Positions 1 to 64,000 of a stretch of DNA of 64,000 bases are shown here, piece by piece. The first letter of the stretch is position 1; every line of letters starts with the position of its first letter. The notes under the pieces are model-generated. The model was not told the origin of the DNA. It searched no databases and saw nothing but the letters and a program-made list of their open reading frames with translations. Origin of the DNA: Egicoccus halophilus (lineage in GTDB: Bacteria > Actinomycetota > Nitriliruptoria > Nitriliruptorales > Nitriliruptoraceae). The translations under genes were made by a program, and so were the position numbers. Location of the stretch: positions 248,001 to 312,000 of the forward strand of contig NZ_CP036250.1 in NCBI RefSeq assembly GCF_004300825.1, written 5' to 3'.

Positions 1-1510
1 CGAGGAATCGGTCGGCGGCCCGGTGGAAGTGGGGCGTGATCGGCAGATAGGGGTGCGCCTCGCGCAGCGGGCAGACGTCGAGCGCCCCGTCGATGCGCCA
101 GCCGTCGGGCATCACGGCGAGGTCGCTGGAGGCGGTCACGGCCAGCGCCTCGACCCCGTCGGGCAGCGGCTGGGCGAACACCGCCGAAGCGGCGTCCGGC
201 GTCGCCAACAGCTCGCGCGACAGCGGGGCATCGACGAGGAAGTCGAAGTCGACCAGGTCGGCCAACGGCACGAGCTGCCGGAACAGCTCGCCGCCGACCA
301 GCCCGGGACCGTTCTCGCCCGGCGGTGGCCAGGTCAGTGGGCTGGAGGGGAACGGACCGAGCAGGACCAGCGCCGCGAGCCCGTCGAGGCGCTCCTCGGC
401 AGCGGCCTGCCAGGCCACCCACGCGGCCTGCGAATGCGCGAACACCACGATCGGGGGCTCGAGGTCGGCGGCCTGGGCCTCGAGCAACGCGACCTGCTCG
501 TCGAACGGCCGCTGGGTGTGGTCGGGGACGTAGGGCGCGCCGTGGTCGAGCGGACAGACCGCGACGCCCTGCGGCTGGCTGTCGCCCGGGCCCGCGTACG
601 AGTAGTAGGTGAACTGTTCGCAGGTGTAGCCCACGAACGCCGGCTGCAGGGTGAAGATCGCGCCCTCGCCGGACGCCGAGTTGATGCCCGACATGATCAC
701 CGCCGAGCCGTCGCGCTCGCTGGTGGACGCCGTCCACGGCGCGTCGCGGGTGACGACGGTCGTGCCCCACAGCGCGAGCCCGAGCGCGGTCACCCCGGCG
801 AGGCCCGCCAACGGCCGCTGCGGCACCGGTGCACGCAGCCGCGCGACCGTCGCCAGGGTGAGCGCCCCGGACACGGGGACGGCCACCACGATCCCGACCG
901 GTCGGGTGGCCTCCGCGAGCGCGCCGAGGACCAGCAGCGCCGCCACGTAGGCGGCCAGCACCGGGGCGCGCAGGCCAGCCCGCACGGCGGCGCGCCAGGC
1001 GACGCCGAGCCGCCACGCGACCGGGTCACCGGTGGTGGCGACCCTCCCGGTGTCCTGCCCACCCGGCGTGGTCCCCCGCCCGAGCGGCACCCACGGGGTC
1101 GCCGCGGACAGCACGAAGAGTGCGGCCAGGACGAACAGCGCACCGCCGAACAGCCGCGAGTACAGCGCGGCATGGGCGATGAAGTCGAGTTGGGCGGCCA
1201 GCACCGCCGGCAGCCAGACGACGGCGTAGAAGATCGCGGCGAGCCGCCAGCGCGGACGTTCGGCGTCGAGCAGCAGCGCCAGCGCCGTGATGCGGACGGC
1301 CAGCAGCGCGGCGGCACCGCCCACCGCCAGCGGCCAGGAGGTCGCCCGGGCAAGCAACCAGCGGGCGTCGGCAGCGACGTCGAGCGGCGGCAGCGCGACC
1401 AGGTGCACCGCCCCCGACCAGCGCGGCACCAGCCCGGTCGCGACCGCCAGCGTGCACGCCACCACGAGCGCGGCGTAGGCCGCCACGCCCGTGGTCGCCG
1501 GCCGACGCAC
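1..1510 (-). CDS. Membrane protein with hydrolase-like C-terminal domain (partial, C-terminus off window)
   Basis: The frame opens at a GTG two bases after the stop of the upstream 472-aa gene and runs off the left edge (about 503 codons seen). The first ~240 residues are several hydrophobic helices separated by short loops, with a charged Gly-rich loop near residue 150. The remainder reads as a soluble domain: a stretch VVFAHSQAA near residue 350 sits after a hydrophobic strand, as a nucleophile elbow does in alpha/beta hydrolases, but with His-Ser-Gln in place of Gly-x-Ser-x-Gly. Fourth gene of the operon that starts at 4790. Substrate unknown; it may act on lipids or cell-wall material at the membrane, which is inference. 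Confidence 0.7.
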   Translation of the reverse strand, partial: MRRPATTGVAAYAALVVACTLAVATGLVPRWSGAVHLVALPPLDVAADARWLLARATSWPLAVGGAAALLAVRITALALLLDAERPRWRLAAIFYAVVWLPAVLAAQLDFIAHAALYSRLFGGALFVLAALFVLSAATPWVPLGRGTTPGGQDTGRVATTGDPVAWRLGVAWRAAVRAGLRAPVLAAYVAALLVLGALAEATRPVGIVVAVPVSGALTLATVARLRAPVPQRPLAGLAGVTALGLALWGTTVVTRDAPWTASTSERDGSAVIMSGINSASGEGAIFTLQPAFVGYTCEQFTYYSYAGPGDSQPQGVAVCPLDHGAPYVPDHTQRPFDEQVALLEAQAADLEPPIVVFAHSQAAWVAWQAAAEERLDGLAALVLLGPFPSSPLTWPPPGENGPGLVGGELFRQLVPLADLVDFDFLVDAPLSRELLATPDAASAVFAQPLPDGVEALAVTASSDLAVMPDGWRIDGALDVCPLREAHPYLPITPHFHRAADRFL

Positions 1511-1512
1511 CC

Positions 1513-2931
1513 TCACGCCGCGACGGGCGTGCGCTCCCCGTCCGGTGCGATGTCCTCGATGCTCACACGGTCGTAGTTCCCGGCCTGCGCCAGGAACTCG
1601 TCGAACTCCGCGAGCGAGAGCGGTCCGGGGATCGGGTACTGCGGCGAGAGCTGCTTCATCGCGCGGTTGTACTTCGCGTACTGGGCGAAGTCGTGCGGGA
1701 ACTCGTCGAGGTCGGCGCCCAGCGTCGAACCCTCGCGTCGGGCCCGCGAGAGCACCTCGCGCCAGTCGTCGGGCGAGGGGATGCCCACGGCATTGACCCC
1801 GTGCTGGAACAGCGCCAGGTGGATGTCGTCGAACGGCTCGCGTTCGTCGAGGAAGCGTCGCACGCCGTCGACCGACGGCTGCATGTTGAACCGCATCCAG
1901 TACGGCACCGACCCGGTCCGCAGCGCCCGGTAGGCGTCGTTGATCACGAACGAGGTCACCATCAGCCGGTTCGACGGGATCCGCCGCCGTCGGTACCACC
2001 ACCGGTAGAGGTCGGCGACCAGCGGCGAGAGGTCGTCGGGACCGTCGAAGACGATCCGTCGCACCCGGTAGCGGTGCTCGCGGGCGAAGCGCAGCACGTC
2101 GTCGCGCAGGGACTCCTCGAAGCCCCACTCGGCCTCCGGGCTGACGGTGTCCGGCTCGGGTCCGTCCCAGCGACGCTTGGGCGAGTCGTAGCGTTCGAGG
2201 TAGTCCTCGACCCGATCACTGCCCTCGTGGAACTCGCGCTCGGTCGCCCCACCCACCGCACCGTGCTGGAAGACGTGACGCTCGCCGATGCGGGTGGTGT
2301 TCCACCGGGTGCGGCACTCGTAGAGCAGCAGCGTGCCCCCGGGCGGCAACCGGTCGCTGAGGAACCGTTCGTAGCCACCACCGAGGTTGCGGCGCTTGAC
2401 GCGGAAGTAGGTCAGGATCCGCACCATCAGGCGGTCCTGGTTGGCATCGTGCATGTGGTGCAGCTGCCAGTCCGGGTTGGCCTCCATCAGGGCCCGCCCG
2501 GGTTCGATGCCGTTCTCCATCGCGGTGGTCGGATCGTCCGGGTGCACCGGCTGACGCACCGGCAGGAACACCGTCTGCGGCAACCACGGCGTACCCAGCG
2601 CGGCGTTGAGGTAGACCGCCGCGCCGCTCGACGATCCCAGACCGACCGCCGGGTAGCGACGCTCCGGGTAGAGCTCGAGCAGCCACTCGCCGATCTCGTC
2701 GAGATCGATGTCGCCCATCTTCTTGGGCGAGGTGGTCTCGAGCGCGCCACTGGCGATGAAGATCTGTTCGCGCGCCTTGCGCGGGATCAGGTTCGCGAGC
2801 GAGACCGGTGGCTCGAGCAGCTTCGGGTTGCCGAGGGCGGGCCAGTCCTCGCCACGCAGGTAGGCAGCGGTGGACTGCGCCATGGCGGTGGCGGAGTCGA
2901 AGTCGGCGACGAAGGATGGAGGGGAGGCCAT
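1513..2931 (-). CDS. Conserved hypothetical protein, possible alpha/beta-hydrolase-like
   Basis: A 472-aa soluble protein with no signal peptide or clear membrane segment. I do not recognise the family. Near residue 100 a hydrophobic strand is followed by GLGSSSGAA, which resembles a nucleophile elbow (Gly-Ser-Ser-Ser-Gly) and could make it a divergent hydrolase or acyltransferase. The C-terminal half is rich in Arg, Trp and Tyr. It begins 33 bases after an alpha/beta hydrolase gene and ends two bases before the membrane protein at 1510, so it belongs to a compact four-gene operon with an SDR dehydrogenase, which suggests a lipid or small-molecule pathway. The ATG at 2931 is preceded by an AAGGA ribosome site. 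Confidence 0.75.
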   Translation of the reverse strand: MASPPSFVADFDSATAMAQSTAAYLRGEDWPALGNPKLLEPPVSLANLIPRKAREQIFIASGALETTSPKKMGDIDLDEIGEWLLELYPERRYPAVGLGSSSGAAVYLNAALGTPWLPQTVFLPVRQPVHPDDPTTAMENGIEPGRALMEANPDWQLHHMHDANQDRLMVRILTYFRVKRRNLGGGYERFLSDRLPPGGTLLLYECRTRWNTTRIGERHVFQHGAVGGATEREFHEGSDRVEDYLERYDSPKRRWDGPEPDTVSPEAEWGFEESLRDDVLRFAREHRYRVRRIVFDGPDDLSPLVADLYRWWYRRRRIPSNRLMVTSFVINDAYRALRTGSVPYWMRFNMQPSVDGVRRFLDEREPFDDIHLALFQHGVNAVGIPSPDDWREVLSRARREGSTLGADLDEFPHDFAQYAKYNRAMKQLSPQYPIPGPLSLAEFDEFLAQAGNYDRVSIEDIAPDGERTPVAA

Positions 2932-2964
2932 CGAGTGGTGCGTCCTTTCGGGATCGGCGTCAGG

Positions 2965-3813
2965 TCAGGCGGCGCGGACGGGGCTCGGGCGACCGGCGGT
3001 CGGTCGTCGCTCGCCGTCGGTGTCGTCGAGGTCGTCGAGGAAGGCGGCGACGACCCGGGCCGTCTGCAGCGGCTGCTCGTGGTTGATCGCGTGCGTGGCA
3101 CCGGGCAGCCGGCGCCGCTGCGCGTCGGGCAGCAGGTCGGCGACCTCGCGGGCCCACCGGTCCTCGACCATCGGGTCCTCGGAGCCGTGGACGACCAACG
3201 CCGGTACGTCGAGGAACGGCAGCTTGTCCTCGATCGCGTCGGCCATGGCGTGACGGAAGGTGGCGATCGCGCGGCCCAGTCCGGCACGCAGGTAGTCACG
3301 CACCATCAGGCGCTGGAGCGCCCCGGTCTGGGTCTTCATCTCCATCCGCCAGCGCCGCAGCTGCTCGTCGTAGCGACGCGCCCGCGGATCCATGGTCGGG
3401 GCGAGCAGCACCAGCGCGCCGACGAGGTCGGGGCGCCGCAGCGCCACCTCCGCGGCGATCTGGTTGCCGTAGCTGTTGGCCACCAGGGCGACGTCGCGCA
3501 GGCCGCGGGCGTCGAGCCAGTCGATGAGCGCCTGACCGAGCTCCCGGGTGTCGAGTGCACGGTCGGGACGGGGGTCCCGGCTCCGGCCGAAGCCGGGAAG
3601 ATCGAGGGCGTGCACGGTGCGTCGGACCGCGAGGTGCTGGGCCAGGGGCACGAGGTACGCGCTGCTGATGACCAGCCCGTGGACGAGCACGACCGGCCGT
3701 CGGCCGGTCGTGTCGTGCCGCTGCCAGACGCGGCTGGCGATGCGCCAACGACCCGCCCGCGCCTCGTGCCAGCGAGGCGCCGGTGCGGTGGGGGCGGCCG
3801 TCGTGGTGGTCAT
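2965..3813 (-). CDS. Alpha/beta hydrolase
   Basis: A 282-aa protein of the alpha/beta hydrolase fold. It shows the HG oxyanion turn (VLVHGLVIS), a nucleophile elbow in the variant form NSYGNQ with the serine in place, an acid in GSEDPMV and the C-terminal histidine in GATHAINHEQP, so the triad looks intact. The chosen ATG at 3813 overlaps the TGA of the SDR gene as ATGA; an in-frame start 18 bases upstream is possible but loses the tight coupling. Second gene of the operon starting at 4790. Substrate cannot be told; esterase, thioesterase or C-C bond hydrolase are all possible. Confidence 0.85.
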   Translation of the reverse strand: MTTTTAAPTAPAPRWHEARAGRWRIASRVWQRHDTTGRRPVVLVHGLVISSAYLVPLAQHLAVRRTVHALDLPGFGRSRDPRPDRALDTRELGQALIDWLDARGLRDVALVANSYGNQIAAEVALRRPDLVGALVLLAPTMDPRARRYDEQLRRWRMEMKTQTGALQRLMVRDYLRAGLGRAIATFRHAMADAIEDKLPFLDVPALVVHGSEDPMVEDRWAREVADLLPDAQRRRLPGATHAINHEQPLQTARVVAAFLDDLDDTDGERRPTAGRPSPVRAA

Positions 3814-4790
3814 GCGGCGCGCCGCTTCCACACCAGGGCCGTCACCACGGCGGCACCCGTCCCGCCGACGAGCGCGAGCGTGCGGCCGGGCTTGCCGGCC
3901 CGCGACGGCTTCCAGCCGCCGCTGACCGAGGTGCCCTGCGACACGGGCTCGAACAGGTTGCCGGAGGTGGGTTCCTCGGCCTCGTCGGTGAGGTGCGACG
4001 CCATCATGGGCTTGGCCGCGGCCCGCTCGGTCAGTCCCGGGAAGAGCCGGTAGGCGAGCAACGCCGGCCGGGTCGCGGCGCTGACGGGAACCTCGCGTCG
4101 CGGCTTGACGACGTTCTTGACGATCGCCGCAGCGACCCGCGCCGCGTCGACGGTCGGCTCGGGCGGCTTGACCCGCCAGCCGGTGTGGTTGGCCGCGTGC
4201 TGGAACAGCGGGGTGTCGATGGGACCCGGCATGATCAGCGACAACCGGATGCCCTTGGCGTCCTGCAGCTCCTGGCGCAGCGACTCGGTGAGCCCGCGGA
4301 TGCCGAACTTGCTGGCGATGTACGCGCTCTGCAACGGCGCCGGCACCTTCGACAGGATCGAGCCGACGTTGACCAACGTCCCGTGACCCTGTTCACGGAA
4401 CCACGGCAGCGCCGCACGGGCACCGTGGGCGTAGCCGAGCAGGTTGGTCTCGATCACGCGACGCCACTCGTCGAGCGGCACCTCCTCGAAGCGGCCGTAC
4501 TGGTTGACGGCCGCGTTGTTGACCCACGCGTCGAGCTTGCCGAAGCGACCGACGGTGTCGCGGGCGACGCGCTCGAGCGCCTCGGCGTCGTTGACGTCGG
4601 CGGCCTCGACGACGAGCCGTTGGCGGGCCTCGGCGTCGAACCCGTCGGCGAGCTCGCGCAGGGCGTCCTCGCGTCGGGCGACGGCCACCACGGTGCTGCC
4701 GGCCCGCACCAGCGCCTCGGCGGTGGCCCGGCCGATGCCGCTGGAGGCCCCGGTCACCACGACGACCGCATCCTGGAGCTTGGTTCGCAC
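3810..4790 (-). CDS. SDR-family short-chain dehydrogenase with C-terminal membrane anchor
   Basis: A 326-aa classical short-chain dehydrogenase. The nucleotide-binding motif TGASSGIG lies at residues 13-20, the NNAA motif near residue 88, and the catalytic Ser and YxxxK (YIASK) near residues 140-160. After the Rossmann domain there is an extension ending in a hydrophobic segment (LALVGGTGAAVVTALVW) followed by KRR, probably a C-terminal membrane anchor. The start is the GTG at 4790, preceded by a GGAGGG ribosome site; longer in-frame starts upstream carry only low-complexity sequence. First gene of a four-gene operon with a hydrolase; a role in lipid or fatty-acyl metabolism at the membrane is inferred. 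Confidence 0.88.
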   Translation of the reverse strand: MRTKLQDAVVVVTGASSGIGRATAEALVRAGSTVVAVARREDALRELADGFDAEARQRLVVEAADVNDAEALERVARDTVGRFGKLDAWVNNAAVNQYGRFEEVPLDEWRRVIETNLLGYAHGARAALPWFREQGHGTLVNVGSILSKVPAPLQSAYIASKFGIRGLTESLRQELQDAKGIRLSLIMPGPIDTPLFQHAANHTGWRVKPPEPTVDAARVAAAIVKNVVKPRREVPVSAATRPALLAYRLFPGLTERAAAKPMMASHLTDEAEEPTSGNLFEPVSQGTSVSGGWKPSRAGKPGRTLALVGGTGAAVVTALVWKRRAA

Positions 4791-5009
4791 GTGTCTCGTC
4801 CCTCCGCTGTGGACCAACCAGTGGAGTACGAAGGTGACACGCGCCCAGCGACGCGTCGGGGTCACCCGGACACCGACGTTCGTTCCCGCCGAACCGGCAC
4901 AACGGCCGGGAAGAACTGGTCGGCAGCTGAAGTCGGCGCGAGCGGACCCCCGCACCGCCCCGGCACGCGCCCCGAGCGCGGCCCCCGTCACCGGGGTCCG
5001 GACACACGA

Positions 5010-5037
5010 CCGCGGGAGCGCCGGAGCGCTCCCGCGG
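5010..5037 (-). terminator. Hairpin downstream of tRNA-Ser
   Basis: A perfect 11-bp inverted repeat (5010-5020 with 5027-5037) with a 6-base loop lies 8 bases beyond the 3' end of the tRNA-Ser gene on the minus strand. No T-run follows, which is common in very GC-rich actinobacteria. It could also insulate the SDR promoter. Confidence 0.6.
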
Positions 5038-5044
5038 GTCGAGG

Positions 5045-5136
5045 TGGCGGAGGGAGAGGGATTCGAACCCTCGAGACCCTTGCGGGCCTACTCGCTTTCG
5101 AGGCGAGCGCACTAGGCCGGACTATGCGATCCCTCC
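5045..5136 (-). tRNA. tRNA-Ser (anticodon CGA)
   Basis: A class II tRNA of 92 nt including an encoded CCA. The acceptor stem GGAGGGA pairs with TCCCTCC, the anticodon loop CTCGAAA gives anticodon CGA, the T-loop reads GGTTCGAATCC, and there is a long variable arm typical of tRNA-Ser. Confidence 0.96.
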
Positions 5137-5224
5137 TTGCGGCGGCAGAGCGTACGCCGTCACCCGCCCGACCGGCAACCGCGGGCGGGTACCGCGCCGG
5201 CCGGTCGTCGCCCCGGCCCGCCGC

Positions 5225-5677
5225 TCATCGGCGACGGCGGCGCGCCGCGAAGAAGGTGCGCAGCAGCTCCCCACAACGCTCGGCCTCGACCCCCCGCACC
5301 ACCTCGACCCGGTGGTTGAGCCGGGGGTCCCGCGGCACGTCCCAGAGGGCACCGACCGCGCCGGCCTTGGGATCGTCGGCGCCGAACACCAGCTGCGGCA
5401 GGCGGGCGAGCACGAGCGCACCGGCGCACATCGTGCACGGTTCGAGGGTGACCCACAGGGTGCAGCCGTCGAGCCGCCAGGAATCCAGTCGACGTGCGGC
5501 GTCGCGCAGTACGAGGACCTCGGCGTGGGCGGTCGGGTCCCGGTCCACCTCGCGACGGTTGTGGCCCCGGGCGAGGATCTCGCCGTCGCGGACGACCACG
5601 GCACCGATCGGCACGTCGTCGTGCGCGGCGGCCAGCTCGGCCTCCGCGATGGCGACCTGCATGTACGAGGTGTCCAC
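5225..5677 (-). CDS. tadA: tRNA-specific adenosine deaminase TadA
   Basis: A 150-aa cytidine-deaminase-fold enzyme that converts A34 to inosine in tRNA-Arg(ACG). The zinc site and catalytic Glu are present: HAEV near residue 55 and PCTMCAGA near residue 84. Length fits TadA. The GTG at 5677 was chosen because the enzyme core starts a few residues later; an ATG at 5662 is an alternative, and neither has a strong ribosome site. It sits directly downstream of the tRNA-Ser region on the same strand, and is divergent from the HMA gene at 5796. Guanine or cytosine deaminases share this motif, but size and C-terminal sequence favour TadA. Confidence 0.88.
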   Translation of the reverse strand: MDTSYMQVAIAEAELAAAHDDVPIGAVVVRDGEILARGHNRREVDRDPTAHAEVLVLRDAARRLDSWRLDGCTLWVTLEPCTMCAGALVLARLPQLVFGADDPKAGAVGALWDVPRDPRLNHRVEVVRGVEAERCGELLRTFFAARRRRR

Positions 5678-5795
5678 GGCCGGAGCAGCGTAGGGCCGAA
5701 CACGGACCGGCACGAACGCTGGTACGGGCCGCGCGGGGCGAGCGGGGTCGAACGTGCGGCAGACTGCCGGACGACCCGTCCACGGAGGACCGCCG

Positions 5796-6044
5796 ATGCT
5801 CATCACGCGCACCTACCACGTGCCCGACATCTCGTGCGACCACTGCCGCACGTCGATCGAGGCCGAACTCGACAAGCTCGAGGGCGTCGGCTCACGTCAG
5901 GTCGACCTCACCGACAAGACCGTCACGGTCGAGGGCATGGCCAGCGAGGAGGCCGTGACCAAGGCGATCAGCGACGCCGGCTACGAGGTCGAACGGGTCG
6001 AGGGCGCCGGCAGCACCGGCGGCCACCCCGGACCGATCCTCTGA
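5796..6044 (+). CDS. Heavy-metal-associated domain protein (CopZ-like copper chaperone)
   Basis: An 82-aa single HMA domain. The metal-binding motif is ISCDHC near residues 11-16, followed by the usual beta-alpha-beta pattern and a closing DAGYEV. Proteins of this size are cytoplasmic Cu(I) chaperones or stand-alone metal-binding domains. The ATG at 5796 follows a GGAGGA ribosome site by 6 bases. No CopA-type ATPase is adjacent; the nearest copper genes are at 34.8-40.6 kb. Divergent from tadA, with which it shares a short promoter region. Confidence 0.85.
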   Translation: MLITRTYHVPDISCDHCRTSIEAELDKLEGVGSRQVDLTDKTVTVEGMASEEAVTKAISDAGYEVERVEGAGSTGGHPGPIL

Positions 6045-6149
6045 CACCGACGTCGCGGCGGCGTCGCGGCGCCGACCCCCGAGGGGCACGAACCGTCACG
6101 GCGGCCCGGTGCGGGCCGCCGTGACGTCGCGTCGGGCCGCGCGCGGACC

Positions 6150-6566
6150 TCAGGCGTCGAGCGTCAACTCCTCGATCTGGTTCTTGCCGTAGAAGGCGAT
6201 CGAGCGCACACCGTGCTGGCGCATGACCTTGCCGATGCGCCGCTTCTCCTGCTCACGGGCGTCGTCGTCGCCGGCCGACAACCCCGCCTGGACGACGAGG
6301 TTGCCGCGTTCGAGCTCGTCGTTGAGGTTCTCGAGCCGCTCCGCCTCGTCGCCCAGCGCCTTCTGCACCGTCCGCATGGCCTTGGCGAGCGGACCGTGGT
6401 CGTCGCCCTTGGGGTCGAGCTGCTCCTCGCCGCTGTCCCCGGAGAGGACCTCGACCTCACTGGCGCCCGCTTCGGCGAGTGCGCTGCGCAGCTCGTCGAC
6501 GGCGCCGTGGTCGTCGAGGACGCCGACGACCTTCTCGGTGGGATAGACGAGCATGTCCTCGCTCAC
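6150..6566 (-). CDS. Hypothetical stress-type protein (YflT-like pattern)
   Basis: A 138-aa soluble, acidic protein. The N-terminus (EKVVGVLDDHGAVDELRSAL) resembles the opening of general-stress YflT-type domains, in which a strand is followed by a helix that splits residues across the domain. The C-terminal third reads VVQAGLSAGDDDA then a basic helix and a final strand. No catalytic motif is visible. It is transcribed away from the 6848 gene, with a 15-bp tandem repeat in the shared upstream region. Family assignment is tentative. Confidence 0.65.
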   Translation of the reverse strand: MSEDMLVYPTEKVVGVLDDHGAVDELRSALAEAGASEVEVLSGDSGEEQLDPKGDDHGPLAKAMRTVQKALGDEAERLENLNDELERGNLVVQAGLSAGDDDAREQEKRRIGKVMRQHGVRSIAFYGKNQIEELTLDA

Positions 6567-6645
6567 GGTGGTGCTCCTCGTGGATGGGGGCGGTGGAAAG
6601 GCCGCTCGGGGGGTCGTGCCGGAGGGATCCAGCCCTCACGGTCGC

Positions 6646-6725
6646 GAACCTGACGGTCGCGAACCTGACGGTCGGGGAACATGACCGTCGGGAACATGAC
6701 CGTCGGGAACATGACAGTCGGGAAC
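6646..6725. repeat. Five 15-bp tandem repeats
   Basis: Units start at 6646, 6661, 6677, 6692 and 6707, with a partial sixth at 6722. The consensus is GAACxTGACxGTCGx; a single extra G at 6676 breaks the phase between units 2 and 3. On the plus strand the 15-nt period reads as ANLTV in units 1-2 and, one frame over, GNMTV in units 3-5, as in pentapeptide-repeat proteins. It lies between two divergent genes, so it may instead be a regulatory iteron. Confidence 0.85.
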
Positions 6726-6847
6726 CGCGGCGCTGTCCACCGCGCCGCGATGCCCGTCCGGGCACCTCACCGGTCCGTGCCGGCCGCCCGGCCAGCGGCA
6801 GTAGGGTCGCGGCCGTCGTTCCTGTCCGCCTCGCCCGGGAGCCGCCC

Positions 6848-7717
6848 GTGACCGGCCTCGACCTCGATCCCGCCACGACGGTGGCGGTGCTGCGCGAGCT
6901 GTACGTCCAGCTCGGGCCCCTCGACGCCACGGCCCGCGCCGTGGTCGGCCTCCAGGCGACCGGGCCGGGTGGCGTGGCGCTCGTCGACGTCGAACGCCGC
7001 GCCGACGGCGTCCTGGAGGTACCCGACGGGCTCGCCGGGCTGGTCGTGGTCACCGCGATCGAGCAGGGCGACGACGCAGCGCTCCCCCACCTGGTGTGCC
7101 TGTTGCGCGACGGCCGGGAGGTCGGGGTGTTCCCCTCCGGCGACGACGGTGCGCTCCAGGCCTGGTCCACCGGTGACGACCCGGACCTCGGGGCCGGTCC
7201 GAACGCCGGGGCCGGTCCGAACGCCGCGCTCGCCGCGCTCCGCCCACGCGACGTCACGACCAACACCGCGCGGTGCGCCCTCGGCCTGCCCTCGCTGGTC
7301 GAGCTCCCGCCGGTCCGGGAGCTGTTCGCGCGCGTCTGGCTGCTGCGCGTGACCGAGGCGGCGTTGGCCCGTTTCGACCTCCCGGAGGGGCCGCGGGAGG
7401 TCTCTCCCGCCGAGCTCGCCGTGGTCGCCGAGGAGGCCGCACGCGCGCCACTGGGGCCGCACCTGCCGCCGCCGACGACCGCCGTCTGGGACGACGTCCG
7501 AAGCGCCGCGATCGACGGGACGCTCGAACTCGCGACCGCACGGGTCGACCCGACGCTCGCACGGTGGCTCGACGCGCCGGGACTGGCGCAACATCTCCTG
7601 CACGCGCTGCCCGCCGTCGAGCAGTTGCTGGGCACGCTGCAGGTGGTCGGCGAGGACGCGCTCGTGGACTGGGCACGCGACGGGCTGGCGGGCCAACGCG
7701 GTACGGCGACCGGCTGA
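6848..7717 (+). CDS. Hypothetical protein
   Basis: A 289-aa soluble protein starting at a GTG. I do not recognise the family and see no catalytic motif. The centre has a small direct repeat (GAGPNAGAGPNA, near residues 117-128) encoded by an 18-bp duplication at about 7191-7226. The C-terminal part is helical, ending in a leucine-rich segment. It stands 268 bases upstream of the split helicase on the same strand; no functional link can be shown. Confidence 0.6.
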   Translation: MTGLDLDPATTVAVLRELYVQLGPLDATARAVVGLQATGPGGVALVDVERRADGVLEVPDGLAGLVVVTAIEQGDDAALPHLVCLLRDGREVGVFPSGDDGALQAWSTGDDPDLGAGPNAGAGPNAALAALRPRDVTTNTARCALGLPSLVELPPVRELFARVWLLRVTEAALARFDLPEGPREVSPAELAVVAEEAARAPLGPHLPPPTTAVWDDVRSAAIDGTLELATARVDPTLARWLDAPGLAQHLLHALPAVEQLLGTLQVVGEDALVDWARDGLAGQRGTATG

Positions 7718-7984
7718 GCGTGCGCCCGGGGGCGCCGGTCGGCTCGCCTGCCCGAGGTCCCGTCCGATGCCGTCACCCGTGGCGCGGTCGTCGTCCCCAG
7801 CACGCCGCTGGGGCGCGACCGTGGATCCCGGCGCGACGGGTACCGTCCGTCGACCCGTCGTCCGAGGTGTCCGCATGCCCCGTCCGCTGCCAGCGCACGC
7901 GTGTGTGCGCGCCGGCACGCGAGCGCCGGCGCGCGCGACGGGGCATGCCGCCGACGCCGACCCCGCCGCCGGAGGAGCCTGACC

Positions 7985-9460
7985 GTGCCGGCCACGCCCG
8001 CCGCCAGCTACCCGGGTCCCGACGCGCTCGGTCGCGGGCTCGTCGTCCCCGTCGACGCCCCGACCCCGACGGGCTTCACCGACGTGCGGCGCTTCGTCGT
8101 CGACGACGAGGTGGCGGCGGCACCGGCCGCGCTGGCGGCCGTGCTGCACCATCGGTGGCTGACGCGGCGTCGGTTCGTCGTGGAGCTGGCGACCGACCAC
8201 GCGGCGCTGCGCGAGCCCGAGGTCTGCCGCCTGGCCCCGCACCAGGTGCCGGTGGACTTCACCTTCGCCCGCGAACGGCTGCACTTCCTGCTGTGGGCCA
8301 ACACCTACGACCTGCGCAGCGGCGAGCCGATCTGGTGGCACGGCGAGCTCGCGCAGCGGCGCGGTGGTGCCACCCCGTCGTCGGTCGCCGACGTCGTCCT
8401 GCCCGACGGGCGGCACGCCTGGGTCGACGGCGGCCCGCGCGGCCCGCTCGCCGCGACGTTGGACGCGCCGACGGTGCACCGCGAGTCGATCGGCCTCGGG
8501 CGCCTGACGGTCCAGGGCGACGCCGCTCCCCGCGACCCGCTGGCGCCCGACCAGCTCGCCGCCGTCACCCACCGCGCCGGACCGGCGCGCATCATCGCGC
8601 CGGCCGGCTCGGGCAAGACCCGGGTGCTGACCGCCCGCCTGCGGCACCTGCTCGCCGACCGCGGGGTCGAGCGCGAACTGGTCACCGCCGTGGCCTACAA
8701 CACCCGTGCGGCGGCGGAGATGCGAGCCCGCACCACCGGGGTCGGGGCCTCGATCCGCACCCTGCACTCGTTGGCCCTGTGGATCTGCAACCTCGACGAG
8801 CGGCGGGAGGTCATCAACGAACGGGACCAGCGTTCCCTGCTCGAGCGGCTGGTGACGGTGGCGCGCATCCCCAACCAGGACCCCTACCAGCCCTACCTCG
8901 AGGCGCTGTCCGAGGTGCGGCTCGCGCTGCGCGACCCCGACGAGGTGGAGGCGGCCCGCGGGGACGTCGACGGCTTCGCCGAGCTGTTCCCCCGCTACCG
9001 CGAGCTGCTGGCCGAGCGGCGGGTCGTCGACTTCGACGAGCAGGTGTACCGGGCCCTGGAGCTGCTGCTCACCCGCCCCGACGTGCGGCGCACGGCCCAG
9101 CGCGTGGGCACCCACCTGCTGGTCGACGAGTTCCAGGACCTCACCCCGGCGTTCCTGCTGCTGGTCCGCCTCGTCGCCGGCCCGTCCATGCAGGTGTTCG
9201 CCGTGGGCGACGACGACCAGACCATCTACAGCTACGCGGGCGCGACCCCGGACTACCTGGTCGACTTCGACCGCTGGTTCCCGGGCGCGCAGCACCACGC
9301 GCTGGAGGTGAACTACCGCTGCCCGACGGCGGTGGTGGACGCCGCCGTGGCGCTGCTGGGCCACAACCGCCACCGGGTGGCCAAGCGGATCCGGTCCGGC
9401 ACCGCCGACGGCGTGCCCACTCCCCCCGTGGTGGACGCCGAGCTCGAGGTGGGTGCGTGA
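7985..9460 (+). CDS. UvrD-type superfamily 1 helicase, N-terminal half (1A/1B domains)
   Basis: A 491-aa protein starting at GTG 7985 behind a clear GGAGGAG ribosome site. About 200 residues of unrecognised sequence precede the helicase core. Motif I is APAGSGKT near residue 207, motif II VDEFQD near 380, motif III GDDDQTIYSYAGA and motif IV VNYRCP near 443. The frame then stops at 9460, where a UvrD/PcrA protein would continue through 2B, 2A and motifs V and VI. Those are encoded by the next gene, which overlaps by GTGA. It therefore looks like one helicase divided into two coupled polypeptides, or a gene with a frameshift. Alone it has the Walker motifs but not the complete ATP site. Confidence 0.88.
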   Translation: MPATPAASYPGPDALGRGLVVPVDAPTPTGFTDVRRFVVDDEVAAAPAALAAVLHHRWLTRRRFVVELATDHAALREPEVCRLAPHQVPVDFTFARERLHFLLWANTYDLRSGEPIWWHGELAQRRGGATPSSVADVVLPDGRHAWVDGGPRGPLAATLDAPTVHRESIGLGRLTVQGDAAPRDPLAPDQLAAVTHRAGPARIIAPAGSGKTRVLTARLRHLLADRGVERELVTAVAYNTRAAAEMRARTTGVGASIRTLHSLALWICNLDERREVINERDQRSLLERLVTVARIPNQDPYQPYLEALSEVRLALRDPDEVEAARGDVDGFAELFPRYRELLAERRVVDFDEQVYRALELLLTRPDVRRTAQRVGTHLLVDEFQDLTPAFLLLVRLVAGPSMQVFAVGDDDQTIYSYAGATPDYLVDFDRWFPGAQHHALEVNYRCPTAVVDAAVALLGHNRHRVAKRIRSGTADGVPTPPVVDAELEVGA

Positions 9461-10989
9461 ACGCGGCCGACACGACCGTCGCATCGCCCACCGCGGACGG
9501 GGGGCAGGACCCGTCGTGGGCGGACACGCTCGCGGTGCACGGGGTCACCGCCGGCGCCATGGCCGACCGGGCCGTCGCCCTGGTCCGGGACCGGATCGAG
9601 GCGGGCGCCGCTCCTGCCGACGCCGCGGTGCTCGCGCGGGTGAACAGTGCCCTGCTGCCGGTGCAGGTCGCCCTCACCGAGTCCGGCGTACGGCACACCG
9701 CACCGCTGGACGCCAGCGTGCTCGGGCGCACGGGGGTCCGCACGGCCCTGGCGTACCTGCGGCTCGGGCTCGACGACGAACGCTGCAGCCGCGACGACCT
9801 GCTCGACACGCTCAACCGCCCGGCCCGCAAGGTGAAGTCGGCGGTGCAGCCGCTGCTGCGCCGCTCCACCCGTTGGTCGATCCGTCAGCTCGAGTCACTG
9901 GCCGACGCCCTCGACCCCTCCCACCGCGAGCGCTGGACCGGCTACCTCGGCGACCTGCACCACCTCGCCGCCGCGATCACCGACGGCGCCGACACCGCCC
10001 GCTGCCTGTGGATCGTGCGCAACCGGATCGGCCTCGGGGAGGCGATGGAGGCGCTCGACTCGTCGCGCACGCGGCCGGAGGGCTCCAGCCACGGCGACGA
10101 CCTCGACGCCCTCGAGCAGCTCGCGACGTTGCATCCCGACCCGGCGACGTTCCGGGACTGGCTGGTCGACCGACTGCGCGTGCCGGGCGACCCCGACGGC
10201 GTGACCCTCTCCACGGTGCACCGGGTCAAGGGCATGGAGTGGGACCACGTGGTCGTCTTCGCGGCGTCCGCCGGCCTGTTCCCCCACCGGCTGTCCGAGG
10301 ACGTCGAGGAGGAGCGGCGCGTCTTCCACGTCGCCGTCACCCGCGGTCGCCGACGGGTGGACGTCGTCACCGACCGGGAACGGACCTCGCCGTTCGTGTC
10401 CGAGCTGCGCGCGAACGACCCCGACGTCGCCCCGGCGCGGGGGCGGCGGGCCGAGGTCCCGGACGCGGTCGTCCCGACGTCGCGGCCCGACGGTGGCGTG
10501 GTCGCCGAACCGGGCCTGCGGTGCACGCTGCCGGGTGGGCTCGCCGCCCGGGTGGTGGCCGTCGACCGCGACGGCGTGGCCGGTGAGATCGACGACGACG
10601 GCGCCGTCGTGCCCGTGCGGCTGCCCTTCGGCACGGTCGTCCTCGTCGACGGACGACGGGCGGCGCTCGGTCCGGCGCCACGGACGACGCGCATCGGCAC
10701 GAACCGTGGGCAGGGTGGTCTCGACGGGCTCGGTGGCCGGCTGCTCGCCGACGACGAGCCGCCCGTCGACGACGCGCTCTACGAGGCCCTGCGGGCCTGG
10801 CGGACGCGGGTCGCCGCGGAGCAGGGCGTGCCCGCCTACCTGGTGTTCCATGACCGGCACCTGCAGGTGATCGCCGGCCGCAAGCCGACCTCGCTGCGGG
10901 AGTTGGCGTCGTGCCCGGGCGTGGGACCGGCGAAGCTCGAACGCTACGGCGACGACCTGCTCGACGCCGTGACGTCGGCGAGCGGCTGA
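9457..10989 (+). CDS. UvrD-type superfamily 1 helicase, C-terminal half with HRDC domain
   Basis: A 510-aa frame starting at a GTG that overlaps the stop of the first half (GTGA). After a ~40-residue Ala/Asp-rich lead it matches the rest of a UvrD2-like helicase: AVLARVNSALLPVQ (start of 2B), motif V STVHRVKGMEWDHVVV, motif VI ERRVFHVAVTRGRRR, then a C-terminal HRDC-like domain (residues ~430-510) containing SLRELASCPGVGPAKLERYG. It lacks Walker A and B and cannot hydrolyse ATP alone. Together the two frames give a full UvrD2/HRDC architecture. A sequencing error at the junction is possible, but the in-frame GTG placed exactly at the stop favours a true split. Confidence 0.87.
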   Translation: MNAADTTVASPTADGGQDPSWADTLAVHGVTAGAMADRAVALVRDRIEAGAAPADAAVLARVNSALLPVQVALTESGVRHTAPLDASVLGRTGVRTALAYLRLGLDDERCSRDDLLDTLNRPARKVKSAVQPLLRRSTRWSIRQLESLADALDPSHRERWTGYLGDLHHLAAAITDGADTARCLWIVRNRIGLGEAMEALDSSRTRPEGSSHGDDLDALEQLATLHPDPATFRDWLVDRLRVPGDPDGVTLSTVHRVKGMEWDHVVVFAASAGLFPHRLSEDVEEERRVFHVAVTRGRRRVDVVTDRERTSPFVSELRANDPDVAPARGRRAEVPDAVVPTSRPDGGVVAEPGLRCTLPGGLAARVVAVDRDGVAGEIDDDGAVVPVRLPFGTVVLVDGRRAALGPAPRTTRIGTNRGQGGLDGLGGRLLADDEPPVDDALYEALRAWRTRVAAEQGVPAYLVFHDRHLQVIAGRKPTSLRELASCPGVGPAKLERYGDDLLDAVTSASG

Positions 10990-11095
10990 ACGACCACGGG
11001 CCCGGGGACCGGCCGGCGCCGGTGGTGGCGGAAGCCGTCGATAGGCTGCTTCGGTCGCCGACGAGGTACGGCGTGTGCGAGCAGGAGGATCCTTC

Positions 11096-12124
11096 GTGGT
11101 GACGAGACGGACCCGTCGTGCGCTCGGCGCGGCCGCGGGTCTGGCCGGTGTGGCCGGTGCTGCGGCCACCTGGGAGCTCACGCGGCGTCGCAACCGCCGC
11201 GAACTGCTCGCCGACCCCGAGCGTGACATCCTCACCGCGCCGCTGCCCGGCTTCGGCCGGACGGTGGTCTCCGCCGACGGCACGCGACTGGCGGTCTGGG
11301 AGGCGGGACCGCCGGACGGACCGGTCGTCGTGTTCGCCCACGGCTGGGGCATGGCGGTGCGGTTCTGGATCCACCAGCTGCGTGAGCTGTCCGCCGATCA
11401 CCGCGTCATCGCCTACGACCAGCGTGGCCACGCCGCCAGCGGGAAGGCGGCCGACGGCGACTACTCGGCCGACGCCCTCGGCGCCGACCTCGAGGCCGTG
11501 CTCGCGACGTGCGTGCCGGCCGGGCGCCGGGCCCTGCTCGTCGGCCACTCGATGGGGGCCATGAGCATCGTGGCCTGGGCGCACGCCGCCGACGGTCCGG
11601 TCGAGGACCGGGTGCACGGCGCCATCCTGGCCGACACCGGGGTCGACCAGCTGTACTCGACCTTCTTCGCCGAGCTCGGTGTCGCCAAGCTCGTCGCCGA
11701 CACGATCGGTGTCCGGGCGATGAGCAGCCGGCTGCCGCTGCCGCCCGGCTCGTCCCCGGTCGGCCACCGCGCCACCGCGTTCATCGCCTGCGGGCGCGAC
11801 GCGTCGCCGTCGGCGGTCACCCTCACCGAGCAGCTGTTCCTCGAGACCCCCGCCGACGTCCGCTCCGCCATCGGCATGACGATGAGCAGCCTCGACCTCG
11901 CCCACGGGGTGGCGAGGCTGACCGTCCCGACCACCGTGGTGATCGGGACCGCCGACCGGCTCACCCCACCGGTCCACTCGCAACGGCTGGCCGACGCGCT
12001 GCCGGACGCGGACCTGGTCGAGCTGACCGGCGCCGGACACCAGGCCCCGCTCGAACGACACCACGACTTCACCAAGCTGGTGCGCCAGCACACCGTTGGC
12101 GCCGAGGTCGCCGGGCCCGCCTGA
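11096..12124 (+). CDS. Alpha/beta hydrolase with N-terminal membrane anchor
   Basis: A 342-aa protein. The N-terminus is basic (TRRTRR) followed by an Ala/Gly-rich hydrophobic segment (residues ~7-25), an uncleaved anchor or signal. The hydrolase core has the oxyanion turn AHGWGMA, nucleophile elbow GHSMGA, an Asp in TADRLTPP and the C-terminal His in GAGHQAPLE, so the triad is complete. GTG 11096 follows an AGGAGG ribosome site closely. Sequence resembles lysophospholipase or haloperoxidase-like hydrolases; the substrate cannot be given. Confidence 0.87.
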   Translation: MVTRRTRRALGAAAGLAGVAGAAATWELTRRRNRRELLADPERDILTAPLPGFGRTVVSADGTRLAVWEAGPPDGPVVVFAHGWGMAVRFWIHQLRELSADHRVIAYDQRGHAASGKAADGDYSADALGADLEAVLATCVPAGRRALLVGHSMGAMSIVAWAHAADGPVEDRVHGAILADTGVDQLYSTFFAELGVAKLVADTIGVRAMSSRLPLPPGSSPVGHRATAFIACGRDASPSAVTLTEQLFLETPADVRSAIGMTMSSLDLAHGVARLTVPTTVVIGTADRLTPPVHSQRLADALPDADLVELTGAGHQAPLERHHDFTKLVRQHTVGAEVAGPA

Positions 12125-12335
12125 CCGCCCCGCCGACCCCACCCCCGGCGGGGCGTCAAACGGGCGTGCAGCGGGCGCGGGCGCGTTCGTCGGTGCCACC
12201 GGCCCGTGGCATCATCCGCGGCTCCGCCCGCCGGCCGACCCACCGCCGCGGGCCGCGTCCGGGCCGTTGCCCGCGACACCTTCCCGTTCTGCGTCCGCCC
12301 CGCCGTCGAGCACTCCGTCGAGAGGTCCTGCCCCG

Positions 12336-13973
12336 ATGCGTCGTTCCCTGCGCCTGCGAAAGTGGCAGAAGGAGGCGCTGGACCGCTTCGAGGGCATCGG
12401 TCGGCGCGACTTCCTCGCCGTGGCCACCCCGGGCGCCGGGAAGACGACCTTCGCGCTGACGGCCGGTCTGCGCGACCTCGCCCGCCACCCGCACCGGCGC
12501 CTGGTGGTCGTCGCCCCGACCCAGCACCTCAAGCTGCAGTGGTCGAACGCCGCGGCGGCCTTCGGGCTGCACCTCGAACCGGAATGGGGCTCGTCGGACC
12601 CGTGGCCGCACGACATGCACGGTGTGGTCGTCACCTACCAGCAGGTCGCCGGCACGCCCCGAGCGCTGCGGGGACCGTCCGACGACGCGTTCGTGATCCT
12701 CGACGAGATCCACCACGCCGGCACGGAGCGGGCCTGGGGTGACGGCGTGTTCGAGGCGTTCGAGCTCGCCGCGCGTCGCCTGTCGCTGTCGGGCACCCCC
12801 TTCCGCAGCGACCAGAACCCGATCCCGTTCGTCGACTACGACTTCGAGGAGGCGGTCGCCGACTACGTCTACGGCTACGGCGAGGCCCTCAAGGACGGCG
12901 GCGTCGTCCGTCCGGTGTTCTTCCCGCGCATCAACGGGCACATGGAGTGGTCGACGCCCGAGGGCGACATCGTCTCGGCCACCTTCGACGACCACCTCGA
13001 CCGCACCCTGGCCTCCCAGCGTCTGCGCACCGCCCTCTCGCCCGAGGGCGAGTGGCTGCCGACCGTCCTCGACCAGGCCCACACGGAGCTCACCAGGCTC
13101 CGGGAGACCCAGCCCGACGCGGGTGGCCTGGTCATCGCCATGGACGTCGAGCACGCCCGGGCGATCCAGACGCTGCTGCGGGCCCGTCAGGGCGTCGAGG
13201 CCGTCGTCGCCACCTCCGACGACCCGCTCGCCAGCGAGAGGATCGCCGAGTTCGCCGCCGGCCGGGATCCGTGGATCGTCGCGGTGCGGATGGTGTCCGA
13301 GGGCGTCGACGTCCCGCGTCTGCGGGTGGGCGTGTACGCCACCAACACCATGACGGAGCTGTTCTTCCGCCAGGCCGTGGGCCGGCTCGTGCGCTGGTCG
13401 GGGGGGATGCGCCGCCAGAAGGCGTTCATGTTCATCCCCGACGACTACCGGCTGCGCACCTTCGCCACCCAGATCGCCGACCAGCGCACGCACAGCCTCA
13501 AGCGCCGCGAGGAGGAGGGCGACCAGGAGCCGGTCGAACTGCTCGACCAGCTGCCGCCCGAGGGCGAGGACCAGCTGTCGCTGTTCGCAGCCATCTCCGC
13601 CACGGCGGTCGTCGACCACGACCCGTCGTCGATCTTCGACGACCACCACCCGGAGGACCTCGTCCACGAACCGGCGGTCGAGGACCTCACGCTCGAGATC
13701 GAGCTCGCGCCGCCGCCACCCCGGGCCGGTGGCGGCAGCGAGCAGGACGCCGGCGGGAGCACGCTCACCGTCAGCCGCACCCAGCGCAAGCGCGAGCTGC
13801 GCCAGGCCAACACCGACCGGGTGCGCATGCTGACCCACCTGACGGGGTTGTCGCCGGAGCAGGTCAACGGACAGCTCAACCGTGAGGCCGGCATCCGCGG
13901 CATCAACGAAGCCACGGTGCGCGATCTCGAGCGTCGGCTGCGGGCGGCCGACAAGTGGATCGACCGCGCCTGA
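12336..13973 (+). CDS. DEAD/DEAH-box superfamily 2 helicase
   Basis: A 545-aa SF2 helicase. Motif I is ATPGAGKTTFAL near residue 31, motif II DEIHHAG near 122, motif III SGTPFRSD near 150, and the C-terminal RecA lobe has VRMVSEGVDVP and the arginine-finger motif QAVGRLVRW near 345. A linker after residue 390 leads to a helical C-terminal domain (about 450-545), basic and Gln/Asn-rich, which may bind nucleic acid. It resembles the type III restriction/UvrB-like (ResIII) helicases, and no methylase or nuclease is adjacent. ATG 12336 follows GAGAGGT. Confidence 0.85.
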   Translation: MRRSLRLRKWQKEALDRFEGIGRRDFLAVATPGAGKTTFALTAGLRDLARHPHRRLVVVAPTQHLKLQWSNAAAAFGLHLEPEWGSSDPWPHDMHGVVVTYQQVAGTPRALRGPSDDAFVILDEIHHAGTERAWGDGVFEAFELAARRLSLSGTPFRSDQNPIPFVDYDFEEAVADYVYGYGEALKDGGVVRPVFFPRINGHMEWSTPEGDIVSATFDDHLDRTLASQRLRTALSPEGEWLPTVLDQAHTELTRLRETQPDAGGLVIAMDVEHARAIQTLLRARQGVEAVVATSDDPLASERIAEFAAGRDPWIVAVRMVSEGVDVPRLRVGVYATNTMTELFFRQAVGRLVRWSGGMRRQKAFMFIPDDYRLRTFATQIADQRTHSLKRREEEGDQEPVELLDQLPPEGEDQLSLFAAISATAVVDHDPSSIFDDHHPEDLVHEPAVEDLTLEIELAPPPPRAGGGSEQDAGGSTLTVSRTQRKRELRQANTDRVRMLTHLTGLSPEQVNGQLNREAGIRGINEATVRDLERRLRAADKWIDRA

Positions 13974-14043
13974 GGGTCGCGCGGCCACCGGGACCCGGCC
14001 CGCAGGTAGCGTGCGCGGGGTCGTGCCGAGACGGGAGCCGCAG

Positions 14044-15273
14044 GTGGCGAAGCTGTTGCCCTTCGTCGGTCACGTCCTGGCCGACGACGGCGCCGCCACG
14101 GACGGGCGGCCACCGAACCCGCCCCCGACACCCGGGCAGCGGGTCGCGATGGCCGCCGCCGATCCGCGCAGCTTCCTCAACATCCTGCCCTCGGGCGCGC
14201 CGGAGGCCGCCGGCGACCTCGAGCACACCCTGCAGGCCTGCCGGCGGCACCTGGACCGCTATCTGCACGACGGCAGCTTCCGTCGGCTCGACCGGCCGAC
14301 CCTGGCGGTGATCGCCTTCGGCCATGGTCCGGACCGGGTCACGGCCGTGGTCGGCGACCTCGAGGTCAGCGCCTTCGGCAGGAGCTTCGATCCCACCACC
14401 TTCGACGACGCCGAGGTGCTGCCCCACGAGCGGGTGCGGCAGGATCGCGTGCGTCACCTCGTGCGCTACCTCGAGGTGGTGGGCGTGACCTCGAGCCCCG
14501 TCGCGCTGACCCACCGGCCCAGCGCGGGGGTCGACGCCGCGGTGGCCGCGGTCGTGACCGGGCCGCCGGCCCTCGCCGTGCGCAACCCCGACGGGGTGGA
14601 CGTCACCGTCTGGCTGGTCGACGACCCGACCGGCCTCGACGGACTGACCACCGCGGTCGCCGACGCCGGCCGGCTCTACGTCGCCGACGGACACCACCGT
14701 GCCGCGGCCATCGCCGCGCACGAGCCGGGGTCGGGACGGGTGCTGTGTGCCCTGTTGCCGGCCGACCAGCTGACGGTGCTGCCGTTCCACCGCCGGGTGA
14801 CCGGACTCGGTGACGCGCCGGTCGACCCGGCGGCCGTCCTGAGGGTCCTGACCGCGCGCGGGCTGCGACCCCGTCCCCTGGCCGGTCCGTCGGCACCGTC
14901 CGCCCCGGGGGTCGTCCACGTCACGGTCGGTGCGGCATGGTGGGTCCTGGACCTGACCGACCGGCGGGTCCTGGACGACCCGGTCGAGGCGCTCGACGTC
15001 CGCCTGGTCGAACGGGAGGTGATCGTGCCGCTGCTGTCGACGCTGGGTGCGCGAGCGGGTGAGGTCGACCCGTGGACCGACCCGCGGGTGGCCTCGGTCG
15101 CCGCTCCCCGCGGGCTCGCGGCCCTGGCGTCGCCGGACGCGGTCGGCCTGGCGCTCGCCGCGCCGGCGGTCGAGGACGTGCTGCGCGTCGCCGAGGCGGG
15201 CGCGGTGATGCCGCCCAAGTCGACCTACGTGCTCCCCAAGCTGCGCAGCGGCCTGCTCGTCGTCCCGCGCTGA
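14044..15273 (+). CDS. DUF1015 family protein
   Basis: A 409-aa protein matching the DUF1015 family, with the hallmark YVADGHHRAAAI near residue 215 and a C-terminal PPKSTYVLPKLRSGLL. Family members are widespread cytoplasmic proteins of unsettled function, sometimes annotated as putative HTH or phosphatase-like proteins next to serine metabolism genes; no such context exists here. The GTG at 14044 (VAKLLPFVG) was chosen; it follows GGGAGCCGCAG. It stands alone after the SF2 helicase. Confidence 0.85.
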   Translation: MAKLLPFVGHVLADDGAATDGRPPNPPPTPGQRVAMAAADPRSFLNILPSGAPEAAGDLEHTLQACRRHLDRYLHDGSFRRLDRPTLAVIAFGHGPDRVTAVVGDLEVSAFGRSFDPTTFDDAEVLPHERVRQDRVRHLVRYLEVVGVTSSPVALTHRPSAGVDAAVAAVVTGPPALAVRNPDGVDVTVWLVDDPTGLDGLTTAVADAGRLYVADGHHRAAAIAAHEPGSGRVLCALLPADQLTVLPFHRRVTGLGDAPVDPAAVLRVLTARGLRPRPLAGPSAPSAPGVVHVTVGAAWWVLDLTDRRVLDDPVEALDVRLVEREVIVPLLSTLGARAGEVDPWTDPRVASVAAPRGLAALASPDAVGLALAAPAVEDVLRVAEAGAVMPPKSTYVLPKLRSGLLVVPR

Positions 15274-15354
15274 GGACCAGGGTCCCGGCCTGCCAGGACG
15301 CCGGGACGGTGGCAGGCTCGTGCACCGAGACCTCCCGACGAGAAGGACCACGAC

Positions 15355-15738
15355 GTGAGCGACGGACGCGTCCACGACCTCGAGCAGCTGGCCCGCCAGA
15401 CCGACGACTACCGACGGGTGGTGCAGACCGGGCCGCACAGCCAGCTGGTGACGATGCACCTGCGTCCCGGCGAGGCCATCGGTGAGGAGCACCACGACGA
15501 CGCCGACCAGCTGCTGTACGTGGTGTCGGGCTCGGGCGAGGCCGTGCTCGACGGCGAGGTGCACCCCATGGGTCCCGGACAACTCGTCTACGTCCCTGCG
15601 GGCGTGCGTCACGACATCCGCAACGCTGCCGAGGAGTCGCTGCGGGTGTGGACGGTCTACACGCCGCCGGAGCACCCCGACGGCACCGTCCACGCCACCA
15701 AGGCCGACGCGGACGCCGACGAGCACGACCACCGCTGA
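15355..15738 (+). CDS. Cupin domain protein
   Basis: A 127-aa single-cupin barrel. Cupin motif 1 is visible as GEEHHDDADQLLYVVSGSGEA and motif 2 as GQLVYVPAGVRHDIRN, providing the three His and one Glu that bind a metal. Small proteins of this kind include mannose-6-phosphate isomerase-like enzymes, dioxygenases and sensory domains; nothing here decides. A His/Asp-rich tail (HATKADADADEHDHR) follows the barrel. It lies just upstream of a Fur-type regulator, which might fit a metal-linked role. Confidence 0.85.
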   Translation: MSDGRVHDLEQLARQTDDYRRVVQTGPHSQLVTMHLRPGEAIGEEHHDDADQLLYVVSGSGEAVLDGEVHPMGPGQLVYVPAGVRHDIRNAAEESLRVWTVYTPPEHPDGTVHATKADADADEHDHR

Positions 15739-15778
15739 GCGCACCCGCGCCGCCCCACCGCCCGCGTACGCTGCGCCC

Positions 15779-16216
15779 ATGGACGCCTCCGACGAGCTCG
15801 ACCGCACCCTGCGCGCCTCCGGCCACCGCGTCACCCGACCGCGACGTGCCGTGTGGCGCGCGTTGCGGCGGGGTCGGGGACACCGCACGGTCGAGGAGAT
15901 CGCCGCGAGCGTGGCCGCCGCCGGCGACGAGGTCGACACGGCCTCGCTGTACCGCACGCTGGCGTTGTTCGAGGACTTGGGGATCGCCCGGGTGTCGCGG
16001 CTCGGCGACCGCGACGCCGGCCGCTGGGAGCTCGCCCACCCCGACGAGCACTTCCACCTCGTCTGCCAACAGTGCGGGGACGTCGACCACCACGTGGGCA
16101 CGCTGGTGGCCCAGATCCGCGAGCACCTCGACCGCGGACACGGGTTCGCCGTCGAGCAGGTCGAGCTGGTGGTGACCGGGCGGTGCACGGCCTGCCAACA
16201 CACCGTCGCGTCGTGA
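15779..16216 (+). CDS. Fur-family metalloregulator
   Basis: A 145-aa ferric-uptake-regulator-type repressor. The winged helix covers residues ~5-85 (TRPRRAVWRAL ... DTASLYRTLALFEDLG), and the dimerisation domain carries the structural zinc site CQQCGD and CTAC plus the metal-binding segment HPDEHFHLVC. It could respond to iron, zinc or peroxide; the residues visible do not separate Fur from Zur. The stop overlaps the start of the next gene (GTGA). Confidence 0.9.
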   Translation: MDASDELDRTLRASGHRVTRPRRAVWRALRRGRGHRTVEEIAASVAAAGDEVDTASLYRTLALFEDLGIARVSRLGDRDAGRWELAHPDEHFHLVCQQCGDVDHHVGTLVAQIREHLDRGHGFAVEQVELVVTGRCTACQHTVAS

Positions 16217-16785
16217 GCGCCGGACAGACGGCACCCGTCGAGCCGGTCACGGTGGTCATCAGCCGGCTCGTGCGCCCGGGCCGGGAGGCCGCCTACGAGG
16301 AGTGGGTCCACGACATCGGGTTGATCCTCATCGAGTTCGAGGGCGCGGAGGGGGTCACGGTCCTGCCGCCGGGGACCGCGCACAGCGGTCCCGAGTGGGT
16401 GCTGGTGCTGCGCTTCCGCGACTACGAGTCGATGGTCCGCTGGAAGCGCTCCGACCTGCGTGCCCGCTGGCTGGCGCGGCTCGACGACCTGACGGTCGAC
16501 ACCGGTGCGTGGGAGGAGCAGACCGGGCTCGAGACGTGGTTCACCCTCGACGGGCGCCCGACGCCGACCGGCCCGCCGCCCCGCTGGAAGCAGGCGGTGC
16601 TGACCACGCTCGGCCTGGTGCCGCTGCTGTTGGCCTCGAACGCCGCGCTGGGTCCGGTGATCGGGACCTGGCCCGGGTGGGTCCGCACGGTGGTGGTGAC
16701 GCCGTTCCTGGTCGTGCTGATGGCCTGGGTCGTCATGCCGACCATCACGCGGGCCACCTACCGCTGGCTCTACCCCGGGCAGTGA
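16213..16785 (+). CDS. Antibiotic-biosynthesis-monooxygenase-like membrane protein
   Basis: A 190-aa protein with an ABM-type ferredoxin-like domain (residues ~10-105, VTVVISRLVRPGREAAYEEWV ...) followed by a linker and two transmembrane helices (about 125-145 and 150-172). ABM proteins with C-terminal helices are common in actinobacteria and proteobacteria and mostly uncharacterised. The start GTG overlaps the Fur stop as GTGA, so the two are translationally coupled. A haem-degrading role would fit the Fur context but rests on context alone. Confidence 0.82.
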   Translation: MSAGQTAPVEPVTVVISRLVRPGREAAYEEWVHDIGLILIEFEGAEGVTVLPPGTAHSGPEWVLVLRFRDYESMVRWKRSDLRARWLARLDDLTVDTGAWEEQTGLETWFTLDGRPTPTGPPPRWKQAVLTTLGLVPLLLASNAALGPVIGTWPGWVRTVVVTPFLVVLMAWVVMPTITRATYRWLYPGQ

Positions 16786-16828
16786 CCCGGGGCGGGACGC
16801 CGACCGGGCACGGGCTCCGCGCCCTGGC

Positions 16829-18844
16829 TCAGCCGGACGGCCCGTCGCCGACGCGTTCTTCCCGGCCGGCGACGGGCCGCCCGGCGACGATCCGGGAGTT
16901 GTCCACCGCGATGACCAGCGACGCGCCCACGGGGGCCGCGCGCGAGATCCGGGCCGCCACCGAGGTGAGGTTCGCCTCGTCGGCGACCGTCGGCACGACG
17001 ACCAGGTCCGTGGGCCGCGCCAGGTCCCGGACCACGATCGAGCGGCGTCGGCCGTCATGGGCGACCTGGACCTCGAGGTGTTCGCGCACCCGGCGGTCGA
17101 CGGCCGTGTCGGCGAGTTGGCCGACCACCTCGACGCGGACGCCACCGGCCTCGCGTGCCAGCACCCGCGCGGTCTCCAGCCCGAGCTCCAGTGCGGGTCC
17201 GCCGGCCGGCGACAGGATGGTCTCGTCGAGGACGACCAGGACCCGCTCGAGGCGCTGCTCGCCCTCGCGGACGAGCAGCAGCGGCACGTGCGCGCGTGCG
17301 AGGACCCGGTCGATGACGCTGCCGAAGCGCGCCCCGTGGCGGTCGGTGCCGCCCTTCCAGCCCATCACCAGCAGCGACGCCTGTTGTTCGACGACGGTGT
17401 GCGCGATGCCGGCATCGGTGGAGGCGTCGATGCGCAGGACGCTGCGGGCCTCGGCACCGGCGGACTGGGCGACCTGCACCACCTCGCTGTCGAGCTCGCG
17501 CACGGCGCGCAGGCGGTCGTCGTCGGTTCCGGCGGGCACCACCATCAACGGCACGACCACGCCCCCGTCGGCACGGGCGAACGCGGAGGCCACCCGCACC
17601 AGGCGCGGCGCGGTGGCCGGGTTGGCCATGGGCACCACGACGACCTCGCCGAGGTCGCGCACCACCTCCGGGCGGGGCAGCCGGGGCGCGAAGCGGGTGG
17701 CGACCGCGGGCGCCACCAGGCAGGTCACCAGGATCACCAGCATGACGCTGTTGACGGTGCTCTCGTCGATGAGCCCGACGTTGAGCCCGACCACGATCGC
17801 CGCCAGGGTCGCGGCGGCCTGCGCGGCCGACAGCGCGAACATCGCGCCGATCTCGGCGCCGCTGTAGTGCAGCACCCGGCCGGAGATCCACGCGGCCGAG
17901 AACTTGGCGACCAGGGCGACGGCGGTGAACACGATGCCCACGAGCAGCGTGCGCGGCTCGAGGAGGACCTCGACGTCGACGAGCATGCCGGTCGCGAGCA
18001 GGAACAACGGGATGAACAGCGAGGCGCCGAGGAAGTCGATGCGCTCCATCAGCGCACCGCCGTTGGGCACGCTGCGGTTGAGCGCCAGGCCGGCGAGGAA
18101 CGCACCGACGATGGCCTCGATGCCGATGAGCTCCGCCAGCGAGGCCACGACGAACAGTGCGACGAGCACGAACAGGAACCGCAGCGAGCGGTCCTGCCCC
18201 AGGTTGGAGAAGAACCACCGGGCCAGCCGCGGCAGTCCCAGGACCGCGCCCGCGGCGAGCAGGGCCATCGACGGCAGCAACGTCAACCAGAACACCGGCG
18301 TGAGCGCGCCCTGGAACGCCCGGGCAACGACGGCCAGCACCAGCAGCGCGGCGGTGTCGGTGATGATCGTGGCCCCGACCGAGGTCGCCACCGCCCGGTT
18401 GCCCATCGTGCCCACCCGCTGGAAGGCCGGGTAGGTCACCAGCGTGTGCGACGCCCAGCACGACGCCAGCAGCACCGCGGCCAGCAGTTCGTAGCCGAGC
18501 GCCAACGCCGACGCCGTGCCGAGCACCATCGGCACCGCGAACGTCAGCACCCCGAACCCGATCGAGTCACGTCGGTGGGCGATGAAGTCGTCGAGGTCGA
18601 GCTCCAGGCCCGCGACGAACATCAGGTACAGCAGTCCGACGCCGCCGAGCACCTCGACCACACCGGCGCGTTCGACCAGCCCGAGACCGGTGGGCCCGAT
18701 CGCGAAGCCGACGAGCACGACCGTGACCACCTCCGGCAGTCGCAGCCGGCGGGCCAGGATCGGCGCCAGCAGGATCGCCGCCGTCAGCACCGCGAAGATC
18801 AGCCCTGGTTCGTGCAACGGCAGGGCGGGGATCTCGAAGGACAT
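16829..18844 (-). CDS. CPA2-family cation:proton antiporter fused to universal stress domains
   Basis: A 671-aa protein. Residues 1-~390 form a 12-13-helix CPA2 (Kef/NapA type) antiporter: GFAIGPTGLGLV, the long helix with AFLAGLALNRSVP, and amphipathic re-entrant segments. Residues ~400-671 hold two universal-stress-protein-like domains; the first ends in VMGWKGG...FGSVIDRVL, an ATP-binding USP signature. Such proteins exchange K+ or Na+ for H+. The ATG at 18844 was chosen over upstream starts without membrane sequence. A c-di-AMP riboswitch lies in its leader on the same strand, so expression likely follows c-di-AMP and thus K+ status. A paralogue lies upstream at 19151. Confidence 0.9.
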   Translation of the reverse strand: MSFEIPALPLHEPGLIFAVLTAAILLAPILARRLRLPEVVTVVLVGFAIGPTGLGLVERAGVVEVLGGVGLLYLMFVAGLELDLDDFIAHRRDSIGFGVLTFAVPMVLGTASALALGYELLAAVLLASCWASHTLVTYPAFQRVGTMGNRAVATSVGATIITDTAALLVLAVVARAFQGALTPVFWLTLLPSMALLAAGAVLGLPRLARWFFSNLGQDRSLRFLFVLVALFVVASLAELIGIEAIVGAFLAGLALNRSVPNGGALMERIDFLGASLFIPLFLLATGMLVDVEVLLEPRTLLVGIVFTAVALVAKFSAAWISGRVLHYSGAEIGAMFALSAAQAAATLAAIVVGLNVGLIDESTVNSVMLVILVTCLVAPAVATRFAPRLPRPEVVRDLGEVVVVPMANPATAPRLVRVASAFARADGGVVVPLMVVPAGTDDDRLRAVRELDSEVVQVAQSAGAEARSVLRIDASTDAGIAHTVVEQQASLLVMGWKGGTDRHGARFGSVIDRVLARAHVPLLLVREGEQRLERVLVVLDETILSPAGGPALELGLETARVLAREAGGVRVEVVGQLADTAVDRRVREHLEVQVAHDGRRRSIVVRDLARPTDLVVVPTVADEANLTSVAARISRAAPVGASLVIAVDNSRIVAGRPVAGREERVGDGPSG

Positions 18845-18934
18845 TGCGGACCTCGGCGGACTCGCGCGCGACGATTCGCGTGGAGGCCGCACGGGTCGTC
18901 GTGGGCGACGACGTCTGCGCGACGCTCCTCCGGT

Positions 18935-19092
18935 GTGCCTACGGGGTTAGCTGACGGGCTCGGGCGCGAAGGTCGCCTTACCGCTCGCGAGAGCGGATCC
19001 GCCCCGGGGTGGCCGCAGCCACCTGGTTGGGTCCCCCGTCCCGGACGGTCGCGGCCGGGTTCGGCGTAGCCCGGCAACGGTAGCGATCTCTC
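18935..19092 (-). promoter_or_regulatory. ydaO/yuaA-type c-di-AMP riboswitch
   Basis: On the minus strand the segment begins with ATCGCTACCGTTGCCGGG, passes through CGAACCCGG, ACGGGGGACCCAA and GGGGCGGATCCG, and closes with CCCGTCAGCTAACC and CGTAGGC (18937-18958). These are the conserved blocks of the actinobacterial ydaO/yuaA c-di-AMP aptamer, in the right order. It lies between two CPA2 antiporter genes, about 90 bases before the start of the downstream one at 18844. Members of this class usually lower expression when c-di-AMP binds. Bases 18845-18934 would hold the expression platform; no clear terminator with a T-run is seen there. Confidence 0.88.
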
Positions 19093-19150
19093 GCCGTGCG
19101 GGCCCCACGACGCCGCCGACGCCACGCGTACGCGACCGCGATGCCCCGGT

Positions 19151-21136
19151 CTAGCGGGGTACGACCACCACGACGGTGCGTCCGCGCGCGGCCTGCGCGA
19201 CCCGGTGAGCGCCGCGACCGAGCCGGCTGGCGGCCGGTGGCGTCACCGCCACGACGATGTCCCCCTCCCCGACCCGACTGGCCAGGGCCCGCAGCACCGC
19301 CGGCTCGGTGACGACCTCGCTGGGCCGCAGGTGCCCCTCGAGGCGCTCGCGCAGTTCCTGTTCGGGAAGGTCGCTGATGACCAGCGAGGAGACCTCCGCC
19401 TGCCGGGTGAGTCGACCGACCACCTCGGCGGCGAGGATCAGGCCGCGGTCGTGCCCGAACGCGATCTCGTCGGAGGTCACCACGAGCACCACGCGACCCG
19501 TCGGCTCGTCCAGCCCGGGGCGGCAGACCAGGACCGGCACCGGGCTGATGGCCACACAACGGTCGATGACGGTGCCGAACAGCGAGCCGCTACGACGTGT
19601 CTGGCCCTCCCAACCCATCACGAGACAGGTGCCGTCCTGCTCGACGATGCTGTGCAGTACGCCGCCGTCGATCGAGGCGTCGATCCGCACGCTGGTGTTG
19701 ACCTCCGACCCGGTCGCCAGCGCGGCCCGCTCGGCGCGCGCCGCCAACGCCTTGTTGCTGCGCACCTGGTCGGGTGCGGCGTCGAAGGGCAGCACGTTGA
19801 CGGCGACCACGGCGCCCGAGTCCGGCGCGGCGATCTGTCCGGCGACGCGCACCAGCGACTCGATCGTGTCGGGGTTGGAGACCGGCACGACCACCCGTTT
19901 GCCCAACGAACGGCCCTCGGTGCCCGGCGGGGTGATCCGGGGCGCGTGCCGGTCGGCACTGACGCCGGCCAGCAGGGCGGTGACCATGATGACCAGGATG
20001 ATCGCGTTCACCTCGGGCGGACCGAGCAGGCCGAGCTCCTGGCCCACGACCACGGCGGCGAGCGCCCCGGCCGCCTGCCCGACGCTGAGCGAGAACATCA
20101 GCCCGCGTTCGCTGGCGGAGAAGCCGAGCCAGCGACCGGAGATCGACGACGCGCCCCACTTGGAGGCCACCTCGGCGGCGACCAGCACGGCGCCCAGGGT
20201 GATCGTCGTCGGGTCGGTCACCAACGCCACCGGGTCGAGCATCATCCCGGTGCTGATGAGGAACGCGGGGATGAACAGCGAACGCCCCAGGAACGCGACC
20301 CGGTCGGCGATCACCGTGCCGTCGGGGACGAACCGGTTGAACGCGAGCCCGGCGAGGAAGGCGCCCACGATCGGTTCGATGCCGATCATCCCGGCCAGCA
20401 CGGCCGCCAGGCCCATGCCCGACAACAGGTAGGTGAGTCGGACCTCACGGTCCTGCCCCAGCCCACGGAAGAACCAGCGCGTCAGGCGTGGGACGGCCAG
20501 CAGCATGAAGGCCAGGTAACCGATCATGCCGCCGGTGAACAGCAGCCAGTAGCCCACGCCCTCGTTTCCCTGCGCACCGGCCGAGGCGACCGCCAGCACG
20601 AGCAGCGCCGCGACGGTCGCGAGCAACGTCGCACCGAGGCTGGCGGTCACCGCCGGATTGCGCGACAGGTCGTAGCGGGCGATCGTCGGATAGGACAGGG
20701 GCGTGTGGCTGGTCAGCGCCGAGCCGATGATGACCGCCGCGAGGAACGGCACGTCGAGGGCCAGGGCCGCGGCGGTGACCACCAGCATCGGCAGCACGAA
20801 CGTGACCGCCCCGAACACCACCGAGGCGCGCCGCCGCTCGACGAAGCCCTCGAGGTCGAGGTCGAGCCCTCCCTGGAACATCAGGTAGAGCAGGCCGACG
20901 AAGCCGAGCGCGTTGATCAGGACCTCGCCGGAGACGACGCCGAGGACGTTGGGCCCGACGACCATGCCCAGGCCGATCAGACCCACCAGGTCGGGCAGCC
21001 GCAGCGGCCGCGTGATCATGGGACCGAGGAGCACGAGCAGCAGCAGCACCGCGAAGACGGCGCCGGCGTCGGTCAGCGGGAACAGGTCCTCGAGCACCAC
21101 CACTCGCTGTGCGGAAGTGGTGAACGCTAGCTTCAC
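19151..21136 (-). CDS. CPA2-family cation:proton antiporter fused to universal stress domains (paralogue)
   Basis: About 661 aa with the same architecture as the downstream antiporter: an N-terminal membrane half (MVVGPNVLGVVSGE, PIVGAFLAGLAFNRFVPDG) of 12-13 helices and a C-terminal half with two USP-like domains (VMGWEGQ...LFGTVIDR). The start is uncertain: GTG 21136 is used, but GTGs at 21097-21103 would give the same N-terminal length as the paralogue. It probably arose by tandem duplication and has diverged. It is divergent from the LCP gene at 21306 across about 170 bases; I see no riboswitch in front of this copy. Confidence 0.9.
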   Translation of the reverse strand: MKLAFTTSAQRVVVLEDLFPLTDAGAVFAVLLLLVLLGPMITRPLRLPDLVGLIGLGMVVGPNVLGVVSGEVLINALGFVGLLYLMFQGGLDLDLEGFVERRRASVVFGAVTFVLPMLVVTAAALALDVPFLAAVIIGSALTSHTPLSYPTIARYDLSRNPAVTASLGATLLATVAALLVLAVASAGAQGNEGVGYWLLFTGGMIGYLAFMLLAVPRLTRWFFRGLGQDREVRLTYLLSGMGLAAVLAGMIGIEPIVGAFLAGLAFNRFVPDGTVIADRVAFLGRSLFIPAFLISTGMMLDPVALVTDPTTITLGAVLVAAEVASKWGASSISGRWLGFSASERGLMFSLSVGQAAGALAAVVVGQELGLLGPPEVNAIILVIMVTALLAGVSADRHAPRITPPGTEGRSLGKRVVVPVSNPDTIESLVRVAGQIAAPDSGAVVAVNVLPFDAAPDQVRSNKALAARAERAALATGSEVNTSVRIDASIDGGVLHSIVEQDGTCLVMGWEGQTRRSGSLFGTVIDRCVAISPVPVLVCRPGLDEPTGRVVLVVTSDEIAFGHDRGLILAAEVVGRLTRQAEVSSLVISDLPEQELRERLEGHLRPSEVVTEPAVLRALASRVGEGDIVVAVTPPAASRLGRGAHRVAQAARGRTVVVVVPR

Positions 21137-21305
21137 CCCCACGTACCGAACGGCCCCCGGCCGCCCGGCCACCCTGGCAGACTGACGACGACGCCACCGC
21201 ATCGACCGGACCTTCGTCCGGCGCTGCTGTTGGAGATCCTCCGGCCGATCGGAAACCCTGTCAGCGAGGGCCCGGGCGGGCCCGTGCACGACGACGAGGA
21301 CGAGT

Positions 21306-22526
21306 GTGGCCGGATCCGTGCCGCAGACGACGACGGGCCGCGGCGACCGCACGCCGGGCTGGGGCCGGCGTGCGCTGTGGGTCGTGCTCGGCGTCCTGCT
21401 CCTGGTGGCCATCGGGGCGACGGTGGCGATCTGGTCGCTGGACGCCTCCATCGACCGGGTCGGCGTCGACGGACTCGGCGAATCCCCACCGGTCGGGACC
21501 GGTGGGGACGACGCCACCGGCGTGGGTGACGGCGAGGGCACCGATGCGAGCGCGCTGACCGTGCTCGTGCTGGGATCGGACTCGCGCGAGGTGCTGACCC
21601 CCGAGGAACGGGTCGAGCTCGGGACCGGCAACGCCTGGGGGGAGCGCACCGAGGTGATCTCCCTGGTGCGCCTGGCACCCGAGGACGAGGAGATCCGCAT
21701 GCTCAGCGTGCCGCGCGACACGCTGCTCGAGCGCTGCGACGGCACCAGCGGTCGGATCAACGCCGCGTACACGATCGGCGAGCTCGACGGTCGCGGTGGG
21801 TCGACCTGCGTGGTCGAGACCCTGTCGGCGTGGTTGGACGTGCGCATCGACCACGTCGTGAAGGTCGACTTCCGGGGGTTCGTGGACATCGTCGACGCCC
21901 TGGGCGGCGTGTCGATGTACCTCGAGGAGCCGCTGCAGGACGACAACGCCAACCTCGACCTGCGGGCCGGTTGCGTGCGCCTCGACGGTGCCGATGCGCT
22001 GGCCTTCGTCCGCGCGCGCCACATCGACGACGACTTCGGGCGCATGGGGCGCCAGCAGCGCTTCGTGACCGAGCTGCGCAACGAGCTCGCCGCGGTGGGC
22101 GTGTTCGACGACCCGGCCCGGACCTACCGCGTCGCCGAGGCGGTCGCCCGGTCGCTCGAACTGGACGACACGCTGACGCTCAACCGCATCCAACAGCTGG
22201 CCCGGGAGCACCGCACGACGCTGCAGGGCGGGCTCGAAGGGCAGGTCGTCCCCGGCGACATCGAGGTCATCAGCGAAGCCGCCTACGTGGTGGTCGACGA
22301 GCAACGCGCCCACGAGCTGGTGCAGTGGCTGTTGACCGGCGTCGATCCCGCGGAGCCGTCGTCGCCCGCGGCCGGCGGCGGTGGCTCGCCGATCGGTGAC
22401 GACACCTCGGGTGCATCCGACGACGGGGGCGACGACGTGACCGCGGGCGCCGCGCAGGGCCTCGGCACCGACAGCGACGAGCCGGCGGCGCCGTCACCGG
22501 TCGAGCGAAGCGCCGGCTGCCGGTGA
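21306..22526 (+). CDS. LytR-CpsA-Psr (LCP) family cell-wall ligase
   Basis: A 406-aa type II membrane protein: one helix at residues ~21-46, then an extracellular LCP domain that transfers lipid-linked glycopolymers to peptidoglycan. Typical signatures are LVLGSDSRE, MLSVPRDT, DALGGVSMYL, FVRARHIDDDFGRMGRQQRF with the Arg/Asp residues that bind the pyrophosphate. A low-complexity Gly/Asp/Ser tail of ~55 residues follows. The start used is GTG 21306, overlapping an earlier GTG by one base. Downstream lies the Mn2+ riboswitch; LCP enzymes use Mg2+ or Mn2+, so the proximity may or may not matter. Confidence 0.9.
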   Translation: MAGSVPQTTTGRGDRTPGWGRRALWVVLGVLLLVAIGATVAIWSLDASIDRVGVDGLGESPPVGTGGDDATGVGDGEGTDASALTVLVLGSDSREVLTPEERVELGTGNAWGERTEVISLVRLAPEDEEIRMLSVPRDTLLERCDGTSGRINAAYTIGELDGRGGSTCVVETLSAWLDVRIDHVVKVDFRGFVDIVDALGGVSMYLEEPLQDDNANLDLRAGCVRLDGADALAFVRARHIDDDFGRMGRQQRFVTELRNELAAVGVFDDPARTYRVAEAVARSLELDDTLTLNRIQQLAREHRTTLQGGLEGQVVPGDIEVISEAAYVVVDEQRAHELVQWLLTGVDPAEPSSPAAGGGGSPIGDDTSGASDDGGDDVTAGAAQGLGTDSDEPAAPSPVERSAGCR

Positions 22527-22596
22527 GCCGTGCCCGTCCGGTGGCGGAGCCGGTACTGGCGGCAGGGGCAGGCGAGGCGGTATCCTCCGGCGCACA

Positions 22597-22699
22597 CGGA
22601 GGGGAGTAGCCCCCGATCGCGTGGTCGACACACTGGTGCAGTTGCACCCGGCCACCGGGCTGACGCCGGTACGACCCGGCCCAGCGGGCGAGACCTCCG
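22597..22699 (+). promoter_or_regulatory. yybP-ykoY Mn2+ riboswitch aptamer
   Basis: The segment has the conserved loop GGGGAGTAGC (22601-22610), GGCTGACGCC near 22659-22668, and GGGCGAGACCTCCG (22686-22699). The closing helix P1 is CGGAGG (22597-22602) with CCTCCG (22694-22699). These are the invariant parts of the yybP-ykoY aptamer, which binds Mn2+ and usually turns on Mn exporters. It precedes a GDT1/UPF0016-type transporter, the expected target class. Confidence 0.9.
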
Positions 22700-22731
22700 A
22701 CCCAGACACGTTCGTGCGTGTCGGGTCGGAG
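22695..22731 (+). terminator. Expression-platform hairpin of the Mn2+ riboswitch
   Basis: CTCCGACCC (22695-22703) pairs with GGGTCGGAG (22723-22731), extended across one bulged A by GACAC with GTGTC, with a short loop. Its 5' arm contains five of the six bases of the P1 3' strand, so the hairpin and P1 cannot form together. That is the arrangement expected for ligand-dependent antitermination. There is no T-run after it, so it may act through Rho-like or translational control. Confidence 0.7.
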
Positions 22732-22782
22732 ACGCGTTTCCCGCTCCCTCCCGGCACCACCGCTTCTCCGAGGTGCCGCCCG

Positions 22783-23355
22783 ATGTCCAACGCTGCCGTG
22801 CTGGCGTTCGCGACCGTCTTCCTCGCCGAGCTGGGCGACAAGTCCCAACTGCTGGCCCTGTCGCTCGCCTCGCGCTACCGGACCGCGCTGCTCGTCGGTG
22901 CCGTCGCGACCGCGTCGGCACTGACGATGGGACTGTCGGTCGCCATCGGCACCGCCGTGGGAACGGTTCTGCCGGCCCGTCCCCTGCTGCTGGCGGCGGC
23001 AGCGCTGTTCGCGGCGTTCGCCGTCCGGACCTGGCGCGAGGACCCGGACGATCCCGACGCCGACGGCGCCGAGCCGGGCGGACACCGCGGCTTCCTCGCG
23101 GTCGTGGCCGGGATCGCCCTCGCCGAGCTCGGGGACAAGACGATGCTGACGGCGATCGCCCTGGCGGCGACCTCGTCGGCGATCGCGGTGTGGTTCGGTG
23201 CCACGCTCGGCATGACGCTGGCGGGCGTGCTCGCCGTGGTGATCGGCCGCACGTTGTGGAAGCGGCTCGAGCCGCGCACCGTCCGGCACGTCGCCGCCGG
23301 ACTGTTCGCGGTGATGGCCGTGCTCCTGCTCGTCGAGGGCATCCGGGCCGGCTGA
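22783..23355 (+). CDS. TMEM165/GDT1 (UPF0016) family Mn2+ exporter
   Basis: A 190-aa membrane protein with six helices in two repeats, each with the family motif: FLAELGDKSQ (near residue 10) and ALAELGDKT (near residue 114). The Glu and Asp of these motifs bind the cation. Bacterial relatives (Mnx, MneA) export Mn2+ from the cytoplasm. The ATG at 22783 starts directly before the first helix; an upstream GTG at 22621 lies inside the riboswitch. The Mn2+ riboswitch in the leader supports Mn2+ as the substrate and induction by excess Mn2+. Confidence 0.93.
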   Translation: MSNAAVLAFATVFLAELGDKSQLLALSLASRYRTALLVGAVATASALTMGLSVAIGTAVGTVLPARPLLLAAAALFAAFAVRTWREDPDDPDADGAEPGGHRGFLAVVAGIALAELGDKTMLTAIALAATSSAIAVWFGATLGMTLAGVLAVVIGRTLWKRLEPRTVRHVAAGLFAVMAVLLLVEGIRAG

Positions 23356-23408
23356 CACGCAGGTCCATGCCGCCCGCAGCGCATGCGGGGACAACGTGCG
23401 GTCGCCCC

Positions 23409-23798
23409 TCACCAGCGGGTGAGCACCACGACGGCGACCAGCACCCCGACGACCAGCTGCCCGAGCAGATCCACCAGGGCGATGACGAGCGGGCGCCGGA
23501 CACCCTCGTCCCAGGCGCCGACCGCGTCGACCACCCAGGTCGAGAACGTGGTCAGCGCACCACAGAAGCCGGTCCCGATCACCAGGACCGCCGCCGTCGG
23601 CAGGCGTCCGGCGCGCTCGAGCCCGACCACGGCGGCGAGCAGTGCCGCACCGGTGAGGTTGCAGGTGGCGACGGCGACGGCTCGGGCGGCCGGTGAGCGC
23701 GCCGCCCCCGCGGCGGCCACGAGGTGGCGCACGAGCGCACCGAGCGCGCCCGCGCCGGCCACCGCGGCCAGACCGGCGAGCAGGACGAGCGGCGTCAC
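23409..23798 (-). CDS. crcB: Fluoride channel FluC/CrcB, subunit 1
   Basis: A 129-aa four-helix membrane protein. The Fluc signature GTGFCGALTTFSTW (residues ~75-88) includes the phenylalanines and the Na+-site turn of the channel, and N-terminal GALGALVRH is typical. Fluc channels are dual-topology dimers that let F- leave the cell. The GTG start overlaps the stop of the upstream crcB as GTGA, so the pair probably forms a heterodimer, as known for paired crcB genes in Gram-positives. Confidence 0.93.
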   Translation of the reverse strand: MTPLVLLAGLAAVAGAGALGALVRHLVAAAGAARSPAARAVAVATCNLTGAALLAAVVGLERAGRLPTAAVLVIGTGFCGALTTFSTWVVDAVGAWDEGVRRPLVIALVDLLGQLVVGVLVAVVVLTRW

Positions 23799-24187
23799 GT
23801 GCCACCCCGACGCAGGCCGGCGGCCGCCGCGGCCACCCCACCGGCCAGGCTGCTGGCGGCCCAGACCAGCGCGAGCGGCCCGGCGCCGTCGACCAGCAGC
23901 AGGGCGAGCGGCACGACCAGGCCGGAGAAGGTGGTCAGCGCGCCCAGCAGCCCGGTGCCGAGCAATGGCAGGCGTGCACGTCGTCGCGGATCGTGGCGTG
24001 CCCCCACCACGAGCCGGGCGAGCAGGTAGGTGCCGGTCACGTTGAGCACCAACAGCGGCACCAATTCGCTGTGCACGGCCGACAGGACGGCCAGGACGGC
24101 ACCCGCCCGCAGCAACGACCCGACGGCTCCCCCGACGGCCACGTCGCGGAGCGTCCGGGCATCGGTCGGTCCTGGCAGCGCACGCAC
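23795..24187 (-). CDS. crcB: Fluoride channel FluC/CrcB, subunit 2
   Basis: A 130-aa four-helix protein, the partner of the downstream crcB. It has GGAVGSLLRAG at the N-terminus and GTGLLGALTTFSGLV in place of the canonical GTGFCGALTTFST, so the hallmark motif is kept but with Leu-Leu for Phe-Cys. Divergence between two coupled crcB copies is normal when each takes one orientation in the dimer. The GTG at 24187 was chosen because upstream sequence is not membrane-like. I looked for a fluoride riboswitch in the 120 bases upstream and saw none. Confidence 0.9.
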   Translation of the reverse strand: MRALPGPTDARTLRDVAVGGAVGSLLRAGAVLAVLSAVHSELVPLLVLNVTGTYLLARLVVGARHDPRRRARLPLLGTGLLGALTTFSGLVVPLALLLVDGAGPLALVWAASSLAGGVAAAAAGLRRGGT

Positions 24188-24305
24188 GTGCCCGACGCTA
24201 GCCCGGCGGGGACGCGCGGTGCCCGGCCTGACGTCGCCGTCGCGAGGTGGCGTCCGGGACGCGGGCTCTGGCAGGCTCGCGTCCCGTTCCCGCAGGAGCT
24301 CGTCC

Positions 24306-25073
24306 ATGTCGCGACTCACCGTCCGTCCCGCCGCGCACGGGGTCGTCGTCCTCACGTTGGACGCCCCCGACCGGCGCAACGCCCTGGACCTGCCCACGAT
24401 GCAGGACCTGGTCGCGCGGTTGCGGGCCGCCGACGGCGACGACGAGGTCCGCGCCATCGTGCTGACCGGCGCGGACCCGGCCTTCTGCGCGGGGCTGGAC
24501 CTCGCCGCGGTGAGTGCCGGCGAGCTGGTGCTCGAGGAGGTCGAGTCGCTCGACGCCGACCCGTGGAAGACCCTGCAGGAGTTGTCGACCCCGACGATCG
24601 CGGCCGTGAACGGGCCCGCGGTCACCGGCGGGCTGGAACTGGCGCTGTGCTGCGACCTCGCGGTCGCCTCGCCGCAGGCCCGCTTCGCCGACACCCACGC
24701 CCGGGTCGGCATCCACCCCTCCGGTGGCCTGTCGGTGCTGCTGCCGCGCTTCGTCGGCCTGCGTACGGCGCTGGGCATGAGCCTGACCGGACGCTTCGTC
24801 GCCGCCGACGAGGCGCTGGCACTCGGGCTCGTGAACGCGGTCGTCGAACACGACGAGCTGTTGCGAACCGCGCTGTCGCTCGGCGAGGCGATCGGGGAGA
24901 CCGACCCGGTCGTCGTGCGCACGCTGCTGCAGACCTACCGGCAACTGTCCGGTGTGCCGCTGGCCGACGCGCTCGCGCAGGAACGACGGCGAGGTCGTTC
25001 CCTGACGGTCGACGCCGAGGCGGTCGAGCGTCGCCGTGCCGCCGTGATCGAACGCGGCCGTCGCCAGCTGTAG
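24306..25073 (+). CDS. Enoyl-CoA hydratase/isomerase (crotonase) family protein
   Basis: A 255-aa crotonase-fold protein. The CoA/oxyanion segments are present: DRRNALDLPTMQDL, FCAGLDLA, and NGPAVTGGLELALCCDLAVAS. The catalytic glutamates of true hydratases are not obvious: the second site reads GIHPSGGLSVLLPR where a hydratase would have a Glu. It may be an isomerase, a hydrolase or another crotonase-fold enzyme. The ATG at 24306 follows an AGGAGCTCGTCC ribosome site. It is followed 47 bases later by uppP; no beta-oxidation cluster surrounds it. Confidence 0.85.
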   Translation: MSRLTVRPAAHGVVVLTLDAPDRRNALDLPTMQDLVARLRAADGDDEVRAIVLTGADPAFCAGLDLAAVSAGELVLEEVESLDADPWKTLQELSTPTIAAVNGPAVTGGLELALCCDLAVASPQARFADTHARVGIHPSGGLSVLLPRFVGLRTALGMSLTGRFVAADEALALGLVNAVVEHDELLRTALSLGEAIGETDPVVVRTLLQTYRQLSGVPLADALAQERRRGRSLTVDAEAVERRRAAVIERGRRQL

Positions 25074-25120
25074 CCGCACAGGCCGCTTCCGCCGCCTCCC
25101 CGACATCTGCCGAGGTCTGC

Positions 25121-25987
25121 ATGTCCCTGTTCGTCGCCTTCGTGCTCGGCGTCGTGCAGGGCGTCTTCATGTTCTTCCCGGTCTCCTCGACCAGCCACCT
25201 GGTCCTCACCCAGACCCTGTTGCGCAGTCTCGGACAGGACCTGCCGCCGCCCGAGAGCGCCGAGATGGTGCTGTTCGACCTGCTCGTGCACGTCGGCACG
25301 CTCGTGTCGATCGCGGTCGTCATGGGCGCCGGGTTGCGGGCACTGGGTGCCGGGGTCGTCGACGACCTCACCTCCGGTCGCCTGCGCGCCGGCGGCCTGC
25401 GTGAGGCGGTGTCCACCCGACTGATCGCGTTGGGGCTGCTCACGACCGCCGTCACCGGGGTGCTGGGGTTGCTGTTCGTCGACCAGCTCACGACCGGCTT
25501 CGGGTCGCCGACCGCGATCGCGGTGGCGTTGATCGGCACGGGCGCGATGCTGTGGTGGACCGACAAGGCCGGCCCCGGACGGCTGCGTGCGCCCGACGTC
25601 GGCATCGGCGTGGCGATCGCGATCGGGGTGGCGCAGTTCGCCGCGTTGATGCCCGGGCTGTCCCGCTCGGGGACGACGATCTTCGCCGCGCTGCTCGTCG
25701 GCATGCACCGCAAGCTCGCGGCCCGCTACTCGTTCTTCGTCGCCATCCCGACGATCCTGGGGGCGTCGGCCCTGCAACTGCGCGACGTGCTGGACGCCGG
25801 CGGCCTGGTCGCCATCAGCTGGTCGGCGATGGCGGTCGGCATGCTGACCGCCGCGGTGGTCGGTGCGGGGGCACTGTGGGCGGTGCTGCGTCTGCTCGAG
25901 CAGGCACGGTTCCGGATCTTCTCGCTGTACGTGTGGCTGCTCGCAGGGGTCATCCTGGTCACCGGGTTCGGGGCCGAGGCCGGCTGA
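25121..25987 (+). CDS. uppP: Undecaprenyl-diphosphatase UppP/BacA family
   Basis: A 288-aa protein with 7-8 helices. UppP removes one phosphate from undecaprenyl pyrophosphate on the outer face of the membrane. The first motif reads QGVFMFFPVSSTSH (residues 13-26): the Q, the SS pair and His fit, but the second acidic residue of the (E/Q)xxxE motif, E21 in the E. coli protein, is Met17 here. The second motif PGLSRSGTT is complete. The change could weaken or alter activity. The only copy of this family in the window, near cell-wall genes, start at ATG 25121. Confidence 0.85.
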   Translation: MSLFVAFVLGVVQGVFMFFPVSSTSHLVLTQTLLRSLGQDLPPPESAEMVLFDLLVHVGTLVSIAVVMGAGLRALGAGVVDDLTSGRLRAGGLREAVSTRLIALGLLTTAVTGVLGLLFVDQLTTGFGSPTAIAVALIGTGAMLWWTDKAGPGRLRAPDVGIGVAIAIGVAQFAALMPGLSRSGTTIFAALLVGMHRKLAARYSFFVAIPTILGASALQLRDVLDAGGLVAISWSAMAVGMLTAAVVGAGALWAVLRLLEQARFRIFSLYVWLLAGVILVTGFGAEAG

Positions 25988-26392
25988 CCGGCGGGTCCGC
26001 GCGGCACCGGACTGCGGCCCAGCGGTGGTCCAGGGACGCGACGCGTGGGGCGCACGTGAAGACGTCGGCAGCATCCGTGAAGCCGGCGTGAAGGAAGACA
26101 CCAGATTCGCATTTCAGTCTTTGCTGCGCTCCTGACCGGCCCTTGCCCTCCACACCGGTGACGCCCCGCGAGCTGCTCGCGGGGCGTCGCCGCGTGCCAC
26201 GGTGGTCGAGGTCGACACCGCCGCGTGGCGCGGAGCAACTGGCGGAACGCCGTCACCCGCGCCGGATCCCGCCCGGAGCACGGCCCTTACGGAAAGATGC
26301 AGCCGTCTGGCCGCCCGTCCTGGCACATCGGCCGATGTGGACGGAGGGTGGATGCACCAAGGTGTCAGCCCCCGATACCAGGGAGCACCGGG
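25988..26392. other. 405-base intergenic stretch
   Basis: No convincing gene is seen. It holds a less GC-rich patch around 26085-26130 and a 12-bp perfect hairpin at 26161-26187. The remainder translates in all frames to low-complexity sequence. It may be what is left around the deleted catalase locus that follows. Confidence 0.5.
26161..26187. terminator. Perfect 12-bp hairpin
   Basis: Bases 26161-26172 pair with 26176-26187 around a 3-base loop. It lies 174 bases after the uppP stop and could end that transcript or one entering from upstream. No T-run follows. Confidence 0.55.
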
Positions 26393-26805
26393 ATGAGCGA
26401 CGACGAGCGGACGGCGAAGGACCGCCCGACGGTGCGGAGCCGTTGCCGGTCGACCGGCAGATGGCGACGATGTCCTCGGTGCTCTACGACGCCGTGCTGG
26501 TCGCCGGCGGTGACGACAGCGTCGACGGGGTGCGCGGCAAGGGGGAGCTCGCGAACTGGCCGCTGGAGGCCTACAAGCACGCCAAGCCCGTTGCCGCCAT
26601 CGGCTCCGGGGTGCGGCTGCTCGAGGAGCTGTCGCTGCCGGGTGCGGAGCTGGCACCGGCGGAGGGCGGCTTCGCGGACGCCGCCGGCGTCGTCACGCTG
26701 GTGGGCGGGAACGGCGACGACCTGGCGCGCTTCTGCGAGGCGTTCGCGCGGGCCATCGCCGGTCATCGACACTTCGACCGGCCGCTGCACCTGGTCCGCG
26801 CCTGA
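26393..26805 (+). pseudogene. Large-subunit catalase (KatE/HPII-type) remnant with internal deletion
   Basis: The plus strand has two pieces. An ATG at 26393 behind a GGGAG site starts MSDDERTAKDRPT, which resembles the N-terminus of large-subunit catalases. From about 26431, one frame over, the sequence matches the C-terminal flavodoxin-like domain: PLPVDRQMATMSSVLYDAVLVAGG, EAYKHAKPVAAIGSGVRLLEE and a terminal HRHFDRPLHLVRA. The entire haem-binding barrel, about 500 codons, is absent and the frames do not match. A product could still start at ATG 26461 (114 aa) and fold as a stand-alone domain. I favour decay by deletion. Confidence 0.7.
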
Positions 26806-26909
26806 GCAGCCCCGGCGAGCGCGGGCCGGGTCGAGCTGGCGATGCCCGCGCGAGTCTCCGGCCCGCTCGAGGCCTCGACGCCCACCTCGAGCGGCGGGCA
26901 CACACGACG

Positions 26910-26933
26910 AAGGCCCCGCGACCGCGGGGCCTT
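26910..26933 (-). terminator. Terminator hairpin after tRNA-Leu
   Basis: AAGGCCCCGCG (26910-26920) pairs with CGCGGGGCCTT (26923-26933). It lies 4 bases beyond the 3' end of the tRNA-Leu on the minus strand, so it most likely ends that transcript; the symmetric stem may also act on plus-strand transcripts from the catalase remnant. Confidence 0.75.
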
Positions 26934-26936
26934 CGC

Positions 26937-27023
26937 TGGTGGGCGAGGGGGGACTTGAACCCCCATGTCCTTTCGGACACACGGACCTGAACCGTGCGCG
27001 TCTGCCAATTCCGCCACCCGCCC
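26937..27023 (-). tRNA. tRNA-Leu (anticodon CAG)
   Basis: A class II tRNA of 87 nt including encoded CCA. The acceptor stem GGGCGGG pairs with CTCGCCC (one G-U), the D-arm has GGCGGAATTGGCAGACGC, the anticodon loop TTCAGGT gives CAG, the variable arm is long, and the T-arm reads GGGGGTTCAAGTCCCCC. Confidence 0.96.
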
Positions 27024-27276
27024 GAGTGGAGTCGCGGACGGTATCACCGCTGCCGCGGGAACGGCAACGTGACCCGGGACGTCGGCGTCGTGAGCGCCCG
27101 GCGGCCTGGGACGTGCGACGATCGGACGAGGGAAACCCTGTCGCGCTCAGCTAGGATTCCCGCGACTTCTCGTGCGGACGTTCGTCGTCGTCCTCGCCGG
27201 GGTGACCGCACCGCCGGGTGGCCGTCGCGCCCGCCCGGGGGCACGAGGAACCTTCCGCCGAGGACACCGGACAGCG

Positions 27277-28068
27277 ATGGGCGTGCTACAGGACTTCGAG
27301 CGACGCCTCGAAGGCGCCGTCGAGGGCTTCTTCGCGCGTGCCTTCCGGTCCGGTCTCCAGCCGGTCGAGCTCGCCAAGGCGCTGCAACGCTACGCCGAGG
27401 ACAACCAGCACGTCACCGCCGACGGCGTCGTGGTGCCCAACGTCTACCGCATCCACGTCAGCGGCAAGGACCACGACCGGCTGTCGTCGTTCGGGGCGTC
27501 TTTGCCACGCGAGCTCGCCGAGGTGGTCGTCCGCACCAGCGGCGACCGCGGTTGGTCGCTGCGCGGCCCGGTCAAGGTCCGTATCGAGGCCGACGACGGG
27601 GTCCGCTACGGCATGTACGACCTCGCCGGGCGGGTCGAGGTGGTCGACCCGGCCGGCCCGTCGGGCGCACGGCTGCGCGGCGGCTCGCACGCGCCGACCC
27701 AGCGTCCCCCGGCCGCGCCGTCGACCCCGGCCGGGCTGGGCGAGACACAGGTCGTCGCCCCCGTCCCGCGTACGACCCTGCAGGTCCGCATTGCCCGCGG
27801 ACCCGGTGCCGGGAGCGCCTTCCCGCTCACCGGCCGACGGCTCACGGTCGGCCGCATGAGCTCGTGTGACGTGACCCTGGACGACTCCACCGTGTCGCGG
27901 GAGCACGCTGCCCTGGTGCGTCGCGGGGACGGCTGGTGGGTCATCGACCTGAACTCGACCAACGGCACCAGCGTCAACGGCGTCCACGCGGCGGAACAGC
28001 CGGTCGCGTCCGGCGACCGGATCGAACTCGGCGACGCGGTGATCGAACTGGTGGAGGACCGGGCGTGA
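27277..28068 (+). CDS. fhaA: FhaA: DUF3662 and FHA domain protein
   Basis: A 263-aa cytoplasmic protein. Residues 1-~125 are the DUF3662 domain (VLQDFERRLEGAVEGFFARAF) found only with FhaA proteins; a Pro-rich linker follows; residues ~180-260 form an FHA phosphothreonine-binding domain (VGRMSSCDVTL, SREHAAL, NSTNGTSVNG). In mycobacteria FhaA binds phosphorylated MviN/MurJ and is a substrate of PknB. First gene of the fhaA-fhaB-pstP-rodA-pbpA-pknB operon; its stop overlaps fhaB by GTGA. ATG 27277 was chosen because it starts the DUF3662 domain exactly. Confidence 0.95.
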   Translation: MGVLQDFERRLEGAVEGFFARAFRSGLQPVELAKALQRYAEDNQHVTADGVVVPNVYRIHVSGKDHDRLSSFGASLPRELAEVVVRTSGDRGWSLRGPVKVRIEADDGVRYGMYDLAGRVEVVDPAGPSGARLRGGSHAPTQRPPAAPSTPAGLGETQVVAPVPRTTLQVRIARGPGAGSAFPLTGRRLTVGRMSSCDVTLDDSTVSREHAALVRRGDGWWVIDLNSTNGTSVNGVHAAEQPVASGDRIELGDAVIELVEDRA

Positions 28069-28535
28069 CCGAGGCGCTGTTGACGGTCCTCAAGTTCGGT
28101 CTGCTGCTGCTGCTCTACCTGTTCCTGGCCCGCACCCTCCGGGCGGTCGTGGTCGACCTGTACGGCCCCCGTCGCACGTCGCCGCCCACGGCGCGCCCGG
28201 CTGCGGCCACGCCGGCACCCTCGCCGCGGAAATCCCGCAAGACCCCACGCGAGATCGTCGTCCACCGACCCGACGGCGGATCCCGCACGTTCGGACTCGG
28301 AGGGCATGGCGTGACGATGGGCCGCTCGTCGGCAGCAGCGGACGTGGTCGTCGATGACGTCTACGTCTCCGACGAGCATGCCCAGATCCTGCCCGACGAC
28401 GGTGGGTGGTCCGTCCGGGACCTGGGCTCCACCAACGGCACCTACCTCAACGGCGCCAAGGTGACCCGGCTGACCCCCCTGGCCGACGGTGACCAGCTGC
28501 GTCTGGGCAAGACCCGTATCGAGGTCCGTCGATGA
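28065..28535 (+). CDS. fhaB: FhaB: membrane-anchored FHA domain protein
   Basis: A 156-aa protein with one N-terminal helix (LKFGLLLLLYLFLA, residues ~9-22), a basic Pro-rich linker, and a C-terminal FHA domain (MGRSSAAADVVV, SDEHAQI, GSTNGTYLNG). In mycobacteria (FipA) it links PknB/PstP signalling to the divisome. Start GTG 28065 overlaps fhaA by GTGA, and the stop overlaps pstP by ATGA. Confidence 0.94.
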   Translation: MTEALLTVLKFGLLLLLYLFLARTLRAVVVDLYGPRRTSPPTARPAAATPAPSPRKSRKTPREIVVHRPDGGSRTFGLGGHGVTMGRSSAAADVVVDDVYVSDEHAQILPDDGGWSVRDLGSTNGTYLNGAKVTRLTPLADGDQLRLGKTRIEVRR

Positions 28536-29941
28536 GACGGATGACCGCGTCCGGAGGGACGCACGTCGGGCGCGTCCGCCAGGGCAACGAGGACAGCTAC
28601 CTCGTGGCCGAGAGCGTCTTCGCCGTCGCCGACGGCATGGGCGGTCACCTCGCCGGGGAGATCGCCTCGGCCAAGGCCCTCGAGCCCGTCGAGGCGCTCG
28701 ACGGCAAGGTCTTCGCCGACGCCGGCGACGCGGAGACGGCGTTGCGCCGGGCCGTGGTCGCCGCCAACGACGTCGTGTCGCAGCTCGCCGAGGACGAGCC
28801 GGCCTACCGCGGCATGGGGACGACCCTGACCGCGGCGATGATCGAGGGCCGACGGTTGCACCTCGCCCACGTCGGCGACAGCCGGGCCTACCTGTGGCGC
28901 GGCGGTCGGTTCGAACAGCTGACCGACGACCACACGCTGGTGCAGCACCTGATCGATGAGGGGCAGATCACCAAGCAGGAGGCGGCCAGCCACCCACAGC
29001 GCTCGATCATCACCCGCGCGATCGGGGTGGCCCGTGAGGTCGAGGTCGACTCGATCACGATCGACGTGGAGCCGGGCGACCAGGTGCTGCTGTGCTCCGA
29101 CGGGCTCACCGGCGTGCTCGACGACGAGTTCATCGCCCAGCAGCTCGCGGACGACGCGGACGCCGACGTGGTCATCGAGCGGCTCATCCAGGCGGCCAAC
29201 GCCCGGGGCGGCCCGGACAACATCACCGTCGTCATCCTGCGCTGCGACCCCGACGCACCCGACGATCCCGGCCGAGCCAGACGTGGCGGCGCCGCGGCCG
29301 ACGCCGGGACGGCGGCACGCGGCGAGCCGGACTCGGGGGAGCGTCGCCGCGGCGGCGCTCCCGTCACGATCAGCACCCGTGACGAGTCCGGCGGCGGTGA
29401 CTGGGCCGGCCGGCTGGGCAACTACGGCGCGCTCGGCCGGGACGGCTCGGTGGCCCACGGCCAGGGGGACGAGCCCGAGCGGCGCGGCGTGGCCGGTCGG
29501 GGCCTGGCGGTGCTGCTCGGCGTGCTCGTACTGGCCGGGATCGTGTTCGTCGGCGGTCGACTGCTGCTGTCCCAGCAGTACTTCGTCGGCCTCGACGACG
29601 AGCAGGTGGTGATCTACCAGGGGGTCGACGTCTCGATCGGGACTTGGGACCTGGCCCGGATCGTCGAGCGCACCGAGCTGACCCTGGCCGACGTCCCGGC
29701 CTGGTACCAGCCTGCGCTCGAGGACGGCATCCACGCTCCCGACCGCAACGTCGCCCGACGGATCGTGGCCGGAGCACCCCGCCGCGGCGAGGCCGGCGAC
29801 GACCAGCCGGGCGGCGCCACCGACACCGACACCGACACCACCGACACCGACACCACCGACGCGGGTACCGGCGACGACGCGGCCGATCCGGACGGTGTCG
29901 GCACCCAGCCCGCGGACGACCAACCGGCCGACCAACCGTGA
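28532..29941 (+). CDS. pstP: PP2C-family Ser/Thr phosphatase PstP
   Basis: A 469-aa protein with a cytoplasmic PP2C domain (residues 1-~245), a ~75-residue polar linker, one helix (~323-345) and an extracellular domain of ~70 residues before an acidic Thr/Asp repeat tail. Metal-site motifs are QGNEDSY, VADGMGGH, AHVGDSRAYL, LCSDGLTG and GGPDNITVV. PstP reverses phosphorylation by PknB. Coupled on both sides by 4-nt overlaps. Confidence 0.95.
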   Translation: MRRMTASGGTHVGRVRQGNEDSYLVAESVFAVADGMGGHLAGEIASAKALEPVEALDGKVFADAGDAETALRRAVVAANDVVSQLAEDEPAYRGMGTTLTAAMIEGRRLHLAHVGDSRAYLWRGGRFEQLTDDHTLVQHLIDEGQITKQEAASHPQRSIITRAIGVAREVEVDSITIDVEPGDQVLLCSDGLTGVLDDEFIAQQLADDADADVVIERLIQAANARGGPDNITVVILRCDPDAPDDPGRARRGGAAADAGTAARGEPDSGERRRGGAPVTISTRDESGGGDWAGRLGNYGALGRDGSVAHGQGDEPERRGVAGRGLAVLLGVLVLAGIVFVGGRLLLSQQYFVGLDDEQVVIYQGVDVSIGTWDLARIVERTELTLADVPAWYQPALEDGIHAPDRNVARRIVAGAPRRGEAGDDQPGGATDTDTDTTDTDTTDAGTGDDAADPDGVGTQPADDQPADQP

Positions 29942-31338
29942 GCGCGGCGACCGGGACCTCCCGCCGGACCGGCGAGCCGCGCACCGGCTCCTCCCCGCGC
30001 GCGACCGAGGCCCGCCTGCTGGCCTTCGCCGTGGTGGTGACCGTGTTCGCCAGCATGCTGCTGGGGTGGTCGCAGTCCCCGGAACTGCCGCCCAGCGCCG
30101 TCCTCACCGGCGTCGCGTTGACCGTCGTCGCCATCGTCGCCCACCTCGTGGTGCGGGCGACGGCGCCGGGCGCCGATCCGACGCTGCTGCCGTTGGCGTT
30201 CCTGCTCAACGGCCTGGGCCTGGTGTTCGTCCGTCGCGTCGACCTGGCCGCCGGCAGCGACCTCGCGACCACGCAGACGGTGTGGACCGCGGTGTCGGTC
30301 GCGGCGATGTGTGTCGTGCTGGTCGTCGTGCGCAACGTGCGGCTGCTCTCGCGCTACCAGTACACGTTCGGTCTGCTCACCCTGGTGCTGCTGGTGCTGC
30401 CGCTGGTCCCCGGTCTGAGCGCCGGGGTGATCAACGGCGCCCAGCTGTGGATCGACGTGGCCGGGATGCGCTTCCAGCCCGGCGAACTGGCCAAGCTCAC
30501 GATGGTGGTGTTCCTGGCCGGCTACCTCGAGCGCAAGCGGGCCCTGCTGTCGGTCAGCAGCCAACGGATCGGCCCGTTGCTCGTCCCCCCGCCACGACAC
30601 CTCGCGCCGGTGCTCGTGGCGACCTTCGCGGCGCTGGTCGTGATGGCCGGACTCCGCGACCTCGGCTCCGCGCTGCTGCTGTTCGGCGCCTTCCTCGCGG
30701 TCCTCTACGTCGCGACCGGACGCGCCGCCTATCCGGCGCTGGGGTTGGTCGCCTTCGCGATCGGGGCCTCGATCGCCTACCAGCTGTTCGCGCACGTCCG
30801 TGTGCGCGTGTCGATCTGGCTCGACCCGTGGTCACAGGTGACCGACGCCGGCTACCAGCTCGCCCAGAGCCTGTTCGCGATCGGGACCGGCGGACTCACC
30901 GGTGCCGGCCTCGGCGGTGGACGTCCGCAGGACGTGCCGTTCAGCGCCACCGACGCGATCTTCGTGGTCGTCGGTGAGGAGCTGGGGCTGCTCGGTGCCA
31001 CCGCACTCCTGGTCGCGTTCCTGCTCCTGGTCGTGCGCGGCTACAAGATCTCGCTCACCGCCCGCGACGAGTTCGGCACGCTGCTCGCCCTCGGGCTGAC
31101 CGTCACGATCGCGCTGCAGACCTTCGTCATCGTCGGCGGGCTGACCCGCGTCGTGCCGTTGACCGGCATCACCCTGCCCTTCGTGTCCTACGGCGGCTCC
31201 TCGCTGCTGGGCAACTACGTCCTGATCGCGCTCCTGCTGCGCATCAGCGACGAGTCCCGTGGGCGCCCCGGCGGTCGCTCGTCCGGTCGTCGCCGTACCA
31301 TCGGTCGCCGCAGGACGGACGCGGCGGGAGCGCGATGA
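29938..31338 (+). CDS. rodA: FtsW/RodA/SpoVE family peptidoglycan polymerase
   Basis: A 466-aa SEDS-family membrane glycosyltransferase with about 11 helices after a polar N-terminus. Family motifs are WIDVAGMRFQPGELAKL, RDLGSALLLFG, VTDAGYQLAQSLFAIGTGGLTGAGLG and the closing PFVSYGGSSLLGNY. The catalytic Asp of the RDLGS motif is present. It polymerises lipid II together with the class B PBP encoded next. The order after pstP and before pbpA matches rodA (called ftsW in some genomes) of mycobacteria. Coupled to both neighbours by overlaps. Confidence 0.93.
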   Translation: MSAATGTSRRTGEPRTGSSPRATEARLLAFAVVVTVFASMLLGWSQSPELPPSAVLTGVALTVVAIVAHLVVRATAPGADPTLLPLAFLLNGLGLVFVRRVDLAAGSDLATTQTVWTAVSVAAMCVVLVVVRNVRLLSRYQYTFGLLTLVLLVLPLVPGLSAGVINGAQLWIDVAGMRFQPGELAKLTMVVFLAGYLERKRALLSVSSQRIGPLLVPPPRHLAPVLVATFAALVVMAGLRDLGSALLLFGAFLAVLYVATGRAAYPALGLVAFAIGASIAYQLFAHVRVRVSIWLDPWSQVTDAGYQLAQSLFAIGTGGLTGAGLGGGRPQDVPFSATDAIFVVVGEELGLLGATALLVAFLLLVVRGYKISLTARDEFGTLLALGLTVTIALQTFVIVGGLTRVVPLTGITLPFVSYGGSSLLGNYVLIALLLRISDESRGRPGGRSSGRRRTIGRRRTDAAGAR

Positions 31339-32780
31339 GCAAGCAGATCGGGCGCGTGGCGGCCTTCACCCTGCTGCTGTTCGGCGTGCTGTTCGTCAAC
31401 CTCAACGTCATCGCGCTCGTGCAGGCGGACGACCTCGCCAACCACCCGGCCAACCGTCGGCTGCTCATCCGCGAGTACCAGATCGACCGCGGCTCCATCG
31501 TCGTGGGCGAGGAGGCCATCGCGCGTTCGCAGGAGACCGAGGGCGACCTGCAGTACCTGCGCGAGTACCCGGCCGGGGCGCTCTACGGTCACCTGACCGG
31601 CTACTACTCGTTCATCCTCGGCCGCTCCGGACTCGAGGCGGCGCTCAACGAGGACCTGATCGGCCAACCGCTCGAGGTCCTGGCCCAGAACCTCGGCGAC
31701 CTGCTGTTCGCCCGCGACCAGGCCGGCAACACCGTGGAGCTCACGCTGGTCCCCGCGGCCCAGCGGGCGGCGGCGGAGGCCCTCGGGGACCGCATCGGTG
31801 CCGTCGTGGCGATCGACCCGCGATCGGGAGCGGTGCTCGCCAGCTACGCCAGCCCGAGCTTCGATCCCGGGCCGCTGTCGACCCACGACGCCGCCGGCAT
31901 CCGCGCGGCGTGGGAGCCGTTGCGTGACGATCCCGACCGCCCGCTGGTGAACCGGGCCATCTCGGAGACCTATCCCCCGGGCTCGACCTTCAAGCTGATC
32001 ACCGCCGCCGCGGCGCTCGAGAACGGCCGCTCGCCGGAGACCGCGTTCCCGGACGAGGTCGTCTACGACGTGCCCCAGACCGAGGCCGACATCGGCAACT
32101 TCGGCAACGGCGCGTGCGCCGACGGTGGCACCATCTCGCTCGCCGACGCCATGCGGGTCTCGTGCAACACCGTCTTCGCCCGCCTCGGGGTCGAGATGGG
32201 CGAGGACGAGCTGATCGACATGGCGGAGCGGTTCGGGTTCAACCGCCAGCCGCCGTTCGAGCTGACGGTCGCCCGCAGCGCCATCCCGAAGTCGATGGAC
32301 GTTCCCTCGACCGCCCAGAGCGCGATCGGTCAGCGCGACGTGCGCGCCACACCGATGCAGATGGCCATCGTCGCCGCCGCGTTGGCCAACGGCGGGCAAC
32401 TCGTCGAACCCCACCTGGTTCGCGCCGTACGCGATCCATCCGGTCGCCTGCTGCGCGAGTCGTCGGCGACCGCGTGGAACGAGGGCCGCTTCGACAGCCA
32501 GGTGGTCGACGAGACGGTGGCCGACCAGTTGCGCGACATGATGATCGAGGTGGTGGAGGACGGAACCGGCACACAGGCCCGCATCGACGGTGTCACCGTG
32601 GGCGGCAAGACCGGCACGGCGCAGACCGGCGGCGACCCGACGGTGTGGTTCGTCGGTTTCGCCGACGAGGAGGTCGCCGTCGCGGTGGTGGTGCCGCAGG
32701 CCGGTGGGGACGCCACCGGCGGACAGGTCGCGGCACCGATCGCCCGCGCCGTGATGCAGGCGGCGCTCGCGGCGTCGTGA
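31335..32780 (+). CDS. pbpA: Class B penicillin-binding protein PbpA
   Basis: A 481-aa protein with one N-terminal helix and a periplasmic class B PBP. The transpeptidase triads are all visible: SxxK as PGSTFK near residue 217, SxN as SCN near 276 and KTG as GGKTGTAQ near 423. The N-terminal part (IREYQIDRGSIVV, TGYYSFILGRSGLEAALNEDL) matches PbpA of mycobacteria. It cross-links the glycan strands made by the RodA partner; ATGA overlap with rodA. Confidence 0.94.
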   Translation: MSKQIGRVAAFTLLLFGVLFVNLNVIALVQADDLANHPANRRLLIREYQIDRGSIVVGEEAIARSQETEGDLQYLREYPAGALYGHLTGYYSFILGRSGLEAALNEDLIGQPLEVLAQNLGDLLFARDQAGNTVELTLVPAAQRAAAEALGDRIGAVVAIDPRSGAVLASYASPSFDPGPLSTHDAAGIRAAWEPLRDDPDRPLVNRAISETYPPGSTFKLITAAAALENGRSPETAFPDEVVYDVPQTEADIGNFGNGACADGGTISLADAMRVSCNTVFARLGVEMGEDELIDMAERFGFNRQPPFELTVARSAIPKSMDVPSTAQSAIGQRDVRATPMQMAIVAAALANGGQLVEPHLVRAVRDPSGRLLRESSATAWNEGRFDSQVVDETVADQLRDMMIEVVEDGTGTQARIDGVTVGGKTGTAQTGGDPTVWFVGFADEEVAVAVVVPQAGGDATGGQVAAPIARAVMQAALAAS

Positions 32781-32928
32781 GGCCACGATCGCAACCCGGA
32801 CACCGGTTCGAGCAGGACCGCTGCGCCGGTGGTGACGCGCAGTGGTCGTCCGTGCCGTTGCTACGCTCGGCGGCCGTCCATCCCGGCACCTCGTCGTATC
32901 CCCGCCGTCACTCGGCACGGAGGCCCCG

Positions 32929-34764
32929 GTGAGTCCAGGTCGCGTGCTCGTCGACCGCTACGAACTCCGACGTCTGCTCGGTCGTGGCGGCATGGCCGAG
33001 GTGTGGGCCGCGCACGACCGCACGCTCGATCGCGAGGTCGCGATCAAGCTGCTGCTCGACCGGTTCCGGGACGACGAGGCCTTCACGCGCCGGTTCCACG
33101 ACGAGGCACGCCACGTCGCCCGGCTCAACCACCCCAACCTCGTGGCCGTCTACGACACGGGCGCGGAGGTCCCGGTGGGGGTCGACCCCGACGCGGGGAT
33201 CCGGCAGCCCTTCATCGTCATGGAACTGGTCGAGGGCCGCTCGCTGCAGCAGGCCGTCGACGCCGGCGGCCTGACCGAGGACCGCTCGCTGGAGGTGGTG
33301 GCCGACGTCTGCGCGGCGCTGCAGTACGCCCACTCGCGCGGGCTGATCCACCGGGACGTCAAGCCGGGCAACATCCTGCTCGCCGACGACGGGACGGTGA
33401 AGGTCACCGACTTCGGCATCGCCCGGGCGGTGGGCAACGAGACCGTCACCCGTACGGCGGCGGTCCTGGGTACGGCCGCGTACCTGTCCCCCGAACAGGC
33501 GCAGGGCCTCGACGTCGACGAGCGATCGGACCTGTACTCGCTGGGCGTCGTGCTCTACGAGGCCCTGACCGGTCGGCAGCCCTTCGTGGGTGACTCCGCC
33601 GTGACGGTCGCCTACCAGCACGTCCAGGAGCCGCCGCGTCCGCCGCGCGAGCTCGAGCCGTCGGTGTCGCCGGCCGCCGAGGCGATCGCGATGCGGGCCC
33701 TGGCCAAGAACCCGGCCAACCGCTACCGGTCGGCCGACGAGATGCGTCAGGACGTCCTGGCCGCGCGTGCCGGACATCCGGTCGCCGCACCGGCCGTGCT
33801 GACCGAGGACGAGACGGCGCTGCTCACCCCCACCGGCGCCACCCGGGCCGTGCCGTCGCACGAGCAGCAGCGGCGGCGGCGCGGAACGCTGTTCGGGCTG
33901 CTGGCCGTGCTCGCACTCGTGGCGTTGGCCGCGGGCGCCTGGGCCCTGGCCGACATGTTCGGCGACGACACCGAGCGGGTCGCGGTGCCCGACGTGGTGG
34001 AGCAGACGCTGGAGGCGGCCGAGCAGATCCTGGGCCAGCAGGGGTTCGTCCGGGGCGAGGTGACCGAGGAGCCCTCGGACACCGTCGGGGCGGGACGCGT
34101 CCTCCGGCAGGATCCGCCAGCCGAGACGATGGCGGCGGAGGGCTCCGAGGTGAACCTCGTCGTGTCCACCGGCCAGGAGCAGGTCGCGGTCCCCGAGTTG
34201 GTCGGCCTCACCGAGGAGCAGGCCCTGCGTGCCCTGCGTGAGGCCCAGCTCAGCCCTGGCACCGCCAGCCCGCAGCCCAGCGACCGTGTCGAGGCCGGTC
34301 GCGTGCTGGCGAGCACGCCGGCCGCCGGCACGCAGGTTCCCGTCGGCAGCACCGTCGACTACGTCGTCAGCGCCGGCCAGGAGCGTGTGGTCGTGCGGCC
34401 CGTGACCAACTACTCCGAGTCCGAGGCGCAGGTCCGGCTCGAGCAACAGGGTCTCGAGGTCAACATCCTGCGCGAGTTCAGCGGCACGGTCGCCGAGGGG
34501 TTCGTCATCCGCCAGGACCCGCCCGCCGGCTCCAGCGTGCCGCGAGGCTCGATCGTGACGATCGTGGTCAGCCGCGGTCCGGAGCAGATCGAGCCGGAGC
34601 CCGAGCCGGAACCCGAGCCCGAACCGGAGCCGGAGCCGACCCCCACGCCGACGCCGACGCCGGCACCCGCCCCCGAGCCGACGCCGACACCGACCCCCAC
34701 ACCGACCCCGGATCCCGAGCCGGACCCGACGGAGCCTCCCGACGAGGGTGGCGGCGACGAGTGA
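32929..34764 (+). CDS. pknB: PknB-type Ser/Thr kinase with three PASTA domains
   Basis: A 611-aa transmembrane receptor kinase. The kinase domain (1-~280) has the Gly loop LGRGGMAEVW, catalytic Lys in VAIK near 41, HRDVKPGN near 141, DFG near 162, and an activation loop TVTRTAAVLGTAAYLSPEQ with the paired threonines that are autophosphorylated. One helix lies near 322-342. Three PASTA repeats follow (about 352-420, 421-488, 489-555), then a low-complexity tail of Glu-Pro and Thr-Pro repeats. GTG 32929 follows GGAGG. Mycobacterial operons carry pknA as well; none is here, so this may be the only growth kinase of the locus. Confidence 0.94.
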   Translation: MSPGRVLVDRYELRRLLGRGGMAEVWAAHDRTLDREVAIKLLLDRFRDDEAFTRRFHDEARHVARLNHPNLVAVYDTGAEVPVGVDPDAGIRQPFIVMELVEGRSLQQAVDAGGLTEDRSLEVVADVCAALQYAHSRGLIHRDVKPGNILLADDGTVKVTDFGIARAVGNETVTRTAAVLGTAAYLSPEQAQGLDVDERSDLYSLGVVLYEALTGRQPFVGDSAVTVAYQHVQEPPRPPRELEPSVSPAAEAIAMRALAKNPANRYRSADEMRQDVLAARAGHPVAAPAVLTEDETALLTPTGATRAVPSHEQQRRRRGTLFGLLAVLALVALAAGAWALADMFGDDTERVAVPDVVEQTLEAAEQILGQQGFVRGEVTEEPSDTVGAGRVLRQDPPAETMAAEGSEVNLVVSTGQEQVAVPELVGLTEEQALRALREAQLSPGTASPQPSDRVEAGRVLASTPAAGTQVPVGSTVDYVVSAGQERVVVRPVTNYSESEAQVRLEQQGLEVNILREFSGTVAEGFVIRQDPPAGSSVPRGSIVTIVVSRGPEQIEPEPEPEPEPEPEPEPTPTPTPTPAPAPEPTPTPTPTPTPDPEPDPTEPPDEGGGDE

Positions 34765-34775
34765 TCCGCCCCGGG

Positions 34776-35822
34776 TCAGCGGGCGGCGTCGACCGACGGG
34801 TCCAGCGAGGTGGCCGCCAGCACCCCCCGCGCCAGCGTGCCGAGGCTCGCCAGACCCGCCGCCGCGGTGACGGCGACGGCCAGGCGCACCGCGCCGACCG
34901 GCAGCGGCCCCGGGACGATCGGCCGCGTGAGCGCGCCGAGTTGCAGCACGGCCCACACGAGCAGCGGGATCCCCGCCGCGGCAGCGATCAGCGCGGCACG
35001 GGGGTCGGACCCGGCGGAGCGGCGGTCCAGCAGCTGGCCGACGCCGAGCAGCACCAGGGTCAGACCCGGCAGCACCAGCAACATCGGTTCGGCATCGGCG
35101 CCGGCCGGCAACCCGATCGTCTTGGTCAGGGCCACGCCGAGGGCGAGCAGGGCGCCGGCGCCGGCGAGCGCCGGCGCGACCCGCGGGCTGCCGACCACCA
35201 CGGCCGCCGCTGCGGCGAGCGCCGCCACCACGAGCAGCCCGGGAACCAACGGTGAGGGGCCCGGGATCCACCGCAGGGTGCCCTCGACCGCCATCGGCTG
35301 CCCGTCGACGACCAACGGCACGGTCCAGTCCATGACCGGCTGCGGGGTACCCGCACCGGGGTCGACCTGCGCCGGCAGCGTCGGGCTCATGAAGTGGATG
35401 CGGTGGTCGTGCCAGGCGTAGGTCCCGTCGTCGGCGACCACGACGAACACCGGTTCCGCCTGCGCATCGGCGATCGTGGGCAGGTCGACCTCGAGCTCGC
35501 CGTAGCGGGCGTCGTTGAGCCAGCGGGCGGGCGAGCGCTCGTTGACCAGCACCGTGCCGTCGGCCTCGAAGCGCACGTAGGGCTCATCCTCGTAGCCCGG
35601 CACCTCCACGCGCACGTCGGGTTCGGCGTGCAGGACCAGGAAGGCGTCGCCGCCGAGGACCTCGACCTCGAACGGGGCGTCGTCCGGCTCGACGGCGGTC
35701 ACCACCGAGTCGTAGTTGGTCGGCCCCGCCGGATCGGCCGCGGCGGGACCCGCGAAGGTCACCAGCAGCAGCCCGACGAGCACCACGAGCCGGAACGGGC
35801 GCCGGGCGTCGCTCGCGGTCAC
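34776..35822 (-). CDS. Hypothetical membrane protein of the copper operon
   Basis: A 348-aa protein with a signal peptide (LVVLVGLLLVTFAGPAAA), an extracytoplasmic beta-rich domain (residues ~30-190) and a C-terminal block of about five helices (~195-335). I do not recognise a named family. The extracytoplasmic part contains HDHRIHFMSP, where His and Met could bind metal. Its GTG start overlaps the stop of the YcnI-like gene (GTGA), so it is the last gene of the copper operon. It converges on pknB with an 11-base gap. Confidence 0.78.
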   Translation of the reverse strand: MTASDARRPFRLVVLVGLLLVTFAGPAAADPAGPTNYDSVVTAVEPDDAPFEVEVLGGDAFLVLHAEPDVRVEVPGYEDEPYVRFEADGTVLVNERSPARWLNDARYGELEVDLPTIADAQAEPVFVVVADDGTYAWHDHRIHFMSPTLPAQVDPGAGTPQPVMDWTVPLVVDGQPMAVEGTLRWIPGPSPLVPGLLVVAALAAAAAVVVGSPRVAPALAGAGALLALGVALTKTIGLPAGADAEPMLLVLPGLTLVLLGVGQLLDRRSAGSDPRAALIAAAAGIPLLVWAVLQLGALTRPIVPGPLPVGAVRLAVAVTAAAGLASLGTLARGVLAATSLDPSVDAAR

Positions 35823-36637
35823 GCGCCGCCCCCGCTGCCCGACGTGCTGCCGCGACGGCGGACCAGGTAGACGACCGCGCCGACCACGATCAGCGCGAGG
35901 ACGGCGAGGACCGCGACGCCGACCCCGCCCTCGTCCTCCGCCGCCGCGTCGGCGGCCTCGGGCTCGACCGTGTCGTCTTCCACGGTCTCCTCGGGCTCCT
36001 CGATCACGGTGTCGACCGGGTCCTGGGGATCGTCGGCGGCGTCACCGGCCGTGTCCTCCTCGGCGACGTCGGCGTCCTGCTCCGCCTCCGCTGCGGCCGG
36101 GTCCTCTTCCGGCGGCGGTGGGCTGTCGGGGTCGGCCTCGGTCAGCGTCACGCCGATGGCCGGGTCGTCGGCCGGTTCCTCCGGCGTGCCGACCCAGCGG
36201 TAGCTCGTCTCCTCGCAGGCCTGGAAGACGCCGAGCCACCGCTCCTCCCCCGGCTCACCGGAGGCGACCACGTCGAGGTCGAAGGCGGGCGCGGGGACGC
36301 CGTCGCCGGTCGCCGTCCACACCACGGTCCCGCCGCCACCGGGCGTGCCGGCCTCCACCTCGGTCGCATAGTCGTCGACGTCGGCGACCTCGACGACCCG
36401 CAGCCAGTCGGGGACCTCGAGGGCGACCTCGAGGGTCGGCGCCTCCTCGTCGGCGTCGTGCCCGCCGCACCCGTGGGCGAGGTCGAGCGTCATGGTGGCG
36501 AGGCTGTCGACCGGGAGCTCGCCACCCTGCACGTAGGGGTGCGCGGCCGCGGGTGCGGCCAGCAGCAGGGTCGCGGCGAGCGCGCCGAGGGCACCACGGG
36601 CCAGGGTCCGGGGGCGGGTTCCGGCGGATCGGGTCAC
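35819..36637 (-). CDS. YcnI-like (DUF1775-related) secreted copper-binding protein
   Basis: A 272-aa protein with a signal peptide ending AAAAH, a beta-sandwich domain with the YcnI-type motif LDLAHGCGG, a long acidic linker and a C-terminal helix (VAVLALIVVGAVVYLV) followed by RRR. Cleavage before His would leave an N-terminal histidine, as in YcnI, where it binds Cu(II). The GTG at 36637 follows AGGAGGA. A second YcnI-like gene lies at 39221. Relationship to DUF1775 is weaker here than for that copy. Confidence 0.78.
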   Translation of the reverse strand: MTRSAGTRPRTLARGALGALAATLLLAAPAAAHPYVQGGELPVDSLATMTLDLAHGCGGHDADEEAPTLEVALEVPDWLRVVEVADVDDYATEVEAGTPGGGGTVVWTATGDGVPAPAFDLDVVASGEPGEERWLGVFQACEETSYRWVGTPEEPADDPAIGVTLTEADPDSPPPPEEDPAAAEAEQDADVAEEDTAGDAADDPQDPVDTVIEEPEETVEDDTVEPEAADAAAEDEGGVGVAVLAVLALIVVGAVVYLVRRRGSTSGSGGGA

Positions 36638-36678
36638 GGCGGGTTCCTCCTGGGCGGCCGACGCGGCCGCCGCGGCAG

Positions 36679-38448
36679 TCAGGGAGCGTTGACGACGACG
36701 GGGACCCGCACGTCGGCCTGGGTGAAGCGGTCGATGCCGGCCACGACCCGGACCTCCCACTCGCCGGCGAAGCGCAGGTCCTCGATGTTCGCCGACCAGT
36801 GCCCCGGTCCGGCGACGTAGGGCACGACCTCGATCGGGCCGATCTGTTCGGGCACGTAGGTCAGTTCGAGGCGCAGGTCCTCCACGTCGCCGACCGGACG
36901 GCCCGTCTCGTCGAGCACGTAGACGTGCAGGGCGTTGAGGCCGGCGCGGTTGGGGTCGACGACGAGGTCGACGTCGAGGTCCTCGGTCAGGGCGACCGTG
37001 GTCTGGTAGGCGCCGGTGATCCCGGCGGCCTCGGCGGCGGGACGCTGCGAGACCAGGAAGCCGGTGACCGCCACGACCGCCGCGACGCCGATGACCTCGA
37101 TCGCGAGCGTGGTGCGCAACTGCCCCCAGGCGCGGCGCGAACGCTGCGCCACCCGGTCGGTGGTCTCGGCGCCGACGTCGACGGCACCACCGGTGGGCAC
37201 GACCCGGGCGGCGATGGCCGGCTCGAGGCGCCAGCGGTTGTAGGCCGCCGCGAGCAGGACGAGCGCGACCAGGCCGACCTTGGCCACCAGGGTCCAGCCG
37301 TACCCGGTGGCGGTCAGGGCGCGGGGCGTGCGCACCAGGACGCCCGACATGGCCACGCCGGCGACGGTCAGGGCGAGCACCGACCACAGCGCCAGGCGGC
37401 TGAAGCGCGAGACCAGGCCGGCGGCGCCGACCGGATCGTCGTCGATCCGGCGACGGCGCACGGCACCGAGCAGCAGCACGAGACCCCCGACCCACAGGGC
37501 CGCTCCGAGCAGGTGCACCAGGTCGGCCCCGATCAACAACCAGGTCGGTTCGACGGCGCGCTGATGGCCGTCGAGGACGAACGATCCGGCGGCCAACGCA
37601 CCGGTCACCAGCACTTCGAGGTGACTGCCGGCCCCGCCGCGGCCGCGATCCAGACGCTGCCAGGCGACCACGAACGCGGCGAGCGCGACCAGCCGCAACA
37701 GGGTGCTCTGACCGAAGGAGCTGAACACCAGCGTGTCGCCGAGGCCGCCGCCGGACGCGAACACCCCGGCCAGCGAACGTCCCGTGACGGCCACGGTCTG
37801 CACCGGTACGGCCAGCAGGCTGGTCACGGCGGCCAGCACGGCGCCGCGCACGGCCCAGGTCCAGGCGACGTCGCGCTCCTCGCGTCGGGCGGCCACCCAG
37901 GCGGAGAACGCGGCCGCGCCGGCGGCGAGCAGGACGCCGAGGTAGCTCGCCCCGCGCAACAGCGGTCCGACCACGCCGGTCCACTCCTGGCCGGCGCCAC
38001 CGAACAGGTCGGCGACCAGGGCGTCGTCGACCTGCTCGCCGTCACCGACGACGAACGTGAACGTGCCGGCCACCGGGTGACTGTCGGCCGAGATCACGCG
38101 GAAGGTGACGACGTAGCCGCCATCGGGCAAATCCGCGGGCAGGGCCACCGCGACCTCGGTCGGGCTGACGGTCTCGCGCTCGCCGGCGTCGACGCGCGTG
38201 GCGTCCGCGTCGAAGACACGGATGCCGTCGGGTGTGGACGACACCGCCTCGCTGAAGCGCAACAGCACCTGCTCGGGTGCGGCCTCGAGTCGGGTGCCGT
38301 CGGGCGGGGAGGTCTCGATCAGCGACGCGTGCGCGCTCGCGGGCACGGCCAGCGCGACCAGCCAGGCGAGCGCGAGGGCCACGACGAGCAGCAGACGGGC
38401 CGTCGCCGGCCCGTCCGCGCGGGAGGTGGGGTGCAACGAGCCGGTCAC
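36679..38448 (-). CDS. CopC-CopD fusion copper resistance protein (YcnJ-like)
   Basis: A 589-aa protein. A signal peptide ends at ALAVPASAH; the CopC domain follows (HASLIETSPPDG ... DSHPVAGTFTFVVG) with the N-terminal His of the Cu(II) site. Residues ~150-450 form an eight-helix CopD domain (ADLVHLLGAALWVGG). A C-terminal extracytoplasmic beta-domain (~480-589) is of the FixH/YtkA type (YVPEQIGPIEVVPYVAGPGHW). YcnJ proteins import or handle copper. The GTG at 38448 overlaps the anti-sigma stop (GTGA). Confidence 0.92.
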   Translation of the reverse strand: MTGSLHPTSRADGPATARLLLVVALALAWLVALAVPASAHASLIETSPPDGTRLEAAPEQVLLRFSEAVSSTPDGIRVFDADATRVDAGERETVSPTEVAVALPADLPDGGYVVTFRVISADSHPVAGTFTFVVGDGEQVDDALVADLFGGAGQEWTGVVGPLLRGASYLGVLLAAGAAAFSAWVAARREERDVAWTWAVRGAVLAAVTSLLAVPVQTVAVTGRSLAGVFASGGGLGDTLVFSSFGQSTLLRLVALAAFVVAWQRLDRGRGGAGSHLEVLVTGALAAGSFVLDGHQRAVEPTWLLIGADLVHLLGAALWVGGLVLLLGAVRRRRIDDDPVGAAGLVSRFSRLALWSVLALTVAGVAMSGVLVRTPRALTATGYGWTLVAKVGLVALVLLAAAYNRWRLEPAIAARVVPTGGAVDVGAETTDRVAQRSRRAWGQLRTTLAIEVIGVAAVVAVTGFLVSQRPAAEAAGITGAYQTTVALTEDLDVDLVVDPNRAGLNALHVYVLDETGRPVGDVEDLRLELTYVPEQIGPIEVVPYVAGPGHWSANIEDLRFAGEWEVRVVAGIDRFTQADVRVPVVVNAP

Positions 38449-39080
38449 ACGGTGCTCCCGGCCGCGCCGTGGGCCCCGACCAGCCGTGGCCGGGGCAGGC
38501 GGCGCGTCAACGCCCACAGTGCCAGGACGCCGACGATCTCGGTCAGGTGCGGCAGCTCCTGCAACAGCGTGGCGCGGCCGGCGGCGAGGTCGAGCGCGCC
38601 GGTCACGACGGCGGCGGTCGCGACCACCGCGGCGATCGGCAGCACCCCGGCGGCGCGTTCGGGCTGCCAGGCGGCGAACAGCAGGCCGATGCCCAGCGCG
38701 AGCTCCAGGGCACCGAGATCGCGGCCGACGTGGGCGACCGGCCCCATGAGACCGGCGATCAGGGGGATCGCCAGCAGCAGCTGCGCGACCCCGGCCAGAC
38801 CGATCAGCCAGCGCAGTTCCAGGACGCGGCGTTCGCGTTCGGCGGTGGCCTCGGCGGTGATCGCCACGAGCACGTCCGCGGTCAGCTGCGGGGCCGGAAC
38901 GCCGCGGGCGCCCTGCACCTGCCGCTCGAGTCGCGGCAGCGCCGCGACGAACGTCCGACAGCCGCCGCAGTCGCGCAGGTGGTCGTGCTCGCGCGCGCCC
39001 GTCGAGGCTTCACCGTCGGCGCTGGCCGAGAACAGCTCGCGCACCTGGTCACAGACGCCGGTCCGTCGGGCCGTTGGCAT
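38445..39080 (-). CDS. Zinc-finger anti-sigma factor fused to a DoxX/MauE-like membrane domain
   Basis: A 211-aa protein. The N-terminal ~70 residues hold an anti-sigma zinc-finger motif HxxxCxxC (HLRDCGGC) as in mycothiol- and redox-sensing ZAS proteins. Four helices follow (about 90-205), resembling DoxX/MauE. Its likely partner is the ECF sigma factor at 40059, divergently placed with one gene between. The gene is coupled to the CopC-CopD fusion by GTGA, so copper or thiol status may control sigma release; this is inference. ATG 39080 follows AAGGA. A 12-bp inverted repeat lies just upstream. Confidence 0.83.
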   Translation of the reverse strand: MPTARRTGVCDQVRELFSASADGEASTGAREHDHLRDCGGCRTFVAALPRLERQVQGARGVPAPQLTADVLVAITAEATAERERRVLELRWLIGLAGVAQLLLAIPLIAGLMGPVAHVGRDLGALELALGIGLLFAAWQPERAAGVLPIAAVVATAAVVTGALDLAAGRATLLQELPHLTEIVGVLALWALTRRLPRPRLVGAHGAAGSTV

Positions 39081-39100
39081 GAGCAGTCCTTGGGAACGTG

Positions 39101-39134
39101 TTCCGCCGCCCGAGGGAGCGTACGGGCGGCGGAA
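39101..39134. repeat. 12-bp inverted repeat upstream of the anti-sigma gene
   Basis: TTCCGCCGCCCG (39101-39112) pairs with CGGGCGGCGGAA (39123-39134) around ten bases. Directly beside it GGAAC and GTTCC (39094-39105) form a second, smaller inverted repeat. It lies between the YcnI gene stop and the anti-sigma start, so it is either an intercistronic attenuator or a regulator site. Confidence 0.7.
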
Positions 39135-39220
39135 CCGGGAGGATGTCACGACCAGGTGGTCGTCGACGACGTCGGCGCGGTTCCCGCCCCCCCGACGGTG
39201 TGCGCGCGCCGGACGTCGCT

Positions 39221-39916
39221 TCAGCGGCGGCGCGCCGTGGCAAGGGCGCCGACGCCGGCGAGGGCGCCGAGCAGGCCGAGGGCGAGCGCCGCCCAGGTCA
39301 GCGCGCCTGCGGCCGCGGTCGCACTGGCGGCGCTGTTCGCGCTGGCCAGTTCGGCGTCGACCGGTGTGGCGGCGCCGTGTCCCCCGGCGGCGGCCTCGAG
39401 GGTCACGTACGGCGCCGGCTTGTCGAGCTCGCCCCAGCCTTCGACGGACTCGGGGATCTCGATCCAGGCGGACTCGCCCTCGGTGCAGGTCTGGACGGTC
39501 GGGAAGTACAGCGTCTGTCCGGCCTCGCCCGCCAGTCGCACCGAGAGGCCGAAGTCGCGGAACTGGTCCCCCGGCAGTTCGTTGCCCGGCTCGGCCGTCC
39601 ACACCACCTCGCGGACGCCCTCGGTGACGGTCTCGCCGTGGGCCTCGTAGGGCTCGTCGAGTTCGCCGATCACGATCTCGACCGTCCAGCCGGGCAGCTG
39701 CTCGGGCGTCGCCGACTGCACACCTGCCGGCATCTGGGCGGCGACGGCCGTGGTCGCCGCCTCACCGCACCCGTGCGGGACCCGCAGGGCGAAGGCGGTG
39801 TCGCCCTCGGCCGGCGCGACGTTCGGGCTGGCGGTGACGTGGGCGGTGGCGGGGGACGCGACCAGCACCGCGAGGGCGGTGCCGGGAAGCAGGACGGACG
39901 CGAGACGACGGCGCAT
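39221..39916 (-). CDS. ycnI: YcnI/DUF1775 copper-binding protein
   Basis: A 231-aa secreted, membrane-anchored protein. The signal peptide ends SPATAH and the mature domain begins HVTASPNVAPAEGDTAFALRVPHGCG, the DUF1775 signature; the N-terminal His and later Glu and Trp bind Cu(II) in characterised YcnI. A C-terminal helix (ALTWAALALGLLGALAGVGAL) precedes RRR. ATG 39916 follows GGAGAGC. First gene of the copper operon and divergent from the ECF sigma gene, with a shared promoter region of 142 bases. Confidence 0.92.
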   Translation of the reverse strand: MRRRLASVLLPGTALAVLVASPATAHVTASPNVAPAEGDTAFALRVPHGCGEAATTAVAAQMPAGVQSATPEQLPGWTVEIVIGELDEPYEAHGETVTEGVREVVWTAEPGNELPGDQFRDFGLSVRLAGEAGQTLYFPTVQTCTEGESAWIEIPESVEGWGELDKPAPYVTLEAAAGGHGAATPVDAELASANSAASATAAAGALTWAALALGLLGALAGVGALATARRR

Positions 39917-40058
39917 GGGCAGCTCTCCGTTGGGGGGTGGTCGTGCCGGTGGCGGCATCGAGCGGGCAGTCGTGCCGTGCCCCACGGCGGTTCCCCGCCG
40001 CACGCGAGGCAGGCGACGGCGTACGCTGGCCGGACGACGTACGCCGGTCCGGGAACCG

Positions 40059-40598
40059 ATGGACGACCTCACACGACTGTTGCGGGCCGCCGGGGAGGGC
40101 GACCGCTCGTCGCTCGCTTCCTTCATCCGCCGCACGCAGGACGACGTGTGGCGCTTCTGTGCGCACCTGGTCGACCGGGAGTCGGCCGACGACCTGACAC
40201 AGGAGGTCTACCTGCGGGCGATGCGTTCGGCGGAGCGCTTCCGCGGGGACGCGTCCGCCCGCACGTGGCTGTTGACCATCGCCCGCAACACCGCCGCGGA
40301 CGAGATCCGGCGCCGGCAGCGGCGACGCCGGCTGCCGCCGGTGACCGAAGCGTTCGCCCCCGACCACGCGGGTGATGTCGAGCTGCGCGAACTGGTGGCC
40401 CACCTCGACCCGGATCGACGCACCGCGTTCGTGCTCACGCAACTGCTCGAGCTGGGGTACGCCGAGGCGGCCGAGATCTGCGGGGTTCCGATCGGCACGA
40501 TCCGCTCGCGTGTGGCGCGGGCGCGGCAGGACCTGCTGGCCCGGCTCGACCCGGCGCGAGACCAGGCGCTGGACCCCTCCCCGGACTCGGCACGCTGA
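40059..40598 (+). CDS. ECF-family RNA polymerase sigma factor
   Basis: A 179-aa sigma-70-family ECF factor. Region 2 runs from about residue 22 to 90 (ADDLTQEVYLRAMRSAERF, TWLLTIARNTAADEIRRR) and region 4 from about 115 to 165 (GYAEAAEICGVPIGTIRSRVARARQDLL). No extra C-terminal domain. It is divergent from the ycnI-led copper operon that contains a zinc-finger anti-sigma factor, its probable partner. Mycobacterial SigC controls copper genes, but I cannot assign this protein to that group. Confidence 0.92.
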   Translation: MDDLTRLLRAAGEGDRSSLASFIRRTQDDVWRFCAHLVDRESADDLTQEVYLRAMRSAERFRGDASARTWLLTIARNTAADEIRRRQRRRRLPPVTEAFAPDHAGDVELRELVAHLDPDRRTAFVLTQLLELGYAEAAEICGVPIGTIRSRVARARQDLLARLDPARDQALDPSPDSAR

Positions 40599-40629
40599 CG
40601 CCAGACCGGTTTCCGGTCGGCAGCGCGTC

Positions 40630-40899
40630 CTACCGGCGGTCGGGGGCCGAGGCGGCCCGCTGGTACGCCTGGGCGGCCGCCTCGAGCTCGCCTTCCTCGG
40701 TCAACAGCAACGCGAGCTCGAAGTCGGCGAAGAACACCGTCTCGCGAACGACGGGATCGTCCGGGTCCAGCGCGGCGGCCGCTGCTGCCGCGTCGCGCAG
40801 GGACTCGCAGGTCTCCCGGGCAGCCGAGCGCCGACCGGACTCGTGCAGTTCGAGCACCCGGTCGGCCTCGGCGCGCAGCCAGGAGGCGGCGCCGTCCAT
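40630..40899 (-). CDS. Small hypothetical protein, helical (TPR-like)
   Basis: An 89-aa protein made of amphipathic helices rich in Ala, Glu and Leu, ending LLTEEGELEAAAQAYQRAA, which resembles one tetratricopeptide unit. No other motif. It lies between the ECF gene (convergent, 31 bases) and the release-factor-like gene upstream on the same strand. Confidence 0.6.
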   Translation of the reverse strand: MDGAASWLRAEADRVLELHESGRRSAARETCESLRDAAAAAAALDPDDPVVRETVFFADFELALLLTEEGELEAAAQAYQRAASAPDRR

Positions 40900-40944
40900 G
40901 TCAGCTCGCCGCCGTCGCCCTGACGGCCGCGGCCGTCGCGGCGG

Positions 40945-42129
40945 TCACCACCGAAGCAGTGCCGCGACGCCCCCGTGCTCGCCCAAGGGCGCGGACGGGG
41001 CCTGGGCGACCGGCGTCACCGCGGCGCCGGTGGCGACGGCCTTCTCGATCAGGCGCTCCACGAACAGCGGCTCCTCGGTGAACTCGACGCCGTCGGACTG
41101 CGCGAGCTCGCCGTCGACCTCCGGGTGCAGGGTGTCCTGCGAGGAGCGGTAGCCCGTCAGCTGCAGACGGTCGTCGAACAGCAGATGGGCGACCCGGCCC
41201 TCGTTGAGCGCGTCACACACGTCACCGAGGCCCAGCGCACCGGCGTTGCCCGACAACGCCCGGTCCAGGACCCGGTCGACGAGCTCGTGCTCGCGCTGCT
41301 CGTGCACCGACCGCAGCAGCGGCCAGGCGTTGGCCGCGACGGCCGCCGTCGTGTGGTGCTCCCAGTCCTGCTCGGCGTGGATCACCCGCAGGCCGTCGTC
41401 CTCACCGACGAGGTTGGCGAAGAACTCGCGCAGCTGGGCGCTGCCGGAGACGACCAGCCGGTCCCATCCGTGTTCCTTGGCGGCACCGGTGACGTCATCG
41501 ACGAGCGAGCGCATCCAGCGGTTGCGGTTCTCGTCGACGCGTTGCTCGAACATCTCCTTGTGGTCCACGCCGTGGCCCTGGATCTGCGGGGCGGCCGGCG
41601 AGGGTCCGCTCTTGCGGTCGGCGGTCTGCGCGTCACCGAGCTCGAAGGCGTCGGTGGCGAGCTCCTCGGCCTCGCCGACCTTCCAGCTCAACAGCCGCGA
41701 GCCACTGCGTGAGAGCACCAGGACGCCGGCCGGCCGGCCTTCGTCGACGGCGGCGACCAGTGGGCGCACGAAGGGGCGTTCGTGGTGCACCACCCGTTCC
41801 CGGAACGGGATCTGCAGCGCGACCGACGCCGTACGGCCCGAGGCGACACCGACGAACAGGGCGCGGCCCTGGCCGTGTGCCTTGGGATCGAGGAGGCGGT
41901 CGAGTTCGCCGTTGATGGCGTCGATCCGCTGCTCGACCGCGGTCGCGAGATCGCGGTCGGCCTCGGCGAGCCGGGCCTTGAGATCCTTGATCTGGTTGCG
42001 GATCTCGATCGGCTGGGTCGGCTGTGGATCGGCGGCCTGAGCCGGTGTGTGCCCCACGTAGAACGAGAGCACACCCTGCTCGTCCGTGAAGTCGATGAGG
42101 TCGTTGATGAGGGAGTCAGCGAGATTCAT
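40945..42129 (-). CDS. baeRF/VLRF1-type aeRF1-like release-factor-fold protein
   Basis: A 394-aa protein resembling the bacterial aeRF1-like (baeRF/VLRF1) group, related to eukaryotic eRF1, Pelota and Vms1. Its N-terminal part (residues ~45-200) and the central Rossmann-like domain (WDRLVVSGSAQLREFFANLV, then ANAWPLLRSVHEQREHELVDRVL) fit; a C-terminal L7Ae-like fold (~285-394, DVCDALNEGRVAHLLFDDRL) closes it. Relatives are proposed to hydrolyse peptidyl-tRNA on stalled ribosomes; function in bacteria is largely unproven. No ribosome-rescue gene is adjacent. ATG 42129 begins MNLADSLINDL. Confidence 0.65.
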   Translation of the reverse strand: MNLADSLINDLIDFTDEQGVLSFYVGHTPAQAADPQPTQPIEIRNQIKDLKARLAEADRDLATAVEQRIDAINGELDRLLDPKAHGQGRALFVGVASGRTASVALQIPFRERVVHHERPFVRPLVAAVDEGRPAGVLVLSRSGSRLLSWKVGEAEELATDAFELGDAQTADRKSGPSPAAPQIQGHGVDHKEMFEQRVDENRNRWMRSLVDDVTGAAKEHGWDRLVVSGSAQLREFFANLVGEDDGLRVIHAEQDWEHHTTAAVAANAWPLLRSVHEQREHELVDRVLDRALSGNAGALGLGDVCDALNEGRVAHLLFDDRLQLTGYRSSQDTLHPEVDGELAQSDGVEFTEEPLFVERLIEKAVATGAAVTPVAQAPSAPLGEHGGVAALLRW

Positions 42130-42291
42130 GGGACGACCCTAACCCCGCACCTCGGGGGGTGCGGAGGGCTCCGGCACGGCCGGACGGCGGGTGGACCACT
42201 CCGCCGACGGACCTCGGGACATGGGCGGCGAGCGGGCGGTCGCCCGCGCCGGGGAGCGGTACCGTCGGCGCCTCGACGGAGGCGACCACGA

Positions 42292-43452
42292 ATGTTCTCC
42301 CGGGCCGTGAGGCTGACCCGCATCCGCGGTGTCGACGTGCGCCTCGACGTGTCGCTGCTGCCGTTCGCGGCCCTGGTCGCCTGGTTCTTCGCCGACCGGT
42401 TCCAGCTCGGGCACGCCTGGCCGACCGCGCTCACCATGGCCGCCGTCGGCTGCGTGCTGTTCTTCGCCTCCATCCTGGCCCACGAGCTCGGTCACGCCCT
42501 CGAGGCCCGTCATCGCGGCCTCGACGTGCAGCGCATCACGTTGTTCCTGTTCGGCGGCGTCACCGAGATGCACGCGACCTCCGACTCGCCGCGCGACGAG
42601 TTCGTCGTCGCCGCGGTCGGGCCGTGGATCAGTCTGGTGTGCGGGGCGCTGTTCGGACTGGTGTCGACGTTCGCGACGTGGACCCTGCCCGCCGGCACCG
42701 CGGCACCGGTCAGCGAGGTCGCCGGGCTGCTCGCCTGGGTCAACATCGTGCTGGCCGTGTTCAACCTCGTACCAGGTGCTCCGCTGGACGGCGGCCGCGT
42801 GTTGCGGGCCGGGCTGTGGTGGCTGCTCGACGACCGCCGTCGGGCGCTGCGCATCGCGGCGCGCTGCGGCCAGGTGCTCGCGGCGGGCCTGGTGCTGCTG
42901 GGCGTGCGCGCCGTGCAGGTCGCCGGCCTCGACGGGCTGTTCGGCGGCCTGTTGTGGCTCGCCGTCGGTCTGTTCCTGTGGTCGGCGGCACGCGCCGAGC
43001 TGCGACAGAGCGCCATCGACGCGCTGCTCGAGGGTCGTCGCGCCCGGGACCTGATCGGCGCCCTGCCGCGCGCGGTCGCCCTGGACCAGCCGCTCGACGT
43101 GTTCGACCCGCAGGAGGCGGCCGACGGACGCTCGCTCGTCCCGGTCGTCGGCGACGACGGCGCGCTCGCCGGGGTCGTCGCCGTCCGCGAACTCGACGAC
43201 CTGCACCCCACCGACCGCGCCGCCCGCTCGGCCCGCGACCTGCTCCAGCACGTCGACCACCTGCCCCGCGTCGGACTCGACGACGACGTGCGCGAGCTGA
43301 TCGCGGCGTTCTCCGGGTCGTCGGACGCGGTCCGGGTCCACGACGGTGGTGCGGACCTGGCCGTGGTCACCGAGCGCGAGGTGGCCCGTGCCCTGACCGC
43401 CCTGCGCCGCACCGGTCGGACGGCGACGGCGACGACGAGGGCCGCGTCGTGA
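42292..43452 (+). CDS. M50-family site-2-type zinc metalloprotease with CBS-like tail
   Basis: A 386-aa intramembrane protease. The zinc-binding HELGH lies at residues 64-68 in a helix, with the second metal ligand in LVPGAPLDGGRVLRA near 160-172. About six helices precede a cytoplasmic C-terminal part (~240-386) with CBS-like sequence (GRSLVPVVGDDGALAGVVAVREL). Members resemble sporulation SpoIVFB or Rip3 of mycobacteria and cleave membrane-bound regulators such as anti-sigma factors. Its stop overlaps the next protease gene (GTGA). Confidence 0.9.
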   Translation: MFSRAVRLTRIRGVDVRLDVSLLPFAALVAWFFADRFQLGHAWPTALTMAAVGCVLFFASILAHELGHALEARHRGLDVQRITLFLFGGVTEMHATSDSPRDEFVVAAVGPWISLVCGALFGLVSTFATWTLPAGTAAPVSEVAGLLAWVNIVLAVFNLVPGAPLDGGRVLRAGLWWLLDDRRRALRIAARCGQVLAAGLVLLGVRAVQVAGLDGLFGGLLWLAVGLFLWSAARAELRQSAIDALLEGRRARDLIGALPRAVALDQPLDVFDPQEAADGRSLVPVVGDDGALAGVVAVRELDDLHPTDRAARSARDLLQHVDHLPRVGLDDDVRELIAAFSGSSDAVRVHDGGADLAVVTEREVARALTALRRTGRTATATTRAAS

Positions 43453-44516
43453 CCTCCTCCGACGTCTCCACCCCCGACGGCACCGAACCGCTCGCCGCGT
43501 CCGGTCCACCCGACGACGACCGGCCGCGGCGCTCGCTGTGGCGGCGGACGTTCTACCTCGCCACCGTGGCCGTGGTGCTGTGGGCGGCGGTGCTCGTGCC
43601 GCTGCCCTACGTCGAGTACCTGCCGGGCACGCCCACCTCGATCGAGCCGCTGATCGAGATCGAGGGCGCCGAGACGACCGCGCTCGACGGCGAGACGGCG
43701 CTGTTGACCGTGGTCCTGCGCCAGCAACCCGCCCTGCCGGCCCTGCGGGCGCTCGTCTCCGACCAGCGGCGCCTGCTGCCGCTGTCGCAGATCTTCCCGC
43801 CCGACGTCGACCGGGACGCGTTCTACGCCCACGAGCGCGAGGTCTTCGGCCGGCAGTTCGAGATCGCCGCCGTCGTGGGCGCGCAGGCGGCGGGCGTCGA
43901 GACCACGATCCTGTCCGAACCGGTGATCGTGAACGTCCTGCCCGGTAGCCCGGCCGACGGGGTGCTCCAGCCCCGCGACGTGCTGCTCGAGGTGGACGAC
44001 GAGCCGGTCGTGGCCGCCGAGGAGGTGCAGGCGCGGACCCGCGCGGGCAGCATCGGCGAGGCCCTGCCGCTGACCATCCGTCGTGGCGAGGAGACGATCC
44101 GCACCACCGTGACGCTCGGGGAGCTGCCCGGGGTGGAGCATCCCGGCCTGGGCATCTCGTTGGAGACGGCCGTCTACGACCTCGAGCTGCCGTTCGAGGT
44201 GGGCCTGGCCGGCACCACCCGCATCGGTGGGCCCAGCGCCGGGATGATGGTCGCGGTGACCGTCTACGACCTGCTCACCGACGAGGACCTGCTGCGCGGT
44301 CGGGCCGTGCTGGGCACCGGGACGGTCGACGCGGACGGTCGGGTCGGGCCGGTCGGCGGTGTGCCGGAGAAGATGCTGGCGGCCGCGGCCCACGGTGCGG
44401 ACGTGGTGCTGGTACCCGCCTCGCAACTCGAGGACGCCCTCACCACCGCACCGGACGGTCTCGACGTGATCGGGGTGGCCACCATCGACGAGGCCATCGA
44501 CGCACTGCAGGACTGA
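43449..44516 (+). CDS. PDZ and Lon-type serine protease domain protein (YlbL-like)
   Basis: A 355-aa protein with one N-terminal helix (residues ~33-50), an extracytoplasmic PDZ domain (~155-230; NVLPGSPADGVLQPRDVLLEVDDEPV) and a C-terminal Lon-S16 protease domain with the catalytic Ser in GGPSAGMM near 260 and Lys in PEKMLAA near 306. B. subtilis YlbL belongs to this family and takes part in clearing the SOS cell-division inhibitor. GTGA overlap with the M50 gene makes a coupled membrane-protease pair. Confidence 0.92.
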   Translation: MTSSDVSTPDGTEPLAASGPPDDDRPRRSLWRRTFYLATVAVVLWAAVLVPLPYVEYLPGTPTSIEPLIEIEGAETTALDGETALLTVVLRQQPALPALRALVSDQRRLLPLSQIFPPDVDRDAFYAHEREVFGRQFEIAAVVGAQAAGVETTILSEPVIVNVLPGSPADGVLQPRDVLLEVDDEPVVAAEEVQARTRAGSIGEALPLTIRRGEETIRTTVTLGELPGVEHPGLGISLETAVYDLELPFEVGLAGTTRIGGPSAGMMVAVTVYDLLTDEDLLRGRAVLGTGTVDADGRVGPVGGVPEKMLAAAAHGADVVLVPASQLEDALTTAPDGLDVIGVATIDEAIDALQD

Positions 44517-44555
44517 CGCGACGGGCCGGCGGCGGGACCGCGCGGCGTCCCCGGC

Positions 44556-45184
<629 letters not shown>

Positions 45185-45188
<4 letters not shown>

Positions 45189-46834
45189 CTTCCTGCCAGC
45201 TCACGGCGGAGTCGCTCGCGGTCGAGATCGCCGGCCGCCGTCCGTGGGAGCCGGTTGACGACCGTCACACGGTCGGGAACGGCGGGCGCGTCGAGAAGAT
45301 TCCGGCAGTGCGCGAGCAGGGTGTCCCCGTCGGCCCGTGCGCGCCGGCGGGTCACGACCGCTCCCAGCAGCAGCTCGCCGGAGGACACCACCCCGGCCGT
45401 CTCGACGGCCGGATGCTGCAGCAGCGCGGACTCGACGTGGCGGGGCGAGACGAAGCGACCGTCGCGCTTGACGACCTCGTCGATACGGCCCACGTGGGTG
45501 AACACCCCGTCGGCGTCCACCGTGGCGAGGTCGCCGGTGACCAGCCAGCCGTCCACGAACGTGCGCGCGGTGAGCTCGTCGCGGTCGAGGTAGCCGCGCG
45601 CGACCTGGGGCCCGTGCACCAGCAGCATCCCGGGGGTGTCGGGGGGCAGCACCCGACCGAGGTCGTCGGGGTCGACGACCACCGCGACGGTGTCGGGAAC
45701 GGGCAGGCCGATCGTGCCGAAGCCGGCGCGTCCGTACACGGGCTGGGCGTGGGTGAGTGGGGCGGCCTCGACCAGCCCGTAGCCCTCCCGGACCCGTGCC
45801 CCGCCGGTGCGGCGCTCCACCTCGGCGGCCAGGCCCGGGTCGAGTGGCGCGCCGCCGGCCACGCACACGCGCAGGGAGGTCAGGTCCCGCCGGGCCGCGT
45901 CGCGATCGGCCAGCATCGCCGCCAGACGGGCCGGCACGGTGGGAAACAGGGTCGGGCGCTCCCGCTCGATCGTCCGGGCGAGCTCGTCCGGGGACGGGCG
46001 GTCGAGCAGGATCAGCGTGCCCGCCGAGAGCAGACCCGCCAGCACGCCCAGCGTCAGCGGCAGCACCTCGCCGAGCGGGTCGGCGACCAGCACCCGTTCC
46101 CGACCGGCCTGCACGTCAGGCACCCACAGCCGGGCCTGGAAGGCGTTGGCGACCAGGTTGCGGTGGCTGAGCTCGACGCCGAGCAGTTCGTCGCCACGGG
46201 CGCGGAACACCAGGGCGGCGACGTCGTCGGCGGCCGGACCCGCGGGCAGCGGGCCATCGGCCTCCTCGGCGAGCAGGTCGGCGAGCACCACGTGGTCACT
46301 GCCGTCGCGACGGGGGGCGCGCCGCGGCAGACGCAGCCGACGCCGACGGGCCGGCCACTCGTTCCCGGACACGGACACGGCCAGCGGCGGCAGGGCGACG
46401 TGCTGGCGCAGCTCGTGCAGGACCCGCGGCGTCCCGACGACGGCACCGACCGTGGCCTCGACCGCGATGGCACGCAGTCGCTCGGCGGGCAGGTCGGCAG
46501 CGACGGGAACGACCGTCGCGCCCACCCGCCACGACGCCAGGAGCACCACGGGGGCCGCGGCGGTGTTGCGCAGGCCGACCAGGACGCGCTCGCCCCGACC
46601 GATGCCGAGCGACGCCAACCGGCGGGCGACGTCCTCGACGCGGGCGAGCAGCCCGGCGTGGTCGACACTCGCGCCGTCGGCGACCAACGCCGGCGTCCCG
46701 GGGAAGTCCCGTGCGGCGTCCTCGAGCAGCCGCGGGAGCGCGACCTCCGGCAGCCGGTAGGTCGGCGGCACGCCCGGCGGGTACGACGCGAGCCAGGGAC
46801 GCTCGAGCGACGCCGGGTCCGGCGGTCCGGCCAC
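45185..46834 (-). CDS. Adenylate-forming (acyl-CoA synthetase-like) protein lacking catalytic lysine motifs
   Basis: A 549-aa ANL-superfamily protein. The fold is clear: LVGLRNTAAAPVVLLASWRVGATVVPV, SHRNLVANAFQARL, REGYGLVEAAPLTHAQP, DGWLVTGDLATVDADG and GRIDEVVKRDGRFVSPRHVE. The phosphate loop that should read SGTTGxPKG is replaced by FRARGDELLG (near residue 210), and the C-terminal Lys motif reads LPRTAAGDLDR, with Asp for Lys near 533. It is probably unable to adenylate a substrate and may be a binding or regulatory paralogue. The GTG at 46834 follows GGAGGA by six bases. Coupled to trpG. Confidence 0.85.
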
Positions 46835-46957
46835 CGGCACTCCTCCGACGTCGACGGGCAAGGGAACTGACGGGCAAGCTCCCGAGTGTAGCCGTGGCGG
46901 GGACACCGAACGCCCCGGCGGCCGGTGGCCCTCGGATAGCGTGTCGCCCTGCCCGCC

Positions 46958-48034
46958 GTGAGGACCTCCGTGACCGTCGCCCCCTCTGCGCTGTCCCGCC
47001 TGCGCGACGAGGTGGATCGTGCGCTGGAGGTGGCGCTCGACCGCCGGTTGCCACGATTGGCCGGCCACCACCCGGCGTTGTCGCCGGTGGCGGACCAGCT
47101 GTGCGCCTTCGTCGCGGGCGGCAAGCGGATCCGTCCGGTCCTGCTGCTGCTCGGCCACGCCGCCGCCGACGGGGATCCCGACGACGTCATGGGGCCTGCG
47201 CTCGCCCTCGAGCTGCTGCACACCTTCGCGCTCGCGCACGACGACGTGATCGATCGGGCCGACACCCGGCGCGGCGCCCCGAGCGTCCACCGGGTGTTCG
47301 AGGCCGGTCACCGCGAGGCGGGCTGGGACGGGGACGCGGCGGCCTACGGCGAGGCGGTCGCGATCCTGCTCGGTGACCTCGCCTTCGTGTTCGCCGACGA
47401 GCTGTTCCTCACCGCCGCGGTCTCCCCGGTCCGGTTGCTGTCGGGGCTGTCCCACTTCACGCGCCTGCGCGAGGAGGTCATGGCCGGTCAGTACCTCGAC
47501 CTGTGGGCCGCGACCAGCCGGACCACCGACCGGGCACTGAGCGAGCGCATCGCCGCGATGAAGTCCGGGTGGTACTCCGTCGCCAGGCCGCTGGAGGTCG
47601 GCGCCCTGCTGGCCGGCGGGGACCCCGAGCTGGTGGCGGGCCTGGGCCGGTTCGGCGACCCCCTCGGACGGGCGTTCCAGGTCCGTGACGACCTGCTCGG
47701 GATGTTCGGTGAGGAGGACGAGACGGGGAAGTCCACCTGGGGCGACCTGGCCGAGGGCAAGCGCACCCTGCTGATCGCCGAGGCGGCCGAGCGGCTGGCA
47801 CCAGCCGACTGGAAGCGACTCGAGGCGACCCTGGGAGCTCCCGAACTCGACGCCGGACAGGCCGCGCTCGCGCGCGAACTGCTCGTCGACTGCGGGGCAC
47901 GCGATGCGGCCGAGGCCTACGTCGCCGAGGAGGTGGACACGGCCCTGGCGGTGCTCGACACCCTGTCGCTCCCACGGGAGGTCGGCGAGGCGTTGCGTGA
48001 CCTGGCCGGCTACCTCGGCACGCGCAGCAGTTGA
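46958..48034 (+). CDS. Polyprenyl (geranylgeranyl-type) diphosphate synthase
   Basis: A 358-aa trans-prenyltransferase. The first Asp-rich motif is AHDDVIDRADTRRG near residue 94, the GGKRIRP motif precedes it near 55, and the second Asp motif is QVRDDLLGMFGEEDETGKS near 240. It condenses isopentenyl diphosphate onto an allylic primer; the residues before the first motif do not fix chain length reliably. GTG 46958 or 46970 could start it. Divergent from the adenylate-forming gene; its last 25 bases overlap a small minus-strand gene. Confidence 0.92.
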   Translation: MRTSVTVAPSALSRLRDEVDRALEVALDRRLPRLAGHHPALSPVADQLCAFVAGGKRIRPVLLLLGHAAADGDPDDVMGPALALELLHTFALAHDDVIDRADTRRGAPSVHRVFEAGHREAGWDGDAAAYGEAVAILLGDLAFVFADELFLTAAVSPVRLLSGLSHFTRLREEVMAGQYLDLWAATSRTTDRALSERIAAMKSGWYSVARPLEVGALLAGGDPELVAGLGRFGDPLGRAFQVRDDLLGMFGEEDETGKSTWGDLAEGKRTLLIAEAAERLAPADWKRLEATLGAPELDAGQAALARELLVDCGARDAAEAYVAEEVDTALAVLDTLSLPREVGEALRDLAGYLGTRSS

Positions 48035-48180
48035 CCCACCGCCCCGAGGGTCGGGTCCTCGAGCTGGCGCTCGACCCACGGGAACACGGTCGTGAACAGC
48101 ACCACGACCACCACGGCGATCAGCACCGCCAGCAGCAGCCGGCGAAGCCACCGCGGCACCCGCGCCTCCTGCCCGCCCAT
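48010..48180 (-). CDS. 56-aa single-pass membrane protein coupled to sortase
   Basis: A short gene reading from ATG 48180 to TAG at 48010. It encodes a basic start (VPRWLRR), one long helix (LLLAVLIAVVVVVLFTTVF, residues ~15-33) and a polar C-terminus. The ATG shares its A with the sortase stop (TGATG), which indicates coupled translation and supports a real gene. It runs into the end of the polyprenyl synthase on the other strand. No family recognised. Confidence 0.7.
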   Translation of the reverse strand: MGGQEARVPRWLRRLLLAVLIAVVVVVLFTTVFPWVERQLEDPTLGAVGQLLRVPR

Positions 48181-48947
48181 CAGGCGCTCGCCGGCGGGCC
48201 GACGAGCTCGCCGAACGCGATCAGGCGCTGGGCGGCGCTGAAGCGGGGATGACAGGTGGTCAGCGTGATCGTCGGAAGGCCCGTGTCCAGCGGATCGTCC
48301 TGGACCACCCAGACGTCAGCGGGGGTGACCACGCGCTGCGAACGATACGCGTACACCCACTCGTCGCCGGCGCGGTCGACCACGTGGATCGTGTCGCCCT
48401 CGCGCAACTCGTCGAGCGCCCAGAAGGGCCGCCCGTAGGTCGTGCGGTGTCCGGCGATGGCGAGATTGCCGTCGTCGCCGGGTGCGGCCGAGCCGGGATA
48501 GTGCCCCGGCCCCCGCCGCAGGTGATCGGGGGTGACACCGTCGACGACGTAGAGGACCTCGTCGCCGACGATGCGCCGGCCGTCGCGCTCGAACCACAGC
48601 GCGGCGACCGCCTCGCCGGTCCCGACGGACACCTCGGCGCCCGGTCCGTCCTCGGCCGTGCCTTCGTCCGTGCCTTCGTCCGTGCCGTCGATCGCGCCGT
48701 CGATCGCGCCGTCGATCGCGCCGTCACCCGCTCCGGGGTCGCCCGCGGTCGCCGACGCCGCGGCACCCCAGTCGCCGTCGACCAGCGGCTCCTCCACGCC
48801 GAGCCCGGCCTCCCACCGCTGCGCCAGGTCGCGTTGCGCCGAGTTCGTCGACAGGTCCGTGAACCACAGCAGGTAGACGACGTAGAGCAGCACGACCGCG
48901 CCGGTCGTGATCAGGGTCCAGCCGACCCCTCGCAGCACACGTGTCAC
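48180..48947 (-). CDS. srtE: Class E sortase
   Basis: A 255-aa membrane-anchored sortase. One helix (LITTGAVVLLYVVYLLWF, residues ~13-30), a linker with tandem repeats GAIDGAIDGAIDG and TDEGTDEG (near 76-98), then the catalytic domain with His in IAGHRTTYGRPF, Cys in TLTTCHPRFSA and Arg at its end. Class E sortases of actinobacteria attach LAxTG proteins. GTG 48947 follows GGAAGGGG; divergent from crgA. Candidate substrates are not visible in this window. Confidence 0.92.
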   Translation of the reverse strand: MTRVLRGVGWTLITTGAVVLLYVVYLLWFTDLSTNSAQRDLAQRWEAGLGVEEPLVDGDWGAAASATAGDPGAGDGAIDGAIDGAIDGTDEGTDEGTAEDGPGAEVSVGTGEAVAALWFERDGRRIVGDEVLYVVDGVTPDHLRRGPGHYPGSAAPGDDGNLAIAGHRTTYGRPFWALDELREGDTIHVVDRAGDEWVYAYRSQRVVTPADVWVVQDDPLDTGLPTITLTTCHPRFSAAQRLIAFGELVGPPASA

Positions 48948-49112
48948 CTCGGCGACCCCTTCCGGGCGGCGACCCCGTCTCGGTCGACGACGCCGAGTCG
49001 AGGGTAACGGCCTCGACCGGTAGTCTGGTTCGGCAGCGCGATGCCGGTTCCTCAGCGACCGGGCGCGCCGTCGCACTCCCCGCCGTCGCCGCAGCACCAG
49101 CCGAGGCCGTCG

Positions 49113-49385
49113 ATGCCGCAGTCCAAGCACCGCCGCAAGGGACAGAACCGCCCGCGGGCGTACCAGACGGCACCTCCGGAGAAGAACCCCACGCCCTCGG
49201 CACCGTGGGTACCTGCGGTCGGTGTCGGTCTGCTCGTCCTGGGCGTCGCGATCATCCTGCTGGCGTACCTGCCCGGCATCCAGGACTGGCTGGCCAGCGT
49301 GCCGCCGTTCGGAGGCAACTGGGGCCTGGTCCTGGGCTTCGTGTCGCTGCTGGCGGGCTTCGTCTTCCTCACTCGCTGGCGCTGA
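49113..49385 (+). CDS. crgA: Cell division protein CrgA
   Basis: A 90-aa protein with two helices (residues ~36-56 and ~69-85) and the family signature PQSKHRRK at the N-terminus with GNWGLVLGFVSLLAGFVFLTRWR at the end. CrgA recruits FtsI and helps septum assembly in actinobacteria. ATG 49113 is chosen because CrgA proteins begin with MPxSK. Position beside sortase, trpG and the pknB operon matches the origin-proximal cluster of mycobacteria. Confidence 0.94.
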   Translation: MPQSKHRRKGQNRPRAYQTAPPEKNPTPSAPWVPAVGVGLLVLGVAIILLAYLPGIQDWLASVPPFGGNWGLVLGFVSLLAGFVFLTRWR

Positions 49386-49497
49386 CCACCCGGGTCCGTC
49401 CACGGGAGGGTCCGGCCCGCTCCTGGGCGTTTCCCGGGGACGTTTCCCCAGGTCACGGGCCAGAACCGGGGGATATCCCCAGTTTCCCCCTGTCCTC

Positions 49498-49573
49498 AGG
49501 TCCACATACTGTGGATAAGTTCGCCCCGGCATCCCCATTCCTCCACAGGGTCTGTCCACAGACCCGTGGACAA
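49498..49573. other. Cluster of DnaA-box-like sequences
   Basis: A perfect TTATCCACA lies on the minus strand at 49510-49518. CTGTCCACA at 49552-49560 and TTGTCCACG (minus, 49565-49573) each differ from the actinobacterial TTGTCCACA by one base. Two further TCCACA cores sit at 49501 and 49542. Five sites within 76 bases, in a locally less GC-rich stretch between crgA and the FmdB gene. TGTCCAC and GTGGACA (49553-49572) also form an inverted repeat. Confidence 0.65.
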
Positions 49574-49656
49574 CCGGGGGGCGTCCGGGCCGCTACGGTC
49601 GGTGCCGCCGCCGGCGGGGAACCGCAGAACGGCGAGGCTGGACGAGGAGCGGGCCG

Positions 49657-49911
49657 ATGCCGGTGTACGAGTACGCGTGCCAGGACTGTGGACAGCGGAC
49701 CGAGCGGCTGCTGCCACACGCCCGGGCCGCCACGCCCGGCCCCTGTCCGGACTGTGCCGGCACGCTCCAGCGCCGCTACAGCCGCGTCGGCGTGCGCCTC
49801 AACGGTTGGGGGTTCTCGCGCACGGACGGCTTCGTGCCCGATCGTCCCGGCCGTGGGGAGTTCAGGACCGTGAGCGAGCGCGCGGAGCGCATCGCCGACG
49901 GCGGGAGCTGA
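49657..49911 (+). CDS. FmdB-family zinc ribbon protein
   Basis: An 84-aa protein starting MPVYEYACQDCG, with a CxxC...CxxC zinc ribbon (CQDC near residue 8, CPDC near 30), the FmdB/CxxC signature. A short unstructured tail follows. Family members are called putative regulators but have no proven role. It follows the DnaA-box cluster directly. Confidence 0.88.
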   Translation: MPVYEYACQDCGQRTERLLPHARAATPGPCPDCAGTLQRRYSRVGVRLNGWGFSRTDGFVPDRPGRGEFRTVSERAERIADGGS

Positions 49912-49933
49912 ACGACCGCCGGCACACCTCGAC

Positions 49934-50266
49934 TCAGTTGAGGATCTCGGTGCGCTCGTGCATGCGCTGGCCGCAGTGGCTGGGCGCGCGGGAGGTCCCG
50001 CGCACGAGCAGCAGGACCTCGGTGCCGCACTCCTCGCACCAGAACAGGGTGCGCTCGCCGGAGCCGACGGGGGCGACCTCGAGCTCGTCCTCGTCGGGCA
50101 TCCCGGGTGCCTTCGCGTCGCGCCCGAGCACACGCAGCGACGCGAGCAGCCAGGTCAGCATCGCCCAGCCCAGCAGCGGGGCGAGGACCCACCGCCAACC
50201 GAACAGCACGCCGACGGCGACCGCCAGACCGGCGGCGGGGATCAGCAGCAGCACCACGGTGGCCAC
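49934..50266 (-). CDS. Small membrane protein with C-terminal zinc-ribbon-like motif
   Basis: A 110-aa protein with two helices (residues ~3-22 and ~26-45), a polar linker and a C-terminal stretch FWCEECGTEVLLLV ... SHCGQRMHER, in which CxxC plus Cys/His could bind one zinc. No family recognised. Convergent with FmdB and in line with the thioesterase gene upstream. Confidence 0.72.
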   Translation of the reverse strand: MATVVLLLIPAAGLAVAVGVLFGWRWVLAPLLGWAMLTWLLASLRVLGRDAKAPGMPDEDELEVAPVGSGERTLFWCEECGTEVLLLVRGTSRAPSHCGQRMHERTEILN

Positions 50267-50308
50267 CTCGGCGGCAGGGACGACGGACCCCAGTGTGCCC
50301 GACGTCGG

Positions 50309-50854
50309 TCAGTGCGTGGCACGCCAGTCGCCGCTCCAGGCGTCCTCGCCCAGGTGCCACCGGTCGGTGCGGTGCACGAGCGCGTGCAGGCTCGCGACCA
50401 GCGCCCCGTCGTCGGTCACCTCGATGAGATAGGCGCCGGTGCGCTTGGTGCGGTGCCGTTCGCGTCCCGTCGCCACCAGGCGCGCACCCGGCGCGGCACT
50501 GGCCAGGAACTGCACGTCGACCGACAACGCGACCGCCAGCCGTCCCCAGGAGTTGGAGGCGACCGCGAACGCGACGTCGCCGAGACCGAAGCCGACCCCG
50601 CCGTGCAGCAGTCCGGCGAAGTTGCGGTGCCGGTCGGTGACGGTGAGCCCGATCCGCGACCAGCCACCGCCCCAGGCCTCGACCTCCGCACCGAGGTGGC
50701 CGGCGTACTCGTCCCCGCGCCAGATGGCGTCGAGCGCCTCGGTGTTGGGCACCTCGACGCCGCCGACGTCGTCCGCGGGCACGTCGACGTCGGCACCGGG
50801 GATCCCGGCACCGTTCCCGGGGTGGTCGGGCACTGGCACGTCGGAGGCGGACAT
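50309..50854 (-). CDS. Hotdog-fold thioesterase (PaaI-like)
   Basis: A 181-aa protein with a ~50-residue N-terminal Pro/Asp-rich lead and a hotdog domain bearing the PaaI signature NFAGLLHGGVGFGLGDVAFAVASNS. PaaI-type enzymes hydrolyse acyl-CoA or aryl-CoA thioesters. The ATG at 50854 overlaps the thiolase stop by one base (TGATG), coupling the two. A role in fatty acid or aromatic catabolism follows from the thiolase partner. Confidence 0.85.
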   Translation of the reverse strand: MSASDVPVPDHPGNGAGIPGADVDVPADDVGGVEVPNTEALDAIWRGDEYAGHLGAEVEAWGGGWSRIGLTVTDRHRNFAGLLHGGVGFGLGDVAFAVASNSWGRLAVALSVDVQFLASAAPGARLVATGRERHRTKRTGAYLIEVTDDGALVASLHALVHRTDRWHLGEDAWSGDWRATH

Positions 50855-52053
50855 CAGCCCAGTCGCTCCAGGACGGTGGCGTTGGCCATGCCCCCGCCCT
50901 CGCACATGGTCTGCAACCCGTAGCGCCCACCGGTCTGCTCGAGCACGTGCAGCAGGGTGGTGGTCAGCTTCGCCCCGGACGCCCCGAGCGGGTGGCCGTT
51001 GGCGATTGCGCCCCCGTTGACGTTGACCTTGTCGAGCTCGGCACCGGTCTCCTGGGCCCAGGCGAGCACCACCGGGGCGAACGCCTCGTTGACCTCGAAG
51101 GCGTCGATGTCACCGATGTCCAGACCGGCGCGACGCAACACCTGCGCGGTGGCGGGGATGACGCCGGTGAGCATGAAGATCGGGTCGTCACCGGCGACCG
51201 CCATGGTGTGCACGCGGGCCCGCGGGCGCAGCCCGAGCGCCTCGGCCTTCGACCGTTCCATCACCAGGACGGCGGCGGCACCGTCGGAGATCTGCGACGC
51301 GCCACCGGCGGTGACCACCCACTGGATCTGCGGGAAGCGCTGCGCGAGTGCCTCGTCCTCGAAGGCGGGGCGCAGTCCGGCCAGGGTCTCGGGGGTCGAA
51401 TCGGGACGGATGCCCTCGTCGGCGCGCATCGTCTCGCCGGTCGACCCGTCACCGCGGTCGACGGGCGTGGGCAGCAGCTCGGCCGCGAAGCGTCCGTCGG
51501 CGGTCGCGGCGGCGGCGCGCTGGTGCGACCGTGCACTGAAGGCGTCGAGCTGCCCGCGGTCGAGCCCCCACTTGGCCGCGATCAGCTCCGCGGAGATGCC
51601 CTGGTTGACCAGGCCGTCGGGATAGCGCGCGAGGATGCGGGTACCGAACGGGTCCTGCCCCATCGTGGAGGAGAACATCGGCACGCGCGACATGAGCTCG
51701 ACCCCGCAGGCGACCGCGACGTCGTAGCTGCCGGCGATCACGCCCTGGGCGGCGAAGTGCAGCGCCTGCTGCGACGAGCCGCACTGGCGGTCGATGGTGG
51801 TGGCGGGCACCGACTCCGGGAACCCGGCGGCCAGCACGGCGTTGCGCGCGACGTTGAAGGCTTGCGCACCGGCCTGCGAGACGCAGCCCGCGATGACGTC
51901 GTCGATCTCGCCGGCGTCGATCCCCGCCCGCTCGACCAGCCCCTGCAGCGTGTGGGCCAGCAGGTCGACCGGGTGCCAGCCGGACAGGGCCCCACCGGGC
52001 TTGCCACGCCCGACCGGGGTGCGTACCGCTTCGACGATCACTGCCTCACGCAT
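50854..52053 (-). CDS. Acetyl-CoA C-acyltransferase (thiolase)
   Basis: A 399-aa thiolase. The nucleophilic Cys lies in QCGSSQQALHFAAQ near residue 91, the catalytic His in NGHPLGASGAK near 350 and the second Cys in CEGGGMANA near 388. It catalyses the cleavage or condensation step of 3-oxoacyl-CoA. Length and motifs fit degradative or biosynthetic thiolases alike. First gene of a two-gene operon with the PaaI-like thioesterase. Confidence 0.93.
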   Translation of the reverse strand: MREAVIVEAVRTPVGRGKPGGALSGWHPVDLLAHTLQGLVERAGIDAGEIDDVIAGCVSQAGAQAFNVARNAVLAAGFPESVPATTIDRQCGSSQQALHFAAQGVIAGSYDVAVACGVELMSRVPMFSSTMGQDPFGTRILARYPDGLVNQGISAELIAAKWGLDRGQLDAFSARSHQRAAAATADGRFAAELLPTPVDRGDGSTGETMRADEGIRPDSTPETLAGLRPAFEDEALAQRFPQIQWVVTAGGASQISDGAAAVLVMERSKAEALGLRPRARVHTMAVAGDDPIFMLTGVIPATAQVLRRAGLDIGDIDAFEVNEAFAPVVLAWAQETGAELDKVNVNGGAIANGHPLGASGAKLTTTLLHVLEQTGGRYGLQTMCEGGGMANATVLERLG

Positions 52054-52137
52054 GCCGCGCCTCCCTGTCGTGGGTCGCGCCCGACGACCCGCCGCTCCGG
52101 CGCCGAGGCTACCCCGACCGGGACGGCGAACGGAACG

Positions 52138-53652
52138 TCAGGGCGCATTCCGTTCCCCCTCGACGACGGCGGCCGCTCCGCCGCGTCGCGGGTCGCCGGC
52201 GGCGGCGCCGTCGGGAGTCACGACGTTGGTGCCGCCGAAGTACAGGTCCGTGACGTCCCAGAGGTTGACGCGACGCTCGCGCGCGAGGGCGGCGACGGCG
52301 TCGGGGGCGAAGCCCGGCTCGACCTGCACGGTGGCGCCGTCGAAGTGGACGCGCGGCGCCCGGACCGCCGCCGCGACGTCCATGCCGTGGTCCACGAGCG
52401 CGACGACGACCTGCGTCATGGCCGTGCGGATCCGCTCGGAACCGCCGCTACCGAGCACGACCGGTGCCGCACCCTGACGCAGCAGGACCGAGGGCGCCAT
52501 CATCGAGCCGACGCGACGACCCGCGTCGTGGCGCAACCGACGCGCCGTCGCGCCCGGACGCAGCGCCGGGTTGAGGTCGGACTCGCCCATGATGTTGTTC
52601 GCCATGACCCCGGTGTCGCCGAGGATCACCCCGCTGCAGCTGCCGTTGGAGGTGGTCATCGACGCCAGGTTGCCCGCGTCGTCGCAGACGCTGACATGGG
52701 TGGTCCCGCGCCGGCTCTGCAGCACGGCGTCGGCGTCCGGATCGTCGCCCGCGTCCGTGCCCGCGTCACCCGAGCCGGTGTGGTGACGCCAGACCTCGTC
52801 GAAGGCGTCGACGAGCTGTCGCAGCCGCTCGCCGCTGCCGAACGCGGCCGGTACGCGCGCCGCCAACTGCTGCAGGCCGCGGGCGAGGAGTCGCCCGCCG
52901 AGCGACGGGCCCGGATTGGTGATCAACGTCGCGTCGCGATAGTCCACCCGCAACGGCTCGCGTTCGACCACCCGGTAGGCCGCGAGGTCGTCGACGCTGA
53001 GCAGCCCGCCGTTCGCGGCCATGTCCCGCGCGATCGCGCCGGCGATCCCGGGGTCGTCGAACCCCGCCACCGTGGCGTCGGCGACCGCGGCGAGGAAGTC
53101 GGCCAGCGGCCGGTTGCGGACCGCGGCGTCCACGGCCAGGCGTCGGCCGCCCGGCAGGAACCGCTCCCGGCCCTCGGCGGAGCGGCCGAGGATCGGTTCG
53201 AGCAGGTGCACCACCGCGGCCTGGTGGGGGCCGAGCACCACGCCGTCGGCCGCCAGGCGGCGGGCGGGCTCGACGACCTCGGCCAGCGGCAACCGTCCGA
53301 GGCGGCGCTGGACGTGCAGGTAGCCCGGCAGACAGCCGGGTACGGCGACCGAGCCGTGCCCGACGTGGAACACCTGGTCGGCGGCACCGAACCGCAGGGT
53401 CACCGCGTCGAGTCGCGGCTCGACCTCGTCGGGGACACCGCGGCCCGGGGTGTCGACGAAGAAATCGAACAGCGTCTCGTCACCCGCCGCGGTGCGGGCG
53501 AGCAGGAACCCGCCGCCGCCGAGGCTGCTCAGACACGGCTCGACGACGGCTGCCGCGAAGCCGGCGGCGACGGCGGCGTCGAAGGCGTTGCCGCCCGCCT
53601 CGAGCACGCGTGCCGCGGCAGCCACGGTCTGCTCGTGTCCGGCGGCCACCAC
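52138..53652 (-). CDS. ggt: Gamma-glutamyltransferase family protein
   Basis: About 504 aa of the gamma-glutamyltransferase Ntn-hydrolase family. N-terminal VLEAGGNAFDAAVAAGFAAAVVEP and SSLGGGGFLLA match; the autoprocessing/catalytic Thr lies in RRGTTHVSVCDDAGN near residue 317, followed by NGSCSGVILGDTG and SGGSERIRTAM. No signal peptide, so it may act in the cytoplasm, as GGT-like acylases or cephalosporin acylases do. The start is GTG 53652 (VVAAGHEQT); no better start is found before a long non-conserved stretch. Confidence 0.87.
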   Translation of the reverse strand: MVAAGHEQTVAAAARVLEAGGNAFDAAVAAGFAAAVVEPCLSSLGGGGFLLARTAAGDETLFDFFVDTPGRGVPDEVEPRLDAVTLRFGAADQVFHVGHGSVAVPGCLPGYLHVQRRLGRLPLAEVVEPARRLAADGVVLGPHQAAVVHLLEPILGRSAEGRERFLPGGRRLAVDAAVRNRPLADFLAAVADATVAGFDDPGIAGAIARDMAANGGLLSVDDLAAYRVVEREPLRVDYRDATLITNPGPSLGGRLLARGLQQLAARVPAAFGSGERLRQLVDAFDEVWRHHTGSGDAGTDAGDDPDADAVLQSRRGTTHVSVCDDAGNLASMTTSNGSCSGVILGDTGVMANNIMGESDLNPALRPGATARRLRHDAGRRVGSMMAPSVLLRQGAAPVVLGSGGSERIRTAMTQVVVALVDHGMDVAAAVRAPRVHFDGATVQVEPGFAPDAVAALARERRVNLWDVTDLYFGGTNVVTPDGAAAGDPRRGGAAAVVEGERNAP

Positions 53653-53849
53653 ACCCCGTGGTGGCGTCCGTGGTGCGCCGATCGGCCGTCCTCTCGTGCG
53701 TGGGAGCGGCGGCAGCCTGCCACGCGGTCCGGCGATCCGGCGCTGCCAGGACCGACCGACCGCACCGGCGAGGTCGTGCGATCCTCCCGCCGTCCCCTCG
53801 GGCCCAACCGTCCTTCCCGCGGTTTCCGGGACGAATGCGCTAGCTTTCC

Positions 53850-53894
53850 TATACTCCACTCGCAAGCACTCGCACGGTTCGCGCCGTCGAACCG
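53850..53894 (+). promoter_or_regulatory. Putative promoter and operator of the AAA ATPase gene
   Basis: TATACT (53850-53855) is a good -10 candidate in a less GC-rich patch; no clear -35 is seen. It is followed by two copies of ACTCGCA ten bases apart and by an inverted repeat CGGTTCG-n6-CGAACCG (53875-53894) just before the ATG at 53912. Confidence 0.5.
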
Positions 53895-53911
53895 AGGATC
53901 CGAGGTCCGCG

Positions 53912-55081
53912 ATGCCCAACCCGTTCGAGGACGTCACCGAGGGCGGAGCGCTCGATCCTGCCGCGAATCCCTTCCGGCCGGGGATGGGGCGTGTGCCCCC
54001 CGACTTCGGCGGCCGCGAACCGGCGCTGCGACGGGCGAAGGTGGTGGTCGACCGCCTCTCGCGTCCCGCAGCACCGCAGCTGGTGCTCTACCGCGGCGTT
54101 CGCGGGGTCGGCAAGACCGCACTGCTCGCCTACGTGCGCCAGCAGGCCGAGCGTCGGGGGGTGCTGACCCTCGCACTGGAGGCGGACCGGGGCGACACGG
54201 ATCTCGTCGCCGCCCGCGAGACGCTGCGACGTGGCGCCGCCCCGCTGGTCGAACGGGCCGACGAGGCCGTCCTGCGACGTTGCGGCAGCCTGCGCCTCGG
54301 CCGCAACGGCCAGGTCGAGGCGGCGAAGACCGGCACGTCGGCCGCGACGGTGGAGCGGCTGATCGCCGACCTCGGTTTCCTGGCCGCACAGCTCGGACAA
54401 GGGATTCTGCTCACCGTCGACGAGGTGCAGGAGGCCGAGCAGACGCTGCTCAAGCCGCTGCTGCGGGCCGCCCACCTCGCGTCGCAGGAGGACCGACCGC
54501 TGGGGGTGCTGCTGTCGGGACTGCCGTCCGCGGCCGAGACGCTGTTCGACGAGGGGCAGACCTACACCGAGCGGCTCGAGCGGCTCGAACTCGGCCTGCT
54601 CGACCGTGCCGGCACCGTGGAGGCCATCCGACGCCCCTTCGAGCGGGAGGCCGACGTGCTCGTCGACGAGCACGTACTCGACCACGTCCACGACGAGTCC
54701 GGCGGCTATCCGTGGTTCGTGCAGTTGTGGGGCGCCGCGTTGTGGGACTCGGCGCGCGACGCCTCCCGGGTCGATCTCGTCGACGCCCGGGTCGCCGGCG
54801 TCGAGGTGCACGAGCGGGTGCAGGCGTTCTTCGCCGACCGCTGGCGTCGGGTGCCCACCGGGCGGGGCGCGCTGCTCACCGTCGCGCTCGCCGAGCAGGG
54901 CGGCGACGCGGAGATGGGTGACCTGACCGAGGTTCTCGACCTCACCCACCAGGCGCTCTCGCCCGCGCGTCGCGAACTGGTCGAGCGCGGGTTGTGCTGG
55001 GCCCCGGCACGGGGTCGGTTGGCGTTCACGGTCCCGGGGTTCGCCGACTGGGTGGCACGCACGCGGCCGGACCGTGCCTGA
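53912..55081 (+). CDS. AAA-family ATPase (STAND/Orc1-like)
   Basis: A 389-aa protein. Walker A is GVRGVGKTALL near residue 63 and Walker B LLTVDEVQEA near 163. A lid with LERLELGLLDRAGTVEAIRRPF follows, then a winged-helix-like end (ALSPARRELVERGLCWAPARGRLAFTVPGFADWV). This layout matches ATPases of the Orc1/Cdc6 and STAND kind, often of unknown role in actinobacteria. It stands beside an HATPase gene on the same strand and 258 bases from divergent ggt. Confidence 0.83.
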   Translation: MPNPFEDVTEGGALDPAANPFRPGMGRVPPDFGGREPALRRAKVVVDRLSRPAAPQLVLYRGVRGVGKTALLAYVRQQAERRGVLTLALEADRGDTDLVAARETLRRGAAPLVERADEAVLRRCGSLRLGRNGQVEAAKTGTSAATVERLIADLGFLAAQLGQGILLTVDEVQEAEQTLLKPLLRAAHLASQEDRPLGVLLSGLPSAAETLFDEGQTYTERLERLELGLLDRAGTVEAIRRPFEREADVLVDEHVLDHVHDESGGYPWFVQLWGAALWDSARDASRVDLVDARVAGVEVHERVQAFFADRWRRVPTGRGALLTVALAEQGGDAEMGDLTEVLDLTHQALSPARRELVERGLCWAPARGRLAFTVPGFADWVARTRPDRA

Positions 55082-55090
55082 ACCGGGCCG

Positions 55091-55537
55091 GTGAGCGACG
55101 TGTCGGACGACGGCGTCCCGCCGGCAGCACTGGTCGTCGACCTCGACGGACGGCCGTTCGAGGTGCCACGCGTGCGGAACCTGGTACGTACCTGGCTGAC
55201 GCAGGCCGGCGTCCAGCGCAGCGAGGACGTCGTGCTCGTGGTGTCGGAACTGGTGGCCAACGCCGTCGAGCACGGCGGCCCGACGATCCGGCTCGCGCTG
55301 ACACCGGTGGCGCGCGACCTGCTGGTCGAGGTCGCCGACGACGGCGGCGGTACCGCGCCGCACGTCCGTGGCGGGTCCCCGCGGCGCATGCCGGCGCCGA
55401 CCGCGACGCGTGGCCGCGGGCTCGCCCTGGTGGATCGCCTGGTCGACGCCCTCGAGGTGACCGGCGGTCCGGCCGGCACCCGCGTGCGTGCCCGCCTCGC
55501 GGGCGTCGTCCCGCCGCGTCCGCCCGACCCGCGCTGA
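55091..55537 (+). CDS. HATPase_c anti-sigma/serine-kinase-like regulatory protein
   Basis: A 148-aa GHKL-fold protein. N-box VSELVANAVEHGG near residue 55, G1 VADDGGG near 88, and G2 RGRGLALVDRL near 118. Single-domain proteins like this (RsbW/SpoIIAB-like) bind ATP and act as anti-sigma factors or kinases of anti-anti-sigma factors in actinobacteria. Follows the AAA ATPase by nine bases; no matching sigma-B-type gene in the window. GTG 55091. Confidence 0.85.
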   Translation: MSDVSDDGVPPAALVVDLDGRPFEVPRVRNLVRTWLTQAGVQRSEDVVLVVSELVANAVEHGGPTIRLALTPVARDLLVEVADDGGGTAPHVRGGSPRRMPAPTATRGRGLALVDRLVDALEVTGGPAGTRVRARLAGVVPPRPPDPR

Positions 55538-55558
55538 CCGCTACCCTGCGCGCTCCCC

Positions 55559-55631
55559 GGGCCCGTAGCTCAGTTGGCAGAGCGCTGCCTTTGCAAGGCA
55601 GATGTCGTCGGTTCGATTCCGATCGGGTCCA
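55559..55631 (+). tRNA. tRNA-Ala (anticodon TGC)
   Basis: 73 nt without encoded CCA. The acceptor stem GGGCCCG pairs with CGGGTCC, including the G3-U70 wobble that marks tRNA-Ala. D-arm AGCTCAGTTGGCAGAGC, anticodon loop TTTGCAA gives TGC, T-arm CGGTTCGATTCCG. Confidence 0.97.
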
Positions 55632-55680
55632 CGCAACGCACCGCCGGGACGCCACACCATGCCGGTGGTGTCCCCCGACC

Positions 55681-55698
55681 GCCACGTCTCGACGTGGC
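55681..55698. terminator. Hairpin between tRNA-Ala and the DUF1028 gene
   Basis: GCCACGT and ACGTGGC form a 7-bp stem with a 4-base loop (55681-55698) between the convergent tRNA-Ala and DUF1028 genes. A likely shared transcription end, lacking a T-run. Confidence 0.5.
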
Positions 55699-55742
55699 GT
55701 CGGGACCCGGCCGAGCCGAGCCGAACCTCGAGAGGGCCGGGC

Positions 55743-56645
55743 TCAGGTACGGGTGGGGAGCAGGCGCTCGAGCAGGTGGCGGTCGGGCACCAGGCCGGCC
55801 GGACCGAAGCGGCGCGCGGCCTCGACGAACGGCGGCGCACACTCCGCCAGCTCCGCGAAGATGGCGCGGGCGTCGTCCTCGCGACCGGCGAGTGCCAGGA
55901 CGATGGCCCGCCACAACAACAGGTCCGGCTCCGAGTGCGGGTCCTCCTCGCGCATGCGGTCGAGGTCGACGACGGCCTGTTCCGCCTCGCCGTCGAGGGC
56001 CCGCTCGAACGCGCTCACGACGCGGTGGTAGCGGGCGCTCTGGTCCAGCAGCCGGTCCAGTTCGCCGAGCGGGTCCTCGTGGTCGTCGACGCGCAGGTTG
56101 TTGACCTGGTCGCGCCAGGGACGACCGGTCCGTTCGGCGCGCACGACCAGCACGGCCGCCGAACGCCGCCCGCGGAAGTCCCCACCGGCGTCCTCGGCGG
56201 CGTGCAACGCCTTCATCAGCCGACGCGCGAGGGGCCCACCCGCTGCCTCGTACGCCTCGATCATCGACTCCCAGACCGTCGGTGAGGCGACCATGTTCGC
56301 CAGCGCCACGCTGCTCTCCCCGAACACGTGCCCGGCCGAGGAGACGCAGTCCTCCCCGGTCCACACGTCGATGCCGCCCTCGGCGTCGACCATCGCCACC
56401 TGTCGCCGCTCGGGGTGCGAGTCGATGCTGCGCAGCGCGGCGAGGACCTCGGGTGCGGTGAGCCCGCCGCGCAGCATGTCGAGCCCGAGCTCGCCGTACA
56501 TCGGCTCGCCCATCGACTGGGTCGCGATCACGCCGTAACCGGGCAACGCCCACGGCACGCTGGCTCCGACCGCCAGCGCCTGGGTCTGCGTCGCGACGCC
56601 CATCTGCCCCGTGCGGGGATCACGGGCCACGATCGAGTAGGTCAC
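55743..56645 (-). CDS. DUF1028 family protein (Ntn-hydrolase-like) with helical tail
   Basis: A 300-aa protein. Residues 1-~190 match DUF1028: VTYSIVARDPRTGQMGVATQTQALAVG, SMGEPMYGELGLDML, RQVAMVDAEGGIDVWTG. The family has an Ntn-hydrolase-like fold of unknown substrate. The C-terminal part (210-300) is helical with TPR character (DLLLWRAIVLALAGREDDARAIFAEL). GTG 56645 is chosen because of an excellent GGAGGT site seven bases upstream. Confidence 0.88.
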   Translation of the reverse strand: MTYSIVARDPRTGQMGVATQTQALAVGASVPWALPGYGVIATQSMGEPMYGELGLDMLRGGLTAPEVLAALRSIDSHPERRQVAMVDAEGGIDVWTGEDCVSSAGHVFGESSVALANMVASPTVWESMIEAYEAAGGPLARRLMKALHAAEDAGGDFRGRRSAAVLVVRAERTGRPWRDQVNNLRVDDHEDPLGELDRLLDQSARYHRVVSAFERALDGEAEQAVVDLDRMREEDPHSEPDLLLWRAIVLALAGREDDARAIFAELAECAPPFVEAARRFGPAGLVPDRHLLERLLPTRT

Positions 56646-56822
56646 CGGCAGTACCTCCGCGGTCGACGACACGGCGCCCACCTCGTCTCGTCGTGCGCGC
56701 CTGCGACGTGTTGGTACTCGGCCGCGCCGGCCCGGCGCCCCGCCCGACCCTGCCCGTTGAGCCACCCGAGGACCGCAAGGGCCCGTGGCCTAGCCTGGCG
56801 CGGCCGCCTGCGAGGAGCCGTC

Positions 56823-57269
56823 GTGACTGCCCTGCGAGACCTTCCCGTGCCCACCCGTGATCGGTTCCCGCACCGGCGACCGATGCCGACCCGTTGGCAG
56901 GACAACGACCACTACGGGCACGTCAACAACGTCGTCTACTACGCCTGGTTCGACACCACGGTCAACGGCTACCTGCTCGACCACGCCGGTGTCGACACCC
57001 GGGAGCTCGCGGCGGTCGGACTGGTGGTGGAGACGGGGTGCCGGTACCTGCATCCGGTGTCCTTCCCGCAACACCTCGAGATCGGGCTCGGGGTCGAGCG
57101 TCTGGGCGACACGAGCATCACCTACCGGTTGGCCGTCTTCGCCGACGGACGCGACGAGGCGGTCGCACTCGGGCGCTTCACCCACGTCTACGTCGAGCAG
57201 AGCTCGGGCCGCCCGGCGCCGGTCCCGACCGTCGTTCGGAACACGGTGACGCCGCTGCTGCTCGGCTGA
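56823..57269 (+). CDS. YbgC-like hotdog acyl-CoA thioesterase
   Basis: A 148-aa 4-hydroxybenzoyl-CoA thioesterase-type protein. The active-site motif is WQDNDHYGHVNNVVYYAWFD near residue 26, with the catalytic Asp and HxN. YbgC-like enzymes hydrolyse short or aromatic acyl-CoAs. GTG 56823 follows AGGAG. Divergent from the DUF1028 gene. Confidence 0.9.
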   Translation: MTALRDLPVPTRDRFPHRRPMPTRWQDNDHYGHVNNVVYYAWFDTTVNGYLLDHAGVDTRELAAVGLVVETGCRYLHPVSFPQHLEIGLGVERLGDTSITYRLAVFADGRDEAVALGRFTHVYVEQSSGRPAPVPTVVRNTVTPLLLG

Positions 57270-57480
57270 GTCGTCGCGACGCCGGAGGGACCGCGGTGCT
57301 CCGCAACGGGGTTCGGCCGGGTGGGCACCCGACCGGTGGGCGGGTCGAGCGGACCGCGCGGGCGGGGTGGCCGGCGGCGATGGTGACACGCCGGCCGGGA
57401 CGTACCTGCGGTTCTCGGCTGCCACGCCGTCATCGTGGTCGTCCGCCCACAACGGGCCCACGAGCGAGACGGAGGACCGC

Positions 57481-57783
57481 ATGGCGCAGAACCTGTGGAT
57501 GCTGGACGGCGACGAGCACGCGGTGGCGGTGTCCGACCAGACCCAGCCGGGGGACTTCGTCGTCCGCCGCGCCGGTGACCTGGTCGAGGTCGGGGAGATC
57601 GACGACGGCGAGGAGCCTCGCATCGCCTGGTTCGGCGAGGTCGACGCCGCCGTCCTGCCGGCCATGGACGAGGTCGAGACGGCCGAGGACCGGCCCGGCC
57701 CCCTGCAGCGCATCCGCGAGGACGGTGACCTCCGCGCCGCCATCGAAGGCATCGAGACCGCCGAGCGCACCCGCGGCGGCTGA
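57481..57783 (+). CDS. Small acidic hypothetical protein
   Basis: A 100-aa acidic protein starting at ATG 57481 (MAQNLWMLDGDEHAV), behind GACGGAGGACCGC, a good ribosome site. Two short strand-rich blocks (FVVRRAGDLVEVGEIDDG, PRIAWFGEV) suggest a small beta-domain. No family recognised. A strong hairpin follows 17 bases after the stop. Confidence 0.65.
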   Translation: MAQNLWMLDGDEHAVAVSDQTQPGDFVVRRAGDLVEVGEIDDGEEPRIAWFGEVDAAVLPAMDEVETAEDRPGPLQRIREDGDLRAAIEGIETAERTRGG

Positions 57784-57800
57784 GCACCTGACGTTGGTTT

Positions 57801-57836
57801 CGACGCGCCGGCGCGGCAGGATGCGCCGGCGCGTCG
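57801..57836 (+). terminator. Strong terminator hairpin
   Basis: A perfect 14-bp stem (57801-57814 with 57823-57836) with an 8-base loop, right after the 57481 gene and 82 bases before the plsC start. No T-run. Confidence 0.7.
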
Positions 57837-57918
57837 TGGTGCCGGCGCGACCGCGACACACGACACACCACGACGGAACCGGCGCCGTGCACGCCGTCCG
57901 AGCGACGAGAGCAGGCGC

Positions 57919-58680
57919 ATGGACCCCTACGAAGGCATCGCTGCCGGCTTCCGCGGCGCCTGGCGTGCCCTGCGCCTCGACATCCGGACCGTCGACCACG
58001 ACCAGGTCCCGTCGACGGGGCCGGCCATCCTCGCCAGCAACCACATCGGCTACCTCGACTTCTGCTTCGTGGCCCTGGCGCCACCTCGCCCCCGACGTCG
58101 CGTGCGTTTCCTGGCCCGACACGACATCTTCGACCGTCGGGTGGTCGGCACGGCCATGCGGGCCATGCGGCAGATCCCGGTCGACACCCACGGCGACCCC
58201 ACCACCGCCTTCGTGCACGCCGAGGCGGCGTTGGCCCGCGGCGACGTCGTCGGCGTCCATCCCGAGGGCACCATCAGCCCGTCGTTCGTGCCACGTCGGG
58301 GACGCACCGGCACCGTCCGGCTCGCGCAGACGACCGGCGCCCCGATCGTGCCCGTCGCGGTGTGGGGCAGCCAACGACTGCTCACGAAGTGGCAGCCCAC
58401 GCGGCTGCGCAGTGGCATCTGCGTCAGCGTCCGGTACGGCGAGCCCTGGCACCCGCCCGCCGACGCGGCACCGGCCCGCGCCACGGCCGAGCTGATGCGA
58501 CGCATCCGTGACCTGTTGGCGCGGGAACAGGCCACCTACCCCCAGCAGCCTCGCGACGAGCGCGACCGGTGGTGGCTGCCCGCACACCTCGGCGGGACCG
58601 CGCCGACACCCGAGGAGGCCGACGCCCGCCTGCGCGCACAGGCCCAGGCCCGTCGGGCCGCGCGGCGTGGCCAGCCCTGA
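57919..58680 (+). CDS. plsC: 1-acyl-sn-glycerol-3-phosphate acyltransferase (PlsC family)
   Basis: A 253-aa PlsC-type acyltransferase. The acyl-acceptor motif NHIGYLD (residues ~40-46) is the NHxxxxD block, and the substrate motif is VHPEGTISPS near 113. It makes phosphatidic acid or a related acylated lipid; the C-terminus is basic and disordered. Followed by the convergent Rieske oxidoreductase. Confidence 0.9.
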   Translation: MDPYEGIAAGFRGAWRALRLDIRTVDHDQVPSTGPAILASNHIGYLDFCFVALAPPRPRRRVRFLARHDIFDRRVVGTAMRAMRQIPVDTHGDPTTAFVHAEAALARGDVVGVHPEGTISPSFVPRRGRTGTVRLAQTTGAPIVPVAVWGSQRLLTKWQPTRLRSGICVSVRYGEPWHPPADAAPARATAELMRRIRDLLAREQATYPQQPRDERDRWWLPAHLGGTAPTPEEADARLRAQAQARRAARRGQP

Positions 58681-58738
58681 GCGCCTCCGGCGGACACGGT
58701 GGGCGTCGTCGAGCGTGTGGCCTGCGGGTCGAGCGCAC

Positions 58739-60256
58739 CTACAGGGGCCGCAGCGGCGACGTCGCCGGTGCCTCGAGGACCTCGCCGTCGGGGGCGAAGC
58801 GCGAACCGTGGCAGCCGCAGTCCCAGGTCTGTTCGTCGGCGTTCCAGCGCACCAGACAGCCGAGGTGGGTGCAGGTCGCCGACACCGTGTGCAACTCGCC
58901 GTCGAGCGTACGGGCCACGGCGACCGGGGTCCGGCCACGGCGCACCAGCCGACCTTCCCCCGGTGCGAGCTCCGGATCACCGGGCAGCGCCCGGAGACGA
59001 TCGCCGACGAAGAGACCGCCGACACGCAGGTTGGCCCGCAGGATCTGCTTCCAGCCGGTGGGAGGCTCGATCCGTTGGGTGTCGAACGCCCCTTCGAACG
59101 GGTCGGGTCCGCCCTGCATGCGCGTGACCAGCGCCTCGGCGGCGGCCGTGCCGAAGGCCAGGCCCCACTTGCCGAAACCCGTCGCCGTCCACAACCCTTC
59201 GCCCGGCAACGGCCCGACGTACGGGCGGCCGTCGGAGGGCATCTGGTCCTGCGCCATCCACCGGTGGTCCACGGAGGTCACGGCGAAGTGCTCGCGCACC
59301 CAGTCGGCCAGCTGATCGGTACGACCCTGCAGGGCACCGCTGCCGGCCGTGGGTTCGCTCATCCCGACGGCGATGAGGTGTTCACCGGTGCGGGGTGTGC
59401 GGCTCGAGCGGATCGACCAGGTGCGCTGCTCCTGGAACAGGTACATGCCGCGGGGCGCGGGCCCGTCGAGCCTGGCGGACACCCCGACGGCCGACATCGG
59501 CTTGCTCCGACCGAACAGCAGCTTCGCATCGTGGTGCGTCGGCAGCCGCGTGGCGAGCACGACGTCGTCGCTGCGCACCTCGGCCCGATCGGTCAGGACC
59601 CGCCAACGCCGGGAGCCCTTGCGCTCGCGGACCACGTCGACGACCCGGGCGTGCTCGTGAACCGCCCCGCCGAGCGCCAGGACCGCTGCTGCCAGGCCCT
59701 GGCAGTAGCGCACCGCGTGCATCTGGCGCTGGTCGGGCACGGTGAGACACGGCCGGCCGGCGAAGGGCACCTCGTCGGGCGCGGGCCCGACCTCGACCTC
59801 GAGCCCCGCCTCACGTGCGGCGGCCGCCTCCTGTTCGAGCGACCCGACGGTGTCGTCGGTCAGCGCCACGAGCGAGGCCGGCACCTGCTCGGCGTCGCAC
59901 GCGATGCCGTAGTCGGTGGTGAGCCGGTCGAACAACTCGATCCCCCGCTGGTTGGCACGGGCGTAGCGCCGGGCGGCATCCGCACCGATCGACGACCGCA
60001 ACGTGGCGAGCCGGGTCTCGTTCTGGGCGGTCACCTTGCCGGTCGTGCCACCGGTCGTCCCGCTCGCGAGCCCGCGGGCCTCGAGCACCACCACCCGCAG
60101 TCCCGCCTCCGCGGCCAGCAGCGCCGTGGTGAGCCCCAGGATGCCACCACCGACGACCGTCAGGTCGGCATCGGCGAGCCCCTCGATCGACGTCAGGGCT
60201 GCGGCGACGTCGGCCGTGTCGCGCCAGTAACTGCGGTCGTGGTCGCGTGATTCCAT
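58739..60256 (-). CDS. FAD-dependent oxidoreductase with C-terminal Rieske domain
   Basis: A 505-aa two-domain protein. The N-terminal DAO-type domain starts with the dinucleotide motif LTVVGGGILGLTTALLAAEAG near residue 33 and runs to ~400. The C-terminal Rieske domain (~415-505) has CTHLGC and CGCHGSRF, the four ligands of a [2Fe-2S] cluster. This arrangement is known from Bacillus YhfW-like proteins; the substrate is not known. ATG 60256; divergent from the HTH gene at 60528 across 271 bases. Confidence 0.92.
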   Translation of the reverse strand: MESRDHDRSYWRDTADVAAALTSIEGLADADLTVVGGGILGLTTALLAAEAGLRVVVLEARGLASGTTGGTTGKVTAQNETRLATLRSSIGADAARRYARANQRGIELFDRLTTDYGIACDAEQVPASLVALTDDTVGSLEQEAAAAREAGLEVEVGPAPDEVPFAGRPCLTVPDQRQMHAVRYCQGLAAAVLALGGAVHEHARVVDVVRERKGSRRWRVLTDRAEVRSDDVVLATRLPTHHDAKLLFGRSKPMSAVGVSARLDGPAPRGMYLFQEQRTWSIRSSRTPRTGEHLIAVGMSEPTAGSGALQGRTDQLADWVREHFAVTSVDHRWMAQDQMPSDGRPYVGPLPGEGLWTATGFGKWGLAFGTAAAEALVTRMQGGPDPFEGAFDTQRIEPPTGWKQILRANLRVGGLFVGDRLRALPGDPELAPGEGRLVRRGRTPVAVARTLDGELHTVSATCTHLGCLVRWNADEQTWDCGCHGSRFAPDGEVLEAPATSPLRPL

Positions 60257-60527
60257 GCCTGCCTCCGGGCCCGATCGCGTTCCTGGTCGCCTTCGCCAGC
60301 AACCGGGGCGGGTTGCTGCACCGGCCCCCGGTGGCCGTCACCTCCACCTCAGCGGCGCCGGCGTCCCGACGCTGCCCGGGGCCCCGGCCGTCGGGATCCG
60401 GCCGTTCGGGCCGGTTGGTCCCCTCGACCGGCGAAGTCGTGGTCTATTGGACACGCGACCGGGTGACCCTGCCTGTCGACGTGGGTCAAGGTGACGGTCA
60501 CGAGACCACCCTGAACGGAGTTTCAGC

Positions 60528-61055
60528 ATGAGCCGGGAACTGACGTGCTGCAACGACACCTACGTCCGGGGCACCGACGCCGTGTGGCGGTACCGCTGGA
60601 GCGAACCGGTCCCCGGCGCGGTCGATCTCACCCTCGCCGACGTGTTCGCCATCCACCTCGGACCCAACGACTCCGTGCCGATGCGACAACTCAGTCCCGA
60701 CGAGGTGTCCTGGGTCAAGGGCGAGGCGGCCGACCTCGAGAACGTGCTGCTGCGTCCGTCACGCAACGGTCGGTCCGCCGGCGTGGGTGATCTCGTCGTG
60801 GGCATGCAGGCGCCGGAACTGCACGTGCTGACCATGCTGACGGTCGCCGACATCGGCCAGCTCGCCGGCGTCTCCAAGGCCACGATCGACAGCTACCGCT
60901 ATCGCGGGTACCTCCCGGCGCCACAGGCCACCCGCGGTCGCACCCCGCTGTGGGCGCGACCGATCATCCGGCACTGGCTGGACAACCGGCCGGGCTGCGG
61001 GTGGCGAACCGATCTGTACGGCTCCACGTTGGAGTCTGCCCGGGCCGGCGGCTGA
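60528..61055 (+). CDS. Helix-turn-helix DNA-binding protein
   Basis: A 175-aa protein. Residues ~100-160 contain an HTH of the MerR/excisionase-like type (LTVADIGQLAGVSKATIDSYRYRGYLPAP followed by TPLWARPIIRHWL). The N-terminal ~95 residues are unlike known sensor domains; CC at residues 7-8 might sense redox or metal. It may regulate itself or the divergent Rieske oxidoreductase. Several GTGACC-type near palindromes precede it. Confidence 0.75.
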   Translation: MSRELTCCNDTYVRGTDAVWRYRWSEPVPGAVDLTLADVFAIHLGPNDSVPMRQLSPDEVSWVKGEAADLENVLLRPSRNGRSAGVGDLVVGMQAPELHVLTMLTVADIGQLAGVSKATIDSYRYRGYLPAPQATRGRTPLWARPIIRHWLDNRPGCGWRTDLYGSTLESARAGG

Positions 61056-61095
61056 CGCTCGCCGGTGGCCGAAGTCGAACTCAGGAGTTGCCTCG

Positions 61096-61671
61096 ATGGC
61101 CGATCAACACGTGGTACGGGCCCTGGTGGCCCAGGACGACGCACCCCGCCTGCGCCGGGAGCTGATGGACGAGCTCCAGCTCCCCGCCGACCACATCGCG
61201 GTCACCGCCGCGGAGCCGGCCGACTACCGCGACGAAGCGCCCGACCAGGAGATCCACCGCATGTTCCAGGTGGGCAGCCGCCGGGCCGTGCTCGGGGCCC
61301 TGGCCGGTGCCCTGCTCGCACTGCTCGTGGTCCTGGTGATCCCCCCGCTGCGCGACTGGCTGCCCTTCAGCCTCATCCTGCTCTTCGGTGGTGCCTGGGG
61401 CGGTGGGATCGCGGCCACGGCGCGCGGCATCCAGACCTCCAAGCGCGAGGACGACCTCGGCGAGGACATCCATCACGTGGATGCGGCCGACGCGGCGCAC
61501 CTGCGGCTGCTGACGGTGACCGTCGACCGCGACCGCGAGGGCGTCGTCGACCTGCTCCGCAAGCAGGGTGCCACGCTGCTCGACTCGAGGAACCCCAAGG
61601 TCGGGCGCGGCCCCGGCGAGCGCCCCGCCAGCCCCGGGCACGGTCCGAGCACGGGTGACCATCGCGACTGA
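61096..61671 (+). CDS. Hypothetical membrane protein
   Basis: A 191-aa protein with a ~55-residue soluble N-terminus, two helices with a short loop (residues ~63-110; LGALAGALLALLVVLVI and LILLFGGAWGGGI), and a soluble C-terminal part with a ferredoxin-like pattern (LRLLTVTVDRDREGVVDLLRKQGATLLD). This resembles stress-type TM proteins of the YflT/DUF1269 kind; tentative. ATG 61096 follows AGGAG. Follows the HTH gene by 40 bases. Confidence 0.7.
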   Translation: MADQHVVRALVAQDDAPRLRRELMDELQLPADHIAVTAAEPADYRDEAPDQEIHRMFQVGSRRAVLGALAGALLALLVVLVIPPLRDWLPFSLILLFGGAWGGGIAATARGIQTSKREDDLGEDIHHVDAADAAHLRLLTVTVDRDREGVVDLLRKQGATLLDSRNPKVGRGPGERPASPGHGPSTGDHRD

Positions 61672-61742
61672 CGTGCGAGCGGCGGGCGCGCGCACCCAGG
61701 GACGCGCGGCCGGTTGCCGTCGGACGCCGTACACCTCATGCT

Positions 61743-61758
61743 TTGGTCGTTGGACCAA
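61743..61758. promoter_or_regulatory. Inverted repeat, candidate operator
   Basis: TTGGTC-GTTG-GACCAA, a perfect 6-bp inverted repeat, lies 100 bases before the hemerythrin-like gene in a locally less GC-rich stretch. It may be a repressor site; which regulator binds is unknown. Confidence 0.4.
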
Positions 61759-61857
61759 GTCGCGCTGCGGTCACCATCCGACTGCCGCAGCGGCGCGGCG
61801 CGGACCCTTCAGTGCATCGTCAGGATATCGCCATACCGGGAGAAGGCGGGGGAAGCG

Positions 61858-62544
61858 ATGACGACCGGCACCGGCAGCGCCCACGACCTGTTGCACGTGC
61901 TCGCCCGGGACCACCGCCGCTTCGACGAGCGGTGTCGGACCTTCCTCGACGCGCCCACCCGCCGCGGTGAGCGCCTGTTGCGGGGACTCGCGGTCGACGT
62001 GCTGGCGCACGAGGCAGCCGAGCAGTTGCTGCTGCACCCGCTGGTCGCCGACCGGCTGCCGCGTGGTCACCTGTTGGCCACTGCGCGGCTCGAGGAGGAG
62101 GACCTGCTCGAGCGGTTGCTGCTCGACGCGCTGGACCAGCCGCTGGCGTCGGAGCAGTTCCGTCACCGGTTCCAGCTGGTGCACCGCCATCTGGTCGAGC
62201 ACACCGATCGCGAGGAGCTCGAGGTCTTCCCGTACCTGCGTCACGTGGTGCAGCGCCGGGAACTGCGCGAGCTCGGTCGGCTGTACACGACGCTGATGGT
62301 GCGGATCCCGACCCGCATGCAGTGCCGTCTGGAGACGGTCGACAGCGGTCAGCGACGGCCGCTGCTGCGTCTGCGCGACGTCGGCTGCGACGTGCTCCGC
62401 GAGCTCGGATCGGTGCTGCCCATCGGAGTCGCGCCGGGAGCCGACGACCTGCTCGCCCCGATTCGTGGTGTCGTCATCGACGTCACCGAGGCAACCCTGA
62501 CGGCTGCGGGGTCCGCTGTTGACGGGCGAGCCAGCGCACGATGA
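61858..62544 (+). CDS. Hemerythrin HHE-domain-like protein
   Basis: A 228-aa four-helix protein with spaced His and Glu: LLHVLARDHRRFDERC near residue 8, DVLAHEAAEQLLLHPLV near 48, and FRHRFQLVHRHLVEHTDREELEVFPYL near 100. These fit the HHE cation-binding (hemerythrin) domain, which binds a di-iron centre and O2 or NO. The C-terminal 80 residues are variable. Its 3' end overlaps convergent ctaG by 62 bases. A role in O2 or nitric-oxide handling near the oxidase genes is plausible but unproven. Confidence 0.82.
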   Translation: MTTGTGSAHDLLHVLARDHRRFDERCRTFLDAPTRRGERLLRGLAVDVLAHEAAEQLLLHPLVADRLPRGHLLATARLEEEDLLERLLLDALDQPLASEQFRHRFQLVHRHLVEHTDREELEVFPYLRHVVQRRELRELGRLYTTLMVRIPTRMQCRLETVDSGQRRPLLRLRDVGCDVLRELGSVLPIGVAPGADDLLAPIRGVVIDVTEATLTAAGSAVDGRASAR

Positions 62545-63223
62545 GGGTGACCGCCGTCCCCACGTAGACGACCAGCGCGGTGACCTTCATCAGCGCCCCA
62601 CCGATGCGTTGCGACGACAGCGCGTCGGGTTGCCCGGCGTACCAGGGATAGAGCAGCTCCGACGAGCCCAGCAGCAGGATGCCGAGCGCCGCTCCACCGA
62701 TCGCGCTGACGGCTGCGCCCAGGACGGCGGCCAGCACGGTCCGGGACGTCTCCGCCGCGGCCAGGATCGCCGACCAGAGCACGACCGCCGAGCCGAGCAG
62801 CGTCAGGTGCTCGACCGCGTGCAGTCGGACGTCGGCCAGTGCCGCTTCGTAGAAGGCGGGGACGTGCCAGGCGAGCATCACGGCGACCCCGCAGACCGCC
62901 GCGGCGACCACGCGCAGACCCGGGTCGCCCGGCAGGCGCCAGGCGTCGGGCAGCGGGCGTCCGATCCCGGCGAACAGGGTGCGGACCGGCTGTCCGGCGG
63001 CCAGCGTCGGGGCAGCGACCAGCGTCAGCAGCTGGTGCTGGACCATGTGCCAGGCGAAGCTGGTGTCGGCGCGGGGTTCCACGAGTGGCCCCAGGGCCAG
63101 CGCCACCGCCGCGACGCCGGCGAGGAACGCCCACCGCCGCCAGGACGGCAGGTCGCGGTGACTCGCACCACGCCAGTGCACCGCGGCGATCGCGGCCAGC
63201 GGCAGCAGCGCGGCGGGCACCAT
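62483..63223 (-). CDS. ctaG: Cytochrome c oxidase assembly protein CtaG (caa3 type)
   Basis: A 246-aa protein with about seven helices of the caa3_CtaG family: FAWHMVQHQLLTLVAAPTLAAGQP, VMLAWHVPAFYEAAL, LHAVEHLTLLGSAVVLW. The conserved His residues are thought to help copper delivery to the CuA/CuB centres. Downstream of the cytochrome c lipoprotein by five bases, so co-transcribed with the oxidase cluster. Confidence 0.92.
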   Translation of the reverse strand: MVPAALLPLAAIAAVHWRGASHRDLPSWRRWAFLAGVAAVALALGPLVEPRADTSFAWHMVQHQLLTLVAAPTLAAGQPVRTLFAGIGRPLPDAWRLPGDPGLRVVAAAVCGVAVMLAWHVPAFYEAALADVRLHAVEHLTLLGSAVVLWSAILAAAETSRTVLAAVLGAAVSAIGGAALGILLLGSSELLYPWYAGQPDALSSQRIGGALMKVTALVVYVGTAVTLIVRWLARQQRTPQPSGLPR

Positions 63224-63228
63224 GCCGC

Positions 63229-63606
63229 TCAGCCCTGGTCGAGCAGGAACGCCACGAGGTCCTCGGCGTCGTCGGGCGTGACCCCCACGTCGGGCATGCC
63301 CGTGCCGGGCGCGTGCTGCTGCGGGTTCTGGATGAAGGCGGCCAGTTGCTCCGGCGTGTTGGGCAGGGATCCGGCGATCATGCGCTGATCGGCGAGACCG
63401 TCGAGGTCCGGGCCGACGCGCCCCCGGGCCTGACGGATGCCGCCGACCTGGTGACAGGCACCGCAGCCGTAGCCGACGAACAGCTCACGCCCGTGGTCGA
63501 CGTCGCCCAGGGCCAGCACCTCCTGACCACCGTCGTCACAGGCTTGCAACACCACCATCAGGACAGCGACGAGCAGTGCGGGCAGCAACGGGGTCGGACG
63601 TCTCAC
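63229..63606 (-). CDS. Lipoprotein cytochrome c
   Basis: A 125-aa protein with a lipobox (LQAC) after a short N-terminal helix and a single haem-binding motif CGACH near residue 48. The axial Met is in GTGMPDVGV near 102. It probably feeds electrons to the adjacent oxidase from the membrane surface. GTG 63606 overlaps the stop of the preceding gene (GTGA). Confidence 0.9.
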   Translation of the reverse strand: MRRPTPLLPALLVAVLMVVLQACDDGGQEVLALGDVDHGRELFVGYGCGACHQVGGIRQARGRVGPDLDGLADQRMIAGSLPNTPEQLAAFIQNPQQHAPGTGMPDVGVTPDDAEDLVAFLLDQG

Positions 63607-63959
63607 GGGATGGCCCCCTTCGCACACGAGTCGACGAAGAAGACGGTGGTCCCCTCCAGGGCCGTGACCAACACGAAGAACACGTTGAGCGACAACCCGA
63701 ACAGCAGGGTGAAGCGTGCCTGGGTTCCCAGCGGTCGCCGCAGCCAGACCACGTTGAGCAACGTCGCGGCCGCGCCACCGAGCAGCGCCGTCGCGCTGAT
63801 CGCGTGCAGCAGCCAGTCACCGACCTCGCACGCGGCCGGGACGAACAGGTAGCTCAGACCGAACCGGATCGCCCAGATGATGGTCGCCCCGAAGCTGACC
63901 AGCACGATGCCCCACCAGGCAGGGTCGCGGGTGCGTTGCCGTTGCGCCGCCACGGACAT
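63603..63959 (-). CDS. Small membrane protein of the oxidase cluster
   Basis: A 118-aa protein with three helices (residues ~17-40, ~50-70, ~80-102). No motif recognised. It sits between the end of another membrane gene and the cytochrome c gene, to which it is coupled, so it is likely a minor oxidase subunit or assembly factor. Confidence 0.75.
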   Translation of the reverse strand: MSVAAQRQRTRDPAWWGIVLVSFGATIIWAIRFGLSYLFVPAACEVGDWLLHAISATALLGGAAATLLNVVWLRRPLGTQARFTLLFGLSLNVFFVLVTALEGTTVFFVDSCAKGAIP

Positions 63960-63960
63960 G

Positions 63961-64000
63961 TCAGCCTCCCCACCACAGTGTGACCCCGGTCAGCACGAGC
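63961..64000 (-). CDS. C-terminal end of an upstream membrane gene (partial)
   Basis: The last twelve codons before a TGA at 63961 read LVLTGVTLWWGG, one base before the ATG of the next gene. The tight spacing and hydrophobic content suggest a respiratory oxidase subunit, but the piece is too short to name. Confidence 0.5.
   Translation of the reverse strand, partial: LVLTGVTLWWGG

Follow-up and report, generated by a model that had tools for sequence, protein, structure and literature searches.

In the organisms studied so far, c-di-AMP is high when cellular K+ is high. The c-di-AMP riboswitches that have been studied are off-switches, and nearly all targets of the actinobacterial ones are cell-wall related (PMC9960051). 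For the nlpC aptamer of C. glutamicum, c-di-AMP is reported to repress at the level of translation, for which the authors propose a CUCC-GGAG pairing that involves the ribosome site (PMC9960051). Here, we analyze a 64-kb window (the whole 64,000-nucleotide stretch under study) of the Egicoccus halophilus genome, for which a preliminary description had proposed a ydaO/yuaA aptamer at 18845-19150 on the minus strand, between two CPA2-Usp antiporter genes and before a cation:proton antiporter.

The proposed aptamer is borne out by a covariance-model search. Running Infernal with RF00379, the check suggested in the preliminary description for the reverse strand of 18845-19150, over the whole window gave a match at 19076-18921 (-) that scores 55.9 bits against a gathering cut-off of 38 and covers the full model (1-134), with an E value of 2.9e-10 window-wide and 4.2e-12 genome-wide. 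With a model built from the eight aptamers that we found in the host's class, the same copy scores 108.4 bits. The c-di-AMP aptamer (18921..19076, minus strand) lies within the spacer between the stop of the upstream antiporter gene, CPA2-A, at 19151 and the ATG of the downstream one, CPA2-B, at 18844-18842. Helices are easily found at high G+C, and a chance match in this spacer of 75% G+C is one alternative; we regard it as already refuted and its probability as negligible, given that the E value comes with sequence-conserved blocks, that position and structure recur in a second species, and that both the helices and the pseudoknot covary. Specifically, in the alignment of the eight class aptamers, the RF00379 helices are paired in 98.4% of cells, two-sided changes occur at four pairs (nine cells), and the covariation score exceeds all 500 shuffles and every slid version of the alignment. 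In addition, the pseudoknot that joins P6 loop and 3' tail is real across 92 actinobacterial aptamers: its mean pairing score is 16.07, as opposed to 13.44 +/- 0.26 for permuted tails, and none of 300 tail permutations reached as high. In the window copy, the P6 loop strand CCUUCG (18967..18972, minus strand) pairs with the 3' tail CGGAGG (18927..18932, minus strand) that lies just past P1 (GGC, 18939-18937). The assignment of this RNA to the c-di-AMP riboswitch family is firm.

The leader appears to carry its own promoter. A predicted -10 box, TACCGT (19077..19082, minus strand), sits just ahead of the aptamer, and every one of the eight class aptamers has a TANNNT box that starts 14-21 nt ahead of the GCC of P1, for which the random-site probability is 0.0017. 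Since a sigma-70 consensus scan of the leader returned no -35/-10 pair, the evidence for a promoter is that the -10 box recurs at a similar distance. This recurrence strongly suggests a transcript start at about 19070, immediately before P1. A transcript that begins at the aptamer would give the downstream gene its own promoter, separate from that of the upstream antiporter.

The gene predicted to be under this control encodes CPA2-B (16829..18844, minus strand; 671 aa), which contains a Na_H_Exchanger domain (PF00999, E 5e-51) and a Usp domain (PF00582, E 2e-12). Its upstream paralogue CPA2-A (19151..21085, minus strand, start approximate) is 44% identical to it and shows the same two Pfam domains, in keeping with the preliminary description of both flanking genes as CPA2-Usp antiporters. 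CPA2-B has the features of CPA2 membership, namely the Na_H_Exchanger domain and the ion-binding Asp of TM5, the latter being kept in nearly all of its orthologues. It scores 131 bits against a cut-off of 238.3 for the CPA2 subfamily model TIGR00932, of which it may at most be a distant member, and it falls far below the cut-offs of the KefB/KefC K+ efflux equivalogs (KefC, 56 vs 752 bits; KefB, 39 vs 804 bits). By sequence, its nearest solved relative is NapA (4bwz, E 1e-22), with KefC next (4e-11), and its ITDTAALL segment aligns with IDDVLGL of NapA. Both the match to NapA and the conserved Asp of TM5 speak for a working antiporter, which most likely extrudes Na+. The preliminary description had called it a K+/H+-type antiporter, a label that is not supported, the Na+/H+ antiporter NapA being the closer match; one of its own alternatives, a Na+ exporter under an off-switch, is more economical given that nearest solved relative. 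The TM5 Asp is missing from CPA2-A and from its orthologues throughout the family (LLATVAALL vs IITDTAALL in CPA2-B), and CPA2-A may be a non-transporting or altered paralogue. Binding of c-di-AMP by the Usp domains themselves was considered and rejected, as the KdpD-type motif is absent; an ATP-type motif is found in three of the four Usp domains of the antiporters of the window and of the congener G003. Two genes for TrkH-type K+ transporters are also present in the host genome, whose only two aptamers lie elsewhere. Beside the antiporter pair stand a divergent LytR-CpsA-Psr gene (21306-22526, plus strand), which adjoins the pair in G003 too, and a gene of the BacA/UppP undecaprenyl-diphosphatase type (23693-25987, plus strand).

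The preliminary description missed the second aptamer of the 3.98-Mb host genome, as well as a class-wide tie to the Usp module. This second copy (65.9 bits) lies directly before the gene of a 370-aa Usp protein. In the host's class, eight aptamers occur in 6 of 66 genomes; three of them precede a CPA2-Usp antiporter gene (in the window, in G003 and in G046, a genome of another family) and each of the other five lies before a gene for an orthologue of the 370-aa protein. Over its first 250 residues, this protein is homologous to the Usp region at the C-terminus of the antiporter, so all eight class aptamers precede one protein module. G003 repeats the antiporter-aptamer-antiporter layout, with proteins 84% and 76% identical to those of the window. 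The stand-alone Usp protein (L012:6760-7872, and orthologues) has a tandem Usp region like the antiporter tail, together with about 90 additional C-terminal residues that have no Pfam match; the ATP motif of its first Usp domain is incomplete.

Outside the class, the targets differ. Aptamers are present in 78 of 396 sampled Actinomycetota genomes, and five of these 78 belong to the host's class. At the 56 aptamer loci examined outside the class, BLAST detected no relative of either the antiporter or the Usp protein. Among 32 downstream reading frames scanned there, the recognized domains are mostly M23, NlpC/P60, transglycosylase and other peptidoglycan-linked ones, the remaining recognized targets being KdpA and permease-type transporters; downstream genes were chosen by length, such that single assignments may be wrong, while the BLAST test is independent of this choice. 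These mainly cell-wall hydrolase targets agree with the expectation in the preliminary description that such genes are the usual actinobacterial target, as does the literature (PMC9960051), and a cation:proton antiporter is an unusual one for the phylum. In one actinomycete (G388), an aptamer (L080:1001-1133) lies 119 nt before a kdpA-like gene (1252-2979); in one survey, aptamers linked to kdp were confined to Bacillales (PMC6488665). Another genome, G073, has two aptamer matches about 1 kb apart on the same strand (L073:4993-5242 and 3851-4049, minus strand). The target found here and its consistency across the class appear to be new; earlier mention in surveys of ydaO gene associations (PMC2916388, PMC3830699) is possible. 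We tentatively propose, as a reading that we hold with less than even confidence, that the riboswitches of this class were re-targeted from the cell wall to the tandem Usp module, giving a two-gene ion-stress regulon, and that the antiporter leader has a new kind of expression platform, a relay in which the pseudoknot strand of the aptamer serves as an anti-anti-Shine-Dalgarno.

This relay is suggested by the layout of the window leader. About 70 nt downstream of the tail GGAGG is the true Shine-Dalgarno sequence of CPA2-B, GAGG (18851..18854, minus strand; 6 nt before the ATG), and between the two is GGCCUCC (18882..18888, minus strand), which is able to pair with either the tail GGAGG or the Shine-Dalgarno GAGG(UC). 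The antiporter leader of G003 has the same layout, as does the Usp leader of G004 (GAGGAG, CUCCUC, GAGGAG), and the CCUCC element was not seen in the antiporter leaders of the aptamer-free G002 and G012. When the intervening sequence was shuffled, the double complementarity was equaled in 9 of 500 shuffles for the window, 18 of 500 for G003 and 14 of 500 for G004; the third CPA2 leader (G046) was left out of this test on account of its ambiguous start codon. With p at about 0.02-0.04, a relay of the aptamer state to the true Shine-Dalgarno sequence through CCUCC is suggestive and is graded no higher, because the element was noticed by eye before the test and the three leaders include two that are related. 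Among the five Usp leaders, by comparison, there are four in which the GAGGAG strand of the pseudoknot doubles as the Shine-Dalgarno sequence, 5-8 nt before the start codon.

The reading that we favor, with somewhat better than even confidence, is that an own-promoter c-di-AMP riboswitch represses translation of the single downstream antiporter gene through the pseudoknot and the relay, as an off-switch for Na+ export. At high c-di-AMP, the aptamer would fold and its P6 loop would be locked onto the GGAGG tail in the pseudoknot; the locked tail would release CCUCC, which would pair with the Shine-Dalgarno sequence and stop translation. At low c-di-AMP, the tail would hold CCUCC, leaving the ribosome site open for the antiporter to be made. 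At the stand-alone Usp gene of the same genome, c-di-AMP would also repress, probably by the pseudoknot covering the Shine-Dalgarno sequence directly. The c-di-AMP-bound state most likely turns translation off. An off-switch makes sense because the antiporter most likely extrudes Na+, as NapA does; extrapolating from other bacteria, salt stress might lower c-di-AMP and so raise Na+ export.

The same riboswitch might instead stop transcription, with the ligand acting through a terminator hairpin without a U-run. GC-rich hairpins do follow the aptamer (CGCGA-AUCG-UCGCG, 18880-18867), and S. coelicolor rpfA shows c-di-AMP-dependent premature termination (PMC10117811). We consider this mode distinctly less probable than translational control: the leader has no terminator-like site, a terminator scan of it finding no U-tailed terminator; by free-energy folding, the hairpins of the expression platforms are no more stable than those of shuffles; and four of the five Usp leaders go straight from aptamer to start codon, which leaves no space for a terminator.

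The direction of the switch could also be inverted, with c-di-AMP turning the antiporter on, as would suit a K+ exporter. At the protein level, c-di-AMP does activate CPA-family K+ exporters in Bacillus and Staphylococcus (PMC10117811, PMC6488665), and free-energy folds leave the direction unsettled: no consistent one emerged when the eight leaders were folded either freely or with the aptamer pairs enforced. Yet the c-di-AMP riboswitches studied so far switch off (PMC9960051), the overlap of pseudoknot and Shine-Dalgarno sequence in the Usp leaders suggests repression, and the nearest solved transporter is NapA rather than KefC. As such, we find an inverted switch improbable and retain translational repression as the preferred reading.

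The ligand-contact bases of the window copy mostly match; in all, the copy departs at two near-invariant bases. One is a G at 18999 (minus strand), which we provisionally take to be A45 of the crystal numbering; this position is A in 82 of 84 other aptamers and in the seven other class members. The other is an A at 18978 (minus strand), where the invariant G67 is expected, a base that is G in all 84 other aptamers compared. Because these two bases differ, the c-di-AMP affinity of the window copy is uncertain. A45 is a listed ligand contact in the c-di-AMP aptamer (PMC7288161), and the two departures might weaken binding, which counts against our preferred reading. The window copy could then be a decaying aptamer that no longer binds tightly or regulates, heading toward the aptamer-free state of sister species. 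Its RF00379 score is the lowest of the four copies in the genus, the same-genus G001 and G002 have no aptamer, and a weak, partial aptamer-like match persists in the Usp leader of G031 (22.8 bits, E 0.011), a remnant that fits aptamer loss. We nonetheless think decay unlikely, if slightly less so than inversion, for the copy has lost one P6 pair and otherwise keeps its helices, pseudoknot, promoter box and relay intact, and the G67A change, which costs that P6 pair, is common to the window copy and the higher-scoring copy of G003.

Across the class, orthologues of the antiporter and of the Usp protein are widespread and mostly without an aptamer; therefore, aptamer control is not essential to the protein family, and by its distribution it is lineage-specific. 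Within the genus, the window genome (G000) and G003 have the aptamer at both loci, and G001 and G002, which carry both genes, have it at neither. Three accounts of this pattern were rejected. Loss of c-di-AMP synthesis does not explain it, as a DAC domain gene is present in all four genus genomes, G001 and G002 included; in the host, this gene (C1:3887154-3887492, minus strand; E 1.9e-25) is a putative diadenylate cyclase, from which c-di-AMP production is expected. A single gain or a single loss does not suffice on the Usp gene tree, which requires at least 3-4 changes. Nor were aptamers missed by strict filters, since a dedicated model run over the orthologous loci returned only the weak partial G031 match. 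In the Usp leader of G001 (L140, within 300 nt before the Usp gene), two copies of the repeat AACGAGAGAGCGAAGCGAGCGAGACAGGGGACCCGGCCG occupy the place of the relatives' aptamer. The sister species, in which both loci either have the switch or lack it, offer a natural comparison.

These results connect a CPA2-Usp antiporter, and with it a stand-alone Usp protein, to c-di-AMP, and the connection runs via RNA and not via a protein. That the two have a switch in common suggests that they cooperate, and it provides a lead on the role of Usp domains in ion transport.

Compared with the known RF00379 riboswitches (ydaO/yuaA, kimA), the window RNA is alike in aptamer structure, conserved blocks and pseudoknot, and, like the ktrAB and kimA riboswitches of Bacillus, it has a transporter as its target. 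It differs from the known members in its CPA2-Usp target (with a stand-alone Usp relative), in having no U-tailed terminator and in the proposed relay to a distant Shine-Dalgarno sequence. The nlpC riboswitch of C. glutamicum resembles it in being actinobacterial and in likely acting by translational repression, whereas its target is a cell-wall peptidase and the Shine-Dalgarno sequence of the window lies about 70 nt further downstream (PMC9960051). On the protein side, NapA (4bwz) is the best solved relative of CPA2-B and shares the conserved TM5 Asp; the matched NapA chain has no Usp domain, and the first Asp of its DD pair is Thr in CPA2-B. Finally, the RCK_C systems KhtT, CpaA and CpeA likewise tie c-di-AMP to a cation:proton antiporter, but in those systems c-di-AMP binds a protein domain, whereas in the window the tie is through RNA and the antiporter carries Usp, not RCK_C.
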